Shown here piece after piece: positions 1 through 64,000 of a stretch of DNA of 64,000 nt. The DNA is from Sulfurovum sp. (lineage in GTDB: Bacteria; Campylobacterota; Campylobacteria; Campylobacterales; Sulfurovaceae), in contig JALTVI010000024.1 in the NCBI GenBank assembly GCA_027049035.1, positions 1 to 64,000 of the forward strand, in the 5' to 3' direction. The translations under genes and the position numbers were made by a program. Below the pieces are notes generated by a model. The model ran no database searches. It was not told the origin of the DNA and worked only from the letters and a program-made list of their open reading frames with translations. How positions within the stretch are numbered: the stretch's first letter is position 1; the number at the start of each line of letters is the position of its first letter.

Positions 1-27
1 GGGGACAACACCCTACGGGATGTATGA
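1..27 (+). CDS. 3' end of an upstream gene (partial)
   Basis: The first 24 bases read as an open frame encoding GDNTLRDV and ending in TGA at 25-27. This stop overlaps the ATG of the next gene at 24 as ATGA, the overlap typical of translationally coupled genes and seen repeatedly in this cluster. The fragment is too short to identify. By position it could be another cobalamin or corrinoid transport gene. Confidence 0.4.
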   Translation, partial: GDNTLRDV

Positions 28-854
28 TGAATTTGAAACTAATACTACTGCTTTTATTGACACTTCATATCTATGCCAACGAGCGCATTGTCACCCTCTC
101 CCCTGCCATCAACGAGATTGTCTTTGCGCTCGGTGCGGGCAATGAAGTGGTAGGCAATACCCTCTACAGCACCTACCCCAAAGCAGCCCGCTCCCTGCCG
201 AAAGTCGGTGGATACTTCTCTCCCGATCTGGAGAAAATCGTGGCACTGCGTCCTACGCTGGTGCTGATGCAGCCCAACAACCGTGCACTTGCCAAACGGC
301 TGCAGCGTCTTGGCATCGATACCATAACCGTACGCATCGACCGTCTTCCCCACATCGAGCAGGCGATCACGCTACTTGGAAAACGTCTTGGGCACACGAA
401 AGAGGCAGATAAAATCACCCATGCCATTGCCGATGCACTTGCCAACACCAAGGGTATCGTCAAGGGCAAAAAGATCCTCATCGTTTTTGGCTACAACCGT
501 ATCATCAAAGGCAACATCTTTGTAGCGGGGCAGAACCTCTACTTCGACGACATCATCAACGCGTCGGGCAACACCAATGCGCTGCACTCCACACGCAAAG
601 GACAGCCGGTGCTCAGTCGTGAGAACATTATCGCACTCAACCCGGATATTGTCATTGTGCTGGCACACGATCTGGACAGAAAGCACCTTGCAAAAGAAGA
701 TGTCATCGCGCCGTGGCGCACACTGCCCGTTACCGCAGCCAAAAAAGGCGATATTTACCTCATCGACAAAGACTACAGCGGGATTCCAAGCAACAGGCTG
801 GTTTACTTTTTAAAAGATTTCAGGGAGATACTGCATGCCGCTGCACATCACTGA
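24..854 (+). CDS. Periplasmic corrinoid (or siderophore) binding protein, BtuF-like
   Basis: A 276-residue protein with an N-terminal signal sequence (about residues 1-18, Leu-rich core) and the class III periplasmic binding fold typical of BtuF/FepB proteins: RIVTLSPAINEIVFALGAG near the mature N-terminus, the SPDLEKIVALRPTLVL segment, and a long backbone helix between two lobes. It should capture the ligand in the periplasm and hand it to the ABC transporter encoded by the next two genes, with which it overlaps. Cobalamin or cobinamide is the likely ligand because late cobalamin genes follow. Fe-siderophore or heme cannot be excluded from sequence alone. An adjacent second ATG at 27 is an alternative start. 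Confidence 0.8.
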   Translation: MMNLKLILLLLLTLHIYANERIVTLSPAINEIVFALGAGNEVVGNTLYSTYPKAARSLPKVGGYFSPDLEKIVALRPTLVLMQPNNRALAKRLQRLGIDTITVRIDRLPHIEQAITLLGKRLGHTKEADKITHAIADALANTKGIVKGKKILIVFGYNRIIKGNIFVAGQNLYFDDIINASGNTNALHSTRKGQPVLSRENIIALNPDIVIVLAHDLDRKHLAKEDVIAPWRTLPVTAAKKGDIYLIDKDYSGIPSNRLVYFLKDFREILHAAAHH

Positions 855-1533
855 CTATAGTGACGAGATACTTCACAACATCTCTTTTGGGCTTGAAGCA
901 GGCAGCCACCTGTGCATCCTCGGTGCTAACGGTGCAGGCAAAACGACCCTTGCCAAGGTACTCTGCGGACTCATTGACTCTGATGCTGTCACCATAGACG
1001 GCAAATCACTTCGCCATCTGCACGGCACTGCACGTGCCAAAGCGGTCAACTACATCCCCTCCAAACTGGAGATATTTGATGCCCATATGCGTGTAGAGGA
1101 GCTGCTGGCACTGAGCCACTTTGACACGGCACTGCATATTGGTGACGCACTGGAGAGGCTGCAGATCACACATCTTCAAGATCACCCCTGCCAAACACTC
1201 AGCTCGGGAGAATCACAACTGGTACTTTCTGCTTCAGCTCTGCTGCACAGTGCACGCCACACCCTCTTTGATGAACCCACTGCCAACCTCGATCCAATGC
1301 GGATGCGAACGCTTTTTCACCTGCTTGCAGACGATGCCGTTTTACAAAGCAAAATCGTCATCACACACAATCTCGAACTTGCCTACAAACTGGGCTTTGA
1401 CATCCTCTATCTTGAAGCGGGTCATATACGCTTTCATGGCAGTGCCGAGCGCTTTTTTGCCCAGTCACAGCTCGATACTCTCTACCACGGCAGTGTGAAA
1501 AATCTTGGTGATCATGTAGTGGTGTCGCTATGA
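835..1533 (+). CDS. ABC transporter ATPase, BtuD/FecE-like
   Basis: A 232-residue nucleotide-binding subunit with Walker A GANGAGKTT, signature LSSGESQL (an SGE variant of LSGGQ) and Walker B-type HTLFDEPTANLDP, followed by the switch histidine in VITHN. It energises the permease encoded immediately downstream. Its ATG lies inside the end of the binding-protein gene (20-base overlap), preceded by AGGGAG. The stop overlaps the permease ATG as ATGA. At 232 residues it is slightly shorter than typical BtuD/FecE proteins (about 250). It acts on the cytoplasmic face of the inner membrane. Confidence 0.85.
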   Translation: MPLHITDYSDEILHNISFGLEAGSHLCILGANGAGKTTLAKVLCGLIDSDAVTIDGKSLRHLHGTARAKAVNYIPSKLEIFDAHMRVEELLALSHFDTALHIGDALERLQITHLQDHPCQTLSSGESQLVLSASALLHSARHTLFDEPTANLDPMRMRTLFHLLADDAVLQSKIVITHNLELAYKLGFDILYLEAGHIRFHGSAERFFAQSQLDTLYHGSVKNLGDHVVVSL

Positions 1534-2468
1534 AAACACTTGTTCTTCTTGCCTCTTTGTCGTTGCTTGTTGCCGCACCCTTCTTCGGGCAGATCGATCT
1601 ACCCATCGATGAACTGCTGCAGCCTCACAGTATGGCACATCAGGTCTTTATGCAGATACGCCTGCCGCGTGTACTGCTGGCATTTCTGGTCGGCGGCATC
1701 CTCTCACTGGGTGGACTGGTCTTTCAGGTGGTCTTTCGCAACCCCATGAGTACCCCCTACACCCTTGGTGTTGCCAGCGGTGCCACTCTCTTTACCGCCA
1801 TCGCCATCATCGTAGGGCTGGGTGCCTACAGCCCGCTTTTTGCCTTTGTCGGGGCGATGATGACGGTACTGATACTCTTTGCCGTCGCCTCCCGCTTTGG
1901 AGGATACGACCCTACAGCACTCCTGCTGGTGGGCATCGCGCTTGGGTTTTTCTATGCTGCGGCACTCATGGTGATGTACGCCCTCTCAACCTTGCAGGAG
2001 AGTTACGAAATTTTGCGCTTTACCATGGGCAGTCTGGACATCGTAGGCTTTGGACAGATCGGCATCCTTGCCGCTGCCGCTGCACTGCTTCTACTTATGA
2101 TGCGCTACTACAAAGAGGCATTCAAAGCACTACTTGTCTCTTACGAGTTCGCCTTTTTACAGGGCATCCATGTCAAAAAACTCAGCTACACCCTGCTCTT
2201 TGCTGTCTCTGTCGCTGTGGGTGCAGCGGTAAGCCTGACTGGACCCATCGGCTTTGTGGGCCTTATCATCCCCCATATGCTTGCCACACTCTACCAGCAA
2301 AGTGCGGAAAAACTGCTTGTACCAAGCTTTTTTTACGGCGGTGTTTTTCTGGTGCTGTGTGACCTCATCGCCCGCTCTTTGGCAGATGCGACGCTGCCTA
2401 TTGGTGTAGTCACTTCGTTTGTGGGTGCACCGTTTTTTATCTATCTGTTGTTACGGAAGAGGAAGTAG
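1530..2468 (+). CDS. ABC transporter permease, BtuC/FecCD family
   Basis: A 312-residue polytopic inner-membrane protein of the FecCD family. It shows RLPRVLLAFLVGGILSLGG near the N-terminus, the PYTLGVASGATL segment and the conserved GPIGFVGLIIPH motif near residue 238. It forms the translocation channel for the ligand delivered by the upstream binding protein. It completes a three-gene uptake operon with overlapping reading frames. Its stop codon TAG (2466-2468) lies inside the left arm of a palindromic repeat element, which separates this operon from the cobT promoter. Confidence 0.87.
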   Translation: MKTLVLLASLSLLVAAPFFGQIDLPIDELLQPHSMAHQVFMQIRLPRVLLAFLVGGILSLGGLVFQVVFRNPMSTPYTLGVASGATLFTAIAIIVGLGAYSPLFAFVGAMMTVLILFAVASRFGGYDPTALLLVGIALGFFYAAALMVMYALSTLQESYEILRFTMGSLDIVGFGQIGILAAAAALLLLMMRYYKEAFKALLVSYEFAFLQGIHVKKLSYTLLFAVSVAVGAAVSLTGPIGFVGLIIPHMLATLYQQSAEKLLVPSFFYGGVFLVLCDLIARSLADATLPIGVVTSFVGAPFFIYLLLRKRK

Positions 2469-2557
2469 GGTGCGATATTTCGCACCGTTTACGCGTAAAC
2501 TGATAGGGAACGCTGTTTTGTCATAACGGTTTGAAGGTGCGTAATTACGCACCCTAC
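2465..2557. repeat. REP-like element with two palindromes and inverted ends
   Basis: The ends GTAGGGTGCG (2465-2474) and CGCACCCTAC (2548-2557) are perfect inverted repeats. Each end is part of an internal palindrome: GGTGCGATATTTCGCACC at 2469-2486, and the perfect 18-mer GGTGCGTAATTACGCACC at 2536-2553. This twin-hairpin layout is typical of REP/BIME-type intergenic elements. It contains the stop codon of the preceding permease gene and may also act as a transcript-end structure. No other copy is present in this window. Confidence 0.75.
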
Positions 2558-2577
2558 GCGACAATATTTATGATCGT

Positions 2578-2583
2578 TATAAT
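2578..2583 (+). promoter_or_regulatory. -10 box of the cobT operon
   Basis: TATAAT lies 51 bases upstream of the cobT ATG and just after the REP-like element. This suggests the late cobalamin operon has its own promoter rather than depending only on read-through from the uptake operon. No convincing -35 is visible. Confidence 0.5.
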
Positions 2584-2633
2584 TGAGAGAAAAAAACAAT
2601 ACTATACATCACAATAAGGAGAAAATAAAAACC

Positions 2634-3695
2634 ATGCTACACCCCATCATCGGAACATTAGATACCATCAAAACCCTACAAGGCAAATCAGCCACCTTCA
2701 TGCTCGCTATGAGCAACACTGCCACCGCTGACATCCCCGGCATCACGCAGGCTGGCATCCCGGGGATGCTGCACCTCACACCTGTACTCGATGCGGAGTT
2801 CCTGACCACCGGTGCGGTACATTCGCTCGAAAATATTGCCGAAACTCCCAAGGGTGTCCCCACCCCGGCACTCATTACCCGTGCGGTACATCTGCTCAAG
2901 CCCTTTTCGCACATAAAACTGCTCGATTTGGGGCTGAGGGTCACCCCCAAAACCGATGCGATGATACACCGCTTCGACATTCCGCCAAGCGGGAACATTG
3001 CTGAAGATTGTGACATCGATGCCAAAACGGTTTTTGAAAAAGGCATTGCTTTCGGGCAAAGCTACGATCTGCAAGACGACTACCTCATCCTCGCTGAGTC
3101 TGTCCCTTCAGGCACCACCACAGCAACCGCTACGGCACTGGCGCTTGGGTACGATGCACGCAACTGTTTTAGTTCAAGCTTCAAAAATGTCCCTGACGAC
3201 ATCCGACAAACGACCATAGACAAAGCACTCTCACGCATTGAAGATGCGGAGGATATCTTCTCCAAGCTTGGAAAAGTCAGCGACAACATGCTGCTCTTTG
3301 TCGCCGGCTTCCTGATTGGTGTAGACAACCGTTTCCCTGTTATACTTGCCGGGGGTACCCAGATGGCAGCAGCCCTGCTTGTAGCCGATGCCATCACACA
3401 GCACTACCCAGAGTACCGCCCACAAAACTTACTAAACCCCATGCTTGCCACCACCAAATGGGTCACCGATGATACCCACTCCGACATCGCCTCCCTGCTT
3501 GCCATGCCTGACTTTGCTGTCGAAGCCTGCTACAGTGACTTTGACTTCACCAAAGCCACACACCCTGCCCTCAAACTTTATGATGAAGGTGAAGCCAAAG
3601 AGGGTGTGGGTGCCGGTGGTGCGTTGACATACGGTATGATGAATGGGTTGACGAAAGAAGAAATTACGACGCAGGTGGAGAGGTTCTTAAATTAA
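2634..3695 (+). CDS. cobT: Nicotinate-nucleotide--dimethylbenzimidazole phosphoribosyltransferase, CobT-like
   Basis: A 353-residue protein resembling the TIGR00303-type CobT branch. It carries the phosphate-binding segment AESVPSGTTTATATALALGY in the middle and a Gly-rich C-terminal GVGAGGALTYGMMNG. CobT activates the lower-ligand base of cobalamin as its ribotide (alpha-ribazole 5'-phosphate). I chose ATG 2634, preceded by AAGGAG at 2616-2621. The frame stays open upstream to a TTG at 2583, but those 17 residues lie within the promoter region. It is the first gene of the late cobalamin operon. The stop TAA falls inside the first unit of a heptameric TTAGAAA array. Confidence 0.85.
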   Translation: MLHPIIGTLDTIKTLQGKSATFMLAMSNTATADIPGITQAGIPGMLHLTPVLDAEFLTTGAVHSLENIAETPKGVPTPALITRAVHLLKPFSHIKLLDLGLRVTPKTDAMIHRFDIPPSGNIAEDCDIDAKTVFEKGIAFGQSYDLQDDYLILAESVPSGTTTATATALALGYDARNCFSSSFKNVPDDIRQTTIDKALSRIEDAEDIFSKLGKVSDNMLLFVAGFLIGVDNRFPVILAGGTQMAAALLVADAITQHYPEYRPQNLLNPMLATTKWVTDDTHSDIASLLAMPDFAVEACYSDFDFTKATHPALKLYDEGEAKEGVGAGGALTYGMMNGLTKEEITTQVERFLN

Positions 3696-3719
3696 AAATT
3701 AGAAATTAGAAATTAGAAA
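3692..3719 (+). repeat. Heptameric tandem array (TTAGAAA)
   Basis: Four consecutive 7-base units: one TTAAAAA and three TTAGAAA. The cobT stop codon (3693-3695) is part of the first unit. The same unit recurs after nirA at 49915-49928. It belongs to a class of 7-bp-period arrays found directly behind several genes in this window. Confidence 0.8.
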
Positions 3720-3748
3720 AGTACAATTCATCTTCTGAAAGGAACGGT

Positions 3749-4243
3749 ATGAAAATCCTTTATTATGGTGGTCAAAAGTCCGGAAAAAGTTTTTTGGCTG
3801 AACGAAAAGCACTGGAACTGGCAAACGATATCAAGCCCTGCTACATCGCCACCTACGACAACAGCTACAATGATATCGAGATGCACGCACGCATCGAGAC
3901 GCACCGCGAACAGCGAGAAGATCGTTTTCTCTCCATCGAAGAGCCGCTACATCCGAGCCATCATATCCAAACGGGCGGCACCTACCTCATCGACTGTATG
4001 AGCATGTGGCTGCTCAATACGTTGGAACAGCCCATGGAAACGCTCATACAAGAGATAGAGAGCATGTGTGCCAAAAACGCACACATCGTCTTCGTCCTCA
4101 ACGACGTATCAAGCGGCATCATCCCAATAGATACTGTTAGCCGGAAATATGTCGATCGCAGCGGTATCGTCGGGCAGAAGCTTGCCGCTTTGTGCGACGA
4201 AGTGTATCAAGTAAAACTCGGAATTCCTGTGAGGCTCAAATGA
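3749..4243 (+). CDS. cobU: Adenosylcobinamide kinase / guanylyltransferase
   Basis: A 164-residue CobU/CobP-type enzyme. The P-loop is GGQKSGKS at residues 7-14, followed by the characteristic CYIATYDN and HARIETHREQR segments that hold the guanylylated histidine region, then YLIDCMSMWLLN. It phosphorylates adenosylcobinamide and then transfers GMP to give adenosylcobinamide-GDP, the substrate of CobS. It is a little shorter than the typical 170-180 residues. AAAGGAA precedes the ATG. Its stop overlaps the next ATG as ATGA (4240-4243), indicating coupling. Confidence 0.9.
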   Translation: MKILYYGGQKSGKSFLAERKALELANDIKPCYIATYDNSYNDIEMHARIETHREQREDRFLSIEEPLHPSHHIQTGGTYLIDCMSMWLLNTLEQPMETLIQEIESMCAKNAHIVFVLNDVSSGIIPIDTVSRKYVDRSGIVGQKLAALCDEVYQVKLGIPVRLK

Positions 4244-5262
4244 CCCCGTTTCAACACGGCGGCGATATCGTCGCATTCGCCAAACGCTGCAACTGCACAC
4301 CCGAAGAGGTGATCGATCTCTCCTCCAATATTAATTTCGTCAAGCCAAAAACCAATGTAGATTTCAACCGACTCGATATTGCTTCTTACCCCAATAATGA
4401 TATCCTGCAACATGCTGTCGCATCACACTATGGTGTAATACCTTGGGAGACGGCACTCTTTGGAGGTGCATCGGCGGCTATCTATGCACTCTTTGCCTAT
4501 CTGCGGTACCACGCCACCAAAGCGCCCCGTTACATTGTACTCTATGACCCGCTCTATCTGGAGTATAAAAGAGCAGCAACACTCTATGGATTTAAAACGA
4601 TACACATCAACCGATTTACGGCACTTGACAAAGAAGTACCTCCCAATGCACTTATCATTTTTGTCAATCCTGCTACACCTGATGGATTAACCTATCCTAT
4701 GATACCGCTGCTTGAAAGGTGGATAGCAAAAGGGGGTCATATTCTTATCGATGAGTCTTTTCTGGAGTTCACTCAAGCCCCCTCTCTTGTACATTATCTC
4801 AAAGAGTATCCAAAACTCTGGATACTCAAGTCAATGACCAAATTTTTCGGTGCAGCAGGAGTACGGATAGGAGCATTATTCTCAGACGCTGCCAACATCG
4901 CGGCACTCACCGCTACTTTACCGCCGTGGCGACTCAGCACTTTTGATAGTGCCTATATTCTTGAATCACTTAAAGATAAATCATTTTCTAAACGATCACA
5001 ACAAGCAAACTGTGAAACAAAAGAGGCATTGATAACACTCTTGGACGCAAGCCCAATTATAGCACAGCGTTACAAAGGAGAGGCAAACTTTGTATTGGCA
5101 AAGCTCCATACCTCCGCAAAAAGACTGCAAAAAGCACTTCTGCCTTATCGCACACTCATCCGTGACTGCAGCAATTTTGACGGGCTTGACGGGTATCATG
5201 TACGTATTGCAGTCAAAGAGGTCGAGAAGTTTGAGGGATTACGGGAAGTGTTAAATGCATAA
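4240..5262 (+). CDS. cobD: Threonine-phosphate decarboxylase-like aminotransferase (CobD/CobC family)
   Basis: A 340-residue PLP-dependent fold-type I protein. It starts TPFQHGGDIVAFAKR, the usual N-terminus of cobalamin-cluster aminotransferases, followed by DLSSNIN. The PLP lysine lies in ILKSMTKFFGAAGVRIG, and the substrate arginine is probably in GYHVRIAVK near the C-terminus. It would produce (R)-1-amino-2-propanol phosphate, the linker of the nucleotide loop, from L-threonine phosphate. An upstream in-frame start at 4192 lies inside cobU, so the coupled ATG at 4240 is preferred. The name follows Salmonella usage; Pseudomonas calls the homologue cobC. Confidence 0.87.
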   Translation: MTPFQHGGDIVAFAKRCNCTPEEVIDLSSNINFVKPKTNVDFNRLDIASYPNNDILQHAVASHYGVIPWETALFGGASAAIYALFAYLRYHATKAPRYIVLYDPLYLEYKRAATLYGFKTIHINRFTALDKEVPPNALIIFVNPATPDGLTYPMIPLLERWIAKGGHILIDESFLEFTQAPSLVHYLKEYPKLWILKSMTKFFGAAGVRIGALFSDAANIAALTATLPPWRLSTFDSAYILESLKDKSFSKRSQQANCETKEALITLLDASPIIAQRYKGEANFVLAKLHTSAKRLQKALLPYRTLIRDCSNFDGLDGYHVRIAVKEVEKFEGLREVLNA

Positions 5263-6583
5263 CCTCTCCATCTTTGGCACAAGCTCCGATGCGGGTAAAA
5301 GTACGCTCACATGGATCATCGGGCGATTGCTGCAAAAAGAAGGCTACAGCGTCGCGCCCTTCAAAGCCCAAAACGTCTCCAACAACGCCCACGTCGCAGA
5401 CGACGGCAGCGAGATCTCCGTTGCGCAACACTTTCAGGCAAAAGCGCTCCGCGTGCCCACTTCCTGGCACAACAACCCCGTTTTGCTCAAATCGGGAAGA
5501 GGCAACGCCGCATCGGTCATCGTGCGGGGCAAGCATCTCAGCGACAAAGAAGTAGGCGACTATTTCCGCGACATCGACACGCTTAAACCCGCCGTCAAAG
5601 AAGCCTTCGCCTACCTCGAAGCACGCTACGACATCGTCGTCGCCGAAGGCGCGGGTTCACCGGTAGAGCTCAACCTAATGGAAAAGGATCTTTCCAATAT
5701 TTTTATCGCTAATGAATTCAAAACAAAAATCCTCCTCGTTGCCGATATCGAAAAAGGCGGCGTTTTCGCCTCAATTTACGGTGTCTATCATCTTTTGCCC
5801 AAAGCGTTGCGACGCAATGTCATCGGGGTGATCATCAACAAATTCAGAGGCGACAGGCGCTTTTTCGACGAAGGTATGCGCATCATCGAAGAGGAGTTTG
5901 GCATCCCCGTGCTTGGCGTGCTGCCGTATGAACCTTTTAACCTCGGCTTTGAAGACTCCCAAAGCCTGCAACACTACACACAGGACTGTACCCGTGCCAC
6001 CCGCCGCGTTGCCGTCATTGCCTACCCCGCCATGAGCAACTACACCGACTTCGAGCCGCTTTTGGCAGATGAGGATGTCTGCGTCACCTTTATTAAGCAC
6101 AACCGTCCGCTTAAAGCGTTCGACTGTGTCATTCTCCCCGGATCCAAACGGGTTTTTGAGGATCTTGCGTGGCTTGAAAAGACGGGGCTCAGGCAACGTA
6201 TCTTTGAAGCCCACCGCCAAAAGCAGACTCACATCGTAGGTATCTGCGGCGGTTTTGAGATGCTCCATCAAACTATCATCGATGAAAAGGGCATCGAAGC
6301 ATCCACCCCCAAAAGGCTAAAAGGTCTGGGGTTTATTAAGGGAGAGATACACTTCCAAAAAGAGAAGATACTCCAAAAAATGGGCGACACTTACGAGATA
6401 CATCACGGCATCTCCAGCACCTACCCTAACGGTTACAAAGATGCCTATATCTATGGTACTTTCAAACACGGGCTTTTTATCGATGATGTGTTTAGAAAGT
6501 ATGAAGCAAAACGCATTGAGCAGTTTGCTGAACAAATGCATCATTACCTTGATGGTGAGAGGCTGCTCAATGCTCTTCGCTGA
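5255..6583 (+). CDS. cobQ: Cobyric acid synthase
   Basis: A 442-residue amidotransferase that amidates carboxylates b, d, e and g of the corrin ring. The N-terminal dethiobiotin-synthetase-like ATPase shows GTSSDAGKST, PFKAQNVSNNAHV, NPVLLKSGRG and EGAGSPVELNL. The C-terminal class I glutaminase shows the nucleophile in VGICGGFEML and the catalytic His in YGTFKHGLF. It is about 40-60 residues shorter than typical CobQ/CbiP proteins (about 485-505). The missing length appears to be in the C-terminal half, and all catalytic motifs remain. It overlaps cobD by 8 bases and cbiB by 14. Confidence 0.92.
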   Translation: MHNLSIFGTSSDAGKSTLTWIIGRLLQKEGYSVAPFKAQNVSNNAHVADDGSEISVAQHFQAKALRVPTSWHNNPVLLKSGRGNAASVIVRGKHLSDKEVGDYFRDIDTLKPAVKEAFAYLEARYDIVVAEGAGSPVELNLMEKDLSNIFIANEFKTKILLVADIEKGGVFASIYGVYHLLPKALRRNVIGVIINKFRGDRRFFDEGMRIIEEEFGIPVLGVLPYEPFNLGFEDSQSLQHYTQDCTRATRRVAVIAYPAMSNYTDFEPLLADEDVCVTFIKHNRPLKAFDCVILPGSKRVFEDLAWLEKTGLRQRIFEAHRQKQTHIVGICGGFEMLHQTIIDEKGIEASTPKRLKGLGFIKGEIHFQKEKILQKMGDTYEIHHGISSTYPNGYKDAYIYGTFKHGLFIDDVFRKYEAKRIEQFAEQMHHYLDGERLLNALR

Positions 6584-7496
6584 AATCGCACTCATCGCCT
6601 ATGTCACCGATCGGCTTCTGGGGGAGTTTCACTTCATTCGACACCCTGTAATCCTAATGGGAGATTATATCCAATGGTTTGAAAAATATTTTTACAAAGA
6701 CAGTATTTTCAGAGGAGTACTTCTGTCCCTCTCTCTCATCACCGTTACGCTGCTTATTATCTACATTATCACCTATATGATCCATTCTCTCCTGCCTCCT
6801 GATTCCTACCTCCTGCCTATTCTATACGGTATCATCGCATCTACGACCATCGCTTCAAAAATGCTTTATGATTCGGTCAAAGACATTCTCACCCATCCGC
6901 ATCACATCAAATATCTCGTCAGCCGCGACACGAAAAGTCTGAGCCAAGCAGAGATCAACAAAGCCGCCGTCGAAACCTACGCCGAAAACCTCTCCGACGG
7001 CGTCATCGCCCCGCTCTTTTGGCTACTGCTTTTGGGACTGCCCGGTGCCTTTGTCTACAAAGCGGTCAATACCCTCGATTCGATGGTCGGCTACCGTACC
7101 CCGCGCTATAAAAAGTTCGGCAAAGCCTCCGCCCACCTTGATGACCTGCTCAACTACATCCCCGCCCGTATCACCGCCCTGCTCATCCTTCTCTTATCTC
7201 CGAAACTTTATAGATCCGCCATCTCCTGCCCGCTACGCTCTACCCTCTTGCACCAAGCCTCCCACCACGACAGCCCCAACGCCGGCTATCCTATCACCGC
7301 CATGGCATTAGCGCTCGGCATTCGCCTCGGCGGTCCTACGCGATATTTCGGGAAAATGAAGGAGAAGGCATATTTTGGTGTGGGTAGAGAGGATATTACG
7401 ACGGAGGATATTCGCTGTGCGTTGGCGTTTCGCAATCGGGTGGATATAGTGATTTTAGGTGGAATAATCATCTATCTGATCATTTTCTTAGCCTAA
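6570..7496 (+). CDS. cbiB: Adenosylcobinamide-phosphate synthase, CbiB
   Basis: A 308-residue polytopic membrane protein that joins the aminopropanol linker to cobyric acid. Family segments include AYVTDRLLGEFHFIRHPVILMG at the N-terminus, SRDTKSLSQAEINKAAVET, AENLSDGVIAPLFW and KAVNTLDSMVGYRTPRY. I chose ATG 6570, inside the end of cobQ, because translation from there begins with the family N-terminus; the upstream in-frame codons fall within cobQ. Next in the pathway order should be cobS, but an AT-rich insertion separates the two. Confidence 0.9.
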   Translation: MLFAEIALIAYVTDRLLGEFHFIRHPVILMGDYIQWFEKYFYKDSIFRGVLLSLSLITVTLLIIYIITYMIHSLLPPDSYLLPILYGIIASTTIASKMLYDSVKDILTHPHHIKYLVSRDTKSLSQAEINKAAVETYAENLSDGVIAPLFWLLLLGLPGAFVYKAVNTLDSMVGYRTPRYKKFGKASAHLDDLLNYIPARITALLILLLSPKLYRSAISCPLRSTLLHQASHHDSPNAGYPITAMALALGIRLGGPTRYFGKMKEKAYFGVGREDITTEDIRCALAFRNRVDIVILGGIIIYLIIFLA

Positions 7497-7514
7497 GTAT
7501 GAATTTAGATAATC

Positions 7515-7537
7515 TATCTCAAAACAACTCTGAGATA
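7515..7537. other. Small inverted repeat behind cbiB
   Basis: TATCTCA and TGAGATA form a perfect 7-bp stem with a 9-base loop just after cbiB, at the left edge of the AT-rich insertion. There is no T-run, so a terminator role is uncertain. It may mark the boundary of the inserted segment. Confidence 0.3.
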
Positions 7538-7604
7538 AGATAGTTTACAGAATCAAGAAAAAAAAGAGCTTGGCAACTAACTTTATGTTTTAAGGATTAT
7601 TCCA

Positions 7605-8855
7605 ATGAAGATAGATTTTCAATCATTTCAACTTAAATTATTAAAATTTTCAAAATATAAAATCTTTGAGGCTGAAGGCAATGAAATAACTTGTAAAGAT
7701 GCCATTAATAAATTAAAGAAACTAAGAAAGAAAGGTGATGAAAAACAAAAATATATCACAACTTTTATCATTTTTGACGAAAAAATTATTAAACGAATAG
7801 ATGAAAGACTCGATAAGTTTACCTTATCTCCATTTTATGCATATGAAATAACGAAAGATAAGTTTAAGATCTTATCGTACTGTTTTGACATATCTGACAA
7901 AAATGCAAAAAATAAATACCATACATTTTTAGCAACAGTAAGCCAAGAAGAAATCAAATGTAAACTTAAAGATGATTTCAGTTTTATAAAACAATACATT
8001 TCACCATTTATCTTTTTATTTACTGGACTTATTTTGTTCTTCACCTATTTAGGCTTTTCTGAATATGGAATTCCCGATAGTTATATTGCAGATATTGCTA
8101 GTATATCATTTTTAATAATTGCTTCCATTATATTCACTTTAATAGTTGTAATAGTATCTATATCAATTGCTTTTTATTTATTAATACCTTTAATTTTATG
8201 TGAAATATTTGGATGTAGTTGGCAAATATTGATTATTGGTAGTGGTATTTATCTATTTTTATTTTTTACTGTTTTAAGAATAAAAAAACCTTTACTTGTA
8301 AGTCAAATAAATACTCTTTGGATAGATTTTATTCGGTCGTTATCAATTGTCATTGGAGTCATCATAATATTTATTTTTGTTTTTTTAATTAGCCAAAGTA
8401 TCCTTTCCAGTTTAATAAAAAATACCAATTTCAATAATAAAACAGCTTATGAATTTATTATGAGTGTTTATTTCTCAAACTACTCTGGGTATCCAAAAAT
8501 ACTCACTAAAAATGAAAAAACATATTATTTACCGGTAAAAGATAATAGATACTATTATCTATATGATGTAGAAGAAGTAAAAAAGAACTACTTTAATCTA
8601 TTATTAAAAAATTATAAAAATAAATTAGATCAGATTTGCTATAGTAAACAAAATAAATTAGAATTTATTCATAGCTATATTCTTGATAATCCATATATCA
8701 AACCTAAACGTTTAAAGGAGCAAATTCCAATCAATACTAAAGATGTAGATATTCATATTGAGGACTTTGATATGTCCAAATTGATTACGCTAAATGACAT
8801 AAATGTATCACTATGTCAAAAAGTTATTAAAAAGCAAACTTCTGAGTCTAAATAA
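7605..8855 (+). CDS. Unrecognised AT-rich membrane protein
   Basis: A 416-residue protein with no motif I recognise. Residues about 1-130 are soluble and very rich in Lys, Ile and Phe. Several membrane segments follow: one near YISPFIFLFTGLILFFTYLG, a long hydrophobic run with about three passes, and one near SIVIGVIIIFIFVFLI. A soluble C-terminal region of about 140 residues with many Tyr, Asn and Lys completes it. Codon use is strikingly AT-rich compared with both neighbouring cobalamin genes, which points to horizontal acquisition. AAGGAT precedes the ATG. It interrupts the cbiB-cobS gene order and is flanked on the right by a degenerate copy of a dispersed inverted-repeat element. No function is proposed. 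Confidence 0.7.
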   Translation: MKIDFQSFQLKLLKFSKYKIFEAEGNEITCKDAINKLKKLRKKGDEKQKYITTFIIFDEKIIKRIDERLDKFTLSPFYAYEITKDKFKILSYCFDISDKNAKNKYHTFLATVSQEEIKCKLKDDFSFIKQYISPFIFLFTGLILFFTYLGFSEYGIPDSYIADIASISFLIIASIIFTLIVVIVSISIAFYLLIPLILCEIFGCSWQILIIGSGIYLFLFFTVLRIKKPLLVSQINTLWIDFIRSLSIVIGVIIIFIFVFLISQSILSSLIKNTNFNNKTAYEFIMSVYFSNYSGYPKILTKNEKTYYLPVKDNRYYYLYDVEEVKKNYFNLLLKNYKNKLDQICYSKQNKLEFIHSYILDNPYIKPKRLKEQIPINTKDVDIHIEDFDMSKLITLNDINVSLCQKVIKKQTSESK

Positions 8856-8866
8856 TTATTAATCAA

Positions 8867-8931
8867 CTCGCTCTCATGCTTCTGTGTAGGAGTGTATGCA
8901 TATTTAACTCATTCCAAAATGTGGGAACGAG
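8867..8931. repeat. Degenerate copy of a MITE-like inverted repeat
   Basis: It begins CTCGCTCTCATGCTTCTG and continues GGAGTGTATGCAT, and ends ATGTGGGAACGAG. Read on the opposite strand it matches the intact element at 46268-46364 (GTTCCCACGC at one end; GCATACACTCC and GAGCGAG at the other). The hairpin stems have decayed. It lies between the AT-rich gene and cobS, so it could mark how the foreign gene arrived. Confidence 0.6.
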
Positions 8932-8998
8932 AATAAAACATTAAGGACACACCATCCGAATCGAAACACTACACTACCTCTACCTCGGACTCAAATCG

Positions 8999-9715
8999 AT
9001 GCTGGCCTACTTTACCCTGCTACCCGTACGCTTCAAAACAAGCGACGTTCTGTCACACCCCAAGGTGATGGGTGCGATGCTCTTTTGGCTGCCGTTGGCG
9101 GGATTGGTGAGTGCGGGCGGGAGTGTGCTCGTCTATCTGCTGCTTGGCAAATTGGGGTGGCTGGCAGCGGTTATTGCAGCGCTGGTCTATCCGATGCTTT
9201 ACGGGTTTTTACATACCGAAGCGGTGGCGGATGTCGCCGATGCACTTTATGCCGCGCATTCGGGCAAGGATGCCTACAGCGTCATCAAGGACCCAACTGT
9301 GGGTGCAATGGGGGTGCTCTGGACAGTGGCGGTAGTGCTACTCAAAACCGTGCTGATCGTCTCTTTGCTCATGCACGGAATGTGGGTGCTTTTTGTCGCG
9401 GCGGCAGTGAGCAGCCGTATGGGGCTGGAGATGCTCTTTTTTACGCAGACATTTCACTCTTCGTTTATCCGAACCTTGCAGCGGGGCTTTAACGGAAAAC
9501 TCTTTGGCAGCAGTATGATGCTCTTTTTGCTTGTCGGGCTTGCCGTAGCGGGAGAGAATTTTTTCCTCATAGTGGCTTTGGCAATGGGCATCAGCTACCT
9601 CGTCGCCACACGTATCGGCAAAGCACTTGGTTTTCTCAACGGCGATGTGCTGGGCACCACGCTGGAAGCAACGGAGACCCTGCTAATGCTTACGGGAGCG
9701 TTGCTGTGGCTCTGA
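8999..9715 (+). CDS. cobS: Adenosylcobinamide-GDP ribazoletransferase
   Basis: A 238-residue polytopic membrane enzyme that joins adenosylcobinamide-GDP and alpha-ribazole to form adenosylcobalamin. Family features include YFTLLPVRF at the start, GFLHTEAVADVADAL with the Asp-rich metal-binding region, and SRMGLEMLFF. The first ATG is at 8999. In-frame codons upstream (8954-8998) encode IRIETLHYLYLGLKS, which resembles a normal CobS N-terminus, but no ATG, GTG or TTG exists between the in-frame stop at 8942 and 8999. The recorded start may therefore be a shortened one. The stop overlaps cobC by 10 bases. Confidence 0.87.
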   Translation: MLAYFTLLPVRFKTSDVLSHPKVMGAMLFWLPLAGLVSAGGSVLVYLLLGKLGWLAAVIAALVYPMLYGFLHTEAVADVADALYAAHSGKDAYSVIKDPTVGAMGVLWTVAVVLLKTVLIVSLLMHGMWVLFVAAAVSSRMGLEMLFFTQTFHSSFIRTLQRGFNGKLFGSSMMLFLLVGLAVAGENFFLIVALAMGISYLVATRIGKALGFLNGDVLGTTLEATETLLMLTGALLWL

Positions 9716-10227
9716 CCCTTTTGCGGCATGCCGCCGTGCACCCCAAGTACCAAAAACGCTACAACGGCTGGACCGACCTGAGCATCGAACCTTCGCTGTT
9801 CGATGCCAAGATGGTCGCGCCGCTGTGTAAACAACACTTCGACCACATCTATAGTTCCGATTTGATGCGCTGTCAGGAGACACTCAGCTTTATGGAGATG
9901 ACACCCTATACTACCGACGAGAGACTGCGTGAAGTGCGCTTCAAGGCGCATATCGAGGGACTGAGCTACCAAGAGGTGTCTCGACGCTCAGACTTCGACG
10001 CATCGCTGCTTGAAGACCACATAGCATGGCATAACTATATCTGTGCGGAACGGTACGAAGCCTTTAGCAGACGTATCGACGCTTTTCTTACCGATTTGCC
10101 GAAAGACAAAGAGATACTCGTCTGCACCCACGGTGGCGTGATGCAGCACATGCTCGCGCTGCTGCATCTTCCGTTGCAGCAAATAGACTATCTCAACTGG
10201 ATAAGGATTGAACATTATGAGTTATAA
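9706..10227 (+). CDS. cobC: Alpha-ribazole phosphatase-like histidine phosphatase
   Basis: A 173-residue histidine phosphatase with the phosphohistidine motif LLRHAAV (RHA rather than RHG) near the N-terminus, YSSDLMRCQET in the middle and the second catalytic His in VCTHGGVMQHML. In the cobalamin setting it should remove the 5'-phosphate of alpha-ribazole phosphate or of the coenzyme precursor. It starts with GTG at 9706, inside the end of cobS. The last residues overlap the start of the next gene. Confidence 0.8.
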   Translation: MALTLLRHAAVHPKYQKRYNGWTDLSIEPSLFDAKMVAPLCKQHFDHIYSSDLMRCQETLSFMEMTPYTTDERLREVRFKAHIEGLSYQEVSRRSDFDASLLEDHIAWHNYICAERYEAFSRRIDAFLTDLPKDKEILVCTHGGVMQHMLALLHLPLQQIDYLNWIRIEHYEL

Positions 10228-10648
10228 AGATTGGTTTGAGGCACACGGCAAAAAACATGCCGCTATTATGCAAAAGCTCACCCACCTCAGTGATGACGAG
10301 GTGATCGCCTACTTTCGCTTTGAGAATATGCGCATAAACGAACCTGATTTTTGCCCGCTCTACGCCGAGAACAAAAAGTGCCACGATATGGAAGATCTCA
10401 ACTGTTACCTCTGTGCCTGTCCCAATTTCCGTTTCGACGACGCAGGGTTTAAAGTACTGGAGGGCAGGAGTCTCAAAAGCTACTGCGCTATCGATTCAAA
10501 AGACGGAGATGTGTTCAAAGGGAACGATGCCATCCACCAAAACTGCAGTGGATGCACTATACCGCACCACGAAGCCTATATCAAAAAACATTTTAAGAGG
10601 GATTGGTTCGAGATTATGAAAGAGGTGACTCCCGAAGATCAGTCGTGA
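10217..10648 (+). CDS. Small Cys-rich zf-like protein of the cobalamin cluster
   Basis: A 143-residue soluble protein with a dense Cys/His pattern: FCPLY, KKCHDMEDLNCYLCACPNF, and after a spacer NCSGCTIPHHE. This matches the layout of the cysteine-rich small domain (zf-like, PF04071), a putative metal-binding module often found beside cobalamin genes. A role in cobalt or Fe-S handling is possible but unproven. ATG 10217 is preferred over a TTG at 10208 because AAGGA lies at 10204-10208. It is the last gene of the operon and its 3' end overlaps the convergent ykuD-type gene by 10 bases. Confidence 0.7.
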   Translation: MSYKDWFEAHGKKHAAIMQKLTHLSDDEVIAYFRFENMRINEPDFCPLYAENKKCHDMEDLNCYLCACPNFRFDDAGFKVLEGRSLKSYCAIDSKDGDVFKGNDAIHQNCSGCTIPHHEAYIKKHFKRDWFEIMKEVTPEDQS

Positions 10649-11124
10649 AAATCGACCACGCCGTAGACATCATCATATACTGCATGACTTCTATGCTTTC
10701 TTGCCAAATACTCCGCCCCGTCCCCTTCAATGGTAACGGGAGTTCCAACTTCAGCCCATTTGAACATGCGCTGCGCAAAGCCATTCTTCATCCGCACACA
10801 GCCGTGTGATGCAGGACGGTTTGGTACATAGCCAAGATGCATTGCAATGCCGTCATAGCTTAGACGAAGCATATAGTGCATCTTCGCACCACCATTGGGA
10901 CGAGGCCACATATTGGAGCGATGATAGCGCTTCTTCTCAAGTACTTTATACTCACCCGTTGGAGTCTCTCTCCCCTCTACACCTGACGAAATACATCCTG
11001 AAAAGAGCACATATCCGTCCTCATAAGCATACGCTTTCTGTTCCGATAGATCAACAACAATCGATTTTTCCGCCAGCAACGGTGTCATAACCGTCACAAA
11101 CAGCAAGAAAAACGATCGTTTCAT
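10639..11124 (-). CDS. L,D-transpeptidase (YkuD domain), secreted
   Basis: A 161-residue protein with a signal peptide (RSFFLLFVTVMTPLLA) and a YkuD catalytic core: ETPTGEYKVLEKK, the histidine of GIAMHLG, and the catalytic SHGCVRM motif. Such enzymes cross-link or modify peptidoglycan in the periplasm. The TTG three bases upstream could also serve as a start, but ATG 11124 is preferred. It lies 17 bases behind the polysaccharide-export lipoprotein gene and probably belongs to that transcript. Confidence 0.85.
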   Translation of the reverse strand: MKRSFFLLFVTVMTPLLAEKSIVVDLSEQKAYAYEDGYVLFSGCISSGVEGRETPTGEYKVLEKKRYHRSNMWPRPNGGAKMHYMLRLSYDGIAMHLGYVPNRPASHGCVRMKNGFAQRMFKWAEVGTPVTIEGDGAEYLARKHRSHAVYDDVYGVVDFHD

Positions 11125-11141
11125 CAAGTAACACTACCTAA

Positions 11142-11894
11142 TCAGTTATCAAGGTATTTCAATGTTACGAATGGTGCAGCGATCTTCGTGATTGTTTCAA
11201 ACGGAGATGTAAAGTTGCCTGAAGCCACTTTGAACTCTTTCCAGTTATCCGGCTGCACATACACAATATCATTCGGTCTAAGCATCAGATTGGCAAGTGT
11301 CATATGGTCAAAGTGCGTCAGATCCACACGTCGGATATGCATCCCTTTCTTGTCACTGGATAGAATAATAATATTATTTCTTACCGCGGAATCTGTCAGG
11401 TCACCTGCATGGGCAATCGCTTCAAAAAGTGACATTTTTTCTTTATCAAGCTCGATAACACCGGGTTTGTTTACCTCTCCAAGTACCAAAATACGCTTGT
11501 TGAGTACTTCCAGGTATACAGACGGGGTGTTTAGATATTTTTTGTACATTCGGGTAATCTTGTCTGCAGCCTGTGTCTGTGTCAAACCGGCAATATGTAC
11601 CTTTCCTATCAGCGGAAGTGTAACATTTCCTGCCGCATCGACAAGAATACCTTTATTGGTCATAGGCTGTCCGAGTTCTCCGCTTGCAGCCATATTTTCC
11701 TGATTTGGATCTTTGTAAAGCAGTACCTGAATTCTGTCCTGAGGTAAAATACGATACTCAATACTTCTATCGGTAATTCTCTGATTCTCAACACTGTGTT
11801 GTGTCTGCAAGAGCTTATAATCGGAATCCATCCCACATCCGCTCAATAAGAAAGCAGCAAACATTACTACTCCCCATATTACCCATTTTTTCAT
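11142..11894 (-). CDS. Outer-membrane polysaccharide export lipoprotein (OPX, Wza-like)
   Basis: A 250-residue lipoprotein with lipobox LLSGC near residue 20, followed by the Poly_export domain (YRILPQDRIQVLLYKDPNQ) and an SLBB-type module (KRILVLGEVNKPGVIELD, LRPNDIVYVQPDNW). It would form the outer-membrane exit channel for an exopolysaccharide or capsule. It is shorter than Wza (about 380) and lacks an obvious C-terminal amphipathic helix. It is the third gene of the wzc-phosphatase-OPX set, with a 51-base gap to the phosphatase gene. Confidence 0.85.
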   Translation of the reverse strand: MKKWVIWGVVMFAAFLLSGCGMDSDYKLLQTQHSVENQRITDRSIEYRILPQDRIQVLLYKDPNQENMAASGELGQPMTNKGILVDAAGNVTLPLIGKVHIAGLTQTQAADKITRMYKKYLNTPSVYLEVLNKRILVLGEVNKPGVIELDKEKMSLFEAIAHAGDLTDSAVRNNIIILSSDKKGMHIRRVDLTHFDHMTLANLMLRPNDIVYVQPDNWKEFKVASGNFTSPFETITKIAAPFVTLKYLDN

Positions 11895-11945
11895 TTTATT
11901 CCCTTTCTTTTTTGTCGTTTATCATAACATAACTCTATTGAGTTC

Positions 11946-12686
11946 TCAGAGCAATCTATCATTTTTAATGCTGTTATTTTCAAAAACCTTATGGTATACC
12001 TCACTGTAAAAAAGTTCAGAGAGTGTATCGATCTGCTTTCGGTGATGCACATCCGATCCAAGAAAATCGATCATCCCTGCTTCATTTAAAAAGTTTGCCA
12101 ATCCTTCAGCCTGCTTACCATAGTGACCGCCAAAAGAATTGATGTTCACCTGAAAGTGAACCCCGAGATCTTTAAATCGTCTATACTCCTTTTCAGGATC
12201 ACGAATATAACGGTAACGCTCCGGATGCGCCATCATCGGTTCATAGCCTGCCTCCCCAATGGCAAAGATCATCTCTTCAATCTGCAAAGGTTTTGAAATA
12301 TAGGAACTTTCAAAAAGCACATAACGATTTGCAATAGACATGATCATCTCTTGTTGCATCTCTTCAAAGAAATGTTCATCAAGATAGTATTCTGCACCTG
12401 CCTCAAGCACTAAAGCGATTCCCTTGTTTTTAGCCTCTTTTTGGAGTTCTTCAAGCCCGTTCAAAATCGTTTCGGCACTATTGGGATAACTGTCGGACAT
12501 AATGTGTGGAGTGATTATAAGTTTTTCATACCCTATCGCTTCAAAGCCTTCTAAAAGCGAAAGACTCTCTTCCATAGACTGTGAGCCGTCATCAATGTTG
12601 GGTATGAGATGGGAATGTACATCTACAGACAGTATGGGCCCGCGCCTTTTTTCCTTTTTCTTTTTTCTGAAAAAGGGGAAGAACAT
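11946..12686 (-). CDS. PHP-type tyrosine-protein phosphatase (CpsB/YwqE family)
   Basis: A 246-residue PHP-fold metallophosphatase. Metal ligands are visible in DVHSHLIPNIDDG near the N-terminus, ITPHIM, MAHPERY and GSDVHHR near the C-terminus. It should dephosphorylate the tyrosine-rich tail of the Wzc-like kinase encoded just upstream, setting polymer length or export. A basic stretch (RKKKKEKRRG) precedes the catalytic domain. Its ATG overlaps the kinase stop codon by one base (12686), so the two are translationally coupled. Confidence 0.9.
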   Translation of the reverse strand: MFFPFFRKKKKEKRRGPILSVDVHSHLIPNIDDGSQSMEESLSLLEGFEAIGYEKLIITPHIMSDSYPNSAETILNGLEELQKEAKNKGIALVLEAGAEYYLDEHFFEEMQQEMIMSIANRYVLFESSYISKPLQIEEMIFAIGEAGYEPMMAHPERYRYIRDPEKEYRRFKDLGVHFQVNINSFGGHYGKQAEGLANFLNEAGMIDFLGSDVHHRKQIDTLSELFYSEVYHKVFENNSIKNDRLL

Positions 12687-14983
12687 TACTTTCCTTCCTC
12701 GTAATATCCATACCCGTAACCATACCCGTAGCCGTAGCCGTGGCGATCGGCTTTCACATCGTTTAGTACAATGCCAAGTCCGTGTATTTCATTAAGATGG
12801 GAGAGTTCATTGATATTATGAATAAATCCTTTTTTGGAATAACCGGCACGCAACACATAAATGCTGGTATCGGAAAGATGCATCAACGTACGTGCATCGG
12901 TTACCAGTCCGATAGGAGGCGTATCGAGAATAATAACATCATAGGCTTCTCTCAGCTTTTCCAGCACTTTTCCGGTCAATTCACTCTGAATCAGTTCACT
13001 CGGGTTTGGCGGCACAGGACCGGAGGTAATGACATCAAGATTCTCATACTCCGTTTTCTGAATGACACTTCCAAGTGAGGTACTGCCGGCAAGCAGGGTA
13101 TTCATCCCGTGCCGGTTGGAGAGGTTGAATTTTTCATGTAGTGTCGGTTTACGCATGTCGAAATTGAGTACAATCACTTTTTTATTCGCAATGCTCATAA
13201 TGGCGGCAAGATTGATACAGAGTGTGGTTTTTCCCTCTCCGCCGACTGTTGACGTCATCGCAATAATATGCGAACGCTCTTTGCGTACCATGAACTGAAG
13301 GTTGGTTCTAAGGTTTCTGAACGATTCCGCTACTGCAGATTTAGGAGAGAGGAGTACAGCAAGCTTGTCAGCTCCCTCCTTCATATGCGGTATGGTAGCA
13401 AGCAGGGGTGTATCTGTCAAATGCTTCACATCTTCCTCGCTCTGAATACGGTCATCAAGGAAGTTTCTCAGGAACGCCAGTGCGATACCGACAATCAGTC
13501 CGAGAATAAGTCCTACAAGGACAATCAGCTTTCTTTTTGGCTTAATGGGTTTTTCCGGATAGAGTGCCGTATCGATAATACGGTTCTTACTGACAGTAGA
13601 AGCTTTGATAATTGCAGTCTCTGAACGTTTTTCCAGCAGGTAGGAGTAGATCTTTTCATTGACAGCGAACTTTCTCTGCAGCTGCCCATACATCCGCTCA
13701 TCCGCAGGCAGTTCGTTCAACTCTTTCTGATATTTGGCAATACTCTCTTTAAGCAGCCGTTTTTTCTCATCCATGCTGCTTTTGAGGTTTTTGATCATGT
13801 CGATGATCGTCTTTTTCAGGTAGCTGATCTGCTTGCGCAGCTTGACCACTCCCGGGTACATCTCAGTATAGTCTTCACGCAGCTCTTTCTTCTTCAAAAT
13901 AGCCTGCTGCAGTGCACTGAGCTGCTCTGCAAGCGCTTTATTGCCCTTGCCAATACCTATGACCGAGATAGATTCGAGATTTTTTCCCTTTTTGATCTTT
14001 TCATAAAGGCTGTTGAGCAGTTCGCTCTCAATAGATATCTCTTCAAGTTTTGCCTCTGCCTCACTCATCTGCCGGATGATCACTTCCGCTTTGGAGCTGA
14101 GATTAACCGTATTGGTCCCCTTCTTGAACTCTTCGATCTTCACAGCCGAACTCTTCAGGTTTTCCGTGATTTTCTTCAGCTGCCTGTCAATAAAATCAAG
14201 CTTCCGTGTTGCCTCTTTTGTTTTTTTCTCAATATTCTGTTTGATATACGCTTCTGCCAGTGCATTGGTATACTCCTGGGTCCGAAGCGGTACGTTGTCT
14301 TCATAGGAGATCGCCAGTATTGTGGAGAACTTGGAAGTTTGAGAGACATTGACTTTGCCCACCGGCAGATTTTCTTTGGTCACTACAAAGCGGTAGGATT
14401 CATCAATCAACGGTGCTTTTCGTACGACATTCAGATGAAAATGTGGGGTAACAATCTCTTCTCCGAAAGGAAGTACCTTGTCATAGGACCATTTGGTACC
14501 ATTCTTCTCCTTATACTCATCGACAACAAGCCTGAAGTGCTTTGTATCTGACGCGGGATAGAGTTCGAACGGTATCCCGAAGCCTTTGAGCATTCCGACT
14601 TCTATCGGGCTTGATTTGTAGAGTTCAACTTCTTTGAAGTGTCGTGTCGTGAAATAACGGTGGGAAAAATCGACCTTCTCCGTTGCCATTTTTGCCAAAA
14701 AGCGGGATTTGATAATCTCAATCTCGGTATCTGGGTTGACTGCGCCGGGATCCATAGCCATATTGAGAATATCGCTGCTTCCATATCCCCTCTGCTGCAG
14801 TCCCACTTCAACCGTTGATGTTCCCTGGTAAATGTTGGGTTTGAAATAGGCGATATAGGCACTAACAGCCCCAAATAAAAAAACGAAAAATATAATCATC
14901 GTTTTATATCGGTTTATGGTACGAAAGACTTCTTTGATATCGATTTCGTCTTCGTCAATAGAAGTATGGTGCTGATCGTTCAT
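12686..14983 (-). CDS. Exopolysaccharide co-polymerase and BY-kinase (Wzc-like)
   Basis: A 765-residue inner-membrane protein. It has a Wzz domain with TM1 near residues 31-50, a long periplasmic coiled coil (about 230-440), TM2 (LIVLVGLILGLIVGIALAFL) and a cytoplasmic bacterial tyrosine kinase domain. Kinase motifs are STVGGEGKTTL (Walker A), VIVLNFDMRKPT (Walker A') and VIILDTPPIG (Walker B). The C-terminus is a tyrosine cluster made of alternating Gly-Tyr pairs ending YYEEGK, the autophosphorylation tail. It is the first gene of the export set, with TATAAT at 15019-15024. Confidence 0.93.
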   Translation of the reverse strand: MNDQHHTSIDEDEIDIKEVFRTINRYKTMIIFFVFLFGAVSAYIAYFKPNIYQGTSTVEVGLQQRGYGSSDILNMAMDPGAVNPDTEIEIIKSRFLAKMATEKVDFSHRYFTTRHFKEVELYKSSPIEVGMLKGFGIPFELYPASDTKHFRLVVDEYKEKNGTKWSYDKVLPFGEEIVTPHFHLNVVRKAPLIDESYRFVVTKENLPVGKVNVSQTSKFSTILAISYEDNVPLRTQEYTNALAEAYIKQNIEKKTKEATRKLDFIDRQLKKITENLKSSAVKIEEFKKGTNTVNLSSKAEVIIRQMSEAEAKLEEISIESELLNSLYEKIKKGKNLESISVIGIGKGNKALAEQLSALQQAILKKKELREDYTEMYPGVVKLRKQISYLKKTIIDMIKNLKSSMDEKKRLLKESIAKYQKELNELPADERMYGQLQRKFAVNEKIYSYLLEKRSETAIIKASTVSKNRIIDTALYPEKPIKPKRKLIVLVGLILGLIVGIALAFLRNFLDDRIQSEEDVKHLTDTPLLATIPHMKEGADKLAVLLSPKSAVAESFRNLRTNLQFMVRKERSHIIAMTSTVGGEGKTTLCINLAAIMSIANKKVIVLNFDMRKPTLHEKFNLSNRHGMNTLLAGSTSLGSVIQKTEYENLDVITSGPVPPNPSELIQSELTGKVLEKLREAYDVIILDTPPIGLVTDARTLMHLSDTSIYVLRAGYSKKGFIHNINELSHLNEIHGLGIVLNDVKADRHGYGYGYGYGYGYYEEGK

Positions 14984-15018
14984 CCCTGCCCTTATTGTTG
15001 TAACTATTTTGAAAAGTT

Positions 15019-15024
15019 ATTATA
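15019..15024 (-). promoter_or_regulatory. -10 box for the exopolysaccharide export operon
   Basis: On the minus strand TATAAT lies about 35 bases before the wzc-like ATG at 14983, and AAGGGCAGGG provides the ribosome-binding site. No clear -35 is seen. Confidence 0.5.
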
Positions 15025-15056
15025 ACGAAAGAAGTTAAGATATACGGAGTATGTCA

Positions 15057-15073
15057 GCGGGTACATCTCCCGC
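15057..15073 (-). terminator. Possible transcript-end hairpin behind the OMP gene
   Basis: GCGGG and CCCGC form a 5-bp stem with a 7-base loop, 10 bases after the stop of the beta-barrel gene. There is no U-run, so it is only a weak terminator candidate. Confidence 0.3.
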
Positions 15074-15083
15074 CGAAAGTAGT

Positions 15084-15686
15084 TTAAAAGCGGTAGGTTA
15101 CACCGAGTGTGAAAGCATCAACATCTGCACTGGTATCACCGTTCCAATAGATCCCTTCTGCACCGTTTGCCAACATAGTATAGTCAAAGAAGATTTCTAT
15201 GTTTTCCATGACATCATAGCTTGCACCGATCCCCCACTGAAAACCGTTTTTATCTACATCCACAGGTACACTTCCTGACGGATCGAGATTTACATTCCCG
15301 TATCCAAGCAGTGCATAGAGTGTAAAGCTCTCATTGACCGGATACTGCGGTTTTACAAAAAGGCTCCATCCGTCCATCTCAACATAATCCTCTTGCGTAA
15401 AGGTGGTTGTATAGCGTCCCTCAACAGCAATATAGGGATTGAACTCATATCCAGCCTGAAAGGTAACGTTGCCCAATCTATCCTGCCCCGCTTTAGCACT
15501 GAATATATCCATCGACACACTGCTGCCGCGTGAACTGAGTCCGCTCAGTGCCAAACCGGCATAGAAACTTCCCTCGGAAATAACCGGTACCTCTGTAGCC
15601 GGTGCTACAGGAGCGATATCTCCTCCTGCAACTGCAAAACTTCCTATACACGCCACTGTGATACATGAATAAAGTACGTTTTTCAT
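15084..15686 (-). CDS. Outer-membrane beta-barrel protein, OmpA/opacity-like
   Basis: A 200-residue protein with a signal peptide (NVLYSCITVACIGSFAVAGG) and an eight-strand-type barrel: alternating hydrophobic/polar strands, glycine-rich turns, and the aromatic C-terminal signature TLGVTYRF used by the BAM machinery. Typical phrases are FYAGLALSG, AGYEFNPYIAVEGRYTT, LYALLGYGNV and WGIGASYDV. I chose ATG 15686, preceded by AAAGGATT. The frame is open to 15764, but the extra N-terminus would spoil the signal peptide. No specific substrate can be inferred. Confidence 0.8.
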   Translation of the reverse strand: MKNVLYSCITVACIGSFAVAGGDIAPVAPATEVPVISEGSFYAGLALSGLSSRGSSVSMDIFSAKAGQDRLGNVTFQAGYEFNPYIAVEGRYTTTFTQEDYVEMDGWSLFVKPQYPVNESFTLYALLGYGNVNLDPSGSVPVDVDKNGFQWGIGASYDVMENIEIFFDYTMLANGAEGIYWNGDTSADVDAFTLGVTYRF

Positions 15687-15787
15687 TTCAATCCTTTCTA
15701 TATATAATTCGATATTATCTATTGTACTGCCATTTAGCTTACAGCAACAAACGTTAACAGCCAAAAATAAAGCTGAACGTCATTTTA

Positions 15788-16801
15788 TCAAAGCTGATAG
15801 CCATTTGGATTGCTGCTCTGCCATCGCCAGGTATCTTCACACATCTCATCGATACCCCTTTTAGCTTCCCAGCCAAGCACCTCTTTTGCAAAAGTTGGAT
15901 CTGCATAGCACTTGGCAATGTCACCGCTGCGTCTTGGTGCAAATTCGTACGGTACTTTCTGCCCTGAAGCCTTTTCAAACGCTTTGACCATGTCAAGTAC
16001 CGAATAGCCCTGCCCCGTTCCAAGATTGACAGTCAATACACCTTCGATCTGCGGCAGCTTCTCAAGTGCTTTGAGGTGCCCTTCGGAGAGATCCATCACA
16101 TGAATATAGTCACGTACACCCGTACCGTCGTGGGTATCGTAGTCATTTCCGAAAACACTCAGCTTCTCTCTTTTGCCGACCGCAGTTTGTGCGATGAAGG
16201 GCAGGAGATTGTTGGGAATGCCGCTTGGATCCTCCCCTATACGTCCGGACTCATGCGCACCCACAGGATTAAAGTAACGCAGCAGTACCACTTTCCATGC
16301 ACTGTCGGAGACATACAAGTCTCTCAAAATCTCTTCAATGAAGAGTTTGCTTCGTCCGTAAGGGTTGGTAGCAGAAAGCGGAAAATCCTCTTTAATGGGT
16401 GTGGTATGTGGATCACCATAGACCGTTGCGGAGGAGGAGAATACAATCTGTCTGCAACCGTATTCGGCCATCACTTCACACAGTTGTACCGTACCGCAGA
16501 CATTGTTTTCATAGTAACGCAGTGGCTGTTCGACAGATTCACCTACCGCCTTCAGACCGGCAAAGTGAATCACCGCATCGATGGCATGGTTCAGAAAAAC
16601 CTTTTCAAGATCTTCCCTGCTTCGAATATCACCTTCAATCAGCGTCACTTTCCTGCCTGTCAAGGCTTCAACACGTTTAATACTCTCCGGTGATGCATTG
16701 CTGAAGTTGTCAAACACGATAACATCATACCCCGCCTCAAGCAGCAACAATGTAGTATGTGATCCAATATATCCGGCACCGCCGGTAACAAGTACAGTCA
16801 C
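15788..16801 (-). CDS. galE: UDP-glucose 4-epimerase
   Basis: A 337-residue short-chain dehydrogenase of full GalE length. The NAD-binding motif [10 protein letters not shown] is at residues 7-16. [13 protein letters not shown], the catalytic Ser in SSSATVYGD, the YGRSK catalytic Tyr/Lys pair and the substrate segment RYFNPVGAH follow. It interconverts UDP-glucose and UDP-galactose, supplying precursors for surface polysaccharide, which fits the neighbouring export genes. It starts 9 bases behind the small membrane-protein gene. Confidence 0.95.
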
Positions 16802-16810
16802 AATCTTCCC

Positions 16811-17197
16811 TTATGAACGCAAGGAGAAGAGTACTTTTTTCGTTAAGAGCCACACATCAGTAAATGTAACAATCAGATAGAACCCGATCAACCAGAAAAC
16901 CAATTGTGAAGTGCCGTGAAATGCTGCAAGGAAATCGGATACAGGCACACCGATCAACAGACTGAAATAGAAAAAGCCGAGAATAAACCCAAGGATATAA
17001 GGGACAAGCAGCAGAGAGCCTATTGTAGCCAGAACCGGATTCTCCTCAAAAAACGTTCCGAGCCCCTTTTTAACATCCTCAACATCCATCATCTCCAGAG
17101 GCATTCTCTGCTCTTTCAATGACCGTTTTGGTCTATTCAATTCAATCAGGTTGAAATCTTTATCATTCGATCTGCCCACACTACTCTCCTCTTTCAT
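16811..17197 (-). CDS. Small membrane protein of unknown function
   Basis: A 128-residue protein. Residues about 1-60 are polar (KDFNLIELNRPKRSLKEQ, then VEDVKKGLGTFFEEN). Two or three hydrophobic segments follow (LLLVPYILGFILGFFYFSLLIG and QLVFWLIGFYLIVTF). I recognise no family. ATG 17197 is the likely start. The frame continues upstream to a TTG at 17245 without a ribosome-binding site. It is probably co-transcribed with galE, so a role in envelope polysaccharide is possible. Confidence 0.55.
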   Translation of the reverse strand: MKEESSVGRSNDKDFNLIELNRPKRSLKEQRMPLEMMDVEDVKKGLGTFFEENPVLATIGSLLLVPYILGFILGFFYFSLLIGVPVSDFLAAFHGTSQLVFWLIGFYLIVTFTDVWLLTKKVLFSLRS

Positions 17198-17365
17198 TTT
17201 GTAATCAATAATGTTAATCTTATTGTAAACATATTCTATTTGCAATAATTATAGCACATTCCGATGAAATACGACTAAGCCGCAATAAAAAAGGATGCAG
17301 GTAGCATAAAAGAAGGTAGTTGGTTACAAAGTTTTGGTAGAAAGAAAGATTATTAAAAAGCTGTG

Positions 17366-17440
17366 TGGCTCCGGATGCTGGATTCGAACCAGCGACCAAA
17401 TGATTAACAGTCATCTACTCTACCACTGAGCTAATCCGGA
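17366..17440 (-). tRNA. tRNA-Asn (GTT), copy 1
   Basis: Read on the minus strand it begins TCCGGAT and ends ATCCGGA plus G and an encoded CCA. The anticodon loop CTGTTAA gives anticodon GTT (Asn). The D-loop AGCTCAGTGGTAGAG and T-arm GCTGG-TTCGAAT-CCAGC are canonical. The gene is 75 bases long and pairs with a second tRNA-Asn 32 bases away. Confidence 0.95.
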
Positions 17441-17472
17441 ACAGAGAAAAAAGTTTCACAAAAACAAGGAAG

Positions 17473-17547
17473 TGGCTCCGGCACCAGGATTCGAACCTGG
17501 GACCAAATGATTAACAGTCATCTACTCTACCGCTGAGCTATGCCGGA
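17473..17547 (-). tRNA. tRNA-Asn (GTT), copy 2
   Basis: On the minus strand it begins TCCGGCA and ends TGCCGGA, G, CCA. The anticodon arm is the same as copy 1, with anticodon GTT. The acceptor stem (TCCGGCA/TGCCGGA) and T stem (CCAGG/CCTGG) differ from copy 1 by compensated changes, so both genes look functional. It is the upstream member of the pair and probably the first in a shared precursor. Confidence 0.95.
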
Positions 17548-17615
17548 ATCGTTACATACACTATGTTTTGTGGAGTGAGATTATAGAGAAAATGTCCTTT
17601 AAAGTCAAGGGTTTT

Positions 17616-18527
17616 TCAAGCCTTTTTGTAAAAAATAACACCATTAGAGTCTACCGGTACGATTTTCCCCTCATTTTTCAAAAGCAAGAAGCGTTTTTGG
17701 CTCTCTTTATCCATCAAAGCTTCAATGTCCTCTTGCGTGAGCGGACGCTTGGCAAGCGTATCAAGTATCTCCTCTTCGGAATAATGCGAGGGAGAAACTT
17801 CAGCCTTTTTCCTTGAAGCGATATAGAGTGGCAGTGACGGATCGAACCGATGGCTAAGCGCTAACAGTGTTTCATAGCTGACAGGCTTGACATCGAATGC
17901 CGGCGGACGATCTATGGTACCAAGGTCTATGCGGTCAGGGCGCAGTTTCAGCAGGTAGCCGTTGAGTGCCGCAATCTCTTCAGCTCTGTCGTTGAGGGAG
18001 GCGACAACGAGTATTTCGATGATTAACGCACCTTTGTACTTCTCTTTGAAAGCGAGCATCCCCTCCTTGATGCGCTCCACATCGATCCCCTCGTGCGAAC
18101 GGTCCAGCTTCCTGAGGCACTTCTGTGTCGCACAGTCAAGCGACAGCTTCACTTCGTCAAACTTCAGCAACACTTCCTGCACTTTTTCATCATCGATCGT
18201 CGCGGCATTGGAGAGGATAAGGGTCTTTGTATCACCCTTGATTTTGTTAATCTCTTCTATCAACTCACCCAGATATGGATAGAGTGTCGGCTCACCGTTG
18301 GCAGTCACTGTCAGTACATCGATATCGCCATACTCCTGCAAGCCCCCTTTGACGGCTTTGACGATCACTTCAACCGGAAGCACCTCATCCTGCTTCGCCA
18401 TCGTCTTTGCAGGGTCGAGCTCGCAGTAGAGACAGTCGAAGTTGCACTGTTTCTTGCCGGGGCTCAGGTCAATGCCAAGGGATTTGCCGAATCGACGGGA
18501 GGATATCGGTCCAAAAATGATACTCAT
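17616..18527 (-). CDS. Radical SAM protein (COG0731-like)
   Basis: A 303-residue radical SAM enzyme. The [4Fe-4S] cluster motif CNFDCLYCE (CxxxCxxC) follows ISSRRFGKSLGIDLSPGKKQ near the N-terminus. VTANGEPTLYP (the GGE-type SAM motif) and VKLSLDCATQ support the TIM-barrel. The C-terminal region contains a small helical domain (SEEEILDTLAKRPLTQEDI). COG0731-type proteins are related to wyosine-type tRNA enzymes, but the substrate here is unknown. It is preceded by a hairpin (18531-18552) and a short tandem array. Confidence 0.8.
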   Translation of the reverse strand: MSIIFGPISSRRFGKSLGIDLSPGKKQCNFDCLYCELDPAKTMAKQDEVLPVEVIVKAVKGGLQEYGDIDVLTVTANGEPTLYPYLGELIEEINKIKGDTKTLILSNAATIDDEKVQEVLLKFDEVKLSLDCATQKCLRKLDRSHEGIDVERIKEGMLAFKEKYKGALIIEILVVASLNDRAEEIAALNGYLLKLRPDRIDLGTIDRPPAFDVKPVSYETLLALSHRFDPSLPLYIASRKKAEVSPSHYSEEEILDTLAKRPLTQEDIEALMDKESQKRFLLLKNEGKIVPVDSNGVIFYKKA

Positions 18528-18546
18528 ACTTTTGCCTTTGGCAAAA

Positions 18547-18575
18547 AGTGATAGTGATAGTGGATAGTGATAGTA
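18547..18575 (+). repeat. Tandem array AGTGAT/AGTGGAT, left of the four-helix gene
   Basis: Units of 6, 6, 7 and 6 bases (AGTGAT, AGTGAT, AGTGGAT, AGTGAT) lie just behind the four-helix-bundle gene. A matching array in opposite orientation lies on its other side (18951-18975). Confidence 0.75.
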
Positions 18576-18582
18576 TAATTCA

Positions 18583-18936
18583 TTACATCTCTTTCTTTTT
18601 TAGGGCATTGATTAAGCCGTTTAGCATACGTCGTATCTCACTAATTTCTTTAAAATAGTAATCGAGATCTTGAAAAAAACCGATATTTCTGCCTATAATC
18701 AACTGTGTTTCAAGCTCTGAAGCAGAACCTAATGCAATATAAAGAAACTGAATAAACTCTTTTGTCGTATTGCGTCCACTTCCCTCTGCAATATTCGAAG
18801 GTATAGAGACTGCACACCGCTTCATCTGATCCGATAATGCATACAGTTCCTCTTTTGGAAGTGTTCTTGCCAATTGGTAAATATCAGTTACCAGTTGAAT
18901 AGAACGCTGCCAGACAACAAGCTCTTTATAGTCCAT
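18583..18936 (-). CDS. Four-helix bundle protein (S23/TIGR02436 family)
   Basis: A 117-residue helical protein with the family opening KELVVWQRSIQLVTDIYQLA, then LPKEELYALSDQMKRCAVSI, PSNIAEGSGR and GSASELETQLIIG. Related proteins are encoded in rRNA intervening sequences and at scattered intergenic sites; their function is unclear. Here it is a single gene flanked by two short tandem arrays in inverted orientation, suggesting a mobile cassette. It has no evident link to the neighbouring hemE or radical SAM genes. Confidence 0.85.
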   Translation of the reverse strand: MDYKELVVWQRSIQLVTDIYQLARTLPKEELYALSDQMKRCAVSIPSNIAEGSGRNTTKEFIQFLYIALGSASELETQLIIGRNIGFFQDLDYYFKEISEIRRMLNGLINALKKKEM

Positions 18937-18950
18937 ACTAACACTTCTAT

Positions 18951-18975
18951 ATCACTGTCACTATCAACTATCACT
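18951..18975 (-). repeat. Tandem array, right of the four-helix gene
   Basis: Read on the plus strand the units are ATCACT, GTCACT, ATCAACT, ATCACT. They are the reverse complement of the left array's unit, so the four-helix gene sits between inverted arrays. Immediately to the right is the hairpin overlapping the hemE stop. Confidence 0.75.
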
Positions 18976-19000
18976 GCAAAAAGCGTTTAACGCTTTTTGC
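18976..19000 (-). terminator. Hairpin overlapping the hemE stop codon
   Basis: GCAAAAAGCG and CGCTTTTTGC form a perfect 10-bp stem with a 5-base loop. The hemE stop (18987-18989) lies in the loop. The stem contains a T-run on the minus strand, so it may end the hemE transcript, although the arrangement is unusual for an intrinsic terminator. Confidence 0.4.
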
Positions 19001-20036
19001 TGACCCTGTGACACTCTTTCACAAAATGCTTCGCATTCTCTACAGGTACATCAGGCAGTATGCCGTGTCCGAGGTTGAAGATGTGGCGTTTGCCGCCCAT
19101 GATCTCCTGGAGTGCTTCGACACACTCGGTTGTTGCCTCTTTGGAGTAGAGGCGGCAGGGTTCCATATTGCCCTGAAGGACATATTTGTCTCCCAGCTTC
19201 TCTTTGGCAAGTGCCATCGGCGTTCCCCAGTCGATTCCCATGACATCGAAGTTGCCATAGACCAGTCCGCGCTCGATGAAGGCTGCAACGCCTTTTGGGA
19301 AGAGAATGATCGGAACTTCGGGATATTTCGCCTTGAGGTGATCGACGATCTCGATCATATACTTCCAGCTGAACTCATCGTATTTGCTCGGTTCGATGGC
19401 TGCTGCCCAGCTGTCGAAGATCTGCACGACATCGACCCCCGATTCAATTTGCTTTTCCATATAGTACTTGACCACTTCGGTCACTTTAGCAAGAATGTTG
19501 TGCAGCAGCTCAGGGTTGGAGTACATCATCTTTTTACAGATATTGTAGGTCTTCGTCCCCTGCCCCTCTATCATATAGGTCGCCAGTGTCCACGGCGCAC
19601 CGGTAAAACCGATGAGTGCTTTTTCATCACCGCGGGCGTCAAGCTGCTCTCTAAGCAGTTTGATCGTGTCATAGACATAGGTCAGCTTTTCTGCCGCCTC
19701 TTCGCCCCCGATGAGTCTGTCCAGGTCCTCCTGTGTCTTGATAGGGTCGGAGAACTTCGGTCCTTCGCCTTTGACAAAACTCAGATCCATTCCCATCTCA
19801 TCGGGGATGACCAGAATATCGCTGAAAAGAATCGCCGCGTCGACACCTACGATGTCAAGCGGCTGAATGGTCACTTCGGCTGCTTTCTCCGGGTCATGGC
19901 AGAGGTCAAGAAAGCTTCCCGCCTCAGCACGTACTTTCATATATTCCGGCAGGTAGCGTCCCGCCTGTCTCATCATCCATACCGGTGTGTACGGTGTCTC
20001 TTTGCCCAAACAGGCATCTACAAAAATCTTACTCAT
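18987..20036 (-). CDS. hemE: Uroporphyrinogen decarboxylase
   Basis: A 349-residue enzyme of normal family length. It shows [16 protein letters not shown] near the N-terminus (substrate-binding Arg), [29 protein letters not shown], and the C-terminal [16 protein letters not shown] with the conserved histidine. It decarboxylates the four acetate side chains of uroporphyrinogen III to coproporphyrinogen in the cytoplasm, feeding heme synthesis; hemH lies at 63 kb. Its ATG overlaps the stop of the upstream membrane gene by one base. Confidence 0.96.
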
Positions 20037-20599
20037 CAGTGGCTGTCTCCCTTATGCATAAAATAGAACGCCAGTGCCAGCGCCAAAATGGCACCCGCAA
20101 GGGCGAGCATGTCCATGGCACCACCATAGGTCGTGTGCATGGCACGCTTGAAAAAGCCAACGATGAGCACCATAATGATCACCTTGGCAAGCTTGTCCTT
20201 GAGTTCGTCAAGCGAATGGATCTCCAGAATCTTGGAAGCCGCACTGCGCTCTGCCACATCGATCTTGGAGATGAAGAGCTCGTAGAGCCCGAATCCGAAA
20301 ATAAAGAGTACGATCGCTATCAGATAAAGGTCGATGGCACCGATGAGCTCGGCAACTATTTTCTCGTGAAAATTGGGAATGTGCCCGGCGTGTCCAAAGT
20401 AGTTCGTAAAGACCGTACCGGCCACATGCCATACATCCACGCTGGCAACGATGAAGAGCGCGATCCCGCCTATCATACTGAAGATGACTGCCAGAAGCAC
20501 GAAAAAGCGCGTGCCCCAGAGCAGACTCTCAAATCCGCGTTCAATCAGAGACTGGTCAGCCGTATCTGCCTGATACTCTTCTGTCTGTTTCTCATCCAT
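20036..20599 (-). CDS. YqhA family inner-membrane protein
   Basis: A 187-residue protein resembling the YqhA family (PF03350). It shows [30 protein letters not shown], a second membrane pair ([22 protein letters not shown]), the soluble [31 protein letters not shown] and a C-terminal membrane helix ending in YFMHKGD. The function of this family is unknown. It lies in a run asd, yqhA, hemE with 3-base and -1-base spacing, so it is co-transcribed with housekeeping genes. Confidence 0.8.
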
Positions 20600-20602
20600 G
20601 AA

Positions 20603-21640
20603 CTACACATCCTCCTGAAGCTTGATCCACTTCTGCGCGATACGCACGGCATTGGTCGCCGCACCGACGCGTACCTGGTCCGCCACACCCCACATATGGA
20701 GGATATTCTCGGCAAAGATATCTTTTCTGATACGCCCGACGTAGGTGTAGTCGGTATCGGTTGCAGTGATCGGCATAGGGTATTCACCCTTCTCCAGATC
20801 ATCGACGACTTTGACATTCTCGAAGTTTGCCAACGCCTCTCTTGCCTCTTCTACACTTACATCAACGCCTTCTTTAAACGTTATAGTGATCGACTCGGAG
20901 TGTGAACGCAGTACCGGCACACGGACACAGGTAGCGGAGACGGCAAAGTCGGTATGCATGATCTTGTTGGTCTCGTTGACCATCTTCATCTCCTCTTTGG
21001 TGTAGCCGTTCTCCATCGGTTTATCGATCTGGGGAATGACATTGAGTGCGATCTGGTGGCTGAAAGCTTCAATTTCTGTCTCGTCGAGTTTGAATGCAAA
21101 GAAGTCCTTCATCTGCATCACCAGCTCTTCCATACCCTTTTTGCCCGCACCCGAAACCGCCTGGTAGGTACTCACATCGACACGCTTGATACCGTAGAGA
21201 TCGTCAAGCGGCTTGAGCAGCTGCACCATCTGAATGGTCGAACAGTTGGGGTTGGCGATGATACCGGTATCTTCCCACAGTTCTATATCTTCAGGGTTGA
21301 CTTCAGGCACGACAAGCGGTACATCCGGATCCATACGGAAGTGTGACGTGTTGTCGATGACCACAGCTCCTGCTTCGACCGCATACTTGGCATAGTGCGC
21401 GGAGATGCTTCCCCCTGCGCTGAAAAACGCGATGTCGATGTCGCGTCCTTCAAAGACAGTCTCTGTCAACTCTTCAATCTTGTAGGTTTTCCCCTGACAC
21501 TCCACTTCCACACCGACACTGTTCGCACTTGCCAGTGGAAGCACGCTGTTGATAGGAAACTTCACCTCGTCCAGTACTCTAAAAAGCTCTTCACCCACGG
21601 CACCGGAAGCACCGACGACTGCTACATTGTATTTTTTCAT
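20603..21640 (-). CDS. asd: Aspartate-semialdehyde dehydrogenase
   Basis: A 345-residue enzyme making aspartate semialdehyde for lysine, threonine, methionine and diaminopimelate. The NADP-binding GASGAVGEELFRVLDE is at the N-terminus. The catalytic Cys lies in IIANPNCSTIQMV, and RVPVLRSHSES carries substrate-binding and catalytic Arg and His residues. It follows gyrA with a one-base gap and precedes the YqhA gene, forming a minus-strand operon gyrA-asd-yqhA-hemE. Confidence 0.95.
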   Translation of the reverse strand: MKKYNVAVVGASGAVGEELFRVLDEVKFPINSVLPLASANSVGVEVECQGKTYKIEELTETVFEGRDIDIAFFSAGGSISAHYAKYAVEAGAVVIDNTSHFRMDPDVPLVVPEVNPEDIELWEDTGIIANPNCSTIQMVQLLKPLDDLYGIKRVDVSTYQAVSGAGKKGMEELVMQMKDFFAFKLDETEIEAFSHQIALNVIPQIDKPMENGYTKEEMKMVNETNKIMHTDFAVSATCVRVPVLRSHSESITITFKEGVDVSVEEAREALANFENVKVVDDLEKGEYPMPITATDTDYTYVGRIRKDIFAENILHMWGVADQVRVGAATNAVRIAQKWIKLQEDV

Positions 21641-21641
21641 C

Positions 21642-24161
21642 TTATTCCAATCCTAAATCTAAAGTGTTTTGAGGCGCTTCACCGCTTTCGCCTTCACTGT
21701 TCTCTTCAGCCTCTTCCGGCTTCTCCTCTTTCTGGCACTTCGCCATAGAAACGACAATATCTTTCTTGTCAACGGTTACGACCTTCACACCGGAGGTGTT
21801 ACGTCCCGCTTTTCTAATCTGCTCCATATCGACACGGATCATCTTGCCTACACTGGTCAGACACATCAGGTCCTTGTCCTCTTCGACAAGTACAACGCCG
21901 ACCACATCACCGGTTTTTGGTGTCAGTTTCATAGAGATGACACCTTTACCCGCACGGTTCTGCTCACGGTACTCAGAAGCAGTAGTACGCTTGCCAAGTC
22001 CCTTTTCGGAGAGCATCAGCAGTTCGTCCTCTTCGGAATTGATTGTCGTCGCGCCGCATACATAGTCGCCGTCGATCTTGAATTTGATCGCCGTCACACC
22101 GCGTGAGACACGCCCGATCTCTCTTGCATCTTCAACCCTGAAGCGGATACACAGCCCCTTCTTTGTTGCCACAAAGAGCCACTTCGTCTCAGGTGTAACA
22201 ATCTTTGCGGTGACGATCTCATCATCCTCGTCCAGGTTGATTGCACGCACTCCGTTGCTTCGGATGTTGGAGTACTCAGAGAGGTTGGTACGCTTGACAA
22301 TACCGTTCTTGGTAAAGAAGACCAGCGACTTGCTCTCATCGAAGTCCGTTGTCGGGATAATCGCCATAATCTTCTCGTCCGGCTGCAGGTTGATCAGGTT
22401 GACCACCGCTTTACCTTTTGCCGTACGTGAGCCTTCCGGAATACGGTAGACCTTCAGCCAGTAGAGCTGTCCTCTGTCGGTGACGAACATCAGCGTATCG
22501 TGCGTATTGGAGGTAAAGAAGCTCTCGATGAAGTCGTCATCGTAGGTGGTTACGGCTGTCTTGCCCTTGCCGCCTCTATGCTGCTTCTCGTACATCTTCA
22601 CCGGTACACGCTTAATGTACCCTCTATGCGTGATGGTAACGACCATCGGCTCGTTTGGAATAAGATCTTCAATGTCTATGTCATCATAGTCATCGACAAT
22701 CTCTGTCTTACGCTCAGTCGCATACTTCTCACCGATTTCAACAAGCTCTTCACGGATGATCGCGTTGATCTTCGCTTCGGATTTGAGAATACCCTCAAGC
22801 TCTTCGATCTTCTTGAGCAGCTCGGCAAGCTCGTTTTCGATCTTTTCGATCTCAAGACCGGTCAGACGGCGCAGACGCATCTCCAAAATCGCCTTCGCCT
22901 GGATCTCTGAGAGTTTGAAGCGCTCCATCAGGTTGTTGCGCGCATCTTCGTCATCAGACGAACTTCTGATGATTTTGATGACCTCGTCGATGTTGTCTAC
23001 CGCAATCTTGAGACCTTCGAGTATGTGCGCTCTGGCACGCGCCTTCTCAAGGTCGAAGATCGTACGGCGGATGACAACTGTCTTCCTGTGGTTGAGGAAG
23101 AGGTCGAAAAGCTCAAGCAGGTTAAATACTTTGGGCTCTTTATTGTTGATCGCAAGCATGATGATCCCGAACGTTACCTGCATCTGTGTGGACTTGAAGA
23201 GGTTGTTAAGCACAATCTCGCTCATCGCATCACGCTTGAGTTCCAGTACGACACGAATACCTTCACGGTCGGACTCGTCACGGATCTCACTGATACCCTC
23301 TATCTGCTTGTCGCGCACCAGCTGTGCGATGTTCTCGATGAGTCGCGCTTTGTTGACCTGGTAGGGAAGCTCATCGATAATGATGACCTCTTTGTTGCCC
23401 TTCTGCTCGATGTGTGTCTTGGCACGCACTTTGATACGTCCGCGCCCGGTGGTGTAGGCATCAGTAATCCCCTTACGGCCGAAGATGATACCCCCTGTAG
23501 GGAAGTCCGGTCCGTGTACGACCTTCATCACCTCTTCGACAGTCACCTCAGGGTTATCGATACGCATTACCAATGCATCAACCAGTTCGTTCAGACGGTG
23601 CGGCGGAATGTTCGTCGCCATACCGACGGCGATACCGCTAGAGCCGTTGAGCAGCAGGTTGGGTACGCGTGAGGGGAGCACATCGGGCTCGACCATCGAG
23701 TCATCGTAGTTGGGTACGAAATCGACCGTGTCTTTTTCAATGTCGCTTAGCAGCTCTTCTGCAATCTTTGTCATACGCGCTTCGGTATATCGCATCGCAG
23801 CAGCGTTGTCGCCGTCGATGGAGCCGAAGTTACCCTGACCGTCCACCAGCGGTGCCTGCATCGAGAAATCCTGTGCCATACGCACCAGCGCATCATAGAC
23901 TGCAGTATCACCGTGCGGGTGATACTTACCGATGACATCTCCGACGATACGCGCAGACTTCTTGTATGGTGCGCGGTGGGAGAGGTTCAGGTCGTTCATC
24001 GCATACAAAATACGTCTGTGTACGGGTTTGAGCCCGTCACGCGCATCGGGAAGCGCTCTTCCGATGATGACACTCATCGAGTAATCAAGATAGCTTGTCT
24101 TGATACTCTCTTCTATCAGTACCTCTTCGGTACTCTGTCCGTCTTCAAACAAATCAGCCAT
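21642..24161 (-). CDS. gyrA: DNA gyrase subunit A
   Basis: An 839-residue protein with the usual GyrA order: winged-helix/tower domain, catalytic Tyr125 in [10 protein letters not shown], the quinolone-determining region [13 protein letters not shown] with Thr86 and Asp90, and a six-bladed C-terminal beta-pinwheel (repeats such as [20 protein letters not shown] holding the GyrA box). The tail is acidic and low complexity ([19 protein letters not shown]). Thr86 is the wild-type residue in Campylobacter, so no resistance change is visible. It begins the asd-yqhA-hemE transcript. Confidence 0.97.
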
Positions 24162-24333
24162 TCTCTTCCTTTGGGTTTGTAAAGTGTGTTGATTTTACCG
24201 TAATAAATGTTAATAAATGGGATGAAAATGGCTTAAAATCGATTTTAGAGGGGTTTATGGGGATTTTTGGGATTTTGGTGGATTTTTGGTTAACATAATA
24301 TATGGGTTAAAAATGCCTTTATCAATCTTCTTT

Positions 24334-24456
24334 GCTACCTTTTTAAAAAAGGTAGCACCAAAAGCGTCACTTCTGCAATTGTGCGGACGATGCTTTATAC
24401 GCCGTGCTTCGCACATATGGGCGCAACAGCATCTGCACAAAGAGTGCAGAAGTGAC
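24334..24456 (-). repeat. Structured intergenic element, family A copy 1
   Basis: On the minus strand a 12-bp outer stem (TGCAGAAGTGAC complement pairing, 24445-24456 with 24366-24377) encloses a conserved 24-base bulged hairpin (24400-24423; CGCC, bulge CATAT, GTGC-GAA-GCAC, GGCG). A second hairpin follows at 24334-24356 (GCTACC, T5/A6, GGTAGC). The same layout occurs at 49942-50063 and 51877-52003. The outer stem sequence differs in each copy but stays fully paired. It lies between the thioredoxin-like gene and gyrA, in the same direction as both. Confidence 0.85.
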
Positions 24457-24483
24457 AACGAAGTAAAGATACAATAGCTTTCT

Positions 24484-24511
24484 GAGCACTACACGCTGAA
24501 CACTGAACGCT
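24484..24511 (+). repeat. Heptameric array (GARCRCT)
   Basis: Four 7-base units: GAGCACT, ACACGCT, GAACACT and GAACGCT. It sits on the 5' side (minus-strand sense) of family A copy 1. Related arrays lie at 27742-27764, 46375-46402 and 51787-51814. Confidence 0.75.
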
Positions 24512-24534
24512 GCCAAACAGCCACGCTGTTTGGC
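24512..24534 (-). terminator. Hairpin directly behind the thioredoxin-like gene
   Basis: GCCAAACAG and CTGTTTGGC form a perfect 9-bp stem with a 5-base loop, directly abutting the stop codon of the gene at 24535. There is no U-run, so it may be a 3'-end protecting structure rather than a classic intrinsic terminator. The rest of 24162-24333 shows only an AT-rich leader for gyrA. Confidence 0.45.
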
Positions 24535-24852
24535 TTACTCCGTCATCATCGCATAGGGGCGTTTAAGCTGTTCGGTCATTTTGTGCAGGCTTACGGCTCT
24601 GCCCTCTCTGATGAATTCACGTCCGTCAAGAAAAACAATCATTGTCGGTACCGAAAAGACCTGGAAGTGCGCAGAGATTTCAGGGTTTTCGTGGGCATCG
24701 AGGTAGATCTGTCTGATTTTGGGAAACTCGCTGTCAAAGAGCTCTTTGAACTTCGGTCTGAGTGCGTGGCAGACGTTACAGTTCTCTCCGGAGAAGTAGA
24801 GGAGTACCCCTATCTCCGTTCTTATGATATTTTGTACTTCTTCTAATGTCAT
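24535..24852 (-). CDS. Thioredoxin-like protein with CNVC motif
   Basis: A 105-residue single-domain thioredoxin fold. The redox motif is SGENCNVCHALRPKF (CNVC in place of CGPC). The cis-Pro loop is FSVPTMIVFLDGREF, and YLDAHENPEISAHF matches the standard helix 3 region. There is no signal peptide, so it is cytoplasmic. The altered CxxC dipeptide suggests a specialised partner rather than general thioredoxin. It ends directly at a hairpin. Confidence 0.85.
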   Translation of the reverse strand: MTLEEVQNIIRTEIGVLLYFSGENCNVCHALRPKFKELFDSEFPKIRQIYLDAHENPEISAHFQVFSVPTMIVFLDGREFIREGRAVSLHKMTEQLKRPYAMMTE

Positions 24853-25017
24853 CTTGCTTCCTCACAATTCATTTGCCTAATAAATGATTTTTCACTGATA
24901 ATAATTTTAACCGTACATCTTCCTCTATCGCTACTTGCTTCTGAACATAGTACAAAATACCCATCCATTTAGATATCTTTCATCTTGAGGGGAAGCTTGT
25001 GGGGTACTTGTAGGGCA

Positions 25018-25347
25018 CTAAAGTGCCACAAACAGCGAACAGCGCCCTACCGTCTCCTGCCCGAATGTCTGCATCAGGCGCTGATGGTCGAGTTTGACGT
25101 AGCGGTGCACTTTGCGGTAGAGGTGACGGATGTCCTCCCGGTGGCTCAATGCATAAAAGTCGCGCTCCACCTTTTCAAGGTCAAGCAGGTTCTGTCTGCA
25201 TCGTGCACGCTGAATGCGGTTGAGACGTTCACGCGCCTGCTCCTGCTGCAACTGGTGCTTTAGCCGGTGCAGACGGCTAAAAAAGTGGCGCAGTTCGTTT
25301 TCAAGTTCCCCAACGGGCTGCGTATCGAAACACTCCAATCGGTACAT
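25018..25347 (-). CDS. Hypothetical coiled-coil protein
   Basis: A 109-residue highly charged helical protein. A long coiled coil spans about residues 15-75 (ELENELRHFFSRLHRLKHQL, then QEQARERLNRIQRARCRQNL), followed by DLEKVERDFYALSHREDIRH. I recognise no family. A strong ribosome-binding site (GAAGGAGG) five bases before ATG 25347 supports it as a real gene. The stop codon TAG lies inside the small palindrome GGCACTTTAGTGCC (25014-25027). It stands alone between the thioredoxin-like gene and selO. Confidence 0.55.
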   Translation of the reverse strand: MYRLECFDTQPVGELENELRHFFSRLHRLKHQLQQEQARERLNRIQRARCRQNLLDLEKVERDFYALSHREDIRHLYRKVHRYVKLDHQRLMQTFGQETVGRCSLFVAL

Positions 25348-25406
25348 GATTGCCTCCTTCAATGGATTCTTGTCTCATTATAAGTACTCCCAGCTTAAAA
25401 AAAGTC

Positions 25407-26843
25407 TCACGAACTGCAGCTAAGCTTCGTGTTGCGGTGCTCCTCGGGAGTCGGTCCTGCCCAGCGTTCGAATTCAGGGTGCTCTGCAAACGGATTATGT
25501 GCTATCTTGAACAGGTCGTCTACAAGCGTGTACTTACCATTCTCCGCTGCATCGATGGCTTCCTGAAGCATATAGTTCTTCAGCACATATTTGGGGTTGG
25601 TTTGCAGCATCTTCTGATGACGCTCTTGCGTGCTGCTCTCGTTATGTTTAAGCCTCTCATCGTAACTCTCCAACCACTCCTTCATCGGTGCATGGTAGAG
25701 CCCCAGAGAGAGCAGCGGTTTGTGCTCGCCGGCGTAGCGGCTGAGGGTTCTAAAAAAGAGGGTGTAGTCCACCTGCAGTGCCTGCAGTACGCCAAGCAGG
25801 TGCTTCACAAGGTCCATATCGCTCTCCTCTGCCCCGTCAAGTCCCAGTTTCTGACGCATCTCTTCCAGATATGCGCTGCGGTAAAGCCTGCGGTAGCCGC
25901 TTAGCACCTCTTCCATTTCTCTGGCCTCTATCAGCGGTGAGAGTGCGCTCAAAAGTGCGCGCAGGTTCCACTCGGCGACATCGGGCTGGTTGCCGAAGCT
26001 GTAACGACCGTAGGCGTCGGTGTGGTTGCAGATGTTGTTGTGGTCGTACACATCTAAAAAGGCGTAGGGGCCGTAGTCGATGGTGAGACCGGCAATGGAC
26101 ATATTGTCGGTGTTCATCACCCCGTGGTTGAAGCCCACCGCCTGCCATTTGGCGATCAGTTTTGCCGTACGCTCTACGACCTCTTCAAAAAAACGGAGGT
26201 AGCGGTCGTTTTGGTCCGCCAGATGAGGATAGCTCTCGGCAATGGCATACTCGGTAAGCGCTTTCAGGTCATCAAAGCGCTTCTTGTGGGCAAAATACTC
26301 GAATGTACCAAAACGCACCCAGCTTGGGCTAAGGCGCAGCACGATGGCACCCTTTTCCCACTCCTGCCGGTAGACGGAGTGGTTCGAACCGATGATTGCC
26401 AGTGCGCGGGTCGTCTCTATGTGCAGCCCATGCATCGCTTCACTCATCAGGTACTCCCTAAGCGAAGAGCGCAGCACCGCACGCCCGTCTCCAGAGCGCG
26501 AATACTTCGTCACGCCCGCTCCCTTGAGCTGCAGGTGCCAGCCTTTTAGCGTACCGATGTTCACGGCTCGCCCGTCACCAAGCTGGGGTACGTAGTGGCC
26601 AAACTGGTGCCCGGCATAGCACATTGCAAAGGGTTCGCTGCCTTCCGGATGCCAGCTTCCGTTGACAAATGCCACAAAACGCTCGGTGTGAAGCTCCTCT
26701 TTGTCGATGCCAAGCTCCTCGGCCAGCGGTTCGTTGGCGTGAATGAGGAAAGGGCCTTTGAGCGGTGTGGGTTTGACAGAGTCGTGGCACTCCTGCGGCA
26801 GGGTGAGATAGGGGTTGGTCAGTTTCAGTTCACTCAGTTTCAT
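25407..26843 (-). CDS. selO: Protein adenylyltransferase SelO (YdiU/UPF0061)
   Basis: A 478-residue pseudokinase-fold enzyme of full family length that AMPylates Ser, Thr or Tyr residues. Family segments include FAMCYAGHQFGHYVPQLGDGRAVN, the flipped-ATP binding LKGAGVTKYSRSGDGRAVLRSSLREYLMSEAMHG, GFNHGVMNTDNMSIAGLTIDYGP with the metal-binding Asn and Asp residues, and FGNQPDVAEWNL. The C-terminus ends LSCSS; in many SelO proteins the penultimate position is selenocysteine or cysteine, so the Cys here may be that redox residue. It is a standalone gene. Confidence 0.93.
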   Translation of the reverse strand: MKLSELKLTNPYLTLPQECHDSVKPTPLKGPFLIHANEPLAEELGIDKEELHTERFVAFVNGSWHPEGSEPFAMCYAGHQFGHYVPQLGDGRAVNIGTLKGWHLQLKGAGVTKYSRSGDGRAVLRSSLREYLMSEAMHGLHIETTRALAIIGSNHSVYRQEWEKGAIVLRLSPSWVRFGTFEYFAHKKRFDDLKALTEYAIAESYPHLADQNDRYLRFFEEVVERTAKLIAKWQAVGFNHGVMNTDNMSIAGLTIDYGPYAFLDVYDHNNICNHTDAYGRYSFGNQPDVAEWNLRALLSALSPLIEAREMEEVLSGYRRLYRSAYLEEMRQKLGLDGAEESDMDLVKHLLGVLQALQVDYTLFFRTLSRYAGEHKPLLSLGLYHAPMKEWLESYDERLKHNESSTQERHQKMLQTNPKYVLKNYMLQEAIDAAENGKYTLVDDLFKIAHNPFAEHPEFERWAGPTPEEHRNTKLSCSS

Positions 26844-26909
26844 AGTTAAATGGTATCAATCCCTTCCTTAAACAGTACGCTTCATATTCCGGGTTAAACT
26901 ATTTAGGAG

Positions 26910-26915
26910 TATAAT
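26910..26915 (+). promoter_or_regulatory. -10 box of yebC
   Basis: TATAAT lies 31 bases upstream of the yebC ATG (26946), and AAAAGGAT provides the ribosome-binding site. The divergent selO start is at 26843. Confidence 0.5.
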
Positions 26916-26945
26916 ACGCCCAAGATTGACAAAAGGATACAACCG

Positions 26946-27686
26946 ATGGGTAGAGCGTTCGAATACCGAAAAGCGGCGAAAATGAAACGATGGGGCACAA
27001 TGTCCCGCCTCTTTCCGAAACTGGGAAAGATGATTACGATGGCAGCCAAGGAGGGCGGCAGTCCCGACCCTGAGATGAATGCCAAACTGCGTACGGCCAT
27101 CCTCAACGCCAAAGCGCAGAATATGCCAAAGGACAACATCGAAGCGGCGATCAAACGTGCGTTTAACAAGGATGCCGCAGACATCAAAGAGATCACCTAC
27201 GATGTCAAGGCACCCTACGGCGTGCAGATGATCGTCGAGTGTGCAACAGACAACGGTACCCGTACCGTCGCCAACGTCAAGGCGATTTTGCGAAAGAACA
27301 ATGCCGAGATGCTCACATCAGGCTCTCTGAACTACATGTTCACCCGCAAAGCGGTCTTTGTCATCGACAAAACCGAAGATATGGATGTCGAAGAGCTCGA
27401 ACTTGACCTCATCGACTACGGCCTTGAGGAGATCGAAGAGGATGTCGAGCCGCAAGAGAACGGCGAAGACAAGCCCATTTTGAGAATCTACGGAGAGTTC
27501 ACCTCGTTTGGAGATCTCAGCAAAGCCTTCGAAGAGCGCGGCATTGAGCCGAAGAAATCGACACTGGAGTACATCGCCAATACACCGGTTGAACTGAGTG
27601 AAGAACAGCTGGAAGAGATCGAAGAGCTGATCGAGAAGCTGGAAGAGGATGACGACGTACAGAATGTCTATACGAATATTCACTAA
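26946..27686 (+). CDS. YebC/PmpR family regulator / translation factor
   Basis: A 246-residue protein with the classical start [20 protein letters not shown] and [63 protein letters not shown] and MFTRKAVF follow, then an acidic C-terminal tail ([20 protein letters not shown]). Members act as transcriptional regulators or as factors relieving ribosome stalling; the sequence does not separate these roles. A perfect hairpin (CTGACGC-TAT-GCGTCAG, 27687-27703) starts right after the stop codon. Confidence 0.92.
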
Positions 27687-27703
27687 CTGACGCTATGCGT
27701 CAG
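27687..27703 (+). terminator. Hairpin directly behind yebC
   Basis: CTGACGC, loop TAT, GCGTCAG: a perfect 7-bp stem that starts at the base after the stop codon. No T-run follows. AGCGTTCAG (27718-27726) and CTGAACGCT (27740-27748) then form a second, wider inverted repeat before the convergent ABC-F gene. Confidence 0.5.
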
Positions 27704-27741
27704 AGCGTTCAGCGGGTAGCGTTCAGGCAAATCTACAAGCT

Positions 27742-27764
27742 GAACGCTGAGCACTGAGCGCTGA
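27742..27764 (+). repeat. Heptameric array (GARCRCT) between yebC and the ABC-F gene
   Basis: Three 7-base units GAACGCT, GAGCACT, GAGCGCT plus GA. It is the same degenerate unit as at 24484-24511 and, in reverse sense, at 51787-51814. It lies at a convergent gene junction. Confidence 0.7.
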
Positions 27765-27780
27765 CCAAGCTCCGCCTGTT

Positions 27781-29379
27781 TTAATGCTTCCCGTACTTCT
27801 CCACAAACTCTTCATAATTACCTTCAAAATCGATCATCGTACCATCTTCGTTGAGTTTGATAATACGGTTTGCAAAGGCATCGATGAGTTCGCGGTCGTG
27901 CGAAACGACGATCGCCCCGCCCTGATAGTTGTGCAGCGCTTCGCCCAGTGAGACGATCGCTTCAAGGTCAAGGTGGTTGTTGGGCTCGTCCATCACAAGG
28001 AAGTTGGCAGAGTCCATCATCATCTTGCTCATCATCACACGGTGCTTTTCACCGCCCGAACAGGCATCGACCTTCTTCTTCTGCTCCTCTCCGCTAAAGA
28101 GCATACGCCCCAGTGTTTTACGGATGTCGTCGATATGCCACTTAGCATCGAAGCCCTGAATCCACTGCGGCAGCTCCACATCTCCGGTAACGATATCGGT
28201 GGTATTTTGCGGAAAGTAGCTGGTGGTTACGGTCTGACCCCAGTTGTAGCTGCCACTGTCAGGCTCCAGATTGCCCATCAAAATCTCAAGCAGCGTCGTC
28301 TTGCCCACACCATTGGCTCCGATGAGAGCGATCTTGTCACCTTTGTTGACCTTGAAAGAGATGTTCTCAAGGACCTTCTCATCCCCGTAGCTTTTGGAGA
28401 TCTCTTTGACCTCCAGCACCTCGTTTCCAATGTCACGGTGCGGACGGAACATAATGGAGGGGTCGCGTCTGGAAGAGAGTTTGATCTCGCCTACATCGAG
28501 CTTGTCCAACTGCTTCTGACGTGAAGTCGCCTGTTTTGCTTTGGAGGCGTTGGCGGAGAAACGGGCGATAAACTTCTCAAGCTCCTCTTTCTCTTTGAGC
28601 GCCTTGTTTCTGTCCGCTTCGGCCTGCTTGGCCATCAGGTTGGCTGCAATGTACCACTCATCGTAGTTGCCCGTAAACTCGCGGATTGTCTGGAAATCCA
28701 GATCGAGAATATGGGTAACGACACCGTTGAGGAAGTGTCTGTCGTGCGAGATAACCACCAGGGTTCCCTCATGGCGTTTAAGCTCCTCTTCAAGCCATGC
28801 GATTGTCTCCATATCGAGGTTGTTGGTAGGCTCATCCAGCAGCAGGACATCGGGCTTTAAAAATAGTACCTGTGCGAGCAGAATCTTGAACTTGTCTCCG
28901 CCGGTGAGTGAACTCATCAGGTCGTTGTGCTGCTCTACAGGAAAGCCCAGTGTCGTCAGCAGTTTTTCGATCTTGACATCGCTCTCATAGGTGGGGTCTT
29001 CATCCGCACAGATCATCTCAAGCTCCGCCAGACGGTTGTTGACCTCATCGCTTTCGAAGTCACCCTCCATGTAGAGCTTCTCTTTCTCTTTTTGGGCATC
29101 GTAGAGCTTTTTGTTGCCGTAGAGGACGGCATCTTTGAGCGTGAAATCCTCAAAGGCGTACTGGTTCTGGCTGAGCATTCCCAGTTTGAGTCCCGGCTGA
29201 AGCTGCACTTCGCCCTCGCTTGGCTCTATCTCGCCGGCAAGAATCTTCATAAAGGTCGATTTCCCCGCCCCGTTGGCACCGATGAGACCGTAGCGTTTGC
29301 CCACATCGAGGGTGAGGTTTATCTTGTCGAAAAGTACGCGCTTTCCATAGCGCTGCGTCAAATTTACTGTAGAGAGCAT
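27781..29379 (-). CDS. ABC-F family ATPase (YbiT-like)
   Basis: A 532-residue cytosolic protein with two nucleotide-binding domains and no membrane segment. Domain 1 shows GANGAGKSTFMKIL, LTGGDKFKILLAQ and LLLDEPTNNLDMETI. Domain 2 shows GANGVGKTTLLEIL, CSGGEKHRVMMSK and LVMDEPNNHLDLEAI. The linker (about residues 245-320) is the P-site tRNA interaction motif region. Such proteins bind the ribosomal E-site and resolve stalled translation. The arrangement fits YbiT better than EttA or Uup, but the subfamily call is tentative. A hypothetical antibiotic-resistance role has no support here. Confidence 0.9.
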   Translation of the reverse strand: MLSTVNLTQRYGKRVLFDKINLTLDVGKRYGLIGANGAGKSTFMKILAGEIEPSEGEVQLQPGLKLGMLSQNQYAFEDFTLKDAVLYGNKKLYDAQKEKEKLYMEGDFESDEVNNRLAELEMICADEDPTYESDVKIEKLLTTLGFPVEQHNDLMSSLTGGDKFKILLAQVLFLKPDVLLLDEPTNNLDMETIAWLEEELKRHEGTLVVISHDRHFLNGVVTHILDLDFQTIREFTGNYDEWYIAANLMAKQAEADRNKALKEKEELEKFIARFSANASKAKQATSRQKQLDKLDVGEIKLSSRRDPSIMFRPHRDIGNEVLEVKEISKSYGDEKVLENISFKVNKGDKIALIGANGVGKTTLLEILMGNLEPDSGSYNWGQTVTTSYFPQNTTDIVTGDVELPQWIQGFDAKWHIDDIRKTLGRMLFSGEEQKKKVDACSGGEKHRVMMSKMMMDSANFLVMDEPNNHLDLEAIVSLGEALHNYQGGAIVVSHDRELIDAFANRIIKLNEDGTMIDFEGNYEEFVEKYGKH

Positions 29380-29467
29380 CGTTGGTATCCTTCATGCTGT
29401 AATATGGTTGCGATTTTACCCAAATCTGCTGAAAGTCTTTTCAAACCGTATCGAATAAACTTTTGAG

Positions 29468-29473
29468 TATAAT
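29468..29473 (+). promoter_or_regulatory. -10 box of the sulfite dehydrogenase operon
   Basis: TATAAT in GAGTATAATCG lies 32 bases before ATG 29505. AAAGGAA serves as the ribosome-binding site. It is divergent from the ABC-F gene. Confidence 0.5.
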
Positions 29474-29504
29474 CGCCAAAAATGTTTCCAAAGGAATACC
29501 GCGT

Positions 29505-30713
29505 ATGCAGAGACGAGATTTCTTCAAAAAAGCCGCACTCATTGCCGGCAGTGCCGCTGTGGGCAGCACCGCGGCAGACGCAGATACCACCACGCACCCG
29601 GTAGACAACCGCAAGGTTGCCAACATCGCCTTTCCGCAAAAACGACCGCTCATCACCTATTCCGACCGACCGCCGCTGCTGGAGACACCGCGCGAGGTCT
29701 TTGCCACCCCCATTACCCCAAACGATCTCTTTTTTGTCCGCTGGCATATGCCGATGATCCCCACCTACATCAATCCGCACTACTTCTCCATCAAAATCGA
29801 CGGTGAGGTGAAAAAGCCCGTCAAGATCAGCTTCGACTCCCTCAAGCGCGACTTCGAACCGGTAGAGATCACCTCCGTGCTGCAGTGCGGGGGCAACAGC
29901 AGAAGCGCCTTTCACCCCACACCGGGCGGTATCCAGTGGGGTCCTGGCGCAATGGGATGCGCCAAGTGGAAAGGGGTACGTCTTAAAGACGTCCTTGCCA
30001 AAGCCGGCCTCAAAAAAAACGCAGGCTGGATCAAGTTCCACGGCCTCGAGAAACCGGTCTACACAAAAACCGACGGTTTCGTGCGTGCACTTGAACTCTC
30101 CAAGTTGCATGACAAGATCATCATCGCCTACGAGATGAACGGCGAAGCGCTCCCCTACCTCAACGGCTTTCCCGTACGCCTCATCCTGCCCGGCTTCTAC
30201 TCCGACAGCTGGGTGAAGATGCTCTCCAACATCACCGTTACCGGTACCAAGCCGAAGCTGCACTTCATGGACCACGCCTACCGCGTACCCGACAACGACT
30301 GCGAGTGTGAAACACCCGACAACCTGGCACCAAAGACCAAGCCCATCGAAGAGATGAACGTCAATTCGCTTATCGGCTACCCCACCGGCGGTACGAAAGT
30401 CAAACAGGGAGCTGACCTCATTGTCCGTGGTGTCGCCTTCGATGGTGGCCACGGCATCACCAAGGTCGAAATCTCCACAGACGGCGGAAGCAGCTGGCAG
30501 GAGGCGACACTCGATGACGGTTCACAGGGCCCCTACGCCTACCGCAGCTTCAGATACACGCTCAAACCCGCCCAGACAGGGGCGCTGACACTCATGGCTC
30601 GCGCAACGAACACCAAAGGCGAAACCCAGCCCTTTGCACAGGATGTCAAGTGGAACCGCGGCGGGTACAAATACAACGGTATCGATGAAGTCACTGTGGA
30701 GGTGGTATCATGA
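29505..30713 (+). CDS. sorA: Sulfite dehydrogenase molybdopterin subunit (SorA/SoxC family)
   Basis: A 402-residue sulfite-oxidase-fold protein. It starts with a twin-arginine signal (QRRDFFKKAALIAGSAAVGS), so it is exported folded with its Mo cofactor to the periplasm. The molybdenum ligand is Cys128 in SVLQCGGNSRSAF. The Moco-binding core (GAMGCAKWKGVRLKDVL, RLILPGFYSDSWVKML) and the C-terminal Ig-like dimerisation domain (KVEISTDGGSSWQEATLDD) are present. It oxidises sulfite and passes electrons to the cytochrome c encoded next. ATG 29505 is chosen over 29463 because it exposes the Tat motif. SoxC of the Sox pathway is the main alternative. Confidence 0.85.
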   Translation: MQRRDFFKKAALIAGSAAVGSTAADADTTTHPVDNRKVANIAFPQKRPLITYSDRPPLLETPREVFATPITPNDLFFVRWHMPMIPTYINPHYFSIKIDGEVKKPVKISFDSLKRDFEPVEITSVLQCGGNSRSAFHPTPGGIQWGPGAMGCAKWKGVRLKDVLAKAGLKKNAGWIKFHGLEKPVYTKTDGFVRALELSKLHDKIIIAYEMNGEALPYLNGFPVRLILPGFYSDSWVKMLSNITVTGTKPKLHFMDHAYRVPDNDCECETPDNLAPKTKPIEEMNVNSLIGYPTGGTKVKQGADLIVRGVAFDGGHGITKVEISTDGGSSWQEATLDDGSQGPYAYRSFRYTLKPAQTGALTLMARATNTKGETQPFAQDVKWNRGGYKYNGIDEVTVEVVS

Positions 30714-31042
30714 AAAAAACAACAGTGCTTGCCCTGACGGCCGCTATGCTTCTTACGTCACTGAGTGCGGCAGAAAAAAAGGTCGAGGTTCAAAAAGGGA
30801 TCAAGATGCCCTATATGGAGTTTCCTATGAAACAGGGCAAAGGGATGTACTCCACCAAAGGAAAGTGCAACATGTGCCACTCCTGGGGCTACGTTCTCAA
30901 CCAGGGACCACAGTCAAAAGCATTCTGGCGCAAAAAGGTTATCAAGATGATCGACGTCTTTCAGGCACCCATCAGAAATGAAGATATCGATGAGGTGGTG
31001 GAGTATCTGTATGCGAACTACGGGAAGAGGGTTAAGGGTTAA
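30710..31042 (+). CDS. sorB: Monoheme cytochrome c, sulfite dehydrogenase partner (SorB-like)
   Basis: A 110-residue secreted protein with a signal peptide (VLALTAAMLLTSLSA) and one heme c motif, KCNMCHSWGYV. The axial Met is probably in VIKMIDVFQAP. Its ATG overlaps the sorA stop as ATGA. It should carry electrons from the molybdenum subunit to the respiratory chain. The last codons (VKG and TAA) lie inside the GGGTTAA heptameric array, so the C-terminus is shaped by the repeat. Confidence 0.85.
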   Translation: MKKTTVLALTAAMLLTSLSAAEKKVEVQKGIKMPYMEFPMKQGKGMYSTKGKCNMCHSWGYVLNQGPQSKAFWRKKVIKMIDVFQAPIRNEDIDEVVEYLYANYGKRVKG

Positions 31043-31085
31043 GTTAAGGGTTAAGGGTTAAGGGTTAAGGGTTAAGGGTTAAGGG
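31029..31085 (+). repeat. Heptameric array (GGGTTAA)
   Basis: Seven complete GGGTTAA units and one 5-base unit (GTTAA, 31043-31047). The sorB stop codon TAA is in the second unit. It resembles a telomere-like repeat only by chance of composition. It forms the left part of a composite junction with the twin hairpins at 31132-31172. Confidence 0.9.
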
Positions 31086-31131
31086 ATTTTGCCTCTACTG
31101 GCTGAAGTGAAGCTTAGCATCTTATTTGGAA

Positions 31132-31210
31132 GCGAGGATTGATCCTCGCCCAGGCCGGAAATGAATTTCCGGTTCCTATCAACCAATAACCAATATACCA
31201 ATGACCAATA
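31132..31210. repeat. Structured intergenic element, family B copy 1
   Basis: Two adjacent hairpins: GCGAGGAT-TG-ATCCTCGC (31132-31149) and CCGGAAAT-GA-ATTTCCGG (31155-31172). They are followed by an ACCAATA heptameric array (31182-31210). Copy 2 at 55948-56031 has the same layout with compensated stem changes. Both copies sit between convergent genes and behind a heptameric array. Confidence 0.85.
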
Positions 31211-31216
31211 ACTATC

Positions 31217-31570
31217 CTACGACTCCAGCAGTTCTAACACCTTCTCTATCGGTCTGCCAATCGCCGCTTTGCCGTCTTTGATGACAATCGGGCGCTCGAT
31301 AAGCTTTGGATGCTCCACCATCGCTTCGATGAGCTTCTCCTCATCTTCGACATCCTTGAGCCCAAGCTCTTTGTAGATCGCCTCTTTGGTCCGCATCAGT
31401 TCACGTGCGGAGATCCCGAGCATTTTGAGTACCTCTTTGATCTCCTCTTTGGTTGGCGGTGTATCGAGGTACTTTACAACTTCGGCCTTTATGCCTTTCT
31501 CTTCCAACAGATTTACTGTATTTCGTGATTTACTGCACCTCGGGTTGTGCCAGACTGTAATTTTTTGCAT
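31217..31570 (-). CDS. ArsC/Spx family reductase-like protein
   Basis: A 117-residue glutaredoxin-like ArsC protein. The N-terminal WHNPRCSKSRNTVNLLEEKG carries the single catalytic Cys with the following Ser/Arg pocket. EVVKYLDTPPTKEEIKEVLKMLG, LMRTKEAIYKELGL and HPKLIERPIVIKDGKAAIGRP match the ArsC family. Such proteins reduce arsenate with glutathione or act on other substrates. No arsenic efflux gene is nearby, so the substrate is uncertain. Confidence 0.85.
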   Translation of the reverse strand: MQKITVWHNPRCSKSRNTVNLLEEKGIKAEVVKYLDTPPTKEEIKEVLKMLGISARELMRTKEAIYKELGLKDVEDEEKLIEAMVEHPKLIERPIVIKDGKAAIGRPIEKVLELLES

Positions 31571-31623
31571 GGATGCTCCTTCTTTTTTTTCGAAGTTTAC
31601 ACCATTCCCCTTGTAGCACTGCT

Positions 31624-33930
31624 TTATTTTTTTTCGATCAGCGCTTCAAAACTCTCAAGGTCGATTGGTGTCGATGCAAGATACCCCTGGTAGGTATTGC
31701 ATTTTACATCTTGAAGGTAGGAAAGTGTTTCACCCTTCTCGACCCCCTCGGCAAGCACTTCAAGATTAAACTTCTGCCCAATGGCAACGACAACCTCGAC
31801 GATCATTTCATCATCATCATTCATCTCGCGTACAAAGGACTGATCTATTTTGATGACATCAACAGGAAGTTCCTTCAGATGTGAAAGAGATGAGTAGCCT
31901 GTACCGAAATCATCGATGGAGAATGTGAAGCCAAAGTTTTTAAGCTCCTTGATTTTGGCGATCGCATCATCGATATTTCGCATGATACCGCTTTCGGTAA
32001 TTTCAAGCTCGAACCATGCCGGGTCAACCTTGTGCTTTTTCACAAGAAGCATCAGTTTCTCGACAAAATGCGGTTCCAGGAAATGTACGGTACTGACATT
32101 GATTGCGATATGCCGTAAAGGAAAACTCCCCATCCTTGATATCATGGCATTGACATCTTTGAAGATACGGTCAAACACCCACTCCTCAAGCTTGACAATG
32201 ATACCGCTCTCTTCAGCAAGAGAGATGAAATCGTTTGGCATTACCATCCCCTTCTCCGGATGGTTCCACCGTATTAACGCTTCGGCACCGATAATTGTAT
32301 TGCTTTTGACATCCAGCTGCGGCTGGTAGTACATCTCAAACTCATCCTCCTCAATCGCCCGGTGAATATCATTCTCCAGCAAAAGTTGTTCCCGGACCAG
32401 GACACTCATTCTGTCTTCATAGAACTGCATACTGCCCTTGGTTCTGTTTTTCGCCTCATACATGGCCGTTTCGGCACGTTTGAGCAGGTCAAATGCAGTA
32501 TCTGCTGTATCACTGAAGAGCATTACACCGATTGAAAAGCCCAGTCGGTAAGGCTTTCCGGCTACCATCAGCGGCTTCTCAAACAGCGTATGAATCCGGT
32601 CGACATATTCTGCAGCCCGTTGGTATGCCTCCTCTTTCTCCTCCCCCACCACGGGAATCAGCACAACAAACTTGTCACCCCCGACACGGGCGAGGGTCTC
32701 TGCACCGCCAATCCCCTCTTCGAGACGATAGGCACACTGCTTGATCACATTGTCACCGATATCGTGTCCAAACGTATTGTTGATCTTTTTAAAGTTGTCG
32801 ATATCCAGAAAGAGCAGCGCTCCGTAGTTTTTTGCCATCTTCTTGGCTCGGATCAGCTTTTTCAGCTTGTCCATCAGAAGTGTTCGGTTCGGAATATCCG
32901 TCAGAATATCATAATAGGCATTGCGCAGCATCTTCTCCTGTGCTGTCACCTCCCCTGTAATATCATTGACAATAGCGATGCCTCCGGCAACCTCCCCCTG
33001 GCCATTCAACATAGGGACGGTAGAGAGATCCACATAAAGTTCGTTCTCATCTCCCTTGTCATTGAGCTGGTAGGGTCCTCTGTAATTGCCTATTGTTCCC
33101 TTGAAAGTCTTTTTGTGGGCCTGAATGGCTTTATTCTCTTCAATACTATTCTCAAGTGCAACCCCCAACAGTTGTGTTTTATTTTCAATTCCGTTCATCC
33201 GAAGAAAGGCTTCATTGACATCCTGTAGTACCATGGATTTGTCATAGTAGTAAATGCCGACAGGGGCGCGTTCGAAAAGAGAGAAGAAACGCTCTTTCAG
33301 TTTCTCATGTGATGCCTTCAGATGTACAAAATACTGTCGGTTTTGCAGCGAATCATCAATCACCTTTCCATAGTAATTGGCAATAAGCAGCATGATCAGC
33401 ACCAGTGCCATAACAGCATATCCGATCATTTGGTAGAAACCTTCCTGCTCATGGCTGAAAAGTTGATAGAGAATAGGACCGTACATCACCGTAACATATG
33501 CCAGAAGCAGATCACGCTTGGTAGCCAGCACCCCCATGGACGCAAATCCGATAGCAAAGAGAAAAAGGAAGAGAATCATCTGATAGAGCAGATCGTTTTC
33601 AGGAAAAAGCAGAAAGGCACTGCTTCCCCATATCACTCCGCTGATGAGTACATTGGTATAGTAGCGGTGCAGCCAAAGTGTCACCTCCCGGAGTTTCTCC
33701 GCCTCACTGTTCTTTTTAAAAACCTGATAATGGTAGAAACGGTAGAGGAACATGACGATATTGAGCAAAAGCCAGATGCCGACCGTCTCGGCATCTACCA
33801 CACTAATCTCAATAGCGCTGAGAAGAAATGCGCCCAGAATCTGCCCGGTAAGCATCATCGGCAAAGAGAGATAGAGAAAGCTCAGCCTGTCATATTCCAG
33901 CCGATTGTCAAAATGTACTGCTTCATCCAT
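31624..33930 (-). CDS. Membrane GGDEF-EAL c-di-GMP protein, probably a phosphodiesterase
   Basis: A 768-residue protein: about five to seven membrane helices (residues 15-185), a PAS domain (about 210-330), GGDEF (about 335-500) and EAL (about 510-765). The cyclase signature reads GGDKF at 417-421, with Lys in place of the catalytic Glu, so cyclase activity is unlikely. The EAL domain is intact: EALIRW at 550-555, DDFGTGYSSL, KIDQSFV and AEGVE. The likely role is c-di-GMP hydrolysis tuned by the PAS and GGDEF domains. AAGGAG precedes the ATG. Confidence 0.9.
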   Translation of the reverse strand: MDEAVHFDNRLEYDRLSFLYLSLPMMLTGQILGAFLLSAIEISVVDAETVGIWLLLNIVMFLYRFYHYQVFKKNSEAEKLREVTLWLHRYYTNVLISGVIWGSSAFLLFPENDLLYQMILFLFLFAIGFASMGVLATKRDLLLAYVTVMYGPILYQLFSHEQEGFYQMIGYAVMALVLIMLLIANYYGKVIDDSLQNRQYFVHLKASHEKLKERFFSLFERAPVGIYYYDKSMVLQDVNEAFLRMNGIENKTQLLGVALENSIEENKAIQAHKKTFKGTIGNYRGPYQLNDKGDENELYVDLSTVPMLNGQGEVAGGIAIVNDITGEVTAQEKMLRNAYYDILTDIPNRTLLMDKLKKLIRAKKMAKNYGALLFLDIDNFKKINNTFGHDIGDNVIKQCAYRLEEGIGGAETLARVGGDKFVVLIPVVGEEKEEAYQRAAEYVDRIHTLFEKPLMVAGKPYRLGFSIGVMLFSDTADTAFDLLKRAETAMYEAKNRTKGSMQFYEDRMSVLVREQLLLENDIHRAIEEDEFEMYYQPQLDVKSNTIIGAEALIRWNHPEKGMVMPNDFISLAEESGIIVKLEEWVFDRIFKDVNAMISRMGSFPLRHIAINVSTVHFLEPHFVEKLMLLVKKHKVDPAWFELEITESGIMRNIDDAIAKIKELKNFGFTFSIDDFGTGYSSLSHLKELPVDVIKIDQSFVREMNDDDEMIVEVVVAIGQKFNLEVLAEGVEKGETLSYLQDVKCNTYQGYLASTPIDLESFEALIEKK

Positions 33931-34123
33931 AAAGGAGTATCCTTCTGTCTTAACTATGGATTGTTTGGCAAAGCAGTTTTATTCTGCATGGACATACGTA
34001 TAGCCCGCTTTGCATATCAATCTAGCAGTCTCCCGATAACGATTATACCATAATTTTTTCTTAAGTAAATAGCTTTTTGCTAATTCAGTACAAATAGCTG
34101 TAACTGCGGCTTGGGCACCTGCT

Positions 34124-34675
34124 TTACTCTTCAGCAGGCTTCTTTTTTTCCCGTCTCTGTATCGTCATAGCACTCAAACGCTCTTCGGTCTCCAGCTTCA
34201 TTAGAAGCCTGGCATTGTTGACACGAAGCTTGCTGTTCTCTTCGTTAAGGCTCTCCATCCGATCATTCAGTGCATTGTGAACATCCTTAAGCGCTTCATG
34301 CTGTTGCTGCAGCTGCTCCAGCTGTGTCTGTGTCTGTCCCTGGAGCTTCTGAAGCGAGGCCAGCTCTTTCTGTGTAGTTTCCAATGCCTCTGCTGTCTGG
34401 GACAGACGCTTTTTTGTATCGTCAAACTGCTGCAGCTCCTGCTCATTCTGTGCATTTTTGATCTGCAGTGCCTTGAGCTCCTCTTCAAGCACCGCGATAC
34501 GCTTCTCTTTGGCTTCATTGTCTATCTTGACATCGATGTATCGGTCTTTATAGGTTTTCACACGCATGCTTGCCACAACCACCACGAGCACGACAAATAG
34601 CAGAATGACAATGCCGATCGCTGCGCTTATCATCAGCACCGGGTCACTCTGCACTCTGGCAATCACTTCACTCAT
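34124..34675 (-). CDS. Membrane-anchored coiled-coil protein of unknown function
   Basis: A 183-residue protein with one N-terminal membrane helix (VLMISAAIGIVILLFVVLVVVVASM, about residues 12-36) and an almost continuous coiled coil rich in Gln, Glu and Leu to the C-terminus, ending in a basic EKKKPAEE tail. I recognise no family. It starts one base after the lolA stop and is surely co-transcribed, so an envelope role is possible. The 193 bases upstream of the GGDEF gene (33931-34123) show nothing beyond an AT-rich promoter region. Confidence 0.65.
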   Translation of the reverse strand: MSEVIARVQSDPVLMISAAIGIVILLFVVLVVVVASMRVKTYKDRYIDVKIDNEAKEKRIAVLEEELKALQIKNAQNEQELQQFDDTKKRLSQTAEALETTQKELASLQKLQGQTQTQLEQLQQQHEALKDVHNALNDRMESLNEENSKLRVNNARLLMKLETEERLSAMTIQRREKKKPAEE

Positions 34676-34676
34676 C

Positions 34677-35201
34677 TTAGCCCCTTATAAAATCGTATGC
34701 TGCAGGATAGTCGCACTTCATCCGTGAAGCGGGCAGTCTTCCCTTGCCGTAACGCATCTTTGTAAACAGGATCTGTACCTTGTTGTCCAGATCGTCGTAG
34801 TAGGCGACACTCTGAAGCCTGTTTTTGCTATCGACCTGGATGGTGTAGCGCTTCCCTTCATACTCTGTCACATAGATCTTTTCTTTGTAAGGCTTGCCTT
34901 TTTTGAGAATCTCGGCAAGGTCAAACCCTTTTCCCATGCGATAGGCCGATACCTGCTCGAGATCATGATCGACAACCAGCACCTCCTTGCCGTCCGTACA
35001 GACCTCCTTTTTCGTCGGAGAACGGTAGGACCACTTCAGCAGATTCTCCTTACTGAAAGCGACACTCCCTTTATAGGTGATTGTCTTGTTCTTCGGATTG
35101 GTCACAGTTTGTACAAAGTCGCCGCTGAAGTGTTCCGGAAGCGCGATGCCTGATGCGAAAAGTGCTCCGCTTAGAAGCAGTAACATCCATAATTTTTTCA
35201 T
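34677..35201 (-). CDS. lolA: Outer-membrane lipoprotein carrier protein LolA
   Basis: A 174-residue periplasmic chaperone with signal peptide MLLLLSGALFASGIA and the open-barrel LolA fold: FSGDFVQTVTNPKNKTITYKG, LLKWSYRSPTKKEVCTDGKEVLVVD and YTIQVDSKNRLQSVAYYDDLDNKVQILF. It ferries lipoproteins from the LolCDE complex to the outer membrane. A LolC/E-type permease gene lies 3 kb away behind secA. It is divergent from secA. Confidence 0.88.
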   Translation of the reverse strand: MKKLWMLLLLSGALFASGIALPEHFSGDFVQTVTNPKNKTITYKGSVAFSKENLLKWSYRSPTKKEVCTDGKEVLVVDHDLEQVSAYRMGKGFDLAEILKKGKPYKEKIYVTEYEGKRYTIQVDSKNRLQSVAYYDDLDNKVQILFTKMRYGKGRLPASRMKCDYPAAYDFIRG

Positions 35202-35354
35202 TTTTTACCCTCTTTTACTGATGCAAATATATCCTAAAGCCACTTAGTTTACAGTGCTACTCTACCGCCAAATTGTGGAGCTGCCGTGGATAACGGACTA
35301 TTAATCACTTTTTGGATAAAATATCCCACTCTATTTACGCAAGGCAAGACAACC

Positions 35355-37994
35355 ATGATAAAAAGTCTACTCAAGGTTTTTGGTACCCAAAACGACAGAA
35401 TCGTCAAAAAATATCTCAAAAGAGTCGAGAATATCAACGCACTTGAGAGCAAGTACGAAGCGATGGATGACGAAGCGCTCAAGGCAGCTTTCAATGCACT
35501 CAAAGAGGCAGTCAACAGCGGTGAAAAGACGCTCGATGACGTGCTATACGACTCCTTTGCCATTACCAGAGAGGCAAGCAAGCGTGTCCTTGGCATGCGC
35601 CACTACGATGTCCAGATGGTCGGGGGTATGGTGCTGCACGACGGCAACATCGCCGAGATGAAGACCGGAGAGGGTAAAACCCTTGTGGCAACCCTCGCGG
35701 TTATCCTCAACGCGATGACCGGCAAGGGTGTACACGTCGTAACCGTCAACGACTACCTTGCCAAGCGTGACTCCGAAGAGATGGGCGTACTCTACAAGTT
35801 CCTCGGCTACAGTGTCGGGTGTATCACCGCGGACATTCACGATGAGTTCGAGCGAAAAGCGCAGTACGATGCGGATATCACCTACGGTACCAACAACGAG
35901 TACGGCTTTGACTACCTGCGCGACAATATGAAGGTACGCGCCGAAGAGAAAGTGCAGCGCGAGCACAACTACGCCATCGTCGACGAGGTCGACTCCATTC
36001 TCATCGATGAGGCAAGAACGCCGCTGATTATCTCAGGGCCTACGCAGCGTGACCACAACCACTATGCAAGAGCCAATGAAATTGCCAAGAAGATGGAGAG
36101 AGGCGAAGAGCTTCCTGCCAAACCGGGTGAAGAGAAGCAGATGACAGGCGACTTTGTCGTAGACGAAAAGAACAGAACCATCGTCATGACCGAACAGGGG
36201 CTGCAGAAAGCACAGGACCTCTTCGAGGTCGACAACCTCTATTCTCTTGAAAACGCCATTCTGGCACACCACCTCGACCAGGCGCTCAAGGCACATCATC
36301 TCTTTGAAAAAGACGTCGACTATGTCGTACAGGACGGTGAAATTGTCATTGTCGACGAATTTACCGGAAGACTCAGTGAAGGGCGCCGCTACTCAGAAGG
36401 GCTGCACCAGGCACTCGAAGCCAAAGAGGGTGTCGAGATCCAGGAGGAATCACAGACACTTGCGGAGATCACCTACCAGAACTACTTCAGACTCTACAAC
36501 AAACTTGCCGGAATGACCGGTACCGCACAGACAGAAGCGACGGAGTTTTCACAAATTTACGGTCTGGAAGTTGTCTCCATCCCTACCAACGTTCCTGTTC
36601 AGCGTATCGACAAAAACGACCTCATCTACAACACTGAACGCGAAAAGCTGGATGCGGTCGTACGCAAGGTCAAAGAGTACCATGAAAAGGGCCAGCCGGT
36701 ACTCATCGGTACCGCCTCCATTGAAAAATCGGAACTGATCCATGAGCGCCTTAAGAAAGAGAAGATCCCCCACAATGTGCTCAATGCCAAAAACCACTTC
36801 CAGGAAGCGGAGATCATTAAAAATGCCGGTCAGAAAGGTGCCGTAACCGTTGCCACCAATATGGCAGGACGTGGGGTTGACATCAAGATCGATGACGAGG
36901 TAAGAAGGCTGGGCGGTCTGGCGATCCTGGGGACAGAGCGTCACGAGTCACGCCGTATCGACAACCAGCTTCGCGGACGTTCTGGACGTCAGGGTGACCC
37001 GGGCGAGAGCCAGTTCTTCCTCAGTCTTGATGACAACCTGCTGCGCATCTTCGGCGGAGAGAAGATCAGAAACATTATGAACCGTCTGGGTGTCGAAGAG
37101 GGAGAGTACATCGACTCCAAACTGGTTACGCGTTCTGTCGAAAAAGCACAGAAAAAAGTCGAGAACCAGCACTACGAAGCGCGTAAACACATTCTCGAAT
37201 ATGACGATGTCGCCAACCATCAGCGTAAGGCAATCTACGCATTTAGAAACCAGCTGCTCGACCCTGAGTTCGATATCGATGCCAAGATCAAAGAGAACCG
37301 TGAAGAGTATGTACAGCATCTGCTCGAAGAGGCCGATATCATCGCCGGGATGCCAAGAGAGGACTATGACCTCGAACGCCTTGCAGCGCTTATCCGTGAA
37401 GAGCTTCTGGTCAATGTTGAGCCCGATGCTTTCAAAGAGAAAGAGGCTGACGAGATCAAAGAGATGATCGTAACGATGATGGAGAATCTCTACGAAGAGA
37501 AGATGAGCCAGCTCGATCCCGAGCAGCGCAAGGAGATCGAGCGTATCATCTACCTGCAGGTGCTCGATCCACAGTGGCGTGACCACCTCTATGAGATGGA
37601 TGTCCTCAAGACCGGTATCGGGCTTAGAGGCTACAACCAGAAAGACCCGCTTACCGAGTACAAGCAGGAGAGTTACAAGCTCTTTACCGAACTGGTACAG
37701 CGTATCAAACACGAAGCGGTCAAAACGCTCCACCTCGTACAGTTTGACTTCACCTCCCCTGAAGAGGAAGAGGAAGCAATCGAGCAGATCCGTGAAGAGT
37801 TGGAGAGTGAAGTGGCCGACGCGACACTCAACCAGTCTTTCGAAGAGGGTGTCATTGCTGAAGATAGCAGCAAACTCGAGCCCATTACGGGAACGAAGAA
37901 GCCAAAGCGTAACGATCCATGCCCATGCGGTTCGGGCAAAAAATACAAAAACTGCTGCGGTCAGAGCGGTCCCAAAAAAGGCCTTCTGGCCTGA
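35355..37994 (+). CDS. secA: Protein translocase ATPase SecA
   Basis: An 879-residue motor with all standard parts: [13 protein letters not shown] (Walker A), the [19 protein letters not shown]-type region, [21 protein letters not shown] and [20 protein letters not shown] (motif VI), the helical scaffold and wing domains, and a C-terminal zinc-binding tail [14 protein letters not shown] (Cx1Cx8CC). I chose ATG 35355 because translation then starts [15 protein letters not shown], the usual SecA N-terminus. An in-frame start at 35286 would add 23 unrelated residues. The stop overlaps the next ATG. Confidence 0.97.
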
Positions 37995-39220
37995 TGCGAC
38001 CCTCGCTTAACGCCCCCAACAAAACCTTTGTGCGGCGGATCATCCGCCACTACCTCAAATATGACAAAGAGAACCCTTTTATCTTTATCTCCGCAATGCT
38101 GGCGTTTCTCGGCATTGCAGCAGGTGTAATGGTCCTGATGATCGCGATGGGAATCATGAACGGCACACAGAAAGAGTTCAAAAAGAAGCTCTTTGTGATG
38201 AACTACCCGCTTACCGTACTGCCTGTACGGGAAGATGCCGTCGACGACAGACTCATCGAAAGACTCTCAAACGCATTTCCACATCTGAAGTTCAGCCCCT
38301 ACTACACCACACAGGTGATCACAAAAAATGAAGGTGCCGTGCAGGGCTCCCTGCTCTATGGTGTCGATTTTTCCAAAGAGAGTGCCATCAACCCCATCTT
38401 CAAAGAGGCCAGCACAAAAGGAAGTGCTACAACGCCCTTTCGCGTGATCATAGGCGATTCTCTCTCCTATGAAATGGATGCACCCATCGGCAACAAAGTT
38501 ACCCTCTACTTCTCGGAGCAGCAGGCGATCGGCTTTGCAACCATGCCGCTTCAGAAACGCTTTGTCGTTGACGGCATTTTCGATTCCGGTCTCAAAGCCT
38601 ACGACAAAGCGATTATGTACACCACCCTCGAAGCATTCGAGAGACTTCTTAAACGCAAGCCCGGTGTCTATGACGGTCTGCATATCTACACACCAAAACC
38701 GCTTGAGGAGATCAAAGAGATCCGGAAAGTACTGCCTGACACTGTAGTGATCGAAGGGTGGTGGCAGCAAAACGGCAACTTCTTCTCCGCAATGGAAATG
38801 GAGAAAAAAGCACTCTTTCTGGTACTGCTGCTGATCATCCTCGTTGCCTCCCTGAACATCATCTCTTCACTGCTGATGACGGTAATGAGCCGCCGGAGCG
38901 AAATTGCTCTGATGCGTACGCTTGGCGCGACACAAAAAGAGATCAGAATGATCTTCTTCAAGCTGGGACTGGCTATCGGCACTGCCGGTATTGCAGCCGG
39001 CACACTGCTGGGACTGTTGGGCATCTGGGTACTGAAAACCTTCGACATCATCTCCATGCCGGCAGATGTCTACGGCACCAGCAGACTGCCGGTTGACCTT
39101 ACCTTCAGTGACTTTGGTATGATCATTACCGGGACGGCAGTGATCATCCTGCTCTCTTCGCTCTACCCCGCTAGAAAAGCTGCCCAGACCGACCCGTTGA
39201 CGGTACTTCGGAACGAGTAG
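37994..39220 (+). CDS. LolC/LolE-type ABC transporter permease
   Basis: A 408-residue protein with four membrane helices in MacB/FtsX layout: TM1 (ISAMLAFLGIAAGVMVLMIAMGIMNG), a large periplasmic domain (about residues 60-270), three C-terminal helices beginning LVLLLIILVASLNIISSLLM, then RRSEIALMRTLGATQKEI and PARKAAQTDPLTVLRNE. It should extract lipoproteins from the inner membrane with an unseen LolD. The start overlaps the secA stop as TGATG. The last 50 bases overlap the convergent AsmA-like gene. Confidence 0.87.
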   Translation: MRPSLNAPNKTFVRRIIRHYLKYDKENPFIFISAMLAFLGIAAGVMVLMIAMGIMNGTQKEFKKKLFVMNYPLTVLPVREDAVDDRLIERLSNAFPHLKFSPYYTTQVITKNEGAVQGSLLYGVDFSKESAINPIFKEASTKGSATTPFRVIIGDSLSYEMDAPIGNKVTLYFSEQQAIGFATMPLQKRFVVDGIFDSGLKAYDKAIMYTTLEAFERLLKRKPGVYDGLHIYTPKPLEEIKEIRKVLPDTVVIEGWWQQNGNFFSAMEMEKKALFLVLLLIILVASLNIISSLLMTVMSRRSEIALMRTLGATQKEIRMIFFKLGLAIGTAGIAAGTLLGLLGIWVLKTFDIISMPADVYGTSRLPVDLTFSDFGMIITGTAVIILLSSLYPARKAAQTDPLTVLRNE

Positions 39221-42017
39221 CCTGCGGGAGACTCTCCTCTTTGGGTACCATCGTTGATACCTCTGCTTTGGCTTTTGGTGTCATCGAAGGAATAGGATGA
39301 CTGCTTCCCCCGTCACCTTTTTCAATCGGCATGGAAGATGTGGGAACAGGTTTTGGTTTCTTTGTCGGTTTTGTCCTGTCAGGAATCTGTGGAGCAACCT
39401 GCTTTGGACCGTGCTTCTGCATATATTCAGGTGCTTCGATTGTCCTTTTCAGTATCTGCAGCGGCAGTGTCAGGATATCCTTTGCCACCGATGTTTTGAC
39501 CTTTGGATTCTCCAGTGTGCCGGTCACCTCGAGTCCCACAGTCATACTGTTGTCATCCCCCATCAGAATGTAGCCAAGCAGCGGAATTTTGCCAACCATC
39601 TTACCCAGTTCACGAACAGACTGAATTGCCAGTTTGACATCGATTTTACCGTTCTCGAGGTTGATGACACCTTTCCCTGTCACCGTTGCAGAGTTTCCTT
39701 TGAGATAGACTGAATCGAGTACCAGCGTTTTGGGGGTCATATGGTATTCAACCACCCCCTCGGAGATCTTGAACCCTTTGTTCGAGAAACCCGGTCTGCT
39801 AAGTGTGGCAAGTGCAGGCAGGGTATTGATAAATGCCAGCGTATTACTGTATGCCTTGAAGTCACTGAGTACACCACCTTCGATAATAATACGTCCTTTC
39901 ATCTGCTTTGTTGGATCTCCGGTAAGCTTCAGTGAATAGCGCCCCTGTTTCAGTCCTGTAAATCCGATAAGCGGATGCAGCACACGGTCTGTAACGCGCA
40001 GTACCTCTACAGTCAGTATTTTGCCTTTTTTTGTCAGCTTGATAATGTTCCCCTGACTGCTTCCAATCGCTTTGATATCTCCGTTTGGTTTGATTTCAAT
40101 GTCGTAACTGTCGGTAACCAGCTTCCGTTTACCGTAGCGCATATGACTCTTCTTTCCAATAATCACAAATGTTTTTTTGAATCCGACACTACCGCTGCTT
40201 TTTTTAACCAACCGATTCTGCTCCTCCATGAAGCGCTTCAGGTCAATATTGATATTGGTGAGATGAATATGACCTTTAGCGGTATCGATATGTACCCGTT
40301 TGTCAAAGGCATAGAAATTAACCTGCTTTGTCTTGGCATTGAACATTCCTTCAAGCGGAATTGTCGTGTAGCATACATCTTTACTGTCATAGAAGAAACA
40401 TACATCTTTTCGTACGCTTCCTTTAAAGTGCCAAACTGTGCCATGTTCATCTCCTGTAACCTGCACCTTTCCTCCATTGATGCCAAGTATATTGTTCTTG
40501 AGATAGGGAACGATTTTCGAAAGATCCGAAAAAAGAATATGTATTGCTTTTTCTTTCTTTGTCAAAGAGACTTTCAGTGTCGGCAATGTCATGTACAACT
40601 GCTCTCCGTATGTGAGTGTCATCGGTATTTTCCGCTTTGCAATTTCGATATCGGGTGACTTCTCCCTGCCCAGAATGAAACGGTCGATATCCAGAATCAG
40701 ATTCGCTTTGTTATGGGTCGTATCGACTGTACCCTCTACTCTCCCCCTATACCAGACTGCATTTGTCTGTACATCTTTCAGCACCACCTTACCCGACTTG
40801 CTGTTATAGAGTATCCATCCGCCACTGACCGGCAATTTCAACTTTCCGATTCTCAATACCCCTTTGTCAAGTTTCACCTCTACAGATACGAGCAGTTCTC
40901 TTTTCTGCTTTCCAAGAGGAATCTTGATTGTAATGTCGATTGCATTCTCTTTCCCCGTATGTGAAACCGGCAGTGTAATACCATAGGCATTCAGTATCTT
41001 TGTGACCGACGCATCAACCGCACTTTTGATCTTCAAATCAAGAATCAGCACAGGTCTTTGTGCTCCGACAATATGCTTGATAACCAGATGGGTGCCCGAA
41101 AGATCTCTGCCGCGACATTGCGGCTTTTCAAGATCAAAATAGAGATTTCCCTTTTTGTAACGCAGTGTCAATGCATCGGCATGTACGGCATCCAGCCCCT
41201 TTTTATAACGTATTGACACATCCTCAAAACGTGCTTTCGCTTTCAGGGCACCAATATCCAGTTTAGGCTGGTGGTCTACAATATCGAGCCTGCCTTTGAC
41301 ATACTCCACTCTGTAACGTTTTGCACGCACCTTTCTCAAGGTCCAATCCTCTATGGTTTCGGGAAGTGAAAAACGGGTAATGACCGGTTCAAGGTTGCTA
41401 AATGTTTCCGTATTCACTGCATAGACAATGCTGTTGTCATGCTGCAGGGCACGAAAATGTCCCTTGATACCGTAGGCTTCGAAACTTCCACCTGTCTCCA
41501 GCGTATTCTTTGCCAAATCATAGGTCAACTTGCCGGCAATGGAAATTTTCTCCTTTTTCAGATAGAGCATCGGCACATCGGCAATAAGTTTTTTGCCTTT
41601 TCGAACAATATTTCCGGCGATTTCGTAATCATCACTGGTGATATAGAGCACATCGTCAGCAAACAAAACGGTAAGATGATTGTTTTTAAAGTTGATTTTC
41701 TCAAGGTAGATGGTTTCAAAGTAGGAGAGCAGATTCTTGATATGGTCAAAGGTTTCATCCACCCTCTCAAAAGAGGGTTTCTCCTTCGATGCCGGCACAG
41801 TGATAGACTTTGCCTTGAGTATGAGCTTTTTATCGAGTTTGATGTATAATCCAACCACTTTATAGGGGCCAAGATCGAGCCTGTCAACCTGGATGCCGTG
41901 CAGCAGCCAGAAAAAAAATACAGTCAAAAGGACAACCAGCGCAATGAGAAAATCACGAACCACGATATGGAGAAGATGGATCGTATGGGCAGAGAACATT
42001 GCCGTGGTTTTGATCAT
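39171..42017 (-). CDS. Large AsmA-like/DUF3971 envelope protein
   Basis: A 948-residue protein with one N-terminal membrane helix (DFLIALVVLLTVFFFWLLHGI) and a long beta-rich periplasmic body of AsmA/YhdP type; KGRIIIEGGVLSDFKAYSNTLAFINTLPALATLSRPGFSNKGF marks the AsmA-like C-terminal domain. The last 65 residues are Pro, Lys, Ser and Thr rich and look disordered. Such proteins bridge the periplasm for phospholipid transport. Its 3' end overlaps the lolC/E-type gene by 50 bases. Its 5' end overlaps the divergent mltG start. Met at 41999 is an alternative start. Confidence 0.8.
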   Translation of the reverse strand: MIKTTAMFSAHTIHLLHIVVRDFLIALVVLLTVFFFWLLHGIQVDRLDLGPYKVVGLYIKLDKKLILKAKSITVPASKEKPSFERVDETFDHIKNLLSYFETIYLEKINFKNNHLTVLFADDVLYITSDDYEIAGNIVRKGKKLIADVPMLYLKKEKISIAGKLTYDLAKNTLETGGSFEAYGIKGHFRALQHDNSIVYAVNTETFSNLEPVITRFSLPETIEDWTLRKVRAKRYRVEYVKGRLDIVDHQPKLDIGALKAKARFEDVSIRYKKGLDAVHADALTLRYKKGNLYFDLEKPQCRGRDLSGTHLVIKHIVGAQRPVLILDLKIKSAVDASVTKILNAYGITLPVSHTGKENAIDITIKIPLGKQKRELLVSVEVKLDKGVLRIGKLKLPVSGGWILYNSKSGKVVLKDVQTNAVWYRGRVEGTVDTTHNKANLILDIDRFILGREKSPDIEIAKRKIPMTLTYGEQLYMTLPTLKVSLTKKEKAIHILFSDLSKIVPYLKNNILGINGGKVQVTGDEHGTVWHFKGSVRKDVCFFYDSKDVCYTTIPLEGMFNAKTKQVNFYAFDKRVHIDTAKGHIHLTNINIDLKRFMEEQNRLVKKSSGSVGFKKTFVIIGKKSHMRYGKRKLVTDSYDIEIKPNGDIKAIGSSQGNIIKLTKKGKILTVEVLRVTDRVLHPLIGFTGLKQGRYSLKLTGDPTKQMKGRIIIEGGVLSDFKAYSNTLAFINTLPALATLSRPGFSNKGFKISEGVVEYHMTPKTLVLDSVYLKGNSATVTGKGVINLENGKIDVKLAIQSVRELGKMVGKIPLLGYILMGDDNSMTVGLEVTGTLENPKVKTSVAKDILTLPLQILKRTIEAPEYMQKHGPKQVAPQIPDRTKPTKKPKPVPTSSMPIEKGDGGSSHPIPSMTPKAKAEVSTMVPKEESLPQATRSEVPSTGRSGQLF

Positions 42018-42906
42018 ATCGCTGGCCTTTTACATTAGCTTGCCTGTACGGTCCACACAGACCCTTTATGTTCCGCAAGGCTCAATCGGAAGTATTATAT
42101 CACAGCTGAGCCAAAAAGGGTACGACCTCTCAGTAATCGACAGCTATCTCCTTCGGCTTATGGGACAGCCCCAGCACGGCTGGATATTTATAGGGGAGAA
42201 TGAACTGAACCGCATCGACTTTCTGCACAAACTCACCTCTTCCAAGGCTATGATCCACAAGGTCACACTCATCCCAGGGGAGACGCTCGAACGCTTCTTT
42301 GAGACACTCGCCAGTGAGTACGGACTCAACAAGGAAAAACTCTGGAAGTACTACAAGGAGTACTCTCCCTACCCCGAAGCAGGTATCTACGCCGATACCT
42401 ACTATGTACCCATAGGCATCCGGGAGAAACAGCTGATGAAGTTTCTGGTACAGCAGTCGGAAAAGCGTTACACCGCTCTGGCAAAAAAAATCTATGGTGT
42501 CTATGACAAGAATCAATGGAAAAAGCTTCTTACTATCGCTTCCATCATCCAGAAAGAGGCTGCCAACAATCAGGAGATGCCACTTGTTGCTTCGGTCATC
42601 TATAACCGTCTGAAGCGGAATATGCGTCTGCAGATGGACGGGACACTGAACTACGGGAAGTACTCCCATGTCAAGGTGACACCCGAACGTATCAGGGATG
42701 ACAATAGCACCTTCAACACATACAAATTCAAAGGTATCCCTCCTTCACCCATCGGTGCCGTCTCTCTTGCCTCCATCAAAGCTGCCGCAAAACCTGCAAA
42801 AACAAAACACCTCTACTTTATGAAAAATGCCAAAGGCACCCATGACTTCAGTGATACTTTCAAGGCACATCAAAAGAATATTCGAAAAGTGAAAAAATTA
42901 AAATAA
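41944..42906 (+). CDS. mltG: Endolytic murein transglycosylase MltG
   Basis: A 320-residue protein with an N-terminal anchor (NIAVVLIISLAFYISLPV), a LysM-like region and the YceG domain. The catalytic Glu is in IASIIQKEAANNQEMPLVASV, followed by VIYNRLKRNMRLQMDGTLNYG and YKFKGIPPSPIGAVSL. It cuts nascent glycan strands at the inner membrane. ATG 41944 is the most plausible start, giving a short basic cytoplasmic tail before the anchor. It lies inside the 5' end of the divergent AsmA-like gene. Confidence 0.9.
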   Translation: MRKSRTTIWRRWIVWAENIAVVLIISLAFYISLPVRSTQTLYVPQGSIGSIISQLSQKGYDLSVIDSYLLRLMGQPQHGWIFIGENELNRIDFLHKLTSSKAMIHKVTLIPGETLERFFETLASEYGLNKEKLWKYYKEYSPYPEAGIYADTYYVPIGIREKQLMKFLVQQSEKRYTALAKKIYGVYDKNQWKKLLTIASIIQKEAANNQEMPLVASVIYNRLKRNMRLQMDGTLNYGKYSHVKVTPERIRDDNSTFNTYKFKGIPPSPIGAVSLASIKAAAKPAKTKHLYFMKNAKGTHDFSDTFKAHQKNIRKVKKLK

Positions 42907-42933
42907 TTTATAGTTTTTTTAAGAAATTCTAAT

Positions 42934-42939
42934 TATAAT
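42934..42939 (+). promoter_or_regulatory. -10 box before the globin-EAL gene
   Basis: TATAAT in AATTATAATTATAGG lies 34 bases upstream of ATG 42974, with GGGGAG before the start codon. It follows mltG after only 27 bases. Confidence 0.45.
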
Positions 42940-42973
42940 TATAGGTAATCAATAATGGGTTGGGGAGCTCTTT

Positions 42974-44197
42974 ATGACGGATACCTTAAACAGACAACAC
43001 TACTCGTTTCAAACCATCGGCATCGATCAGATGAAAGCACACTACCTGTTTACCGAGGAAGATGCACAAAAACTGCATAGCCTGCTCGCGATCGCACGTG
43101 AAGCACTTCCGGAAATGCAGGATGCCTTTTACACTTTTATCTTCAATTTTGAACACGCCAAAATATTTCTAAATACTAATGATGTGATCAAGAAGCATAA
43201 AAAAGGCATCGAGCAGTGGTACCTGAACCTCTTCAGCGGACAATACGATACCGCCTATTTTGAGAGTCTCTCCACCATCAGTGAAACCCATGTCAAAGTC
43301 GGACTGCCTGCCCACTATGTCAATGCCGCATTCAGTTTTGTACGCCAGTTTCTTGAAAATGTTCTGATCGATTCAGGAGATATAGACAAGCTCCCTTCCC
43401 TTCACAAGATCATTGACATCAATCTCGACATTCTAAGCCTGACCTACAAGCAGGAGTCACAGCAGAAACTGATCAAAAATATTGCCATTTTGAAAGAGAC
43501 GGTCAGACATCATAATATTGTTCCCTATGTACAACCGATTTACAGCAATAGCACCGGAGAGATTTCACACTATGAGTGCCTCATGAGAATTGCACATGAA
43601 GAGAACCATACGGTCTGCTCCATTATCCATATGCTTCAGCTTGCGAAACAGATACACCTCTATTACGATTTGATGAAACAGATGATCGAAAAGACCTTCG
43701 ATGCTTTTACCCATCTTCCGTTTTCTTTTACCCTCAACTTAAGCTATGAAGATATTGCCAACATCGATGCACGCAAATTCATAAAAAGCAGACTGGCACA
43801 GCTGCCAAACCCTTCCAGGGTCACATTTGAAATTCTTGAAACCGATATGATTACCGACTATGATGTAGTCTACGACTTTATTGAAGAAATCAAACAGTTC
43901 CAGTGCCAAATTGCCATCGATGATTTCGGTGCAGGCTACTCCAATATGGAAAATCTCTTGAAATTGAAACCTGACTATATCAAAATAGACGGCTCACTCA
44001 TTCAGAATATTGACCGTTCCGAAAAATCACTGAAGTTGGTCAAGAACATCATCAACATTACCCGCGATATCAATGCCCAAACAATAGCGGAACACGTCCA
44101 CAGTGAGGCCGTCTATACCATACTCCATACACTCGACATCGACTATCTGCAGGGATTCTATCTCTGTGAGCCCTTCCCCCTGTCAGAACTTACATAA
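42974..44197 (+). CDS. Globin-coupled EAL phosphodiesterase candidate
   Basis: A 407-residue soluble protein. The N-terminal half (about 15-155) looks like a globin-coupled sensor/protoglobin: FNFEHAKIFLNTND, GIEQWYLNLFSGQYDTAYF, then SETHVKVGLPAHYVNAAF with His106 at the proximal heme-ligand position. The C-terminal EAL domain begins VPYVQPIYSN. It has ECLMR in place of EALxR, then ILETDM, IDDFGAGYSNMENLL, YIKIDGSLI and AEHVHSEA. Oxygen or another diatomic gas may control c-di-GMP hydrolysis. The EAL-to-ECL change makes catalytic strength uncertain. Confidence 0.8.
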   Translation: MTDTLNRQHYSFQTIGIDQMKAHYLFTEEDAQKLHSLLAIAREALPEMQDAFYTFIFNFEHAKIFLNTNDVIKKHKKGIEQWYLNLFSGQYDTAYFESLSTISETHVKVGLPAHYVNAAFSFVRQFLENVLIDSGDIDKLPSLHKIIDINLDILSLTYKQESQQKLIKNIAILKETVRHHNIVPYVQPIYSNSTGEISHYECLMRIAHEENHTVCSIIHMLQLAKQIHLYYDLMKQMIEKTFDAFTHLPFSFTLNLSYEDIANIDARKFIKSRLAQLPNPSRVTFEILETDMITDYDVVYDFIEEIKQFQCQIAIDDFGAGYSNMENLLKLKPDYIKIDGSLIQNIDRSEKSLKLVKNIINITRDINAQTIAEHVHSEAVYTILHTLDIDYLQGFYLCEPFPLSELT

Positions 44198-44206
44198 AAA
44201 TACTGT

Positions 44207-45838
44207 TTAAAAGAAGAGCAGTTGAATGATGTTAAGGATGAACATTGTAATGAACCCGACTTTGTAGACCATCATCTCATTACGCTCAATAAATGAGGTG
44301 TGCCGGTCAAAATAGGGCTGTACCTTGTCGGGATTGTCGATTTCATAGAGCATCTCGGAGTAGTTGTGGTAGCGCTTGTCTGGATCGGTCTCGATGGCAC
44401 GCAGAATGACACTCTCAAGCCAGTGAGGAATCTTCGGATTGAGCCTGCTTGGATGTTTGGGATCCTTTTCAAAACTCGGAGTCTGAAACGGTTCTATCTC
44501 TCCAAACGGAAACTTCTGTGTCAATGCCTCATAGAGTGTCACCCCTATGGCATAGATCTCCGTCTGCTCGGTAATGGGTGCCTGCTTGAAACGCTCCGGC
44601 GCAAGGTATGAGGGTGTCCCGGCACGCGTTACGGTAGAGTAGGCTTCGGTGATGCTGCCAAAGTCGACCATTTTGAAGACAATCTTCTCCTTTCGTTTCG
44701 TAACGATGATGTTTTCGGGTTTGATATCGCCGTGTACCAGGTTCAGTCTGATAAGATACTGTGACATCTTCAGCAGAAAGTGTGCCAGCTCCACCCCAAG
44801 GTCGACACTCAGCGGCTTTTTGGCGATATACTCCTTAAGGGATACTCCCTCGATATAGCGCATGATGTAGTAGCGATGCGTCCTTTTTCTGGGGATGACC
44901 GCCTTTGGGAAAAAACCGGCCTTCAGCCGGTTTGCCATCCATACCTCTTTGACGAAGAGATCGAGCATCACCTCATCCTCGATCGCTTCAGGAGGCGCAA
45001 ACTTGATGACATACTGCACCCCTTTCTTTTCACACAGCCAGGTTCTGTTGTTCTGTATCAGCGGTTTGATAAGCCTGTAGCCGTCTATCTCTTCACCCTT
45101 TTTGTACTGCTCCTGAATGATCAGATCCGTCTGTTTCAACTTCAATCTCGGGTCGAGTTCTTTGATCTCAATAACCACAGCAGTGGTATCGTCAGGCAGG
45201 TCATCATTGTGCTTCTTGCTTGCCTTCTTGACCAGAAACGAGGCACCCACCTTGATGCCTTCGGCAAGCTCTTCAGGGCTGAGTTCGTTATAGAGCCCGT
45301 CACTGCAGAGCAGAATGCGGTCTCCTGCCTGCAGGTTGTTCTCGAAGTAGTAGGGTTCTACGCTCTCCTCAAGTCCTATGGCAGCGGTAAGCACATTCTC
45401 CATCCCCTCCTCATCCATCGCATGGTCGGAGGAGAGCTGTGCAAGCTGTCCGTTACGTGAGAGATAGATGCGGCTGTCACCCACATTGGCGCCATAGAGC
45501 CTGTCCCCTTCGATGACCACCAGCGTCAGTGTCGTCACCAGCTCCTGGCGCTCATACTGCTCCATAGACTCAAGATAGAGCACACGGTTTATGTTTTCGA
45601 TGAAGTGGCGAATGGACTTCTCCATACTCCAGCTTCGCGGACGGTTCTTCAGTGACTGTACCAGAAACTGTGCAGTGCGTTTTGCCGCCTCGGCCCCATG
45701 TATCGAAGAGCCAACCCCGTCACAGACAACAGCAACGGTAATGTTCTCCATCACCTTGACTTCGAAATAGTCATCGCCTTTAAGCTGTGTACCTTTAGCC
45801 AGCGTAAAGCCGCTGGTTTCAATATTCTCTTTGGACAT
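44207..45838 (-). CDS. PP2C phosphatase - Ser/Thr kinase fusion
   Basis: A 543-residue two-domain protein. The PP2C part (about 1-225) has VVCDGVG (Asp40), GANVGDSRIYL (Asp121), LLCSDGLYNEL (Asp180) and LPDDTTAVV. The kinase part (about 250-505) has YVIKF (Lys279), VHGDIKPEN (Asp371; HGD instead of HRD), VDFGS (392-394) and APERF. A C-terminal membrane helix (525-543) anchors it. Homologous fusions occur beside nitrate assimilation genes in other Proteobacteria, and here nasA, nirA and the nitrate reductase follow. It may adjust nitrate uptake or reduction after translation. Confidence 0.9.
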   Translation of the reverse strand: MSKENIETSGFTLAKGTQLKGDDYFEVKVMENITVAVVCDGVGSSIHGAEAAKRTAQFLVQSLKNRPRSWSMEKSIRHFIENINRVLYLESMEQYERQELVTTLTLVVIEGDRLYGANVGDSRIYLSRNGQLAQLSSDHAMDEEGMENVLTAAIGLEESVEPYYFENNLQAGDRILLCSDGLYNELSPEELAEGIKVGASFLVKKASKKHNDDLPDDTTAVVIEIKELDPRLKLKQTDLIIQEQYKKGEEIDGYRLIKPLIQNNRTWLCEKKGVQYVIKFAPPEAIEDEVMLDLFVKEVWMANRLKAGFFPKAVIPRKRTHRYYIMRYIEGVSLKEYIAKKPLSVDLGVELAHFLLKMSQYLIRLNLVHGDIKPENIIVTKRKEKIVFKMVDFGSITEAYSTVTRAGTPSYLAPERFKQAPITEQTEIYAIGVTLYEALTQKFPFGEIEPFQTPSFEKDPKHPSRLNPKIPHWLESVILRAIETDPDKRYHNYSEMLYEIDNPDKVQPYFDRHTSFIERNEMMVYKVGFITMFILNIIQLLFF

Positions 45839-45934
45839 TAACCTACCCCTCTTTATGAATGGTTCATTATAACATTGCCCTTCCCGCTTTCATACTTGAA
45901 ACCTGATTAAGATTTGTGCACTGTGCCTATCTGC

Positions 45935-45940
45935 TATAAT
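45935..45940 (+). promoter_or_regulatory. -10 box before the small secreted protein gene
   Basis: TATAAT in GCTATAATATG lies 32 bases upstream of ATG 45973. AAAAAGGATA is the ribosome-binding site. Confidence 0.5.
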
Positions 45941-45972
45941 ATGTGCAGATCATCCACAAAAAAAGGATACCC

Positions 45973-46245
45973 ATGCCCGCTAAAATTGCTCTCCTGCTGC
46001 TTAGCTGCTCGCTCTTTTCATGGGGAGGAACAGAACACAACAGCAGCAAACGCTCAATCATTGAGAAACAGATAGAAAAGCAGAAAGCGTTAGAAGAGAA
46101 ATATGCCAAGGAGCAGCGTTTCTACCAGGGGGATGAATACGATTTTAAAAGCAAAGAGGTAGACCCCGATATTCTCAAAGATGTCAAACCGCTTGAGCCG
46201 GACTATGAGCATACCAACGACTGGGGTGTTGCGGATAATGAGTGA
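45973..46245 (+). CDS. Small secreted hypothetical protein
   Basis: A 90-residue protein with a signal peptide (PAKIALLLLSCSLFSWGG) followed by a charged helical region (IEKQIEKQKALEEKYAKEQ) and an acidic tail (EVDPDILKDVKPLEPDYEHT). A Cys at residue 12 lies within the signal core, but a clear lipobox is lacking. I recognise no family. It is a single gene between the divergently placed kinase-phosphatase gene and the convergent nitrate transporter. ATG 45973 is chosen for its ribosome-binding site and signal peptide. Confidence 0.6.
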   Translation: MPAKIALLLLSCSLFSWGGTEHNSSKRSIIEKQIEKQKALEEKYAKEQRFYQGDEYDFKSKEVDPDILKDVKPLEPDYEHTNDWGVADNE

Positions 46246-46267
46246 AATAGAAGTTGAAAGCTAACTT

Positions 46268-46364
46268 GTTCCCACGCTCTGCGTGGGAATGCGTACTTAA
46301 GTATAAAAACTTACCAATTGATGCTATTCCCGCATACACTCCCACGCAGAGCGTGGGAGCGAGG
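46268..46364. repeat. MITE-like element with inverted hairpin ends, intact copy
   Basis: The left end holds TTCCCACGC-TCT-GCGTGGGAA (46269-46289, 9-bp stem). The right end holds CTCCCACGC-AGA-GCGTGGGAG (46339-46359, 9-bp stem) and then GAGCGAG near 46364. The two ends are inverted repeats of each other around about 50 AT-rich bases, as in a miniature element. A decayed copy lies at 8867-8931. It separates the small secreted protein gene from the convergent nitrate transporter. Confidence 0.8.
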
Positions 46365-46374
46365 AGAAAGTGAA

Positions 46375-46402
46375 CGCTCAGCGCTCATCACTCATCGCTA
46401 AA
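46375..46402 (+). repeat. Heptameric array (CGCTCAT)
   Basis: Four 7-base units: CGCTCAG, CGCTCAT, CACTCAT, CGCTAAA. It lies between the MITE-like element and the end of the nitrate transporter gene. The bases from here to 46433 contain only a small AAGC/GCTT-rich inverted repeat. Confidence 0.7.
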
Positions 46403-46433
46403 CGCTTTTCACAAAAGCCGAAGCTTTCGTGGT

Positions 46434-47714
46434 TTAGATGATTCCACCTGCATTGGCACCCCATGTGGTTCTCCAGCGTGTCTTAACAAGTGAGATGGCA
46501 CCGATGGCAATGAGTACAAGCCCTGCAAAGATGAAGAAACCGACACTATAGCTGTCAAACGTTCCTTTCGCCCAGCCAAGTGTCTTGACAAGGAACGTAC
46601 CGCCGATACCGCCGGCTGCACCGATAAGCCCTGTCATGATACCGATATCTTTACCGAAACGCTGCGGTACGAGCTGGAAGACCGCACCGTTGGCCATACC
46701 GAGGTTAGCCATAATCAGGAAAAGTACACCGATGGCGACCCAGAACGGAAGATGAACCGCACCGCTGAGTGCTACCAGTGCTGCAACGACACCAAAGAAG
46801 ATGTAAAGTGCCTTGACACCACCCATCTTGTCTGCAATCCCCCCACCTACAGGACGCAGTACCGCACCGGCAAAGATGGTAAGGGCACCAAAATAACCGG
46901 CAATGACCTTGACATTCGGCTCATTGAAAACATCCAGTCCGAAGGCACTCATATCTGCCTGATAGGTATTCATCAGGTAGACCTTCATATAGTTTGCAAA
47001 TCCTACGAAACCACCAAAGCTGACAGCGTAGAAGAGCATAAACCACCAGCTGTCACGGTCTTTGAGCAGTTTCCAGTAGTCTCCAAGCTTCTTTGGACGC
47101 GGCTTGTAGACAGATTCGGGTGCATCTTTTGCCAGAATGATATAGGTAATGAGAACAATGAACGAAAGCAGCCCGCCAACCAGGAAGACCGCTTCCCAGC
47201 CCCACTTCTCCGCGATTTTCGGAGCGAAGAGGAAGTCGATGACCACACCGATGTTACCCGCCCCGGCAATACCCAGCACGATCCCCTGCAGCTTTGGCGG
47301 ATACCACTGTCCAGCCTGTGGCAGCGCCACAGCAAACGATGCTCCGGCAAAACCAAGGCCAAGGGCCACAACCAGTAATTCATTATAGGTAATACTCTCT
47401 CCCCTTGAGTAGGCATAGAAGAGTGACGCGATAACGATAATCTGTGCGATAATAGCCGTTTTCTTCGGTCCTATCTTGTCTACCCCGAACCCAAGTACGA
47501 TACGCAGCAGCGCACCTGCCAAAATAGGAATTGAGAGCAGTGTCGCGATCTGCCCTGAAGTCAGTGCTGCACCGTGTGCGGTGAGTGATTCGTTTATCTC
47601 CGTCGCCAGTGGCCCCAGCATCGTCCATACCATAAAACTGAAATCAAAGTAAAGGAAAGCAGCAAAGAGTGTCTTTGCATCGCCTTGTCCCTTGAGTGCC
47701 TTGAAGCTTGCCAT
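46434..47714 (-). CDS. nasA: Nitrate/nitrite MFS transporter (NarK/NasA family)
   Basis: A 426-residue transporter with 12 membrane helices. Hallmarks are FSFMVWTMLGPLATEI at the start, RIVLGFGVDKIGPKK, the nitrate signature GLGFAGASFAVALPQAGQWYPPKLQGIVLGIAGAGNIG, and the second nitrate motif around GTDIGIMTGLIGAAGGIGG-type KDIGIMTGLIGAAGGIGG. It imports nitrate for the reductase and NirA encoded divergently. Two copies of a 17-bp palindrome lie in the shared promoter region, one 41 bases upstream of its TATAAT. Confidence 0.92.
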   Translation of the reverse strand: MASFKALKGQGDAKTLFAAFLYFDFSFMVWTMLGPLATEINESLTAHGAALTSGQIATLLSIPILAGALLRIVLGFGVDKIGPKKTAIIAQIIVIASLFYAYSRGESITYNELLVVALGLGFAGASFAVALPQAGQWYPPKLQGIVLGIAGAGNIGVVIDFLFAPKIAEKWGWEAVFLVGGLLSFIVLITYIILAKDAPESVYKPRPKKLGDYWKLLKDRDSWWFMLFYAVSFGGFVGFANYMKVYLMNTYQADMSAFGLDVFNEPNVKVIAGYFGALTIFAGAVLRPVGGGIADKMGGVKALYIFFGVVAALVALSGAVHLPFWVAIGVLFLIMANLGMANGAVFQLVPQRFGKDIGIMTGLIGAAGGIGGTFLVKTLGWAKGTFDSYSVGFFIFAGLVLIAIGAISLVKTRWRTTWGANAGGII

Positions 47715-47742
47715 TGTTTCTCCTTAACAAAATGATAGGGGA

Positions 47743-47748
47743 ATTATA
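47743..47748 (-). promoter_or_regulatory. -10 box of nasA
   Basis: TATAAT on the minus strand, 28 bases before the nasA ATG (47714). The centre of the operator at 47781-47797 lies 41 bases upstream of its first base. Confidence 0.6.
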
Positions 47749-47780
47749 CAGTAAAGTTATCGGAATAATCAGAACCGGTA

Positions 47781-47797
47781 TGATTAATTTTTAAGCA
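47781..47797. promoter_or_regulatory. Nitrogen-regulon palindrome, nasA-proximal site
   Basis: TGATTA-ATTTT-TAAGCA: one mismatch to the palindrome TGATTA-N5-TAATCA that occurs five times in this window, always before nitrogen genes. Its position relative to the nasA -10 box suggests an activator site near -52. Confidence 0.65.
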
Positions 47798-47858
47798 ATC
47801 AATTTACCCTTTACAGCAAAGACTAACTGCATATAGCAACGATTAGCATACTTTCAAT

Positions 47859-47875
47859 TGATTATTTTTTAATCA
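47859..47875. promoter_or_regulatory. Nitrogen-regulon palindrome, nirA-proximal site
   Basis: TGATTA-TTTTT-TAATCA: a perfect palindrome, identical in reverse complement to the amt-1 site at 58467-58483. Its centre lies 42 bases upstream of the first base of the nirA -10 box. Confidence 0.75.
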
Positions 47876-47908
47876 TAATAGCAACGCCTTTCTCTGTGCT
47901 CTTTTCGC

Positions 47909-47914
47909 TATAAT
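47909..47914 (+). promoter_or_regulatory. -10 box of nirA
   Basis: TATAAT in CGCTATAATAAGCC, 35 bases before the nirA ATG (47950). CAGGAGCG supplies the ribosome-binding site. Confidence 0.65.
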
Positions 47915-47949
47915 AAGCCCAACAGTAACGACAGGAGCGACATACTATT

Positions 47950-49869
47950 ATGGAAGCATTGGCAAAGGCGTTTGAAGCCAGAAGCAAAAAGGTCAACAAG
48001 GTTGAGACTACCAAGGCACTGAAAGACCCTATGGAGGTTTACGAGCGTCTTGAGGAGATCGCAGCGGCAGGCTACGAGGGTCTGAACAAAGAGGACTCCG
48101 CCTACTTTCTGAAGTGTTTCGGACTCTTCGACAAGGGTGAGGACTTTATGCTGCGTGTGCGTATTCCCGGCGGGCAGCTGACCAACGCACAGGCGGTCCG
48201 CATCGGTGAAGTGGCGAAGGAGTATGGTAACGACTACATCGACATTACCACTCGTATGCAGGTGGAGCTGCGCTATCTGCAGATTGCCGACATCGCAAAG
48301 GTTCTTAAAGCACTCAAGGAGGTAGGCATCTCCACTTTCCAGACCGGTGTGGACAACCCGCGTAACATTGTTACCGACCCGCTTGACGGTATCGCCTACG
48401 ACAATATCATCGAAACGATGCCGATCTTGACGCAGCTTCAGGAGATCTTCCTTGAAAAGCCTGAATGGATCTCTGCGCTGCCAAGAAAATTCAATACCGG
48501 TATTTTGGGTAGTCTGAGCAATTCCTGTAACATCTTCGGACACGACTGCAACTTCGTGCTTGCAAATAAAGACGGCAACTTCGGCTTCAACGTCTATCTG
48601 GGCGCCCGTGTCGGCGTGCAGGCGCGTGATGCCAATCTCTTCGTCACACCTGAAGAGGTTCCGGCATTCTTCAAAGCCCTGCTGAGTGTCTTCAAAACCT
48701 ACGGCTACCGCGACAATCGCAACAAGAACCGTCTGCACTTCCTGCTGCAGGATGTGGGCATTCCTGCATTCATCGAAGCGGTCAAAGAAGAGGCAGGGAT
48801 GCCATTTGCCTCAGGCGGTATGACGCTGGTACAGTCACAAAACATCGCACTGGGTGCCAACCGTGTACTGCTCAAAAACGGCACCTATGCCTACAAGGTC
48901 ATCGTCCCCTCCGGTATCTTCAGCGGGACGAACATGATTGCGGCGGCCAATGCGGCACAAACTTACGGCAGCGGCGACATCCGTCTCAGCTACGACCAGA
49001 ATCTCTACATTATCAATATTGACAAAGAGAAGCTTGAAGCCTTTGAGAACGATGAACTCATCGCCAAGTATGCGCAGTACAACAACCTCTATTTTCAGGA
49101 CATGATCGCCTGTGCCGGGACACAAACCTGCAGCTACGGTGTCATCCCCAACAAACCCGACGCCATAGAGATGGCACATTTCCTCAACTCCGAAGTGCCC
49201 ATTGCCAACGCCAATGTACGGATGAACTGGTCTGCCTGCCCCAAAGGGTGCGGGGTACACGGCATAGCCGACATCGGTTTTGAGGGGTGCAAGGCAAAAG
49301 ATGCCGACGGCAACCGTGTGGACGGGGTACACCTCTTTATGGGCGGAAAGATCACCCGCGAAGCCAAAGAGGCGCACATCCTGCACAAAGCGCTGCCTAT
49401 TGACGAAGCCAAACACCACGTCAAGTACCTGCTGAAAACCTACGCGGCATACAAAGAGCGCGGCGAGACATTCGAGCATTTCGAGACACGCTTTTTCAGC
49501 AAGAACTACAGCTACCAGGCGATAGGCTTCTTTACCAAGATAAACTACATCCTCCGCGACAAGCTGGGGCTGGATGTGATGTTCGAGCTTGACGAAGAAC
49601 CCAAAAGCGGACGCCGCGAAGAGTATGAACTCTTCACCTTCGGACTGAAACTCTTTAAACTCCTGACTGGAGAGAAGCGTTTCGAAGCAGTTACCGGACT
49701 CGCCCCCACCCTTGCACGCCCAAGAAAGATAGCACGCGATGAAGTGACCAAACTCAACCCGAAAGTCCCGCCAAAACTCTCTGAAGTCATCTACAATATG
49801 ACGCATGAAAACAAGAGTGAGCGCGCACAGGTGTTCTCTGAGCTGCTGGTGGCGCTTAAAGAGGTGTAA
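47950..49869 (+). CDS. nirA: Ferredoxin-dependent nitrite reductase with a C-terminal kinase-lobe-like extension
   Basis: A 639-residue siroheme/[4Fe-4S] enzyme that reduces nitrite to ammonium in the cytoplasm. Two ferrodoxin-like halves are seen (LRVRIPGGQLTNAQAVRIGE, TTRMQVELRYLQI). The cluster and siroheme ligands are Cys388 and Cys394 (CAGTQTC) and Cys430 and Cys434 (CPKGC). The usual NirA length is about 510-560. Here residues about 516-639 form an extra region whose last 83 residues (557-639) resemble subdomains IX-XI of Ser/Thr kinases: ELFTFGLKLFKLLTG, then LNPKVPPKLSEVIYNM, then SELLVALKEV. It is divergent from nasA under shared operators. Confidence 0.9.
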   Translation: MEALAKAFEARSKKVNKVETTKALKDPMEVYERLEEIAAAGYEGLNKEDSAYFLKCFGLFDKGEDFMLRVRIPGGQLTNAQAVRIGEVAKEYGNDYIDITTRMQVELRYLQIADIAKVLKALKEVGISTFQTGVDNPRNIVTDPLDGIAYDNIIETMPILTQLQEIFLEKPEWISALPRKFNTGILGSLSNSCNIFGHDCNFVLANKDGNFGFNVYLGARVGVQARDANLFVTPEEVPAFFKALLSVFKTYGYRDNRNKNRLHFLLQDVGIPAFIEAVKEEAGMPFASGGMTLVQSQNIALGANRVLLKNGTYAYKVIVPSGIFSGTNMIAAANAAQTYGSGDIRLSYDQNLYIINIDKEKLEAFENDELIAKYAQYNNLYFQDMIACAGTQTCSYGVIPNKPDAIEMAHFLNSEVPIANANVRMNWSACPKGCGVHGIADIGFEGCKAKDADGNRVDGVHLFMGGKITREAKEAHILHKALPIDEAKHHVKYLLKTYAAYKERGETFEHFETRFFSKNYSYQAIGFFTKINYILRDKLGLDVMFELDEEPKSGRREEYELFTFGLKLFKLLTGEKRFEAVTGLAPTLARPRKIARDEVTKLNPKVPPKLSEVIYNMTHENKSERAQVFSELLVALKEV

Positions 49870-49873
49870 AATA

Positions 49874-49928
49874 GGGAATAGGTAGCAGGGAGTAGTGAGC
49901 AGTCACTCAGAAAATTAGAAATTAGAAA
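49874..49928 (+). repeat. Heptameric arrays behind nirA
   Basis: Four degenerate 7-base units GGGAATA, GGTAGCA, GGGAGTA, GTGAGCA (49874-49901), then two TTAGAAA units (49915-49928). The second unit is the same as behind cobT (3692-3719). The arrays directly precede family A copy 2. Confidence 0.75.
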
Positions 49929-49941
49929 TTAAAGCTTTTGT

Positions 49942-50063
49942 GTTACTTTTGCACTTCTTGTGCAGATGCGGTTGCGCCCATATGTGCGAAGCACGGCGCA
50001 TAGAGCATCGTCCGCACAATTGCAAAAGTAACGATTTTTGCCTACTTTTTCTAAAAAAGTAGG
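49942..50063 (+). repeat. Structured intergenic element, family A copy 2
   Basis: Outer stem GTTACTTTTGCA (49942-49953) with TGCAAAAGTAAC (50021-50032). The middle stem is TTGTGC with GCACAA (50014-50019), and an inner stem pairs GATGC with GCATC. The conserved 24-base bulged hairpin is at 49975-49998. A second hairpin, CCTACTTTTT-CTA-AAAAAGTAGG, follows at 50041-50063. It lies between nirA and the FeS/membrane fusion gene, on their strand. Confidence 0.88.
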
Positions 50064-50138
50064 AAGTAAACACCAAACTTCAAAAAGAGTTTATGTTACA
50101 AGACTATAATTGAGTAACAGCAAAAAAGGAAACAACAG

Positions 50139-51746
50139 ATGGCAGTGGAACCATTGAGCAAACACACACCGTTAGAGAGCTTCATCAACCACAAGAACGA
50201 CACCGGTATGCAGTGCGGCAACTACACCATCGACATTCCCAAACTTAAGCCCGGCGAGCAATACCGTTTCCACTTTGACGCCACCGCCTGTGTAGGGTGC
50301 CACTGCTGTGAAGTGGCGTGTAACGAACAGAACGCCAATCCCGACGACATCAAATGGCGCCGTGTGGGTGAAATGGAGACCGGCTCTTTCCCTGACACGC
50401 TGCAGCTTTTCAACTCTATGAGCTGTAACCACTGTATCGACCCCGAATGCCTTCGCGGCTGTCCTACGGAGAGCTACATCAAGCTTGACAACGGGATTGT
50501 CTGGCATGACGACCCAAGCTGTATCGGGTGCCAGTACTGTACATGGAACTGCCCCTATGAAGTGCCTGTCTTCAACCCTGACCGCGGCATTGTCACCAAG
50601 TGCCATATGTGTGTGGACAAACTCGAAGCGGGGCAGACCCCTGCGTGTGTGCAGGCATGCCCCGGTGGTGCCATCGAAATTGAAACGGTCAATGTAGAGC
50701 AGTGGCTGGCGGAAGATATGGCAAAAGAGGGAGTCGCTCCCCATCTGCCAGACATCGAGATTACCAAACCCACCACACGCTACACTCTCCCAGAACTTCC
50801 CGAAGGGCAGGAGATACGTCCGGCTGATGAGCACATCCTCAAACCTGCCCACGCTGAACTGCCGCTTGTCTTTATGACGGTACTGACACAGGTTTCGGTG
50901 GGAGCATTTCTGGCACTCTTTTTGGGACAGCTGCTCTACTCGCTTAGCTTCAACCTGCCAAAACCGAACCTCGTTATGGCGATTTTGGCGTTCCTGCCTG
51001 CTGCCATCGGACTGCCGCTTTCAGCCATGCACCTTGGACGACCGGGCAAAGCGATGAGTGCGATGAAAAACTGGAAGAGCTCATGGCTCAGCCGTGAAGC
51101 GATCGCTTTGGGCGCCTACACCGGACTGGCAATGCTTACTGCCGGACTCTACTTCCTCGATGTCGGCGGTGCACTCCTGCTGCTGCTTGAAGCACTCACC
51201 CTTGGCATAGGGCTCTACGGCATCTACGCCCAGTCGATGATCTACCGCATCAAGGCAAGACCGAGCTGGAACCGCAAGAGTACCACCAAACGCTTCTTCG
51301 GTTCTGGCTATGTCGGATTCTTGCTTATTGCTACCGCCCTGATTGCAAGCAACGGCGCGCAGGGTGCGATGGTCCTGCTTGCCATCACCCTGCTTGCGGG
51401 CATGGGGCAGGCGCTGGTGATCTTCGAAGAGGTGATGTTCTACCGCCATCTTGACAAAGAGGACCCGCTCTACTACCAGTACAACCGAAGCCGCATCCTG
51501 CTGCAGGAACACTTTGGCAACATCAAGAAGTTTCGCATCTGGTCACTGGCTGCCTTTGGCCTTGCACTGCCCCTGCTTGCCATCCTCTTTACCGCCAGCG
51601 GCCTGACAGGCCTGGCCATCGCCACACTTGTCGTTGCGACTCTCGGTGCCCTGGCATCCGAACTTGCCGGACGCTACCTCTTCTACCGCACCGTAGTACC
51701 GTTGGGGCTTGCAGGGAACTTCTTTGCAGGGAACCAAAGACACTGA
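50139..51746 (+). CDS. DmsB-DmsC-type fusion: four-cluster ferredoxin plus membrane anchor
   Basis: A 535-residue fusion. Residues about 40-205 form a DmsB-like ferredoxin with four Cys groups (ACVGCHCCEVACNE, SCNHCIDPECLRGCP, SCIGCQYCTWNCP, KCHMCVDKLEAGQTPACVQACP). Residues about 240-530 form a DmsC-like anchor with about eight membrane helices. There is no Tat or Sec signal, so the ferredoxin part faces the cytoplasm. It probably passes electrons from quinol to the nitrate reductase encoded next. In most Proteobacteria the two parts are separate genes. Confidence 0.85.
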   Translation: MAVEPLSKHTPLESFINHKNDTGMQCGNYTIDIPKLKPGEQYRFHFDATACVGCHCCEVACNEQNANPDDIKWRRVGEMETGSFPDTLQLFNSMSCNHCIDPECLRGCPTESYIKLDNGIVWHDDPSCIGCQYCTWNCPYEVPVFNPDRGIVTKCHMCVDKLEAGQTPACVQACPGGAIEIETVNVEQWLAEDMAKEGVAPHLPDIEITKPTTRYTLPELPEGQEIRPADEHILKPAHAELPLVFMTVLTQVSVGAFLALFLGQLLYSLSFNLPKPNLVMAILAFLPAAIGLPLSAMHLGRPGKAMSAMKNWKSSWLSREAIALGAYTGLAMLTAGLYFLDVGGALLLLLEALTLGIGLYGIYAQSMIYRIKARPSWNRKSTTKRFFGSGYVGFLLIATALIASNGAQGAMVLLAITLLAGMGQALVIFEEVMFYRHLDKEDPLYYQYNRSRILLQEHFGNIKKFRIWSLAAFGLALPLLAILFTASGLTGLAIATLVVATLGALASELAGRYLFYRTVVPLGLAGNFFAGNQRH

Positions 51747-51751
51747 TGTTA

Positions 51752-51814
51752 GGGAGTAGGTGGTAGGGAGCAGGGAGTATTTCGATAGCGTTCAGTGCTG
51801 AGCGCTGAGTGTTC
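51752..51814 (+). repeat. Heptameric arrays behind the FeS/membrane fusion gene
   Basis: Units GGGAGTA, GGTGGTA, GGGAGCA, GGGAGTA (51752-51779), then AGCGTTC, AGTGCTG, AGCGCTG, AGTGTTC (51787-51814). The second set is the reverse-sense relative of the GARCRCT arrays at 24484 and 27742. They directly precede family A copy 3. Confidence 0.75.
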
Positions 51815-51876
51815 AGAGTCAAGAAAATAAAACTATTTTTTTGGCTTTGGGCATCTGTTCAAGTTTAAAAAGTGTT

Positions 51877-52003
51877 GTCACAGATGCACGCTTTGTGCAG
51901 GTACGCAGTCGCCCATATGTGCGAAGCACGGCGACGGAGCTACCGTCCGCACAATTGCATCTGTGACGCTTTTTTTGCCTACTTTTTTTCTAAAAAAAAG
52001 TAG
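51877..52003 (+). repeat. Structured intergenic element, family A copy 3
   Basis: Outer stem GTCACAGATGCA (51877-51888) with TGCATCTGTGAC (51956-51967). The conserved 24-base bulged hairpin is at 51910-51933. The inner stem here is GGTA with TACC, in place of GATGC with GCATC in the other copies. A second hairpin with CTAC, T7/A8 and GTAG lies at 51979-52003. It lies between the membrane fusion gene and the nitrate reductase gene, on their strand. Confidence 0.88.
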
Positions 52004-52043
52004 AAAATCCCGCTTTAATCCAGATGGGAACAAGGAATACAAT

Positions 52044-54365
52044 ATGAATCTCATAGACAAAGCAAAAAACTTTCTCGGCTTCGACATCAAAGAGGACAAA
52101 TACGCCCTCGTCGACGACCCCATCTTCGGCAAGGTCGCCAAAGCCAAAGCTCCCGACAAGTGGGTACGAAGCACCTGCGGCTACTGCGGTGTGGGGTGCG
52201 GTATGTACATTGGCGTTAAAAACGGTGAGGCAGTCTACTCCAAAGGCGATCCCCTTCATCCGGTCAATATGGGTACACTCTGCCCCAAAGGATTGAGCGA
52301 ACACAAAATGGTACGTGCAGATAGCCGTGTGCGCACACCGCTGATCAAAAAGAACGGCTCTCTCCAACCTGCATCTTGGGATGATGCCTTTACGCATACT
52401 GCCAATGAGTTCAAACGCATTCAAAAAGAGCATGGCAAAGGCGCAGTCGCGGTGATCTCTACAGGGCAGCTTCTGACAGAAGAGTTCTATATGCTCGGAA
52501 AGTTCGTACAGCTTGGGCTTGAAACCAACAACTACGACGGCAACACCACGCTCTGCATGGCAAGTGCCGTGATGGGCTACAAGCAGACTTTCGGAAGCGA
52601 CGGTCCGGTAGGCTGCTACGAAGACTTTGAAAAGGCCGATGTGATCATGCTCATCGGTGCCAACATTGCCGACAACCACCCTATCTTGAAACTGCATATC
52701 GCCAAAAACCAGAAAAGCACCGGCAAGAAGCCGACCATTATCGTCATCGACCCCAGAAAGTCCAAAACCTCACAGATGGCAGACATCTTCGTACCCCTCA
52801 AACCACGCTCTGATCTGGCACTCATCAACGGGCTGTGCTACATCATCATGGAGCAGGGCTGGGAGGATGAGAAATTCATCAATGAACGCACCAACGGCTA
52901 CAGGAAGTTCAGAAAGCACATTATGGAGAACTACCCTCCACAGGAGGTTGCCAACATTACCGGTATCGATGTCAAGACACTCTATGAGCTTGCCCGCGTC
53001 TATGCCGGCGCCGATGCTGCCATGAGTGCCTGGACGATGGGGGTCAACCAAAGCTCGATTGGTACCGATACCGTCTCTGCCATCTGCAACCTTGCCCTCA
53101 TCACCGGTAACCTCGGCAAAGAGGGTGCCGCACCCATGTCCATCACCGGACAGTGCAATGCCATGGGTACGCGTGAGTTTGGTTTTACCTCATCCATCCC
53201 CGGCTACCGCAACTACGCCAGCGAAAGTGACAGAAGAGAATTCGCCGAAATCATCGGCGTACCAGAAGACCTCATTCCCACTGCACGCGGCTATGCCTAC
53301 CCACAGATCATCGATGCGATCAACCGCGGCGAGATCAAAGCACTATGGGTAGTCGCCACCAATCCCCTGGTAAGCTACCCCGACCAGAACGGGCTTAGAG
53401 AAGCACTTAAAAAACTTGACCTCCTTGTAGTGCAGGATGCCTTTATGTCCGATACAGCCGTGAAGGCCGATGTGGTCTTTGCCGCAGCGACCTGGAGTGA
53501 AAAGGAGGGGTGCTACACCAACTCCGAGCGCCGCTGCAACTATGCCAAAAAGGCCATTGAGCCACTTGAGCAGAGCAAGGCAGACTTCTACATCGTTAAG
53601 GAGTTCTCCAAATATTTCGGCGACAAACACGACCTGCTCTTCAAAAACCTCAACACCCCGCGTGACGCGTTTGAGGAGATCAAACGCGTCAGCAAAGGCA
53701 GACTCTGCGACTACAGTGGTATGAGTTACGAACTCATCGAAGCGCTTGGCGGCATCCAGTGGCCGTGCAACGAAAAAGCGCCCAAAGGCACCAAGCGCCT
53801 CTACTCCGAAGATATGCCCTGCCCTACCCCTGACGGCAAGGCACAGCTGCTGCCGGTCGACTGGAAGCCGCTGAGTGAAATGCAGTGCAAGGAGCTGCCG
53901 GTGATGCTCAACACCGGACGTACCGTAGAGCAGTTCCATACCCGTACCAAGACCGGTACCATCGGCATTCTCGATGCACTGGCTCCTGAAGCCTGGATCG
54001 ACATCAACTCCAAAGATGCCGCCAAACTCAAGGTCAAAAGCGGAGACCGTATCGCTATCTCAGGCAGTCGCGGACGTGTGGAGGATGTTATCGTCAAAGT
54101 GAGCGAAACCGTACGCGAGGGCAATATCTTCGTACCGTTCCACTTCAACGAGCAGCTCATCAATGCCGTTACCATCCCCGAGTTCGACCCCAAATCCTTC
54201 GAGCCAAACTACAAGCAGTGTGCGGTGCAGCTGCACTCCGAAGCGGTACCGGAGGGTATCGTATACGAAGAGCTTGAGATAAGCGGCTACCTTGAGAATG
54301 TCAAAGTCTATACAGAGGAAGAGACAGCGCAAAACGATATGGCAACGGCAGAGGCGCAAAAATAG
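52044..54365 (+). CDS. Molybdopterin nitrate reductase, assimilatory (NasC/NapA-like)
   Basis: A 773-residue member of the DMSO reductase family. The N-terminal [4Fe-4S] ligands are Cys45, Cys48, Cys52 and Cys80 (STCGYCGVGCGM, TLCPKG). The Mo ligand is probably Cys171 in TTLCMASAVMGYKQTFG. NTGRTVEQFHTRTKTGT is the usual C-terminal Moco motif. No Tat signal is present, so it is cytoplasmic, as expected for assimilation. It lacks the [2Fe-2S] tail of some NasC/NasA enzymes. ATG 52044 is chosen for AAGGAAT and the normal start. The neighbours supply the substrate (NasA), electrons (DmsBC-like fusion) and the next step (NirA). Confidence 0.85.
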   Translation: MNLIDKAKNFLGFDIKEDKYALVDDPIFGKVAKAKAPDKWVRSTCGYCGVGCGMYIGVKNGEAVYSKGDPLHPVNMGTLCPKGLSEHKMVRADSRVRTPLIKKNGSLQPASWDDAFTHTANEFKRIQKEHGKGAVAVISTGQLLTEEFYMLGKFVQLGLETNNYDGNTTLCMASAVMGYKQTFGSDGPVGCYEDFEKADVIMLIGANIADNHPILKLHIAKNQKSTGKKPTIIVIDPRKSKTSQMADIFVPLKPRSDLALINGLCYIIMEQGWEDEKFINERTNGYRKFRKHIMENYPPQEVANITGIDVKTLYELARVYAGADAAMSAWTMGVNQSSIGTDTVSAICNLALITGNLGKEGAAPMSITGQCNAMGTREFGFTSSIPGYRNYASESDRREFAEIIGVPEDLIPTARGYAYPQIIDAINRGEIKALWVVATNPLVSYPDQNGLREALKKLDLLVVQDAFMSDTAVKADVVFAAATWSEKEGCYTNSERRCNYAKKAIEPLEQSKADFYIVKEFSKYFGDKHDLLFKNLNTPRDAFEEIKRVSKGRLCDYSGMSYELIEALGGIQWPCNEKAPKGTKRLYSEDMPCPTPDGKAQLLPVDWKPLSEMQCKELPVMLNTGRTVEQFHTRTKTGTIGILDALAPEAWIDINSKDAAKLKVKSGDRIAISGSRGRVEDVIVKVSETVREGNIFVPFHFNEQLINAVTIPEFDPKSFEPNYKQCAVQLHSEAVPEGIVYEELEISGYLENVKVYTEEETAQNDMATAEAQK

Positions 54366-54377
54366 CATCAGGTGTGC

Positions 54378-54383
54378 TATAAT
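54378..54383 (+). promoter_or_regulatory. -10 box of thiI
   Basis: TATAAT in TGCTATAATGCC, 26 bases before the GTG start at 54410. It lies 12 bases behind the nitrate reductase gene. Confidence 0.5.
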
Positions 54384-54409
54384 GCCGTACTTTTTTCAAG
54401 GAAACCGCC

Positions 54410-55870
54410 GTGGCAGAAAACAGCGTCAAAACACAGAAATTCATCCTCAAACTCTTTCCGGAGATCATGGTCAAGGGGGCTTCGGCAAAGAAGCAGATGG
54501 TCAACCAGCTCTATCAAAACCTCTTTGCACTCCTCAAATCGATCGATGAGACAATCGAGATTAAAAAATTCTCCGATAAGATCGAAGTGGTTACCCCCAT
54601 CGAAAAGGTCGATACGGTACGCGAAACACTCCTGAATACCTCCGGTATCGAACAGGTGCTTGAAGCGCTTCAGTTTGACAAAACCGATACCCTTGAAGCC
54701 ATCAAAACAACAGTAGCACAAACCGTTGCCAAAGAGGTTGCAGGCAAGAGCTTCGTCGTACGCGCCAAGCGTACCGGCACACACCCTTTCAACTCTTCTG
54801 AGATGGAGCGGGTCGTCGGCGGATATACGCTGGCACACACCGATGCAAAGAGAGTCGACCTGCACAACCCCGATGTGACGGTACGCATAGAGCTTATCAA
54901 CCAGCAGCTCAATATCATCACGGCCAAGCATGAGGGGCTCAGCGGCTTTCCCATCGGCACGCAGGGTGACATTCTCTCTTTGATGTCAGGCGGATTCGAC
55001 TCCACCGTTGCAAGCTTTCTGACGATGAAGCGTGGTATCAAGACACACTTCATCTTCTTCAACCTCGGCGGTGCAGCACACGAAATAGGTGTCAAGCAGG
55101 TAGCATGGTATCTATGGAGCAAGTTCGGCGCCTCCCACCGTGTCAAGTTCGTCACCATACCTTTTGAGGATGTCGTTACCGAAATCTTCCGTTCCACACA
55201 CGAAAGCTATATGGGTGTCACCCTCAAACGGCTGATGCTGATGGCTGCGGAAAAAATCGCCGACAGTATGGAAATCGATGCGCTGCTGACAGGCGAAAGT
55301 GTTGCACAGGTCTCCAGCCAGACGCTGCGCAACCTCGCACTCATCGACCAGGCGACAACAAAACTGGTACTTCGCCCGTTGGCAACTGTCAACAAACCGG
55401 AGATCATCCGTATCGCCACACAGATAGGCACACGCCGATTTGCGGAGAATATGCCCGAATACTGCGGTGTCATCTCCAAAAACCCCATCACGCACGGTTC
55501 GTTCAAACGTATGGAGCGCGAAGCCAAGCGTTTCGATTACGCTGTCCTTGACAGAGCAGTTGAGAGCGCAAAAACCATCTATGTCGACGAGATTGTCGAA
55601 GACATCACCGACAATGCCCCCATTGAGATCGTTACCTCACCCAACCCCGAGAACGATGTCATCATCGATATCCGTGCAGATGAAAAAACCGTAGAGACGC
55701 CTTGTGAAACGATTAAAATCCCGTTCCATCAGCTCAAAACGGAGTTCAAAAAGCTGCCCAAAGCAAAAAACTACCTGCTCTACTGCGACAAAGGGGTGCT
55801 TAGCCAGCTGCACGCGCAGTACCTAAAAGATGCGGAAGGAGCGGATGTGAAGGTGTACAGGCCGGAATAA
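54410..55870 (+). CDS. thiI: tRNA 4-thiouridine synthase ThiI with rhodanese domain
   Basis: A 486-residue enzyme: N-terminal ferredoxin-like and THUMP domains (LYQNLFALLKSIDETIEIKKF, VRAKRTGTHPFNS), then a PP-loop domain with LMSGGFDSTVASFLTMKRG, and a C-terminal rhodanese domain whose active Cys is in YLLYCDKGVLSQLH. It adds sulfur to U8 of tRNA and supplies sulfur for thiamine in many species. It starts with GTG 54410 after AAGGAAA. It is unrelated to the nitrate genes in front. The stop abuts a GGATTGA array. Confidence 0.93.
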   Translation: MAENSVKTQKFILKLFPEIMVKGASAKKQMVNQLYQNLFALLKSIDETIEIKKFSDKIEVVTPIEKVDTVRETLLNTSGIEQVLEALQFDKTDTLEAIKTTVAQTVAKEVAGKSFVVRAKRTGTHPFNSSEMERVVGGYTLAHTDAKRVDLHNPDVTVRIELINQQLNIITAKHEGLSGFPIGTQGDILSLMSGGFDSTVASFLTMKRGIKTHFIFFNLGGAAHEIGVKQVAWYLWSKFGASHRVKFVTIPFEDVVTEIFRSTHESYMGVTLKRLMLMAAEKIADSMEIDALLTGESVAQVSSQTLRNLALIDQATTKLVLRPLATVNKPEIIRIATQIGTRRFAENMPEYCGVISKNPITHGSFKRMEREAKRFDYAVLDRAVESAKTIYVDEIVEDITDNAPIEIVTSPNPENDVIIDIRADEKTVETPCETIKIPFHQLKTEFKKLPKAKNYLLYCDKGVLSQLHAQYLKDAEGADVKVYRPE

Positions 55871-55900
55871 GGATTGAGGATTGAGGATTGAGGATTGAGG
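55871..55900 (+). repeat. Heptameric array (GGATTGA)
   Basis: Four GGATTGA units plus GG, starting at the base after the thiI stop codon. It forms the left part of a composite junction with family B copy 2, exactly as GGGTTAA does behind sorB. Confidence 0.9.
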
Positions 55901-55947
55901 AAATTTTGCATGGTTTTGTTGAAGTAAAGCTTAAAACTCCTTTGGAA

Positions 55948-56031
55948 GCGAAGATTTATCTTCGCCCCACGCCGGGAATGAATTCCCGGTTCCTGCAAGA
56001 CACTAAATAACCAATATACCAGTTACCAATA
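55948..56031. repeat. Structured intergenic element, family B copy 2
   Basis: Hairpins GCGAAGAT-TT-ATCTTCGC (55948-55965) and CCGGGAAT-GA-ATTCCCGG (55972-55989), followed by an ACCAATA-type array (56010-56031). Compared with copy 1 each stem carries one base-pair change that keeps pairing (G-C to A-T, and A-T to G-C). It lies between the convergent thiI and DUF234-like genes. Confidence 0.85.
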
Positions 56032-56038
56032 ACAATAC

Positions 56039-56974
56039 CTATCCACACAACCGCTTCAAATCATTCAGATCAAACAGCAAAAGATTCTCACTTCGCATTC
56101 CCAGCAGTTCATTGGAAAATCCGTCCTTGGAGAAGAGTGCATAGATGTCGGCGCGAATGCCCGACTGCTCCGCTTTGGCTTTGAGTTTGTTCAATTCATT
56201 TTTGCACACTTTCCGGTCTTTGTACTTGCACTCTCCAAGTATCACTTTTTTGTCAGCACTAACAGCAAGAATATCGAATTCACTATGTCGGTTCCAGTAG
56301 CTTCCATGCGTGAGCAGCGGCGTGGTTTGGCGAAAGTGCTCGACAAGCAGTGCATCACAGAGCTGCTCGAATACCAGCGTACGAAGCCGCTCATAATGAT
56401 TTTCGAAGTTGGCAAGAAAGGCATCCGCTTTCCCCTGAGAGAGTGCCGATCTGTAGGGAGAGACAAATCCGAACCAAAAACGCAAAAAAGGGTGTTCGAA
56501 CCGCAGCTTGTCCTGGATACGGTAACTGCGCAACTCCTTTTTGAGTTTGTGCTTGGGATGGCGTTTGAGTGGCTGTTCCCGGCTCACCTCGATATATAGT
56601 ACACCGAGGTCAACCAGTTGCGTGACAATACGTTCTCCGGCCTCTTCACTGAGCTTCGCTTTTCTCAGTGCCGAATGGTATTTACCATCCCCTCTAGCCA
56701 CAGCCTGAAGCAGATCACAGTAAGGAGTTTCAAGCAGGTATGAAGGAGAAAGGAGCTTCTGCGCCTGGGGGAAATTTTCAACAAACCTGGAGACAACCAG
56801 CGCTGTGATTGTCTCAAAAAAATCAAGCTCAACAGCTGCATCGGCACCGCCAAAAACGGAAAAGTACTCAATGGCACTCTCCAGCGGAAGATAGGGGTGG
56901 TTCTGACAAAACGCTTTGAATGCCTCTTTGATGGCGCTGCTTCCTTGTTCTTTTATTTCTGTATAGTTTAACAT
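56039..56974 (-). CDS. DUF234-type nuclease-like protein without the ATPase domain
   Basis: A 311-residue protein resembling the C-terminal half of archaeal/bacterial ATPases with DUF234. A winged-helix region (residues about 85-145) and LRFEHPFLRFWFGFVSPYRS precede a restriction-enzyme-like core with a possible PD-(D/E)XK triad: EFDILAV and VILGECKYKDRKVCKNEL. The N-terminal P-loop ATPase usually fused to this part is missing, replaced by about 80 residues without a P-loop. It may be an orphan fragment or a standalone DNA-binding protein. It is divergent from the NtrC-like gene, with 72 bases between. Confidence 0.65.
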   Translation of the reverse strand: MLNYTEIKEQGSSAIKEAFKAFCQNHPYLPLESAIEYFSVFGGADAAVELDFFETITALVVSRFVENFPQAQKLLSPSYLLETPYCDLLQAVARGDGKYHSALRKAKLSEEAGERIVTQLVDLGVLYIEVSREQPLKRHPKHKLKKELRSYRIQDKLRFEHPFLRFWFGFVSPYRSALSQGKADAFLANFENHYERLRTLVFEQLCDALLVEHFRQTTPLLTHGSYWNRHSEFDILAVSADKKVILGECKYKDRKVCKNELNKLKAKAEQSGIRADIYALFSKDGFSNELLGMRSENLLLFDLNDLKRLCG

Positions 56975-56982
56975 AAGTTTGA

Positions 56983-56988
56983 TATAAT
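56983..56988 (+). promoter_or_regulatory. -10 box of the NtrC-like regulator gene
   Basis: TATAAT in GATATAATGC. The operator at 57004-57020 begins 16 bases downstream of the box, close to the predicted transcription start. That placement would suit repression of the regulator by itself. Confidence 0.5.
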
Positions 56989-57003
56989 GCTTTTAACCTA
57001 GAA

Positions 57004-57020
57004 TGCTTATTTTTTAATCA
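57004..57020. promoter_or_regulatory. Nitrogen-regulon palindrome before the regulator gene
   Basis: TGCTTA-TTTTT-TAATCA: one mismatch to the consensus. It carries the same variant half-site (TGCTTA) as the nasA-proximal site read on the other strand. It lies just downstream of the -10 box and 26 bases before the ATG. Confidence 0.65.
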
Positions 57021-57046
57021 TACTTAAAAAGGACGTAGCCCCTTTT

Positions 57047-57781
57047 ATGGAAACATTTTATACAGAATCACCGCAAGTGCAGCAGATCATCCAGGGACTC
57101 AATCTCACGAGAACACTCTTTGTCTCCTCCATCATCATAGGAGAGCCCCATACCGGGAAGAAGACTCTGGTGACACATCTCTTTCCGGATATCCCTGTTG
57201 TTTCAGGTGAGAGTCAGGAAGAGGTTGAAATCCTGCTTGAGCAGTCGGATGAGCTGATCATTACCGACTTTGAAAAACTCAGCAACAAAGAGGGGCTTCT
57301 CTTTGACAACAAGCGCATCATCGCTACAGCAAACTATGTGGGCAATCAAAAGATCATCGATTCACTTTTTGCTTTCATCTATATGATGCCCTCCTATAAA
57401 GAACGGCCTGAAGATCTTAAAACGATGAAAACCCACTTTCTTGAAGAAGCAGCGGCAACACTGATGCTTGATGCATCACTCTATTCACTTGATCAGCTGC
57501 CCACCGATCTGACACACAACAGTAAAAGTCTCAAGCGCGCTATCTACCACTACCTGATGCGCCACAGTATGAGCACTGAAGAGATAGAAGAGACGCTGCA
57601 CACCTACTTTCTCGAATATCTCGAAGGCAACAACGGCTACAAGGAGCATATCGGCATGTATGAACGTCCCCTGATCAAAGCCGGACTGGAGAAGTACGGT
57701 TCGCAGCTGAAGCTCTCCGAAGTACTCGGTATCAACCGCAATACGCTGAGGAAAAAGATCCATGAACACAACATCGATTGA
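57047..57781 (+). CDS. Degenerate NtrC-like regulator with Fis-type DNA-binding domain
   Basis: A 244-residue protein built like a shrunken sigma54 activator. It shows a Walker A-like IGEPHTGKKTL (31-41), a Walker B-like LIITDFE (70-76), sensor-like RIIATANYV (90-98), YMMPSYKERPEDLKTM (112-127, LPPLRERxEDI type) and a C-terminal Fis helix-turn-helix YGSQLKLSEVLGINRNTLRK. It lacks a receiver domain and the GAFTGA loop, and only about 30 residues separate Walker A from Walker B. It is therefore unlikely to drive sigma54 open-complex formation. It overlaps the PAS gene by 20 bases and precedes two amt-PII pairs. Confidence 0.75.
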   Translation: METFYTESPQVQQIIQGLNLTRTLFVSSIIIGEPHTGKKTLVTHLFPDIPVVSGESQEEVEILLEQSDELIITDFEKLSNKEGLLFDNKRIIATANYVGNQKIIDSLFAFIYMMPSYKERPEDLKTMKTHFLEEAAATLMLDASLYSLDQLPTDLTHNSKSLKRAIYHYLMRHSMSTEEIEETLHTYFLEYLEGNNGYKEHIGMYERPLIKAGLEKYGSQLKLSEVLGINRNTLRKKIHEHNID

Positions 57782-58463
57782 TTTTCGCCCTTTTGTAGAG
57801 TGGGACAACAACCCATTCATACTCTTTGACCCAAAAGGAAAAATACTCTATCTCAACAACAGCGCGGAGATCCTGCTGGGATATGTTTCAAAAAAAGAGC
57901 TTTTCGACCTCGCACTTGCTTACGCCCCTCAGAGTTTCGGCTATAAAACGACAAGCCTTTCCCTTCGTTACGAAGCGTTTAACTTCTACTCCATCACGGT
58001 GGGATACGAAAATGAAGAGCAGCTTGCCATCCGATTCTACAATGCCCCAAGGCTCAGAAATCACATCCCTGTTGAAAAGGAGAAACTCACCCTGACCGAC
58101 ATCAATCTGCTACTCGAGGCCAATATCGCTCTGTTTAAAACCAAAAACAGCAATCCACTGCAACTCCTTACCGACCCGGACATGCCGCAGCTGAAAATCG
58201 ACCAGAACCGCTTTTCAAAACTGCTTCGCAAAGTCCTCGAGTCGTTCCGCGCATCCGACTCCATACGTATCGAGCTCAAACTGCTTGTCGGGGAACACGT
58301 CATTATCGACGATCAGAAGATATCCATCGCACAACTCTCCACCATGGCAAACGGACGGTATGTCGACAATGACAAGGAGATCAAGACACTCTCAGAGGAG
58401 TGTAATATCCGCAGCAACCTTCAGGAGTCCTCCATTAAACTCGAAATCCCGCTTATTACATAG
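57762..58463 (+). CDS. PAS protein with a remnant histidine-kinase domain (NtrB-like partner)
   Basis: A 233-residue soluble protein. Residues about 10-100 form a PAS domain (NPFILFDPKGKILYLNNSAEILLGY). Residues about 110-233 resemble a worn-down GHKL ATPase: DQNRFSKLLRKVLESFR is where an N-box would be, and the end IKLEIPLIT matches the last strand of such domains. There is no phosphoacceptor His motif, no N-box Asn and no G-box. It is translationally coupled to the NtrC-like gene, so the pair resembles NtrB/NtrC without phosphotransfer. It may act as a sensor by binding. Confidence 0.65.
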   Translation: MNTTSIDFRPFVEWDNNPFILFDPKGKILYLNNSAEILLGYVSKKELFDLALAYAPQSFGYKTTSLSLRYEAFNFYSITVGYENEEQLAIRFYNAPRLRNHIPVEKEKLTLTDINLLLEANIALFKTKNSNPLQLLTDPDMPQLKIDQNRFSKLLRKVLESFRASDSIRIELKLLVGEHVIIDDQKISIAQLSTMANGRYVDNDKEIKTLSEECNIRSNLQESSIKLEIPLIT

Positions 58464-58466
58464 GAT

Positions 58467-58483
58467 TGATTAAAAAATAATCA
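58467..58483. promoter_or_regulatory. Nitrogen-regulon palindrome before amt-1
   Basis: TGATTA-AAAAA-TAATCA, a perfect palindrome and the exact reverse complement of the nirA-proximal site. Its centre lies 41 bases upstream of the amt-1 -10 box. Confidence 0.75.
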
Positions 58484-58515
58484 CTTCTCTTCTCATTTTT
58501 TCCTTTGTCGCGTGG

Positions 58516-58521
58516 TATGAT
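58516..58521 (+). promoter_or_regulatory. -10 box of amt-1
   Basis: TATGAT in GGTATGATAAGCC, 35 bases before the ATG. The following bases AAGCC match those after the nirA -10 box, hinting at a related promoter. Confidence 0.6.
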
Positions 58522-58556
58522 AAGCCTTGTAAATCAAACACTACAAAGGACACAGC

Positions 58557-59864
58557 ATGAAGTTAAAACTTTTCGCTCTACTGGCAGCACTGATGCCAAT
58601 TGCCGCTTTTTCGGCAGACAAACTCGACTCGGGTGACACGGCGTGGATGATGATCTCAACCGCGCTCGTGCTCCTTATGACACCTGCAGGTCTGGCACTC
58701 TTCTATGCCGGTATGACACGAAGCAAGAATGCACTCAACACCTACGCAATGGTGATGGGGGCATTCGTTCTGGCATTCGTTGTATGGATCGTTGCAGGAT
58801 ACTCGCTCGCATTCGGAACAGCAGGAAGTGAGTTCGTCCAGAAGTTCATCGGAGGATTCGGGAACGTTCTTCTGAGTGAAACAAAGTGGACAGACCTCAG
58901 CGGCAGCTACCCAACATACGTCTTCGTAGCGTTCCAGGGTACATTTGCAGCTATCACTGTAGCGATCGCATCCGGTTCTGTCATCGGTCGTATGAAATTC
59001 TCCACCTGGATGGTCATTGTGGCACTCTGGGGCCTTGTTGTCTATGCACCGATTACCCACATGGTATGGGGCGGTGACGGCGCACTTCTCTTTGATGCGG
59101 GTGCACTTGACTTTGCCGGTGGTACCGTTGTACATATGAACGGTGGTCTTGCAGGCCTGGTGCTTGCTATTCTGGTTGGCAAGAGAGCCGGTTACCCTAA
59201 AACTGCTATGAAACCATTCAGTATCATCCTTACAGCTGCAGGTGCTGCACTTCTGTGGTTTGGCTGGTACGGTTTCAACGGCGGTTCTGCATTCGGTGCG
59301 AACGCTATTGCCGGTCTTGCAGTGCTGACAACCACAGTTGCAACTGCTGCTGCAGGTGTTACCTGGCTGCTGCTTGAGTGGGTTGTATACAAAAAACCTA
59401 CCCTGCTCGGCATTGCTTCGGGTATCATTGCCGGTCTTGTCGCCATTACACCTGCTGCCGGTTTCGTCTCTGTAGGCGGATCTTTTGTTGTCGGTATCGG
59501 CGGTGCACTCATCGCATTCTTCGGTGTTGTCACACTCAAGAAGAAACTTGGCTACGACGACTCTCTCGATGCGTTCGGTATCCACTTCCTTGCAGGTCTC
59601 TGGGGTGCACTGGCAACAGGTCTGCTTGCACTTAACGACAAAGAGCTGCTCTGGGACGGACCGATGAAAGAGAGCGGAGACAGAATGGGACAGTTCATGG
59701 TTCAGGTTGAATCTGTTGTCGTTGTCGGTCTCTGGACACTTATCGGTACTGTCATCGTTTACTTCATTGCAAGCGCGCTTACAGGCGGTGCAAGAGTAAC
59801 AGCTGAAAATGAAGAGATCGGTCTTGACGAGTCCGTACACGGTGAGAGAGGAATGAACCTTTAA
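58557..59864 (+). CDS. amt: Ammonium transporter, copy 1 (with signal peptide)
   Basis: A 435-residue Amt channel with a cleavable signal peptide (LFALLAALMPIAAFSA), as in many bacterial AmtB proteins, then 11 membrane helices. GLALFYAGMTRSKNALN, FAGGTVVHMNGGLAGLVLA (first pore His) and AFGIHFLAGLWGALATG (second pore His) are present. It conducts ammonium/ammonia at the inner membrane. A PII gene follows after 37 bases, the classical amt-glnK pair, and a PII trimer probably plugs it under nitrogen excess. Confidence 0.95.
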   Translation: MKLKLFALLAALMPIAAFSADKLDSGDTAWMMISTALVLLMTPAGLALFYAGMTRSKNALNTYAMVMGAFVLAFVVWIVAGYSLAFGTAGSEFVQKFIGGFGNVLLSETKWTDLSGSYPTYVFVAFQGTFAAITVAIASGSVIGRMKFSTWMVIVALWGLVVYAPITHMVWGGDGALLFDAGALDFAGGTVVHMNGGLAGLVLAILVGKRAGYPKTAMKPFSIILTAAGAALLWFGWYGFNGGSAFGANAIAGLAVLTTTVATAAAGVTWLLLEWVVYKKPTLLGIASGIIAGLVAITPAAGFVSVGGSFVVGIGGALIAFFGVVTLKKKLGYDDSLDAFGIHFLAGLWGALATGLLALNDKELLWDGPMKESGDRMGQFMVQVESVVVVGLWTLIGTVIVYFIASALTGGARVTAENEEIGLDESVHGERGMNL

Positions 59865-59877
59865 GGTTCGTCCCTGA

Positions 59878-60243
<366 letters not shown>

Positions 60244-60339
60244 GTCTCTCTTCCCTTTCAACAATGCCATGCATATCCGTATGTATTGGCATTAAAAAAG
60301 TACTGCAATCTCTATATTTTCTCCATACCCTTTTCTCTT

Positions 60340-60356
60340 TGATTAATTATTAGTCA
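60340..60356. promoter_or_regulatory. Nitrogen-regulon palindrome before amt-2
   Basis: TGATTA-ATTAT-TAGTCA: one mismatch to the consensus. A weak -10 match (TAAGAT, 60388) lies 40 bases from its centre. A further candidate TATTAT is at 60399. Apart from this site, the gap 60244-60523 is AT-rich and shows no gene. Confidence 0.6.
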
Positions 60357-60523
60357 ATAAAAACACTCTAAAAAAAATTTTATGCAATAAGATGATGATA
60401 TTATTGGCACTTGCCCCATTTTATAACCATAAAAATCCTGTTACACTTATAACGCGCTAATCACAAACAGAAAACATGTACGCTCTTCCTTTTAGGATAC
60501 AGCATACTTACGGAGGTTATTTT

Positions 60524-61696
60524 ATGGAAATGCACTATGTCATTGACACATTCTTTTCGCTCTTTGCCATGACGCTGATCATCTTGATGGTACCCGGATT
60601 TGCCATGCTCGAAGCAGGTCTTGTACGTACCAAAAACGTTACATCGGTACTCACGGTCAATGTGATGATCTATGCAGTGGCTTCATTGGCTTTTCTGCTT
60701 ATAGGCTATACCTATGCCTTTGGAAGCTGGGATCATCAAGATAGCATCAACAAATATGCTTTCTTTCTCTTTCAAATGGCGTTTGTCGGGAAAGTAGTCA
60801 ACATTATGAGCGGCGGTGTCAGTGAACGCTCACGTATCATTCCGCTTGTGCTTTTCACCATTATTGTCGGAGCCTTTCTCTATCCGACCATCGTCAATAT
60901 CACCTGGGGTGCCAACTTCCTCTCCGGAACAATGTTTGACATCTCCGGCATGCACGACCTTGCCGGATCGACGGTCATCCACTCCACAGGCGGATGGGCG
61001 CTGCTTGCTGCGATTCTTATCATGGGTCCAAGACGCGGACGCTTCAAGGAAAACGGTGCCATTCAGGTCATTCCCGCTTCCAACATTCCACTTGTCGTGC
61101 TTGGTGCATTTCTGCTCTGGATCGGCTGGTTCGGTTTCAATGGCGGCTCTGTTGGGGCCATCTCTACCAAAGAGAGTGCCGATGCCGTTTCATTGACCAT
61201 TATGAATACAAACACTGCAGGACTTGCAGGAGCAATTGTGGGATGGCTTATGACCTATATACGCTATAAAAAGTTTGATGTCACCATGATCCTTAACGGT
61301 GCACTTGGCGGACTGGTAGCCATTACTGCAGGTCCTGATCTCTATGACATCCATACACCTATTCTAATCGGTGCCATTGGTGGTGCTTTGGTTGTTCTCT
61401 TTGTTCCATTCTTTGACAAACTGAAGATGGACGATCCTGTCGGAGCACTCTCGGTTCACTTGGTCAACGGTATCTGGGGTACACTGGCGGTAGGTATCTT
61501 CACAGACGTCAGCTTCCTGACGCAGCTTAAAGGGGTGGTTATGGTTGCTGCTATTGTTTTTCCACTCTCTTTTGTTATAATTTACAGTATCAACAAGATC
61601 TTTACGCTGCGTGCCGGTGACGATGAACAGCTTGAAGGTATCGATGCCATCGAGTGCGGTATCGAAGCCTATCCCGAATTTAAACGCAGTATCTAA
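60524..61696 (+). CDS. amt: Ammonium transporter, copy 2 (no signal peptide)
   Basis: A 390-residue Amt channel that lacks a signal peptide and starts directly with helix 1 (DTFFSLFAMTLIILMVPGFAMLEAGLV). The first pore His is in STVIHSTGGWALLAA and the second in GALSVHLVNGIWG. MGPRRGRFKENG follows helix 5. It is clearly divergent from copy 1, so it is not a recent duplicate. ATG 60524 is preferred, with GGAGG just before it; ATG 60530 is an alternative. The upstream frame is open to 60476. It is followed by a second PII gene after 20 bases. Confidence 0.93.
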   Translation: MEMHYVIDTFFSLFAMTLIILMVPGFAMLEAGLVRTKNVTSVLTVNVMIYAVASLAFLLIGYTYAFGSWDHQDSINKYAFFLFQMAFVGKVVNIMSGGVSERSRIIPLVLFTIIVGAFLYPTIVNITWGANFLSGTMFDISGMHDLAGSTVIHSTGGWALLAAILIMGPRRGRFKENGAIQVIPASNIPLVVLGAFLLWIGWFGFNGGSVGAISTKESADAVSLTIMNTNTAGLAGAIVGWLMTYIRYKKFDVTMILNGALGGLVAITAGPDLYDIHTPILIGAIGGALVVLFVPFFDKLKMDDPVGALSVHLVNGIWGTLAVGIFTDVSFLTQLKGVVMVAAIVFPLSFVIIYSINKIFTLRAGDDEQLEGIDAIECGIEAYPEFKRSI

Positions 61697-61704
61697 CCTA
61701 ATAA

Positions 61705-62058
<354 letters not shown>

Positions 62059-62119
62059 GCCTCTGGTTTGTTACGATACATTGCCCCGTAAAACGGGCTC
62101 TGTATTGCTGCATAATTTT

Positions 62120-62680
62120 CTATTTTATCCCTGACTTCACAAGCGCATTAATCTGTTCTTCACTTCCCAAAATGCTCCACTGAACACCATTTATACCAAA
62201 GTCACGTTCATACCGGGTAATACCTGCCTGTTTTAACTGATAGAGTGTTTTATCAATATCTGCATAACTGGTCTCAAACACATACTTCACCTGCTTTTCG
62301 TAAGGTACAATATCTGCAACTTCCAACACATCTTTCACTGCCTGCGCATAGGCACGCGCCATACCACCTGTCCCCAGCTTGATCCCGCCAAAATAGCGCA
62401 CGATCAATACCGCCACATTGACAAGTTCCTCTCCTCGCAGCACATTAAGTGCAGGCACTCCGGCACACCCTTTTGGTTCCCCGTCATCTGAACTGTTTTC
62501 AACTATCTGGTCATATTCGTTCAGATACCTTACGGCATAGACCACATGGTTGGCTTTTGGATGTTTCCGCTTGAGCTGTTCCTGCAATCCTGAAAATTCG
62601 CTGTAGGACACCATGAGTGTCAGAAATTTCGAACGGTTCACCTCTGTCAGTGACTCGTACCTCTTATCAACCGTTTTCAT
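62120..62680 (-). CDS. IMPACT/YigZ family protein
   Basis: A 186-residue protein of the UPF0029 family. The N-terminal SKFLTLMVSYSEFSGLQEQLKRKHPKANHVVYAVRY and EPKGCAGVPALNVL, VAVLIVRYFGGIKLGTGGMARAYAQAVKDVLE are the family core. The C-terminal half has the short alpha/beta domain YEKQVKYVFETSYADIDKTLYQL. Its cellular role is not settled; homologues relate to translation control in eukaryotes. It overlaps the hemH stop by one base. Confidence 0.9.
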   Translation of the reverse strand: MKTVDKRYESLTEVNRSKFLTLMVSYSEFSGLQEQLKRKHPKANHVVYAVRYLNEYDQIVENSSDDGEPKGCAGVPALNVLRGEELVNVAVLIVRYFGGIKLGTGGMARAYAQAVKDVLEVADIVPYEKQVKYVFETSYADIDKTLYQLKQAGITRYERDFGINGVQWSILGSEEQINALVKSGIK

Positions 62681-63624
62681 TACTTAGTGCCGACAGCAGC
62701 GACCCTCTTTGCAATCAGGTCTACAAACCTCTCATCATCGTTGAAACAGCCGGCAACACGGTAGTCTGCATATTTCAGTTTCTCGGCAATCTCACGATGT
62801 TCAATATCAAGTTCAAATACCGTTTCGGAATTGTCAATCGTAAATGCCAGAGGATAGATGAGCACCTTTCTGTGTGTCGGATTCCGCAGTACATCGGCAA
62901 GGTTCGGCTCCAGCCATGCCGATTTGCCTACTTTCGACTGATAGACCAGCTTGATGTCGTGAAAAGTAATTCCCTTTGAAGCAAGCCATGTCTTGATTGC
63001 CGAGACATTTCCCTCTACCTGCTTTTCGTAAGGGTCCCCCGCTTTGATGATACTCATAGGCAGACCATGAGCAGAAAGCAGCAGATCATACTCCTCTGTC
63101 CTTTTACCCTCCACAGCCTCAAGAATTTTTTCACCGCATACCTCGATGTAGTCATAATCGTCATAATAGGGATCGATCACAGTAAGCTTGGGTGCATACC
63201 CCATCGCTTCGCAACGCTCCTGAATATCCTCCACCGAAGAAAGGGTTGTCGTCGTTGAATACTGCGGATACATCGGAAAGAGCACAAGCTCCTCCACACC
63301 TGCCTCTTTGCAGGCATAGAGCGCTCTGTCGGCAAAGGGAGGAACATAGCGCATAGCTGCATAGACAGGCATCTCAAGCTGTTTCTCCAGTTTTTCAACA
63401 AGCTTTTGTGTCAGCTCCGGAAGCGGAGACTTTCCACCCAACAGCCGGTAGTTCTCCTTAACTTCTTCCAGACGCTTGGAGATGATAATGTTCGCAACGA
63501 ACTTTCGCATATAGGAATTCATTGGAAGAATGTGCTTGTCTGCGAACATATTGCGCAAAAAGAGCTCTACCTCGTCAATACTGTTTGGGCCGCCCATATT
63601 GAGCAGCAGAAGTGCCTGTTTCAT
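62680..63624 (-). CDS. hemH: Ferrochelatase
   Basis: A 314-residue enzyme inserting Fe2+ into protoporphyrin IX. It shows LLLNMGGPNSIDEVELFLRNMF at the N-terminus, MRYVPPFADRAL, LFPMYPQYSTTTTLS, the metal-binding LLSAHGLPMSIIKAGDPYEKQVE with the catalytic His, and YQSKVGKSAWLEPN. It is probably soluble, since no membrane helix is seen. It follows the divergent kdsB gene. Confidence 0.95.
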   Translation of the reverse strand: MKQALLLLNMGGPNSIDEVELFLRNMFADKHILPMNSYMRKFVANIIISKRLEEVKENYRLLGGKSPLPELTQKLVEKLEKQLEMPVYAAMRYVPPFADRALYACKEAGVEELVLFPMYPQYSTTTTLSSVEDIQERCEAMGYAPKLTVIDPYYDDYDYIEVCGEKILEAVEGKRTEEYDLLLSAHGLPMSIIKAGDPYEKQVEGNVSAIKTWLASKGITFHDIKLVYQSKVGKSAWLEPNLADVLRNPTHRKVLIYPLAFTIDNSETVFELDIEHREIAEKLKYADYRVAGCFNDDERFVDLIAKRVAAVGTK

Positions 63625-63669
63625 TCGCTTCCCGTCTGTTTAAAGTGCTGTATTTTAGCATAGAGAGTG

Positions 63670-63675
63670 TAAAAT
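63670..63675 (+). promoter_or_regulatory. -10 box of kdsB
   Basis: TAAAAT in GTGTAAAATCG, 30 bases before ATG 63706, with an AAAAAGGG ribosome-binding site. Confidence 0.4.
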
Positions 63676-63705
63676 CGTACCTAATACCACAAAAAAGGGT
63701 TTATC

Positions 63706-64000
63706 ATGATTATTATCCCCGCACGTATCGGCTCCACGCGCTTTCCGAACAAGGTTCTAGCAGACATCGGAGGGGTTCCGATGGTTGTACGGACCGCCAT
63801 AACCGTCAGCGATGTGGACGATGTCATGATTGCTACAGATGCACAGGAGGTTGTCGATATCGCTGCTGAGCACGACATCAAAGCCGTTCTCACCTCTGAT
63901 ACACACCAGAGCGGTACAGACCGCATCTATGAAGCAGCGAAAAAAGCAGCATTGAATGAAGATGCCATCATTATCAATGTCCAGGGAGACGAACCTTTCC
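63706..64000 (+). CDS. kdsB: 3-deoxy-manno-octulosonate cytidylyltransferase, 5' part
   Basis: The first 98 residues of KdsB run off the window end with an open frame. Visible features are IIPARIGSTRFPNKVLADIGG (the nucleotide-binding start), MVVRTA, VDDVMIATDAQEVVDIA, TSDTHQSGTDRIYEA and the metal-binding VQGDEPF near the end. It activates KDO as CMP-KDO for lipopolysaccharide core synthesis in the cytoplasm. Confidence 0.9.
   Translation, partial: MIIIPARIGSTRFPNKVLADIGGVPMVVRTAITVSDVDDVMIATDAQEVVDIAAEHDIKAVLTSDTHQSGTDRIYEAAKKAALNEDAIIINVQGDEPF

Follow-up and report, generated by a model that had tools for sequence, protein, structure and literature searches.

The window, the whole 64,000-nucleotide stretch of Sulfurovum sp. 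DNA analysed here, carries a cobalamin (cob) operon interrupted by an AT-rich gene, orfX (7605-8855, plus strand), which encodes a 416-residue membrane protein of an undescribed family. Upstream lies cbiB (6570-7496, plus strand), encoding adenosylcobinamide-phosphate synthase (CobD/CbiB), and downstream cobS (8999-9715, plus strand), encoding cobalamin-5-phosphate synthase. Pfam confirmed both neighbours (PF03186, E 2e-89, and PF02654, E 4.6e-28), so the claim of the original prediction that orfX separates cbiB from cobS was correct. A histidine-phosphatase gene and then a small cysteine-rich gene follow cobS according to the Pfam scan. The true start of cobS is probably not at 8999 but an AUC codon at 8954, and the inserted stretch therefore comprises about 7497-8953. 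An AUC start of cobS seems to be a feature of the clade (window 8942-8999; L021 2890-2957 and L022 8660-8731 in the two closest genomes): in all three genomes AGGA is followed by six bases and ATC CGN, the frame conserves LGLKS ahead of the first ATG or TTG, and no ATG, GTG or TTG lies between the ATC and that first ATG or TTG.

The gap between cbiB and orfX (7497-7604) contains a weak hairpin at about 7508-7548 and a ribosome-binding-like AAGGA at 7592-7596. A promoter scan covering both strands returned 12 promoter-like sites where shuffles predict 11.5, hence no excess, and no sense-strand terminator was predicted, the one terminator-like site lying on the minus strand inside cobS. With a short gap and no terminator predicted on the sense strand, readthrough from the cob promoter and thus co-transcription of orfX with cbiB and cobS is possible.

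The composition of orfX differs sharply from that of the operon. Its GC content is 23.7% (GC3 18.2%), compared with 45-55% (GC3 42-66%) in the seven cob genes measured, and in a 1251-nt sliding scan (50-nt step) orfX overlaps every one of the 30 positions with the lowest GC; the lowest value independent of these is 39.7%. As originally predicted, orfX is far richer in A/T than its neighbours, and it is the lowest-GC stretch of its length in the window. The codon-usage distance of orfX to the flanking cob genes is 1.95, whereas the flanking genes themselves are each at 0.73-1.26 from the others; the distance of orfX to island genes of two genomes that probably belong to the Arcobacteraceae (G433 and G466) is 0.81-0.82. 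The gene is present as a single copy in its own genome.

Among 78 genomes of the genus, orfX was matched in full only in its own; three weak partial matches (G315, G261 and G258; E 1e-4 to 7e-3) were judged chance, two of them having interior stops, and different ORFs occupied the matched places. Conservation at this position in related genomes, which would speak against a foreign gene, was not observed, there being no credible copy in the 77 other genomes, including those with the same operon. We compared the cbiB-cobS gap in the 14 genomes which, besides the own genome, had CbiB at E <= 1e-20 (15 of 61 genus genomes searched). The two genes are 26-94 nt apart in seven of the 14. In others the gap holds different genes: a kinase-like gene (G140), cobC (G262), cobP (G279), two coiled-coil-like genes (G253), a flavoprotein gene resembling SQR (G290), or a 128-aa gene together with the same flavoprotein (G295); in G151 a kinase-like gene follows cbiB and cobC precedes cobS. 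The homoserine-kinase/APH-like gene behind cbiB in G140 and G151 (L012 2379-3188; L060 8146-8934) may act in cobalamin synthesis as a kinase for the aminopropanol-phosphate branch.

G290 and G295 are the two closest genomes, their cbiB DNA being 91.4% identical to each other and 87-89% identical to that of the window. The flavoprotein in their gap (441 aa; L021 1500-2825 and L022 7273-8598), which we take to have a twin-arginine-like start, is assigned as SQR-like far below the family cut-off. Its best match in the own genome is about 25% identical, so there is no close copy, and relocation of the sisters' flavoprotein to another site in that genome was dropped as an explanation. Because G290 and G295 are closer to each other than to the window, either loss of the flavoprotein in the own genome or gain in the other two is compatible with the data. 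DNA homology (blastn) to G290/G295 stops at 7441/7459 and resumes at 8967/8952, leaving a stretch without homology at 7460-8951 that takes in the last ~37 nt of cbiB. The empty site sought in sister genomes was thus found in the seven more distant members of the genus and not in the closest two, where a different gene fills the gap. Its composition and codon usage, the lack of a copy in the rest of the genus genomes searched and the empty site in distant members support a foreign origin of orfX, and its acquisition from the AT-rich mobile pool is well supported.

The vehicle that had been proposed fared less well. On the right of orfX, the MITE-like repeat was confirmed: 8867-8931 is a decayed copy of the 99-nt inverted-repeat element at 46265-46363 and aligns to it end to end with an internal deletion (score 52 versus 19.5 +/- 3.4 for shuffles; 0/1000 as good). 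The element at 46265-46363 is a near-perfect inverted repeat (fold of 46255-46365, -57 kcal/mol, z -9.4) present at low copy, and further copies or half-copies of it occur elsewhere in the genome, on contigs C63, C85 and C90; its 24-nt repeat unit has five genome matches at up to three mismatches, two of which are the arms of 46265-46363, against none for the reversed control. The small palindrome reported on the left may be chance, the hairpin at 7500-7560 being weak (z -1.5, 17/200 shuffles as good) and the folding of the whole cbiB-orfX gap weaker still (z -0.4, 63/200). No pair of inverted or direct repeats brackets 7497-8953, nor did we find inverted repeats on both sides of orfX with a target-site duplication, as expected of transposon or MITE cargo. 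Likewise, no transposase or integrase was recognised on reading the nearby ORFs, the Pfam scan covering orfX and five neighbours. The relic was rejected as the insertion vehicle, as it is one-sided and G290 has a decayed copy right after cbiB without orfX (1/1000 shuffles as good; none in G295, 364/1000). The sequence gives no sign that the MITE-like relic carried the gene, no unit capable of moving itself was found, and the suggestion that orfX is cargo of a mobile unit at this site was not borne out.

The product of orfX consists of a soluble N-domain (~1-130), a hydrophobic core (~131-273) and a soluble C-domain (~274-416) with SGYPKI and YYYLYD motifs. From the long hydrophobic stretches at ~131-153, 158-227 and 235-273, hydropathy predicts four membrane helices or more, perhaps as many as six. 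No accepted Pfam family (best E 0.068, under the cut-off), no NCBIfam family, none of 5027 PADLOC models (0 at E <= 10), no fitting PHROGs family (best E 0.064) and no fitting PDB sequence (best E 0.89) was found, which agrees with the earlier description of an unrecognised membrane protein of about four helices. Furthermore, the family scans matched no NTPase family, no catalytic site or motif was evident from sequence or predicted structure, and Rfam gave sub-threshold chance matches only. The protein's own sequence matched nothing in viral contigs, plasmids or phages, nor in further genome contigs, and searches of the viral contigs, plasmids and phages with relatives or alignments were likewise negative. 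We found no literature describing the family, which has no name to search by. Structure prediction and remote homology search had been recommended as checks: AlphaFold2 on the single sequence produced poor models (pLDDT 45 for the whole protein, 37.5 for the C-domain), whereas the homology search recovered four relatives.

These relatives come from other families of the same order, two of them certain (38-40% identity, full length) and two remote and linked through the C-domain; the genome samples searched for them overlap. Among 398 genomes of the order, orfX matched its own genome and G433 (2/398; 38% identity, E 1.7e-61, full length). A two-row profile run against 104 genomes of the G433 family added G466 (E 2.8e-169; 3/104 with G433 and a fragment in G479), and a three-row profile run against 397 genomes of the phylum matched five, namely the own genome, G433, G231 (5.8e-11), G368 (5.2e-9) and a fragment in G445. 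With five rows, no further member appeared in the 398 order genomes (4/398, all known) or in 44 genomes of the G231 family (1/44, G231). The G479 match was set aside as chance (105 residues, E 7.8e-4, three internal stops), as were those of G445, a 100-residue fragment with a stop, G134, and G061, where the ORF presumably encodes an apolipoprotein N-acyltransferase-like protein. Alignment with hhalign supported G231 and G368 (E 2.2e-10 and 8.8e-9 over the C-terminal 115-126 columns). orfX and all four relatives have the C-domain signature G-Y-P-[K/R]-I...D...Y-x-Y-D behind a hydrophobic core, and the common residues include G295, Y296, P297, I299, D313, Y318, Y320, D321, C345, Y364 and C404. 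All four relatives are of 19-20% GC. Those of G433 and G466, two genomes that we provisionally place in the Arcobacteraceae, are 71% identical to each other.

The company of the relatives is distinctive. In G433, the relative faces a convergent gene for a 1207-aa YobI-ATPase protein that corresponds to PADLOC Tmn (E 1e-89); a T4SS coupling protein, a MobA/VirD2-type relaxase and a MobC-like gene lie 10-13 kb from it and an AbiEii gene ~13 kb away on the opposite side. This relative itself matched no PADLOC family at E <= 0.1. In G466, a gene for an MCP-type signalling protein adjoins the relative, and a defence island lies within ~12 kb with a relaxase on the opposite side. The island matches PADLOC dCTPase (3e-120, deaminase type), PDC-S21 (DUF4917; 1e-85), REase_II (2e-86) and MTase_II (3e-101, a C-5 methyltransferase), and it also holds an Mrr nuclease and a KAP NTPase; the dense defence island beside the relaxase occupies L045 584-10726. 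The G231 relative starts 5 nt downstream of HepT in a mntA, hepT order, and its stop is overlapped by a gene that we take to be lgt. The G368 relative is located inside an array of repeated VgrG-tail-like modules (Gp5_trimer_C, just under the cut-off). In this array (L055 1-8940) the modules are tandem and closely similar, each followed by different effector-like and membrane genes; the names of the candidate effectors are ones we presume from reading them.

The loci of the G433 and G466 relatives are of 22.2% and 22.4% GC in genomes of 28-29% GC, below all 40 evenly spaced 20-kb background windows (25.7-32.3%). Any of 15 conflict or mobilisation genes occurred in 2 of these 40 windows, a comparison biased by a query set taken from the test loci. 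At E <= 1e-20, PADLOC matched 2 of 80 sampled background proteins versus 4 of the 10 proteins around the G466 relative. Besides the relatives, the two neighbourhoods share only a 26%-identical coupling-type protein; thus the gene seems to travel separately from those around it. No neighbour is constant across the family members, and hence no partner or trigger is implied. The two relatives in G433 and G466 are located at defence islands; orfX itself is solitary, and no defence gene was recognised next to it in the window.

Among known systems, the single-gene membrane proteins of abortive infection and defence islands come closest: like the orfX family, they are multi-pass, sporadic and AT-rich, occur in the defence islands of relatives and have no constant partner. 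Nevertheless, orfX matches none of the 5027 PADLOC models. Tmn, a transmembrane NTPase of the YobI/KAP type that acts in defence (PMC11846954), has membrane segments, as orfX does, and its gene converges on that of the G433 relative, but orfX matches no NTPase family and is one third of the size of Tmn, and no Tmn was recognised beside the other family members in the stretches read. The G231 relative comes next after HepT in an MntA-HepT operon, while orfX has neither gene alongside and cbiB upstream, and so is not the third gene of such an operon. The membrane part of the G231 relative weakly matches EI24/CysZ (PF07264; E 0.0022, 18.6 bits versus a cut-off of 32), a match not seen in the other family members scanned.

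Several explanations can be weighed against these data. It is very improbable that orfX takes part in the cobalamin metabolism of the strain, for example as a membrane partner of CbiB or CobS. The gene has the orientation of the operon that encloses it, and a kinase-like gene also lies between cbiB and cobS in G140 and after cbiB in G151; however, orfX deviates in composition, has no counterpart in the remaining genus genomes searched, even where the operon itself is the same, and is not a conserved gene of the cob operons of relatives, and no cob genes were recognised near the four relatives in the stretches read. An assembly or binning artefact that joined foreign DNA into the operon is equally hard to credit: the genome is a 92-contig draft and the gene occurs in one genome only, but the same operon continues on both sides in the right order within a contig of 85,981 nt, and relatives carry other genes inserted in the same gap.

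More serious is the possibility that orfX is a foreign membrane protein without a role in conflict, such as a small-molecule sensor, a transporter accessory or a surface protein, carried in islands by chance. AT-rich genes tend to cluster in islands irrespective of function, so AT-richness is common to island genes of every kind; moreover, the relatives are few, the protein has no catalytic motif or known domain, and the G466 relative adjoins an MCP-type signalling protein. We nevertheless regard it as a minority reading, given that all four relatives neighbour conflict genes, which are sparse in the sampled windows. Among conflict-type explanations, the main rival is that the family is immunity- or antitoxin-like, neutralises a membrane-active or periplasmic toxin and is retained in orphan copies for protection. 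Orphan immunity genes typically occur as lone copies, with which the lone copies of this family agree; the G368 relative stands in a VgrG-tail-like array with interleaved candidate effector and small membrane genes, and in G231 the relative comes third in a toxin-antitoxin operon. There, however, MntA is the antitoxin of HepT and already fills that role, a 400-aa multi-pass protein is large for such a task, and no common toxin adjoins the five members, which makes an orphan immunity role rather unlikely.

The observations on orfX itself are its foreign composition, its near-uniqueness in the genus, its membership of a family and the company of its relatives; the reading we prefer, with a probability of about one half, is a recently acquired stand-alone conflict-type membrane gene of a rare, undescribed family. 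As the four relatives occur in four unlike conflict contexts, a conflict role is the most economical reading, and the nearest working model is that of the single-gene membrane effectors of abortive infection. The association with conflict genes comes from few events, four relatives of which those in G433 and G466 are close to each other. The original suspicion of a selfish or defence-type gene was borne out in that all four relatives lie among defence, toxin-antitoxin or secretion-weapon genes, at two loci with mobilisation genes; the defence function as such is suggested by this association. According to the preferred reading, the family would circulate among the AT-rich mobile and defence genes of the Campylobacterota, and orfX would have landed in sense orientation in the cbiB-cobS gap, probably through recombination of a short segment rather than by transposition. 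Its product would be an inner-membrane protein in which a soluble N-domain and the conserved C-terminal GYPKI domain flank at least four helices. A phage or a rival might trigger the protein, which would then act on the cell's own membrane in the manner of single-gene abortive-infection membrane proteins.

More tentatively, and with less confidence than in the reading of orfX itself, we propose that the five proteins represent a new family with a role in defence or inter-bacterial conflict ("GYPKI membrane proteins") and are the first of its members to be seen. Each would be a stand-alone membrane effector, and the gene would pass from one kind of locus to another, be it a defence island, a toxin-antitoxin operon or a secretion-weapon array; here it would have been placed under a housekeeping vitamin operon. 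If this is true, expression of orfX would follow cobalamin demand. While the protein family is new to the libraries used, the phenomenon, in which a host operon receives a rare membrane gene of island origin, is of a known kind. The finding adds a compact, testable and unannotated protein family to the defence-island candidates in Campylobacterota. Moreover, it indicates that a single gene of island type can become established within an operon for core biosynthesis, and island-based searches for defence systems would miss such genes.

Follow-up and report, generated by a model that had tools for sequence, protein, structure and literature searches.

A nitrite reductase of Campylobacterota with a C-terminal tail predicted to be a truncated, catalytically dead kinase C-lobe

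Ferredoxin-nitrite reductases of the NirA family (PRK09566 / NF007125) are about 513 amino acids long, and some cyanobacterial NirAs carry a C-terminal [2Fe-2S] ferredoxin domain. The NirA described here shares the family core (residues 1–515) with its siroheme/4Fe-4S cysteines and the setting in a nitrate-assimilation cluster, but has 124 extra residues, whose fold is different from that of the cyanobacterial extension. Bifunctional protein-serine/threonine kinase/phosphatases are encoded in nitrate, nitrite and cyanate transport clusters of Methylocystis, Shewanella and Acinetobacter plasmids. They resemble Kin1, the kinase-phosphatase encoded near this NirA, in their PP2C-kinase architecture and in lying beside an MFS or formate/nitrite transporter. 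The proteobacterial members are 24–30% identical to Kin1; the NirA tail corresponds to the C-lobe only and has no catalysis. The Methylocystis cluster uses NirB/NirD, and its NirB (826 aa) is of ordinary length. The best solved-structure matches of the tail, from α-F to α-I, are the PASTA kinases PknB, Stk1 and StkP (PDB 2fum, 4eqm, 9ymt), which, unlike the tail, are complete kinases. Pseudokinases such as the kinase-homology domain of Rv3910 (PDB 3uqc, Z 5.4 to the tail) employ a kinase fold without catalysis for interaction; they retain both lobes, whereas the tail retains the helical core of the C-lobe only. Fusions between enzymes and fragments of signalling proteins are known; to our knowledge, it is rare for an enzyme to bear part of the protein that regulates it. 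An isolated, catalytically dead C-lobe that stems from the kinase of the same pathway and has been retained across several Campylobacterota families is an unusual variant of such fusions. A Sulfurimonas genome paper names nirA without mention of the tail (PMC7952632), and no description of the tail was found in the literature searched, which scarcely covered subscription journals.

The window (the whole 64,000-nucleotide stretch of Sulfurovum sp. DNA that was analysed) contains a nitrate-assimilation cluster composed of Kin1, an MFS transporter, NirA, an Fe-S/DmsC-like subunit and a nitrate reductase (Table 1). A protoglobin-EAL protein (globin sensor and c-di-GMP phosphodiesterase domain; 42974–44197) adjoins Kin1, and ThiI (THUMP and ThiI domains; 54410–55870) lies directly downstream of the nitrate reductase. 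According to Pfam, NCBIfam and the alignment, the NirA core has both the NIR_SIR repeats and the four siroheme/4Fe-4S cysteines (C388, C394, C430 and C434), which are invariant among relatives. The protein is a predicted ferredoxin-nitrite reductase, with a PRK09566 score of 364.6 that is lower than the equivalog cut-off of that model (594). The named Sulfurovum genomes nearest to the window encode NirAs that are 94–97% identical. On the window protein, the NirA models end between residue 497 (PRK09566, a 513-position model) and residue 515 (PRK09567), so that residues 516–639 are an added C-terminal tail, as the original prediction, made from this sequence alone, had claimed.

Table 1. Features of the nitrate-assimilation cluster and of the NirA tail in the window.
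Feature	Position	Strand	Basis or remark
NirA ORF, 639 aa	47950-49869	+	stop codon 49867-49869
NirA catalytic core, predicted ferredoxin-nitrite reductase, residues 1-515	47950..49494	+	Pfam NIR_SIR, NIR_SIR_ferr; NCBIfam PRK09566 E=6.9e-109
NirA C-terminal tail, residues 516-639, predicted truncated, catalytically dead kinase C-lobe	49495..49866	+	profiles, BLASTP, AF2, relatives
First tail helix, residues 522-538 (tail 7-23)	49513..49563	+	AF2; structure only
Kinase-homologous part of tail, residues ~556-638, α-F, α-H, α-I (subdomains IX-XI)	49615..49863	+	sequence/profile alignments
Kin1, PP2C phosphatase + Ser/Thr kinase + C-terminal hydrophobic segment, 543 aa	44207..45838	-	Pfam PP2C_2, Pkinase
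Kin1 stretch homologous to tail, residues 424-501	44336..44569	-	BLASTP, hhalign ranges; match G000:C20:44339-44575
MFS nitrate/nitrite transporter, NrtP-like	46434..47714	-	Pfam MFS_1; adjoins Kin1
Fe-S / DmsC-like membrane electron-transfer subunit of the cluster	50139..51746	+	Pfam Fer4_11, DmsC
Assimilatory-type molybdopterin nitrate reductase, putative start codon	51963..54365	+	Pfam Molybdopterin, Molydop_binding

The tail had also been lined up by eye with subdomains IX–XI of Kin1, and BLASTP recovers this alignment in the same register (E=4e-6, 27% identity over 78 aa). Profile-profile comparison of the tail with the Kin1 family (28 sequences) by hhalign is significant (probability 95.6, E=1.2e-8). 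The NCBIfam PknB model matches the window tail at E=6.6e-5 and 30 of 44 related tails, and the tail profile retrieves Staphylococcus aureus Stk1 (E=1.9e-6) and StkP (E=5e-4) among PDB sequences. A Kin1 profile scores tails at up to 43 bits in the forward direction and at no more than 0.9 bits when reversed. In the tail alignment, which contains C-lobe subdomains IX–XI, the α-F Gly (G50) and the α-I Arg (R110) are invariant. Judged from these sequence comparisons, residues ~556–638 of NirA share ancestry with the C-lobe of Ser/Thr kinases; the tail begins 40 residues before this part, and its first section includes an additional conserved helix. Pfam Pkinase gives no significant match to the window tail, so routine annotation overlooks the tail and profile methods are needed. 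A Pfam match to DUF6662 (E=0.12) is weak and was set aside as chance, and an AvrBs3-repeat PDB match of the tail profile, in which no single stretch is significant, was likewise treated as noise.

The AlphaFold2 model of the tail, predicted on 44 tails, has a pLDDT of 87.9 and a pTM of 0.84. It consists of a helix at residues 7–23, a long helix at residues 42–58 (α-F), an irregular short stretch, and two helices at residues 93–102 and 107–122 (α-H and α-I). The tail is also well folded in the model of full-length NirA, in which most 10-residue blocks have a pLDDT of 81–94 and the overall pTM is 0.84. When the tail model was compared with the PDB by Foldseek and VIA-align, kinases filled 50 of 50 rows among the matches listed in each, with PknB first (Foldseek probability 1.00, E=0.046; VIA-align Z 6.8, rmsd 4.0 over 83 residues). 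For a model of this small size, the Z score and the Foldseek E-value are modest, and the homology claim is carried by the sequence evidence. Several VIA-align rows begin at tail model residues 7–12, ahead of the kinase catalytic loop, which suggests that the first tail helix may lie at the place of kinase α-E; the sequence profiles (hhalign, Kin1 and tail profiles) detected no kinase likeness in this helix. The 124-aa tail, which directly follows the NirA core, lacks the N-lobe, the Lys, the HRD-type catalytic loop, DFG, APE and α-G. Without an N-lobe, a catalytic loop and an activation segment, the tail cannot be a kinase. It contains neither a PP2C domain nor a C-terminal membrane segment; what it retains is the core of a C-lobe by itself, not a two-lobed pseudokinase fold.

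The scores of a profile of 41 diverse tails distinguish Kin1 from Kin2, a 26–29% identical PP2C-kinase adjoining a formate/nitrite transporter (with cyanase in some genomes). Thirty-eight complete Kin1 C-lobes score 35–58 bits and one contig-truncated Kin1 scores 12 bits, compared with 9–22 bits for seven Kin2 C-lobes and at most 19 bits for nine other campylobacterial kinases, in a set that was mainly campylobacterial and included few outside kinases. This preference for Kin1 over the other kinases (at most 22 bits) indicates that the tail derives from Kin1. In the reverse direction, the Kin1 profile gives the tails a median of 21.5 bits, compared with 4.4 bits for Kin2 and 7.8 bits for the others. 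Kin2 was rejected as the source on these profile scores and on the hhalign E-value of the tail, which is 1.3e-4 against Kin2. Three sequence features are common to the tail and Kin1: the motif ExxE[IL][FY]xxG, in which Glu replaces the usual kinase subdomain IX Asp; a Pro-rich [YF]xE[IV]xxF(Q)xP-like stretch after α-F, where other kinases have α-G; and R..x[YF]SE at the end. In a tree of the short alignment, holding the tails and Kin1 as a clade improves lnL by 12.6, a difference for which the AU test does not separate the constrained tree from the free tree. Taken at the sequence level, the tail is almost certainly a partial, truncated copy of a Kin1-type kinase C-lobe. The proposal that a kinase C-lobe fragment is fused to NirA therefore holds, and hhalign and the tail and Kin1 profiles place the fragment as a relative of the adjoining kinase-phosphatase.

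To place the tail in the phylum, 298 genomes with a completeness of at least 90%, drawn evenly from Campylobacterota, were surveyed, which yielded 48 close NirA orthologues and one distant outgroup. The tail is full in 40 orthologues (one cut by a contig end), shortened in three (G263, G050 and G269) and absent from five. The G263 tail (L085:10949-12649) stops after the first helix; the G050 and G269 tails (L088 and L090) keep α-F and the C-terminal motifs. In the NirA-core tree, the five tail-less NirAs form one clade nested among the tailed ones, which indicates that the tail was lost once and cleanly. The tail predates the divergence of the sampled families and is ancestral to Campylobacterota NirA. 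Among the named-genome near relatives of the window, the tail is present wherever NirA is complete, and a full-length NirA search of genome contigs returned campylobacterial relatives only. Pairwise comparison of close Sulfurovum sequences gives the tail a dN/dS of 0.061, near the 0.049 of the core, which indicates that the tail is kept by purifying selection. G029, a genome of the same genus that lacks NirA, has an orphan tail-like ORF (108–131 aa; L100:4633-5040) immediately upstream of an rseP-like gene. This ORF, which shares 40% identity with the G293 tail and has no NirA core detected next to it, is a free-standing tail or a relic.

The Kin1 family alignment conserves HGDIKPEN, DFG and APE, and Kin1 is probably membrane-anchored via its C-terminal hydrophobic segment. 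In 20 genomes checked, a close NrtP is present where Kin1 is present and absent where Kin1 is absent; G293, which has no Kin1, has a distant MFS protein at 35% identity. In G035, a genome of the same genus without a NirA orthologue, Kin1 and the nitrate transporter are both broken by in-frame stops (L213, G035:C13:117000-128000; G035:C13:131350-132586), which suggests joint decay of the nitrate-assimilation cluster. Gains and losses of Kin1 coincide with those of the MFS nitrate transporter, to which Kin1 is more strictly tied than to the tail. Kin1 is thus most plausibly a transporter-linked regulator from which the tail was borrowed.

For 36 of the 43 NirAs with a full or short tail, Kin1 is present in the genome. 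The remaining seven genomes also lack its transporter; four of them have Kin2 only (G173, G296, G238 and G330), and three have neither kinase (G246, G293 and G269). A strict dependency of the tail on the kinase was rejected on these seven. The tail-less NirAs of G278 and G040 keep Kin1 next door, and three of the five members of the tail-loss clade are also without the kinase. Counted by genome and ignoring shared ancestry, the association of tail and kinase has a Fisher p of 0.054 for Kin1 and 0.010 for any such kinase, with only two independent contrasts. After removal of the core distance, tail distances correlate weakly with Kin1 distances (r=0.295, Mantel p=0.0005, in a partial test that tends to overstate significance), compared with r=-0.105 for the transporter. 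Core and tail distances correlate strongly (r=0.89). The tail is no closer to the Kin1 of its own genome (mean identity 23.8%) than to those of others (23.5%). Faster tail evolution in the kinase-less G246 relative to its sisters was looked for and not found; in the other two genomes without either kinase, the tail is short (G269) or has lost the conserved Arg (G293).

The best explanation, which we favour tentatively and with somewhat less than even confidence, is that the tail, a dead C-lobe derived from Kin1 and kept by selection, serves as a protein-interaction module, most likely acting via Kin1. Since the tail descends from the Kin1 C-lobe, its simplest partner would be Kin1 itself or binding partners of that C-lobe, which the tail would mimic. 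Such binding would bring soluble NirA to the membrane module of Kin1 and the transporter, where nitrate uptake could be matched to nitrite-reducing capacity; alternatively, Kin1 might be tuned by NirA. Docking to Kin1 specifically, which the original prediction had offered as one role, is a possible but doubtful reading: it agrees with the 36 tailed NirAs that have Kin1 in the genome, and fits poorly with the four that have Kin2 only, the three with neither and the two tail-less NirAs that keep Kin1. We consider it unlikely, though conceivable, that NirA uses the dead C-lobe to control the kinase-phosphatase of its own pathway in trans, with the rate of nitrate import then set by how much NirA is present or by its state. 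Owing to the tail carriers without a kinase, docking to Kin1 is nearly level with a role within NirA itself, in which the Kin1-derived tail now stabilises NirA, supports its oligomerisation or docks a redox partner such as ferredoxin, and the link to Kin1 is gone. The latter is a serious contender of which we are likewise unconvinced. The normal constraint on the tail in lineages without Kin1 (three without any such kinase), the close correlation of core and tail distances and the well-folded tail in the full-length model argue for it, while the five NirAs of the tail-less clade manage without a tail, and the residual co-variation of the tail with Kin1, with none for the transporter, points away from it.

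The tail could also act beyond tethering as a dominant-negative partner, which competes with or caps the Kin1 C-lobe and inhibits Kin1 at high NirA. Its origin from the same C-lobe is consistent with this, as is the retention of R110 and the α-F residue E45 although the APE Glu and the catalytic loop, their usual partners within a kinase, have been deleted, which fits contacts in trans. However, these two residues may simply touch the core of NirA, and the tail occurs in seven genomes without Kin1, which makes this mechanism improbable. The original prediction had alternatively regarded the tail as a remnant of a gene fusion, which stands as an account of its origin. As an account of function it is wrong because the dN/dS of the tail (0.06) is like that of the enzyme core. 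The loss of all catalytic elements, the absence of the tail from one clade, its shortening in some members and the orphan ORF in G029 would suit a non-functional leftover of an old NirA-kinase fusion, but purifying selection largely refutes it, and the presence of the tail in 43 of the 48 orthologues, which span several families, together with its stable, confidently predicted fold, makes it very improbable. Chance or convergent likeness of a small helical bundle to a kinase is hardly credible: a VIA-align Z of 6.8 is within the range of accidental helical matches and the Foldseek E-value is only 0.046, whereas the sequence matches (E=4e-6, 1.2e-8 and 1.9e-6), the Kin1 scores of up to 58 bits and the silence of reversed tails refute it.

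Half of a kinase domain from the kinase of a pathway has become a lasting part of an enzyme of the same pathway, and was missed by Pfam. If the tail binds Kin1, it would show how these vent and sediment bacteria couple nitrate uptake to nitrite reduction, and would provide a natural minimal interaction module built from a kinase C-lobe. The tail also draws attention to the transporter-linked kinase-phosphatases of the Kin1 type, which are apparently an uncharacterised family. Similar kinases on proteobacterial plasmids adjoin nitrate or formate/nitrite transporters. Kin2 is located beside a formate/nitrite transporter and/or cyanase at L079:2679-5310, L094:4118-7197 and L114:7979-10223, and the trio of cynS, formate/nitrite transporter and kinase also occurs on an Acinetobacter johnsonii plasmid (L217).

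Follow-up and report, generated by a model that had tools for sequence, protein, structure and literature searches.

A predicted nitrogen regulator pair derived from NtrC and NtrB in Campylobacterales, lacking the motifs of phosphotransfer and sigma54 activation

Can a pair of genes that look like ntrC and ntrB, but have lost the motifs for phosphotransfer and for sigma54 activation, still serve as a nitrogen switch? Two such genes, here called A and B, lie in a stretch of 64,000 nucleotides from Sulfurovum sp. (contig JALTVI010000024.1), which we refer to as the window. The original prediction described two open reading frames overlapping by 20 bases ahead of two amt-PII pairs. Both frames are found in the ORF list at the coordinates given, the overlap is exactly 20 bases (57762-57781), and the amt and PII genes are what they were taken to be. 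The A-B pair is flanked by an assimilatory nitrate reduction cluster on one side, which also encodes an Fe-S/DmsC-like subunit, and by the two amt-PII pairs on the other (Table 1). We propose, with a probability of roughly 0.6, that A and B descend, in reduced form and without phosphotransfer, from an NtrC/NtrB pair and act as a transcriptional nitrogen switch of Campylobacterales.

Table 1. Coordinates of the genes and of the predicted regulatory elements in the window
Feature	Position	Strand	Description
gene A	57047..57781	+	244 aa; NtrC-type AAA+ that lacks receiver and L1/GAFTGA but keeps Walker A; Fis-type HTH; regulator predicted to bind DNA
gene B	57762..58463	+	233 aa; PAS and degenerate NtrB-type GHKL, lacking DHp/phospho-acceptor His and the N-, G1- and G2-boxes; predicted to partner A without catalysis
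extended -10 TGATATAAT of A-B operon	56980..56988	+	predicted, sigma70 type; conserved in alignment
operator TGCTTATTTTTTAATCA	57004..57020	.	before A, downstream of A's -10; predicted self-repression
operator TGATTAAAAAATAATCA	58467..58483	.	before amt1, perfect palindrome; predicted activation
extended -10 TGGTATGAT of amt1	58513..58521	+	predicted; 43.5 bp from operator center
amt1, ammonium transporter	58557..59864	+	PF00909; predicted target
PII, first copy	59902..60243	+	PF00543; candidate signal input
operator TGATTAATTATTAGTCA	60340..60356	.	before amt2, one mismatch
amt2, ammonium transporter	60476..61696	+	PF00909; predicted target
PII, second copy	61717..62058	+	ORF; sequence near-identical to first PII copy
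narK-like MFS transporter	46434..47714	-	PF07690; predicted target
operator TGATTAATTTTTAAGCA	47781..47797	.	before narK (minus-strand gene)
operator TGATTATTTTTTAATCA	47859..47875	.	before nirA
nirA-like nitrite reductase	47950..49869	+	PF01077/PF03460; predicted target
nasA-like molybdopterin nitrate reductase	51963..54365	+	PF00384; probably part of nir-nas operon

Several features of the surrounding sequence deserve mention. The listed start of amt2 is probably wrong, an ATG at 60524 with a good ribosome-binding site upstream being more likely. A gene for a DUF234 protein (56039-56974, minus strand) is transcribed away from A and is conserved in this position in the window's family; its product may be an ATPase-type protein that is truncated and ends in a nuclease-like part. 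A fused PP2C phosphatase and Ser/Thr protein kinase (44207-45838, minus strand) adjoins the narK-nir genes, and two adjacent tRNA genes (17369-17547, minus strand) are the only Rfam matches in the window.

Folds and missing motifs of A and B

A begins at the AAA+ domain, the receiver with its phospho-acceptor Asp being absent. Profile-profile comparison with hhalign aligned A over its whole length with residues 140-469 of E. coli NtrC, that is, outside the receiver (E 3e-14), and all 24 members of a diverse A alignment matched the NtrC model. The Fis-type domains HTH_8 and HTH_50 scored above their cut-offs, while A itself reached 36 bits against a curated NtrC cut-off of 558.6, far below it. 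A profile search of the PDB with A matched NtrC1, NtrC4, FleQ and ZraR. The match to NtrC1 is split into a Walker A half and a half from sensor I to the lid, and A lacks about 49 residues between these. The top PDB match, adenylate kinase 9, was set aside as four weak P-loop pieces. The best structural matches of the AlphaFold model of A (pLDDT 92) were all NtrC-family AAA+ domains, namely FlrC (Z 14.8), NtrC4 (14.7) and NtrC1 (14.6), which count as tied since they lie no more than 1 Z unit apart. These matches had an rmsd of 2.6-2.9 over 170-174 residues and placed A residues 1-174 on about 234 target residues.

Across 144 aligned A sequences, GAFTGA occurs in none and the Walker B motif is mostly [D/N][F/I/L][E/D], never DE. 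The Walker-A Lys is kept in 139 and R120 in 135, and HTH residues N230, R231 and T233 are invariant. Because the full Walker A is kept, nucleotide binding by A has probably been retained. The picture drawn beforehand of A, with Walker motifs, a sensor and a Fis-type HTH, no receiver and no room for GAFTGA, agrees with the NtrC profile, the predicted fold and the motif count; structure prediction gave an NtrC-family AAA+ fold with L1 missing, and no unrelated fold was seen.

The model of B (pLDDT 88) is PAS-like in its first half, an assignment that rests on the secondary structure of the model and on weak sequence matches in 15 of 24 relatives. Residues 109-233 best match the NtrB catalytic domain 1r62 (Z 15.2, rmsd 2.7, 121 of 136 residues), with RetS and ThkA tied. 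Sequence evidence that NtrB, rather than another kinase, was the source of this GHKL part is weak: four of 24 B relatives weakly match the NtrB model NF008293 (best E 2e-4), and the B profile aligned with the single E. coli NtrB sequence at E 0.015 in hhalign. Weak matches of B to initiation factor 5A were taken as chance. Among 111 B sequences we found none of the HExxN/T, DNGxG or GxGLGL motifs, no conserved His column and no DHp phospho-acceptor His. The description of B as a PAS domain with a worn GHKL domain lacking the phosphoacceptor His, N-box and G-box stands on the match to 1r62 and this count, and its predicted fold is of the NtrB catalytic type, not an unrelated one. The retained GHKL fold could mean that B is still a signaling ATPase or a kinase for another response regulator, working through an active site that escapes recognition, but with the phospho-acceptor helix pair and the N-, G1- and G2-boxes missing from all 111 sequences this is very improbable.

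Fold and profile matches to both families also uphold the proposed NtrC/NtrB ancestry of the pair, and the proposed loss of phosphotransfer and of the sigma54 loop fits the disappearance of the motifs from the 144 A and 111 B sequences. As A and B fall short of what defines NtrC and NtrB, we class them as derived from these families and not as members of them.

The genomic setting points the same way. No protein above the curated NtrC cut-off is found in the 190 genomes of the order, so the canonical NtrC that might have controlled these promoters from elsewhere in the genome did not turn up. Neither the window's genome nor the four others of the same genus in the set have rpoN, and several further groups with A and B also lack it. 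Given no rpoN in the window's genome and no canonical NtrC in the 190, A cannot act via sigma54 here. Sigma54 activation by another enhancer-binding protein was likewise rejected, PF00158 matches being weak and partial (best 33.8 bits) and rpoN absent. The genome paper on A. butzleri describes that organism as being without RpoN and NtrC/NtrB (PMC2147049), in line with the lack of A and B from the genus in the present set.

A conserved operator and its distance from the -10 element

A, amt1 and amt2 are each preceded by the 17-bp palindrome TGATTA-N5-TAATCA, which also occurs in the interval between narK and nirA. A shared palindrome beside the pair had been reported from the sequence, and it is real: TGMTTA-N5-TAAKCA has four exact matches in the window against 0.02 expected. 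Seven sites in the whole genome have at most one mismatch to TGATTA-N5-TAATCA, and five of them are in this cluster. The other two, C20:85409 before a GatB/YqeY-like gene and C69:101995 inside or beside a MazF-like/MscS-like pair, look like chance. The genome-wide scan found no operator at glnA in the window's genome. Nearly every genome of the genus has the operator upstream of both A, at about 30-44 bp, and amt, at about 85-90 bp. Its confinement to the nitrogen cluster and its conservation before amt lend support to the nitrogen role first suggested for the pair.

Presence of the operator also follows presence of the genes. It precedes amt in 15 of 20 genomes in which A/B lie far from amt (no recognizable site was found before the tested amt in the other five), as opposed to 0 of 17 amt loci where the genome has no A/B (Fisher p 3e-6, the chance of a site being 1.2-1.4% at each locus), a contrast inflated by relatedness because the loci without A/B come from few families. 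The recognition helix varies with the operator as well. The helix NRNTLRKK pairs with the TGATTA operator in 45 loci, whereas NR[I/V/T]TLRKK and NRATLTxK pair with TGTATA-N5-TATACA; exceptions are the f15 group (NRVTLTKK), which keeps TGATTA, and the single loci L052 and L100. With only 3 and 4 changes on the tree, too few for significance, this co-variation is suggestive only. In one genome of the window's family (G102, locus L105), A groups with that of a distant family (L060) and the operator is of the TGTATA type, which suggests horizontal transfer of the pair.

On these comparisons it is highly likely that A binds the 17-bp site, and it would do so through its Fis-type HTH. It would probably be DNA-bound in a nucleotide-bound form, given that Walker A, sensor I and R120 are kept while L1/GAFTGA and the Walker-B Glu are gone. 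Alternatively, another regulator could bind the palindrome and A could be a Fis-like protein with a different role, for example around cpoB-slyD-fabD, its place at amt being secondary. In several families A does lie within a slyD-fabD operon with no site before it. We consider this explanation quite unlikely, as the site precedes A itself in A-B layouts and is missing before amt where A/B are absent. Its 17-bp TGn-N11-nCA geometry is also that of Fis/NtrC-type HTHs, and it varies along with A's recognition helix.

How binding by A may be read out is indicated by the promoters. In aligned amt regions the operator is followed by an extended -10 (TGnTATnAT) at a fixed distance. An extended -10 occurs within 60 bp in 39 of 63 distinct amt operators, and 38 hits fall at spacings of 42.5 or 43.5 bp, where about 0.002 would be expected for each position and promoter. 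Read by eye, TATAAT lies 44.5 bp from the operator at nirA (47909-47914) and, on the minus strand, 43.5 bp from the operator at narK (47748-47743). At the A promoter two arrangements occur, one sub-group having the operator downstream of the extended -10 and another having the two overlap. From this geometry we infer activation of amt/nas and self-repression of A-B. Sigma70 promoters, as the original prediction proposed, are predicted at the targets on the grounds of the conserved extended -10, its fixed spacing from the operator and the absence of rpoN. Bound at amt and nas/nir, with a sigma70 -10 lying 42.5-44.5 bp downstream, A would be an activator of the housekeeping polymerase. Its own promoter has the site downstream of or over the -10, and there A would repress itself. 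We regard this dual action as likely.

Joint inheritance of A and B across the order

The distribution of A and B was counted by hand from profile results in 190 genomes of Campylobacterales. Strong matches to A are present in 140 genomes and to B in 138; 136 have both, 48 have neither and six have one only, these six being draft assemblies of 90-320 contigs. Both genes are single-copy across the order. Named relatives with A/B include Sulfurovum, Sulfurimonas, Sulfuricurvum, Sulfurospirillum, Hydrogenimonas and Arcobacter records, and the genes are jointly absent from groups f10, f13 and f23 and genus g8 of f8, which look like Campylobacter-, Helicobacter- and Aliarcobacter-type groups. Outside Campylobacterota, the nearest matches to A fall from E 1e-37 to 1e-14 and are partial, to NtrC-like proteins. 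The pair was first seen as a local one; it is actually order-wide (about 140 genomes), and its members often reside in two separate housekeeping operons. Of the phylogenetic profile of the pair against amt, the mutual co-occurrence of A and B held up, while the match to amt is partial: of the 190 genomes, 160 have PII and 158 have amt, the two also occurring without A/B, so that the pair tracks them only in part.

Three layouts recur. A and B form an operon, often with amt-PII, and with nir-nas in one lineage (L061) or nasA in another (L092); A is divergent from amt-PII, with B behind rpoD; or A lies in cpoB-slyD-A-fabD, with B directly behind rpoD. In some lineages A without B adjoins amt-PII. 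In many families B follows directly on rpoD, which encodes the primary sigma factor, and often the two overlap or are a few bases apart (L069-L072 and L075-L088, e.g. L072:2951-5475).

That the two genes are kept or lost jointly though split between two unrelated housekeeping operons is the strongest argument for their working together. Their divergence is also correlated, with r 0.79 between A and B distances in 17 unlinked genomes and a partial r of 0.58 given rpoD (Mantel p 5e-4). From co-occurrence and the shared operon, it seems fairly probable that B acts on A. B would be incapable of autophosphorylation and of ATP binding, and the most likely role of its PAS and GHKL folds would be to gate A through direct contact, in the manner of NifL and NifA. 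B may also be the point where PII reports nitrogen status, and the gene neighborhood makes PII a possible input, at somewhat less than even odds. A different division of labor can be imagined, in which A, bound to the operator, would control the nitrogen genes by itself or together with a nucleotide or small ligand, and B would be a separate PAS adaptor on RNA polymerase/RpoD or PII, with no action on A. The position of B directly behind rpoD in many families, with A elsewhere, would suit such an adaptor. It is nevertheless unlikely, since gains and losses of A and B coincide, many lineages have the two in a single operon with overlapping frames, and their divergence is correlated beyond what rpoD accounts for.

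Both genes are under strong purifying selection, judging by dN/dS among near relatives of 0.04-0.09 for A and 0.015-0.018 for B, rough values with dS near saturation. The missing catalytic motifs could be taken to mark A/B as a decaying remnant, a notion that these ratios and the order-wide retention of the pair make scarcely credible. Returning to a working switch, it is tempting to speculate further that nitrogen control runs across the order without phosphotransfer, ATP hydrolysis or sigma54, and that B, which lies behind rpoD in many lineages, uses A to link the housekeeping polymerase to a signal from PAS or PII; we offer this broader scheme only tentatively.

Precedents and biological meaning

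NifL-NifA of Azotobacter and Klebsiella resembles A/B in combining a PAS-GHKL protein with an NtrC-type AAA+ activator, in dispensing with phosphotransfer and in its nitrogen role. The C-terminal part of Klebsiella NifL is without nucleotide-binding features yet binds NifA, with GlnK input (PMC9866876). By analogy, NifL would be the best precedent for B acting without catalysis, although NifL has two PAS domains and an H-domain, and NifA, unlike A with its predicted sigma70 promoters, has retained the sigma54 loop and includes a GAF domain.

For A, the NtrC of Rhodobacter capsulatus and Caulobacter is instructive, as it lacks GAFTGA and regulates sigma70 promoters in nitrogen assimilation (PMC10274813). 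These proteins differ from A/B in that the receiver and a working NtrB kinase are kept and phosphorylation matters, and in that far more has been deleted from A. TyrR, HupR, DhaR and VpsR are AAA+/Fis-type, sigma70-type paralogues of enhancer-binding proteins that have lost sigma54 contact (PMC3162934), but they have other sensory domains or receivers, other targets and no degenerate NtrB partner. Together, GAFTGA-less NtrC at sigma70 promoters and the TyrR-type paralogues would be the best precedent for A. A/B appear to combine losses seen separately in NifL and in the GAFTGA-less NtrC/TyrR-type proteins, and to drop phosphotransfer.

E. coli NtrC/NtrB shares with A/B domain ancestry, adjacent genes and the link to amt-PII. 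The E. coli NtrC site is also of 17 bp, with two 6-bp arms and a 5-bp spacer, the same geometry as the A/B operator. A/B differ in having no receiver, phosphotransfer or sigma54, and in the operator TGATTA-N5-TAATCA.

No earlier description of the A/B pair was found in the literature searched, where nitrogen assimilation control in free-living Campylobacterota, sulfur oxidizers such as Sulfurovum, Sulfurimonas and Sulfurospirillum, also appears undescribed. The 190-genome comparison predicts that A/B control nitrogen genes in most free-living Campylobacterota, giving these bacteria a predicted regulator, partner, operator, promoter architecture and regulon. In a broader context, A/B would be a case of a two-component pair turning into a kinase-free switch, and of a nitrogen regulator persisting in lineages without sigma54.
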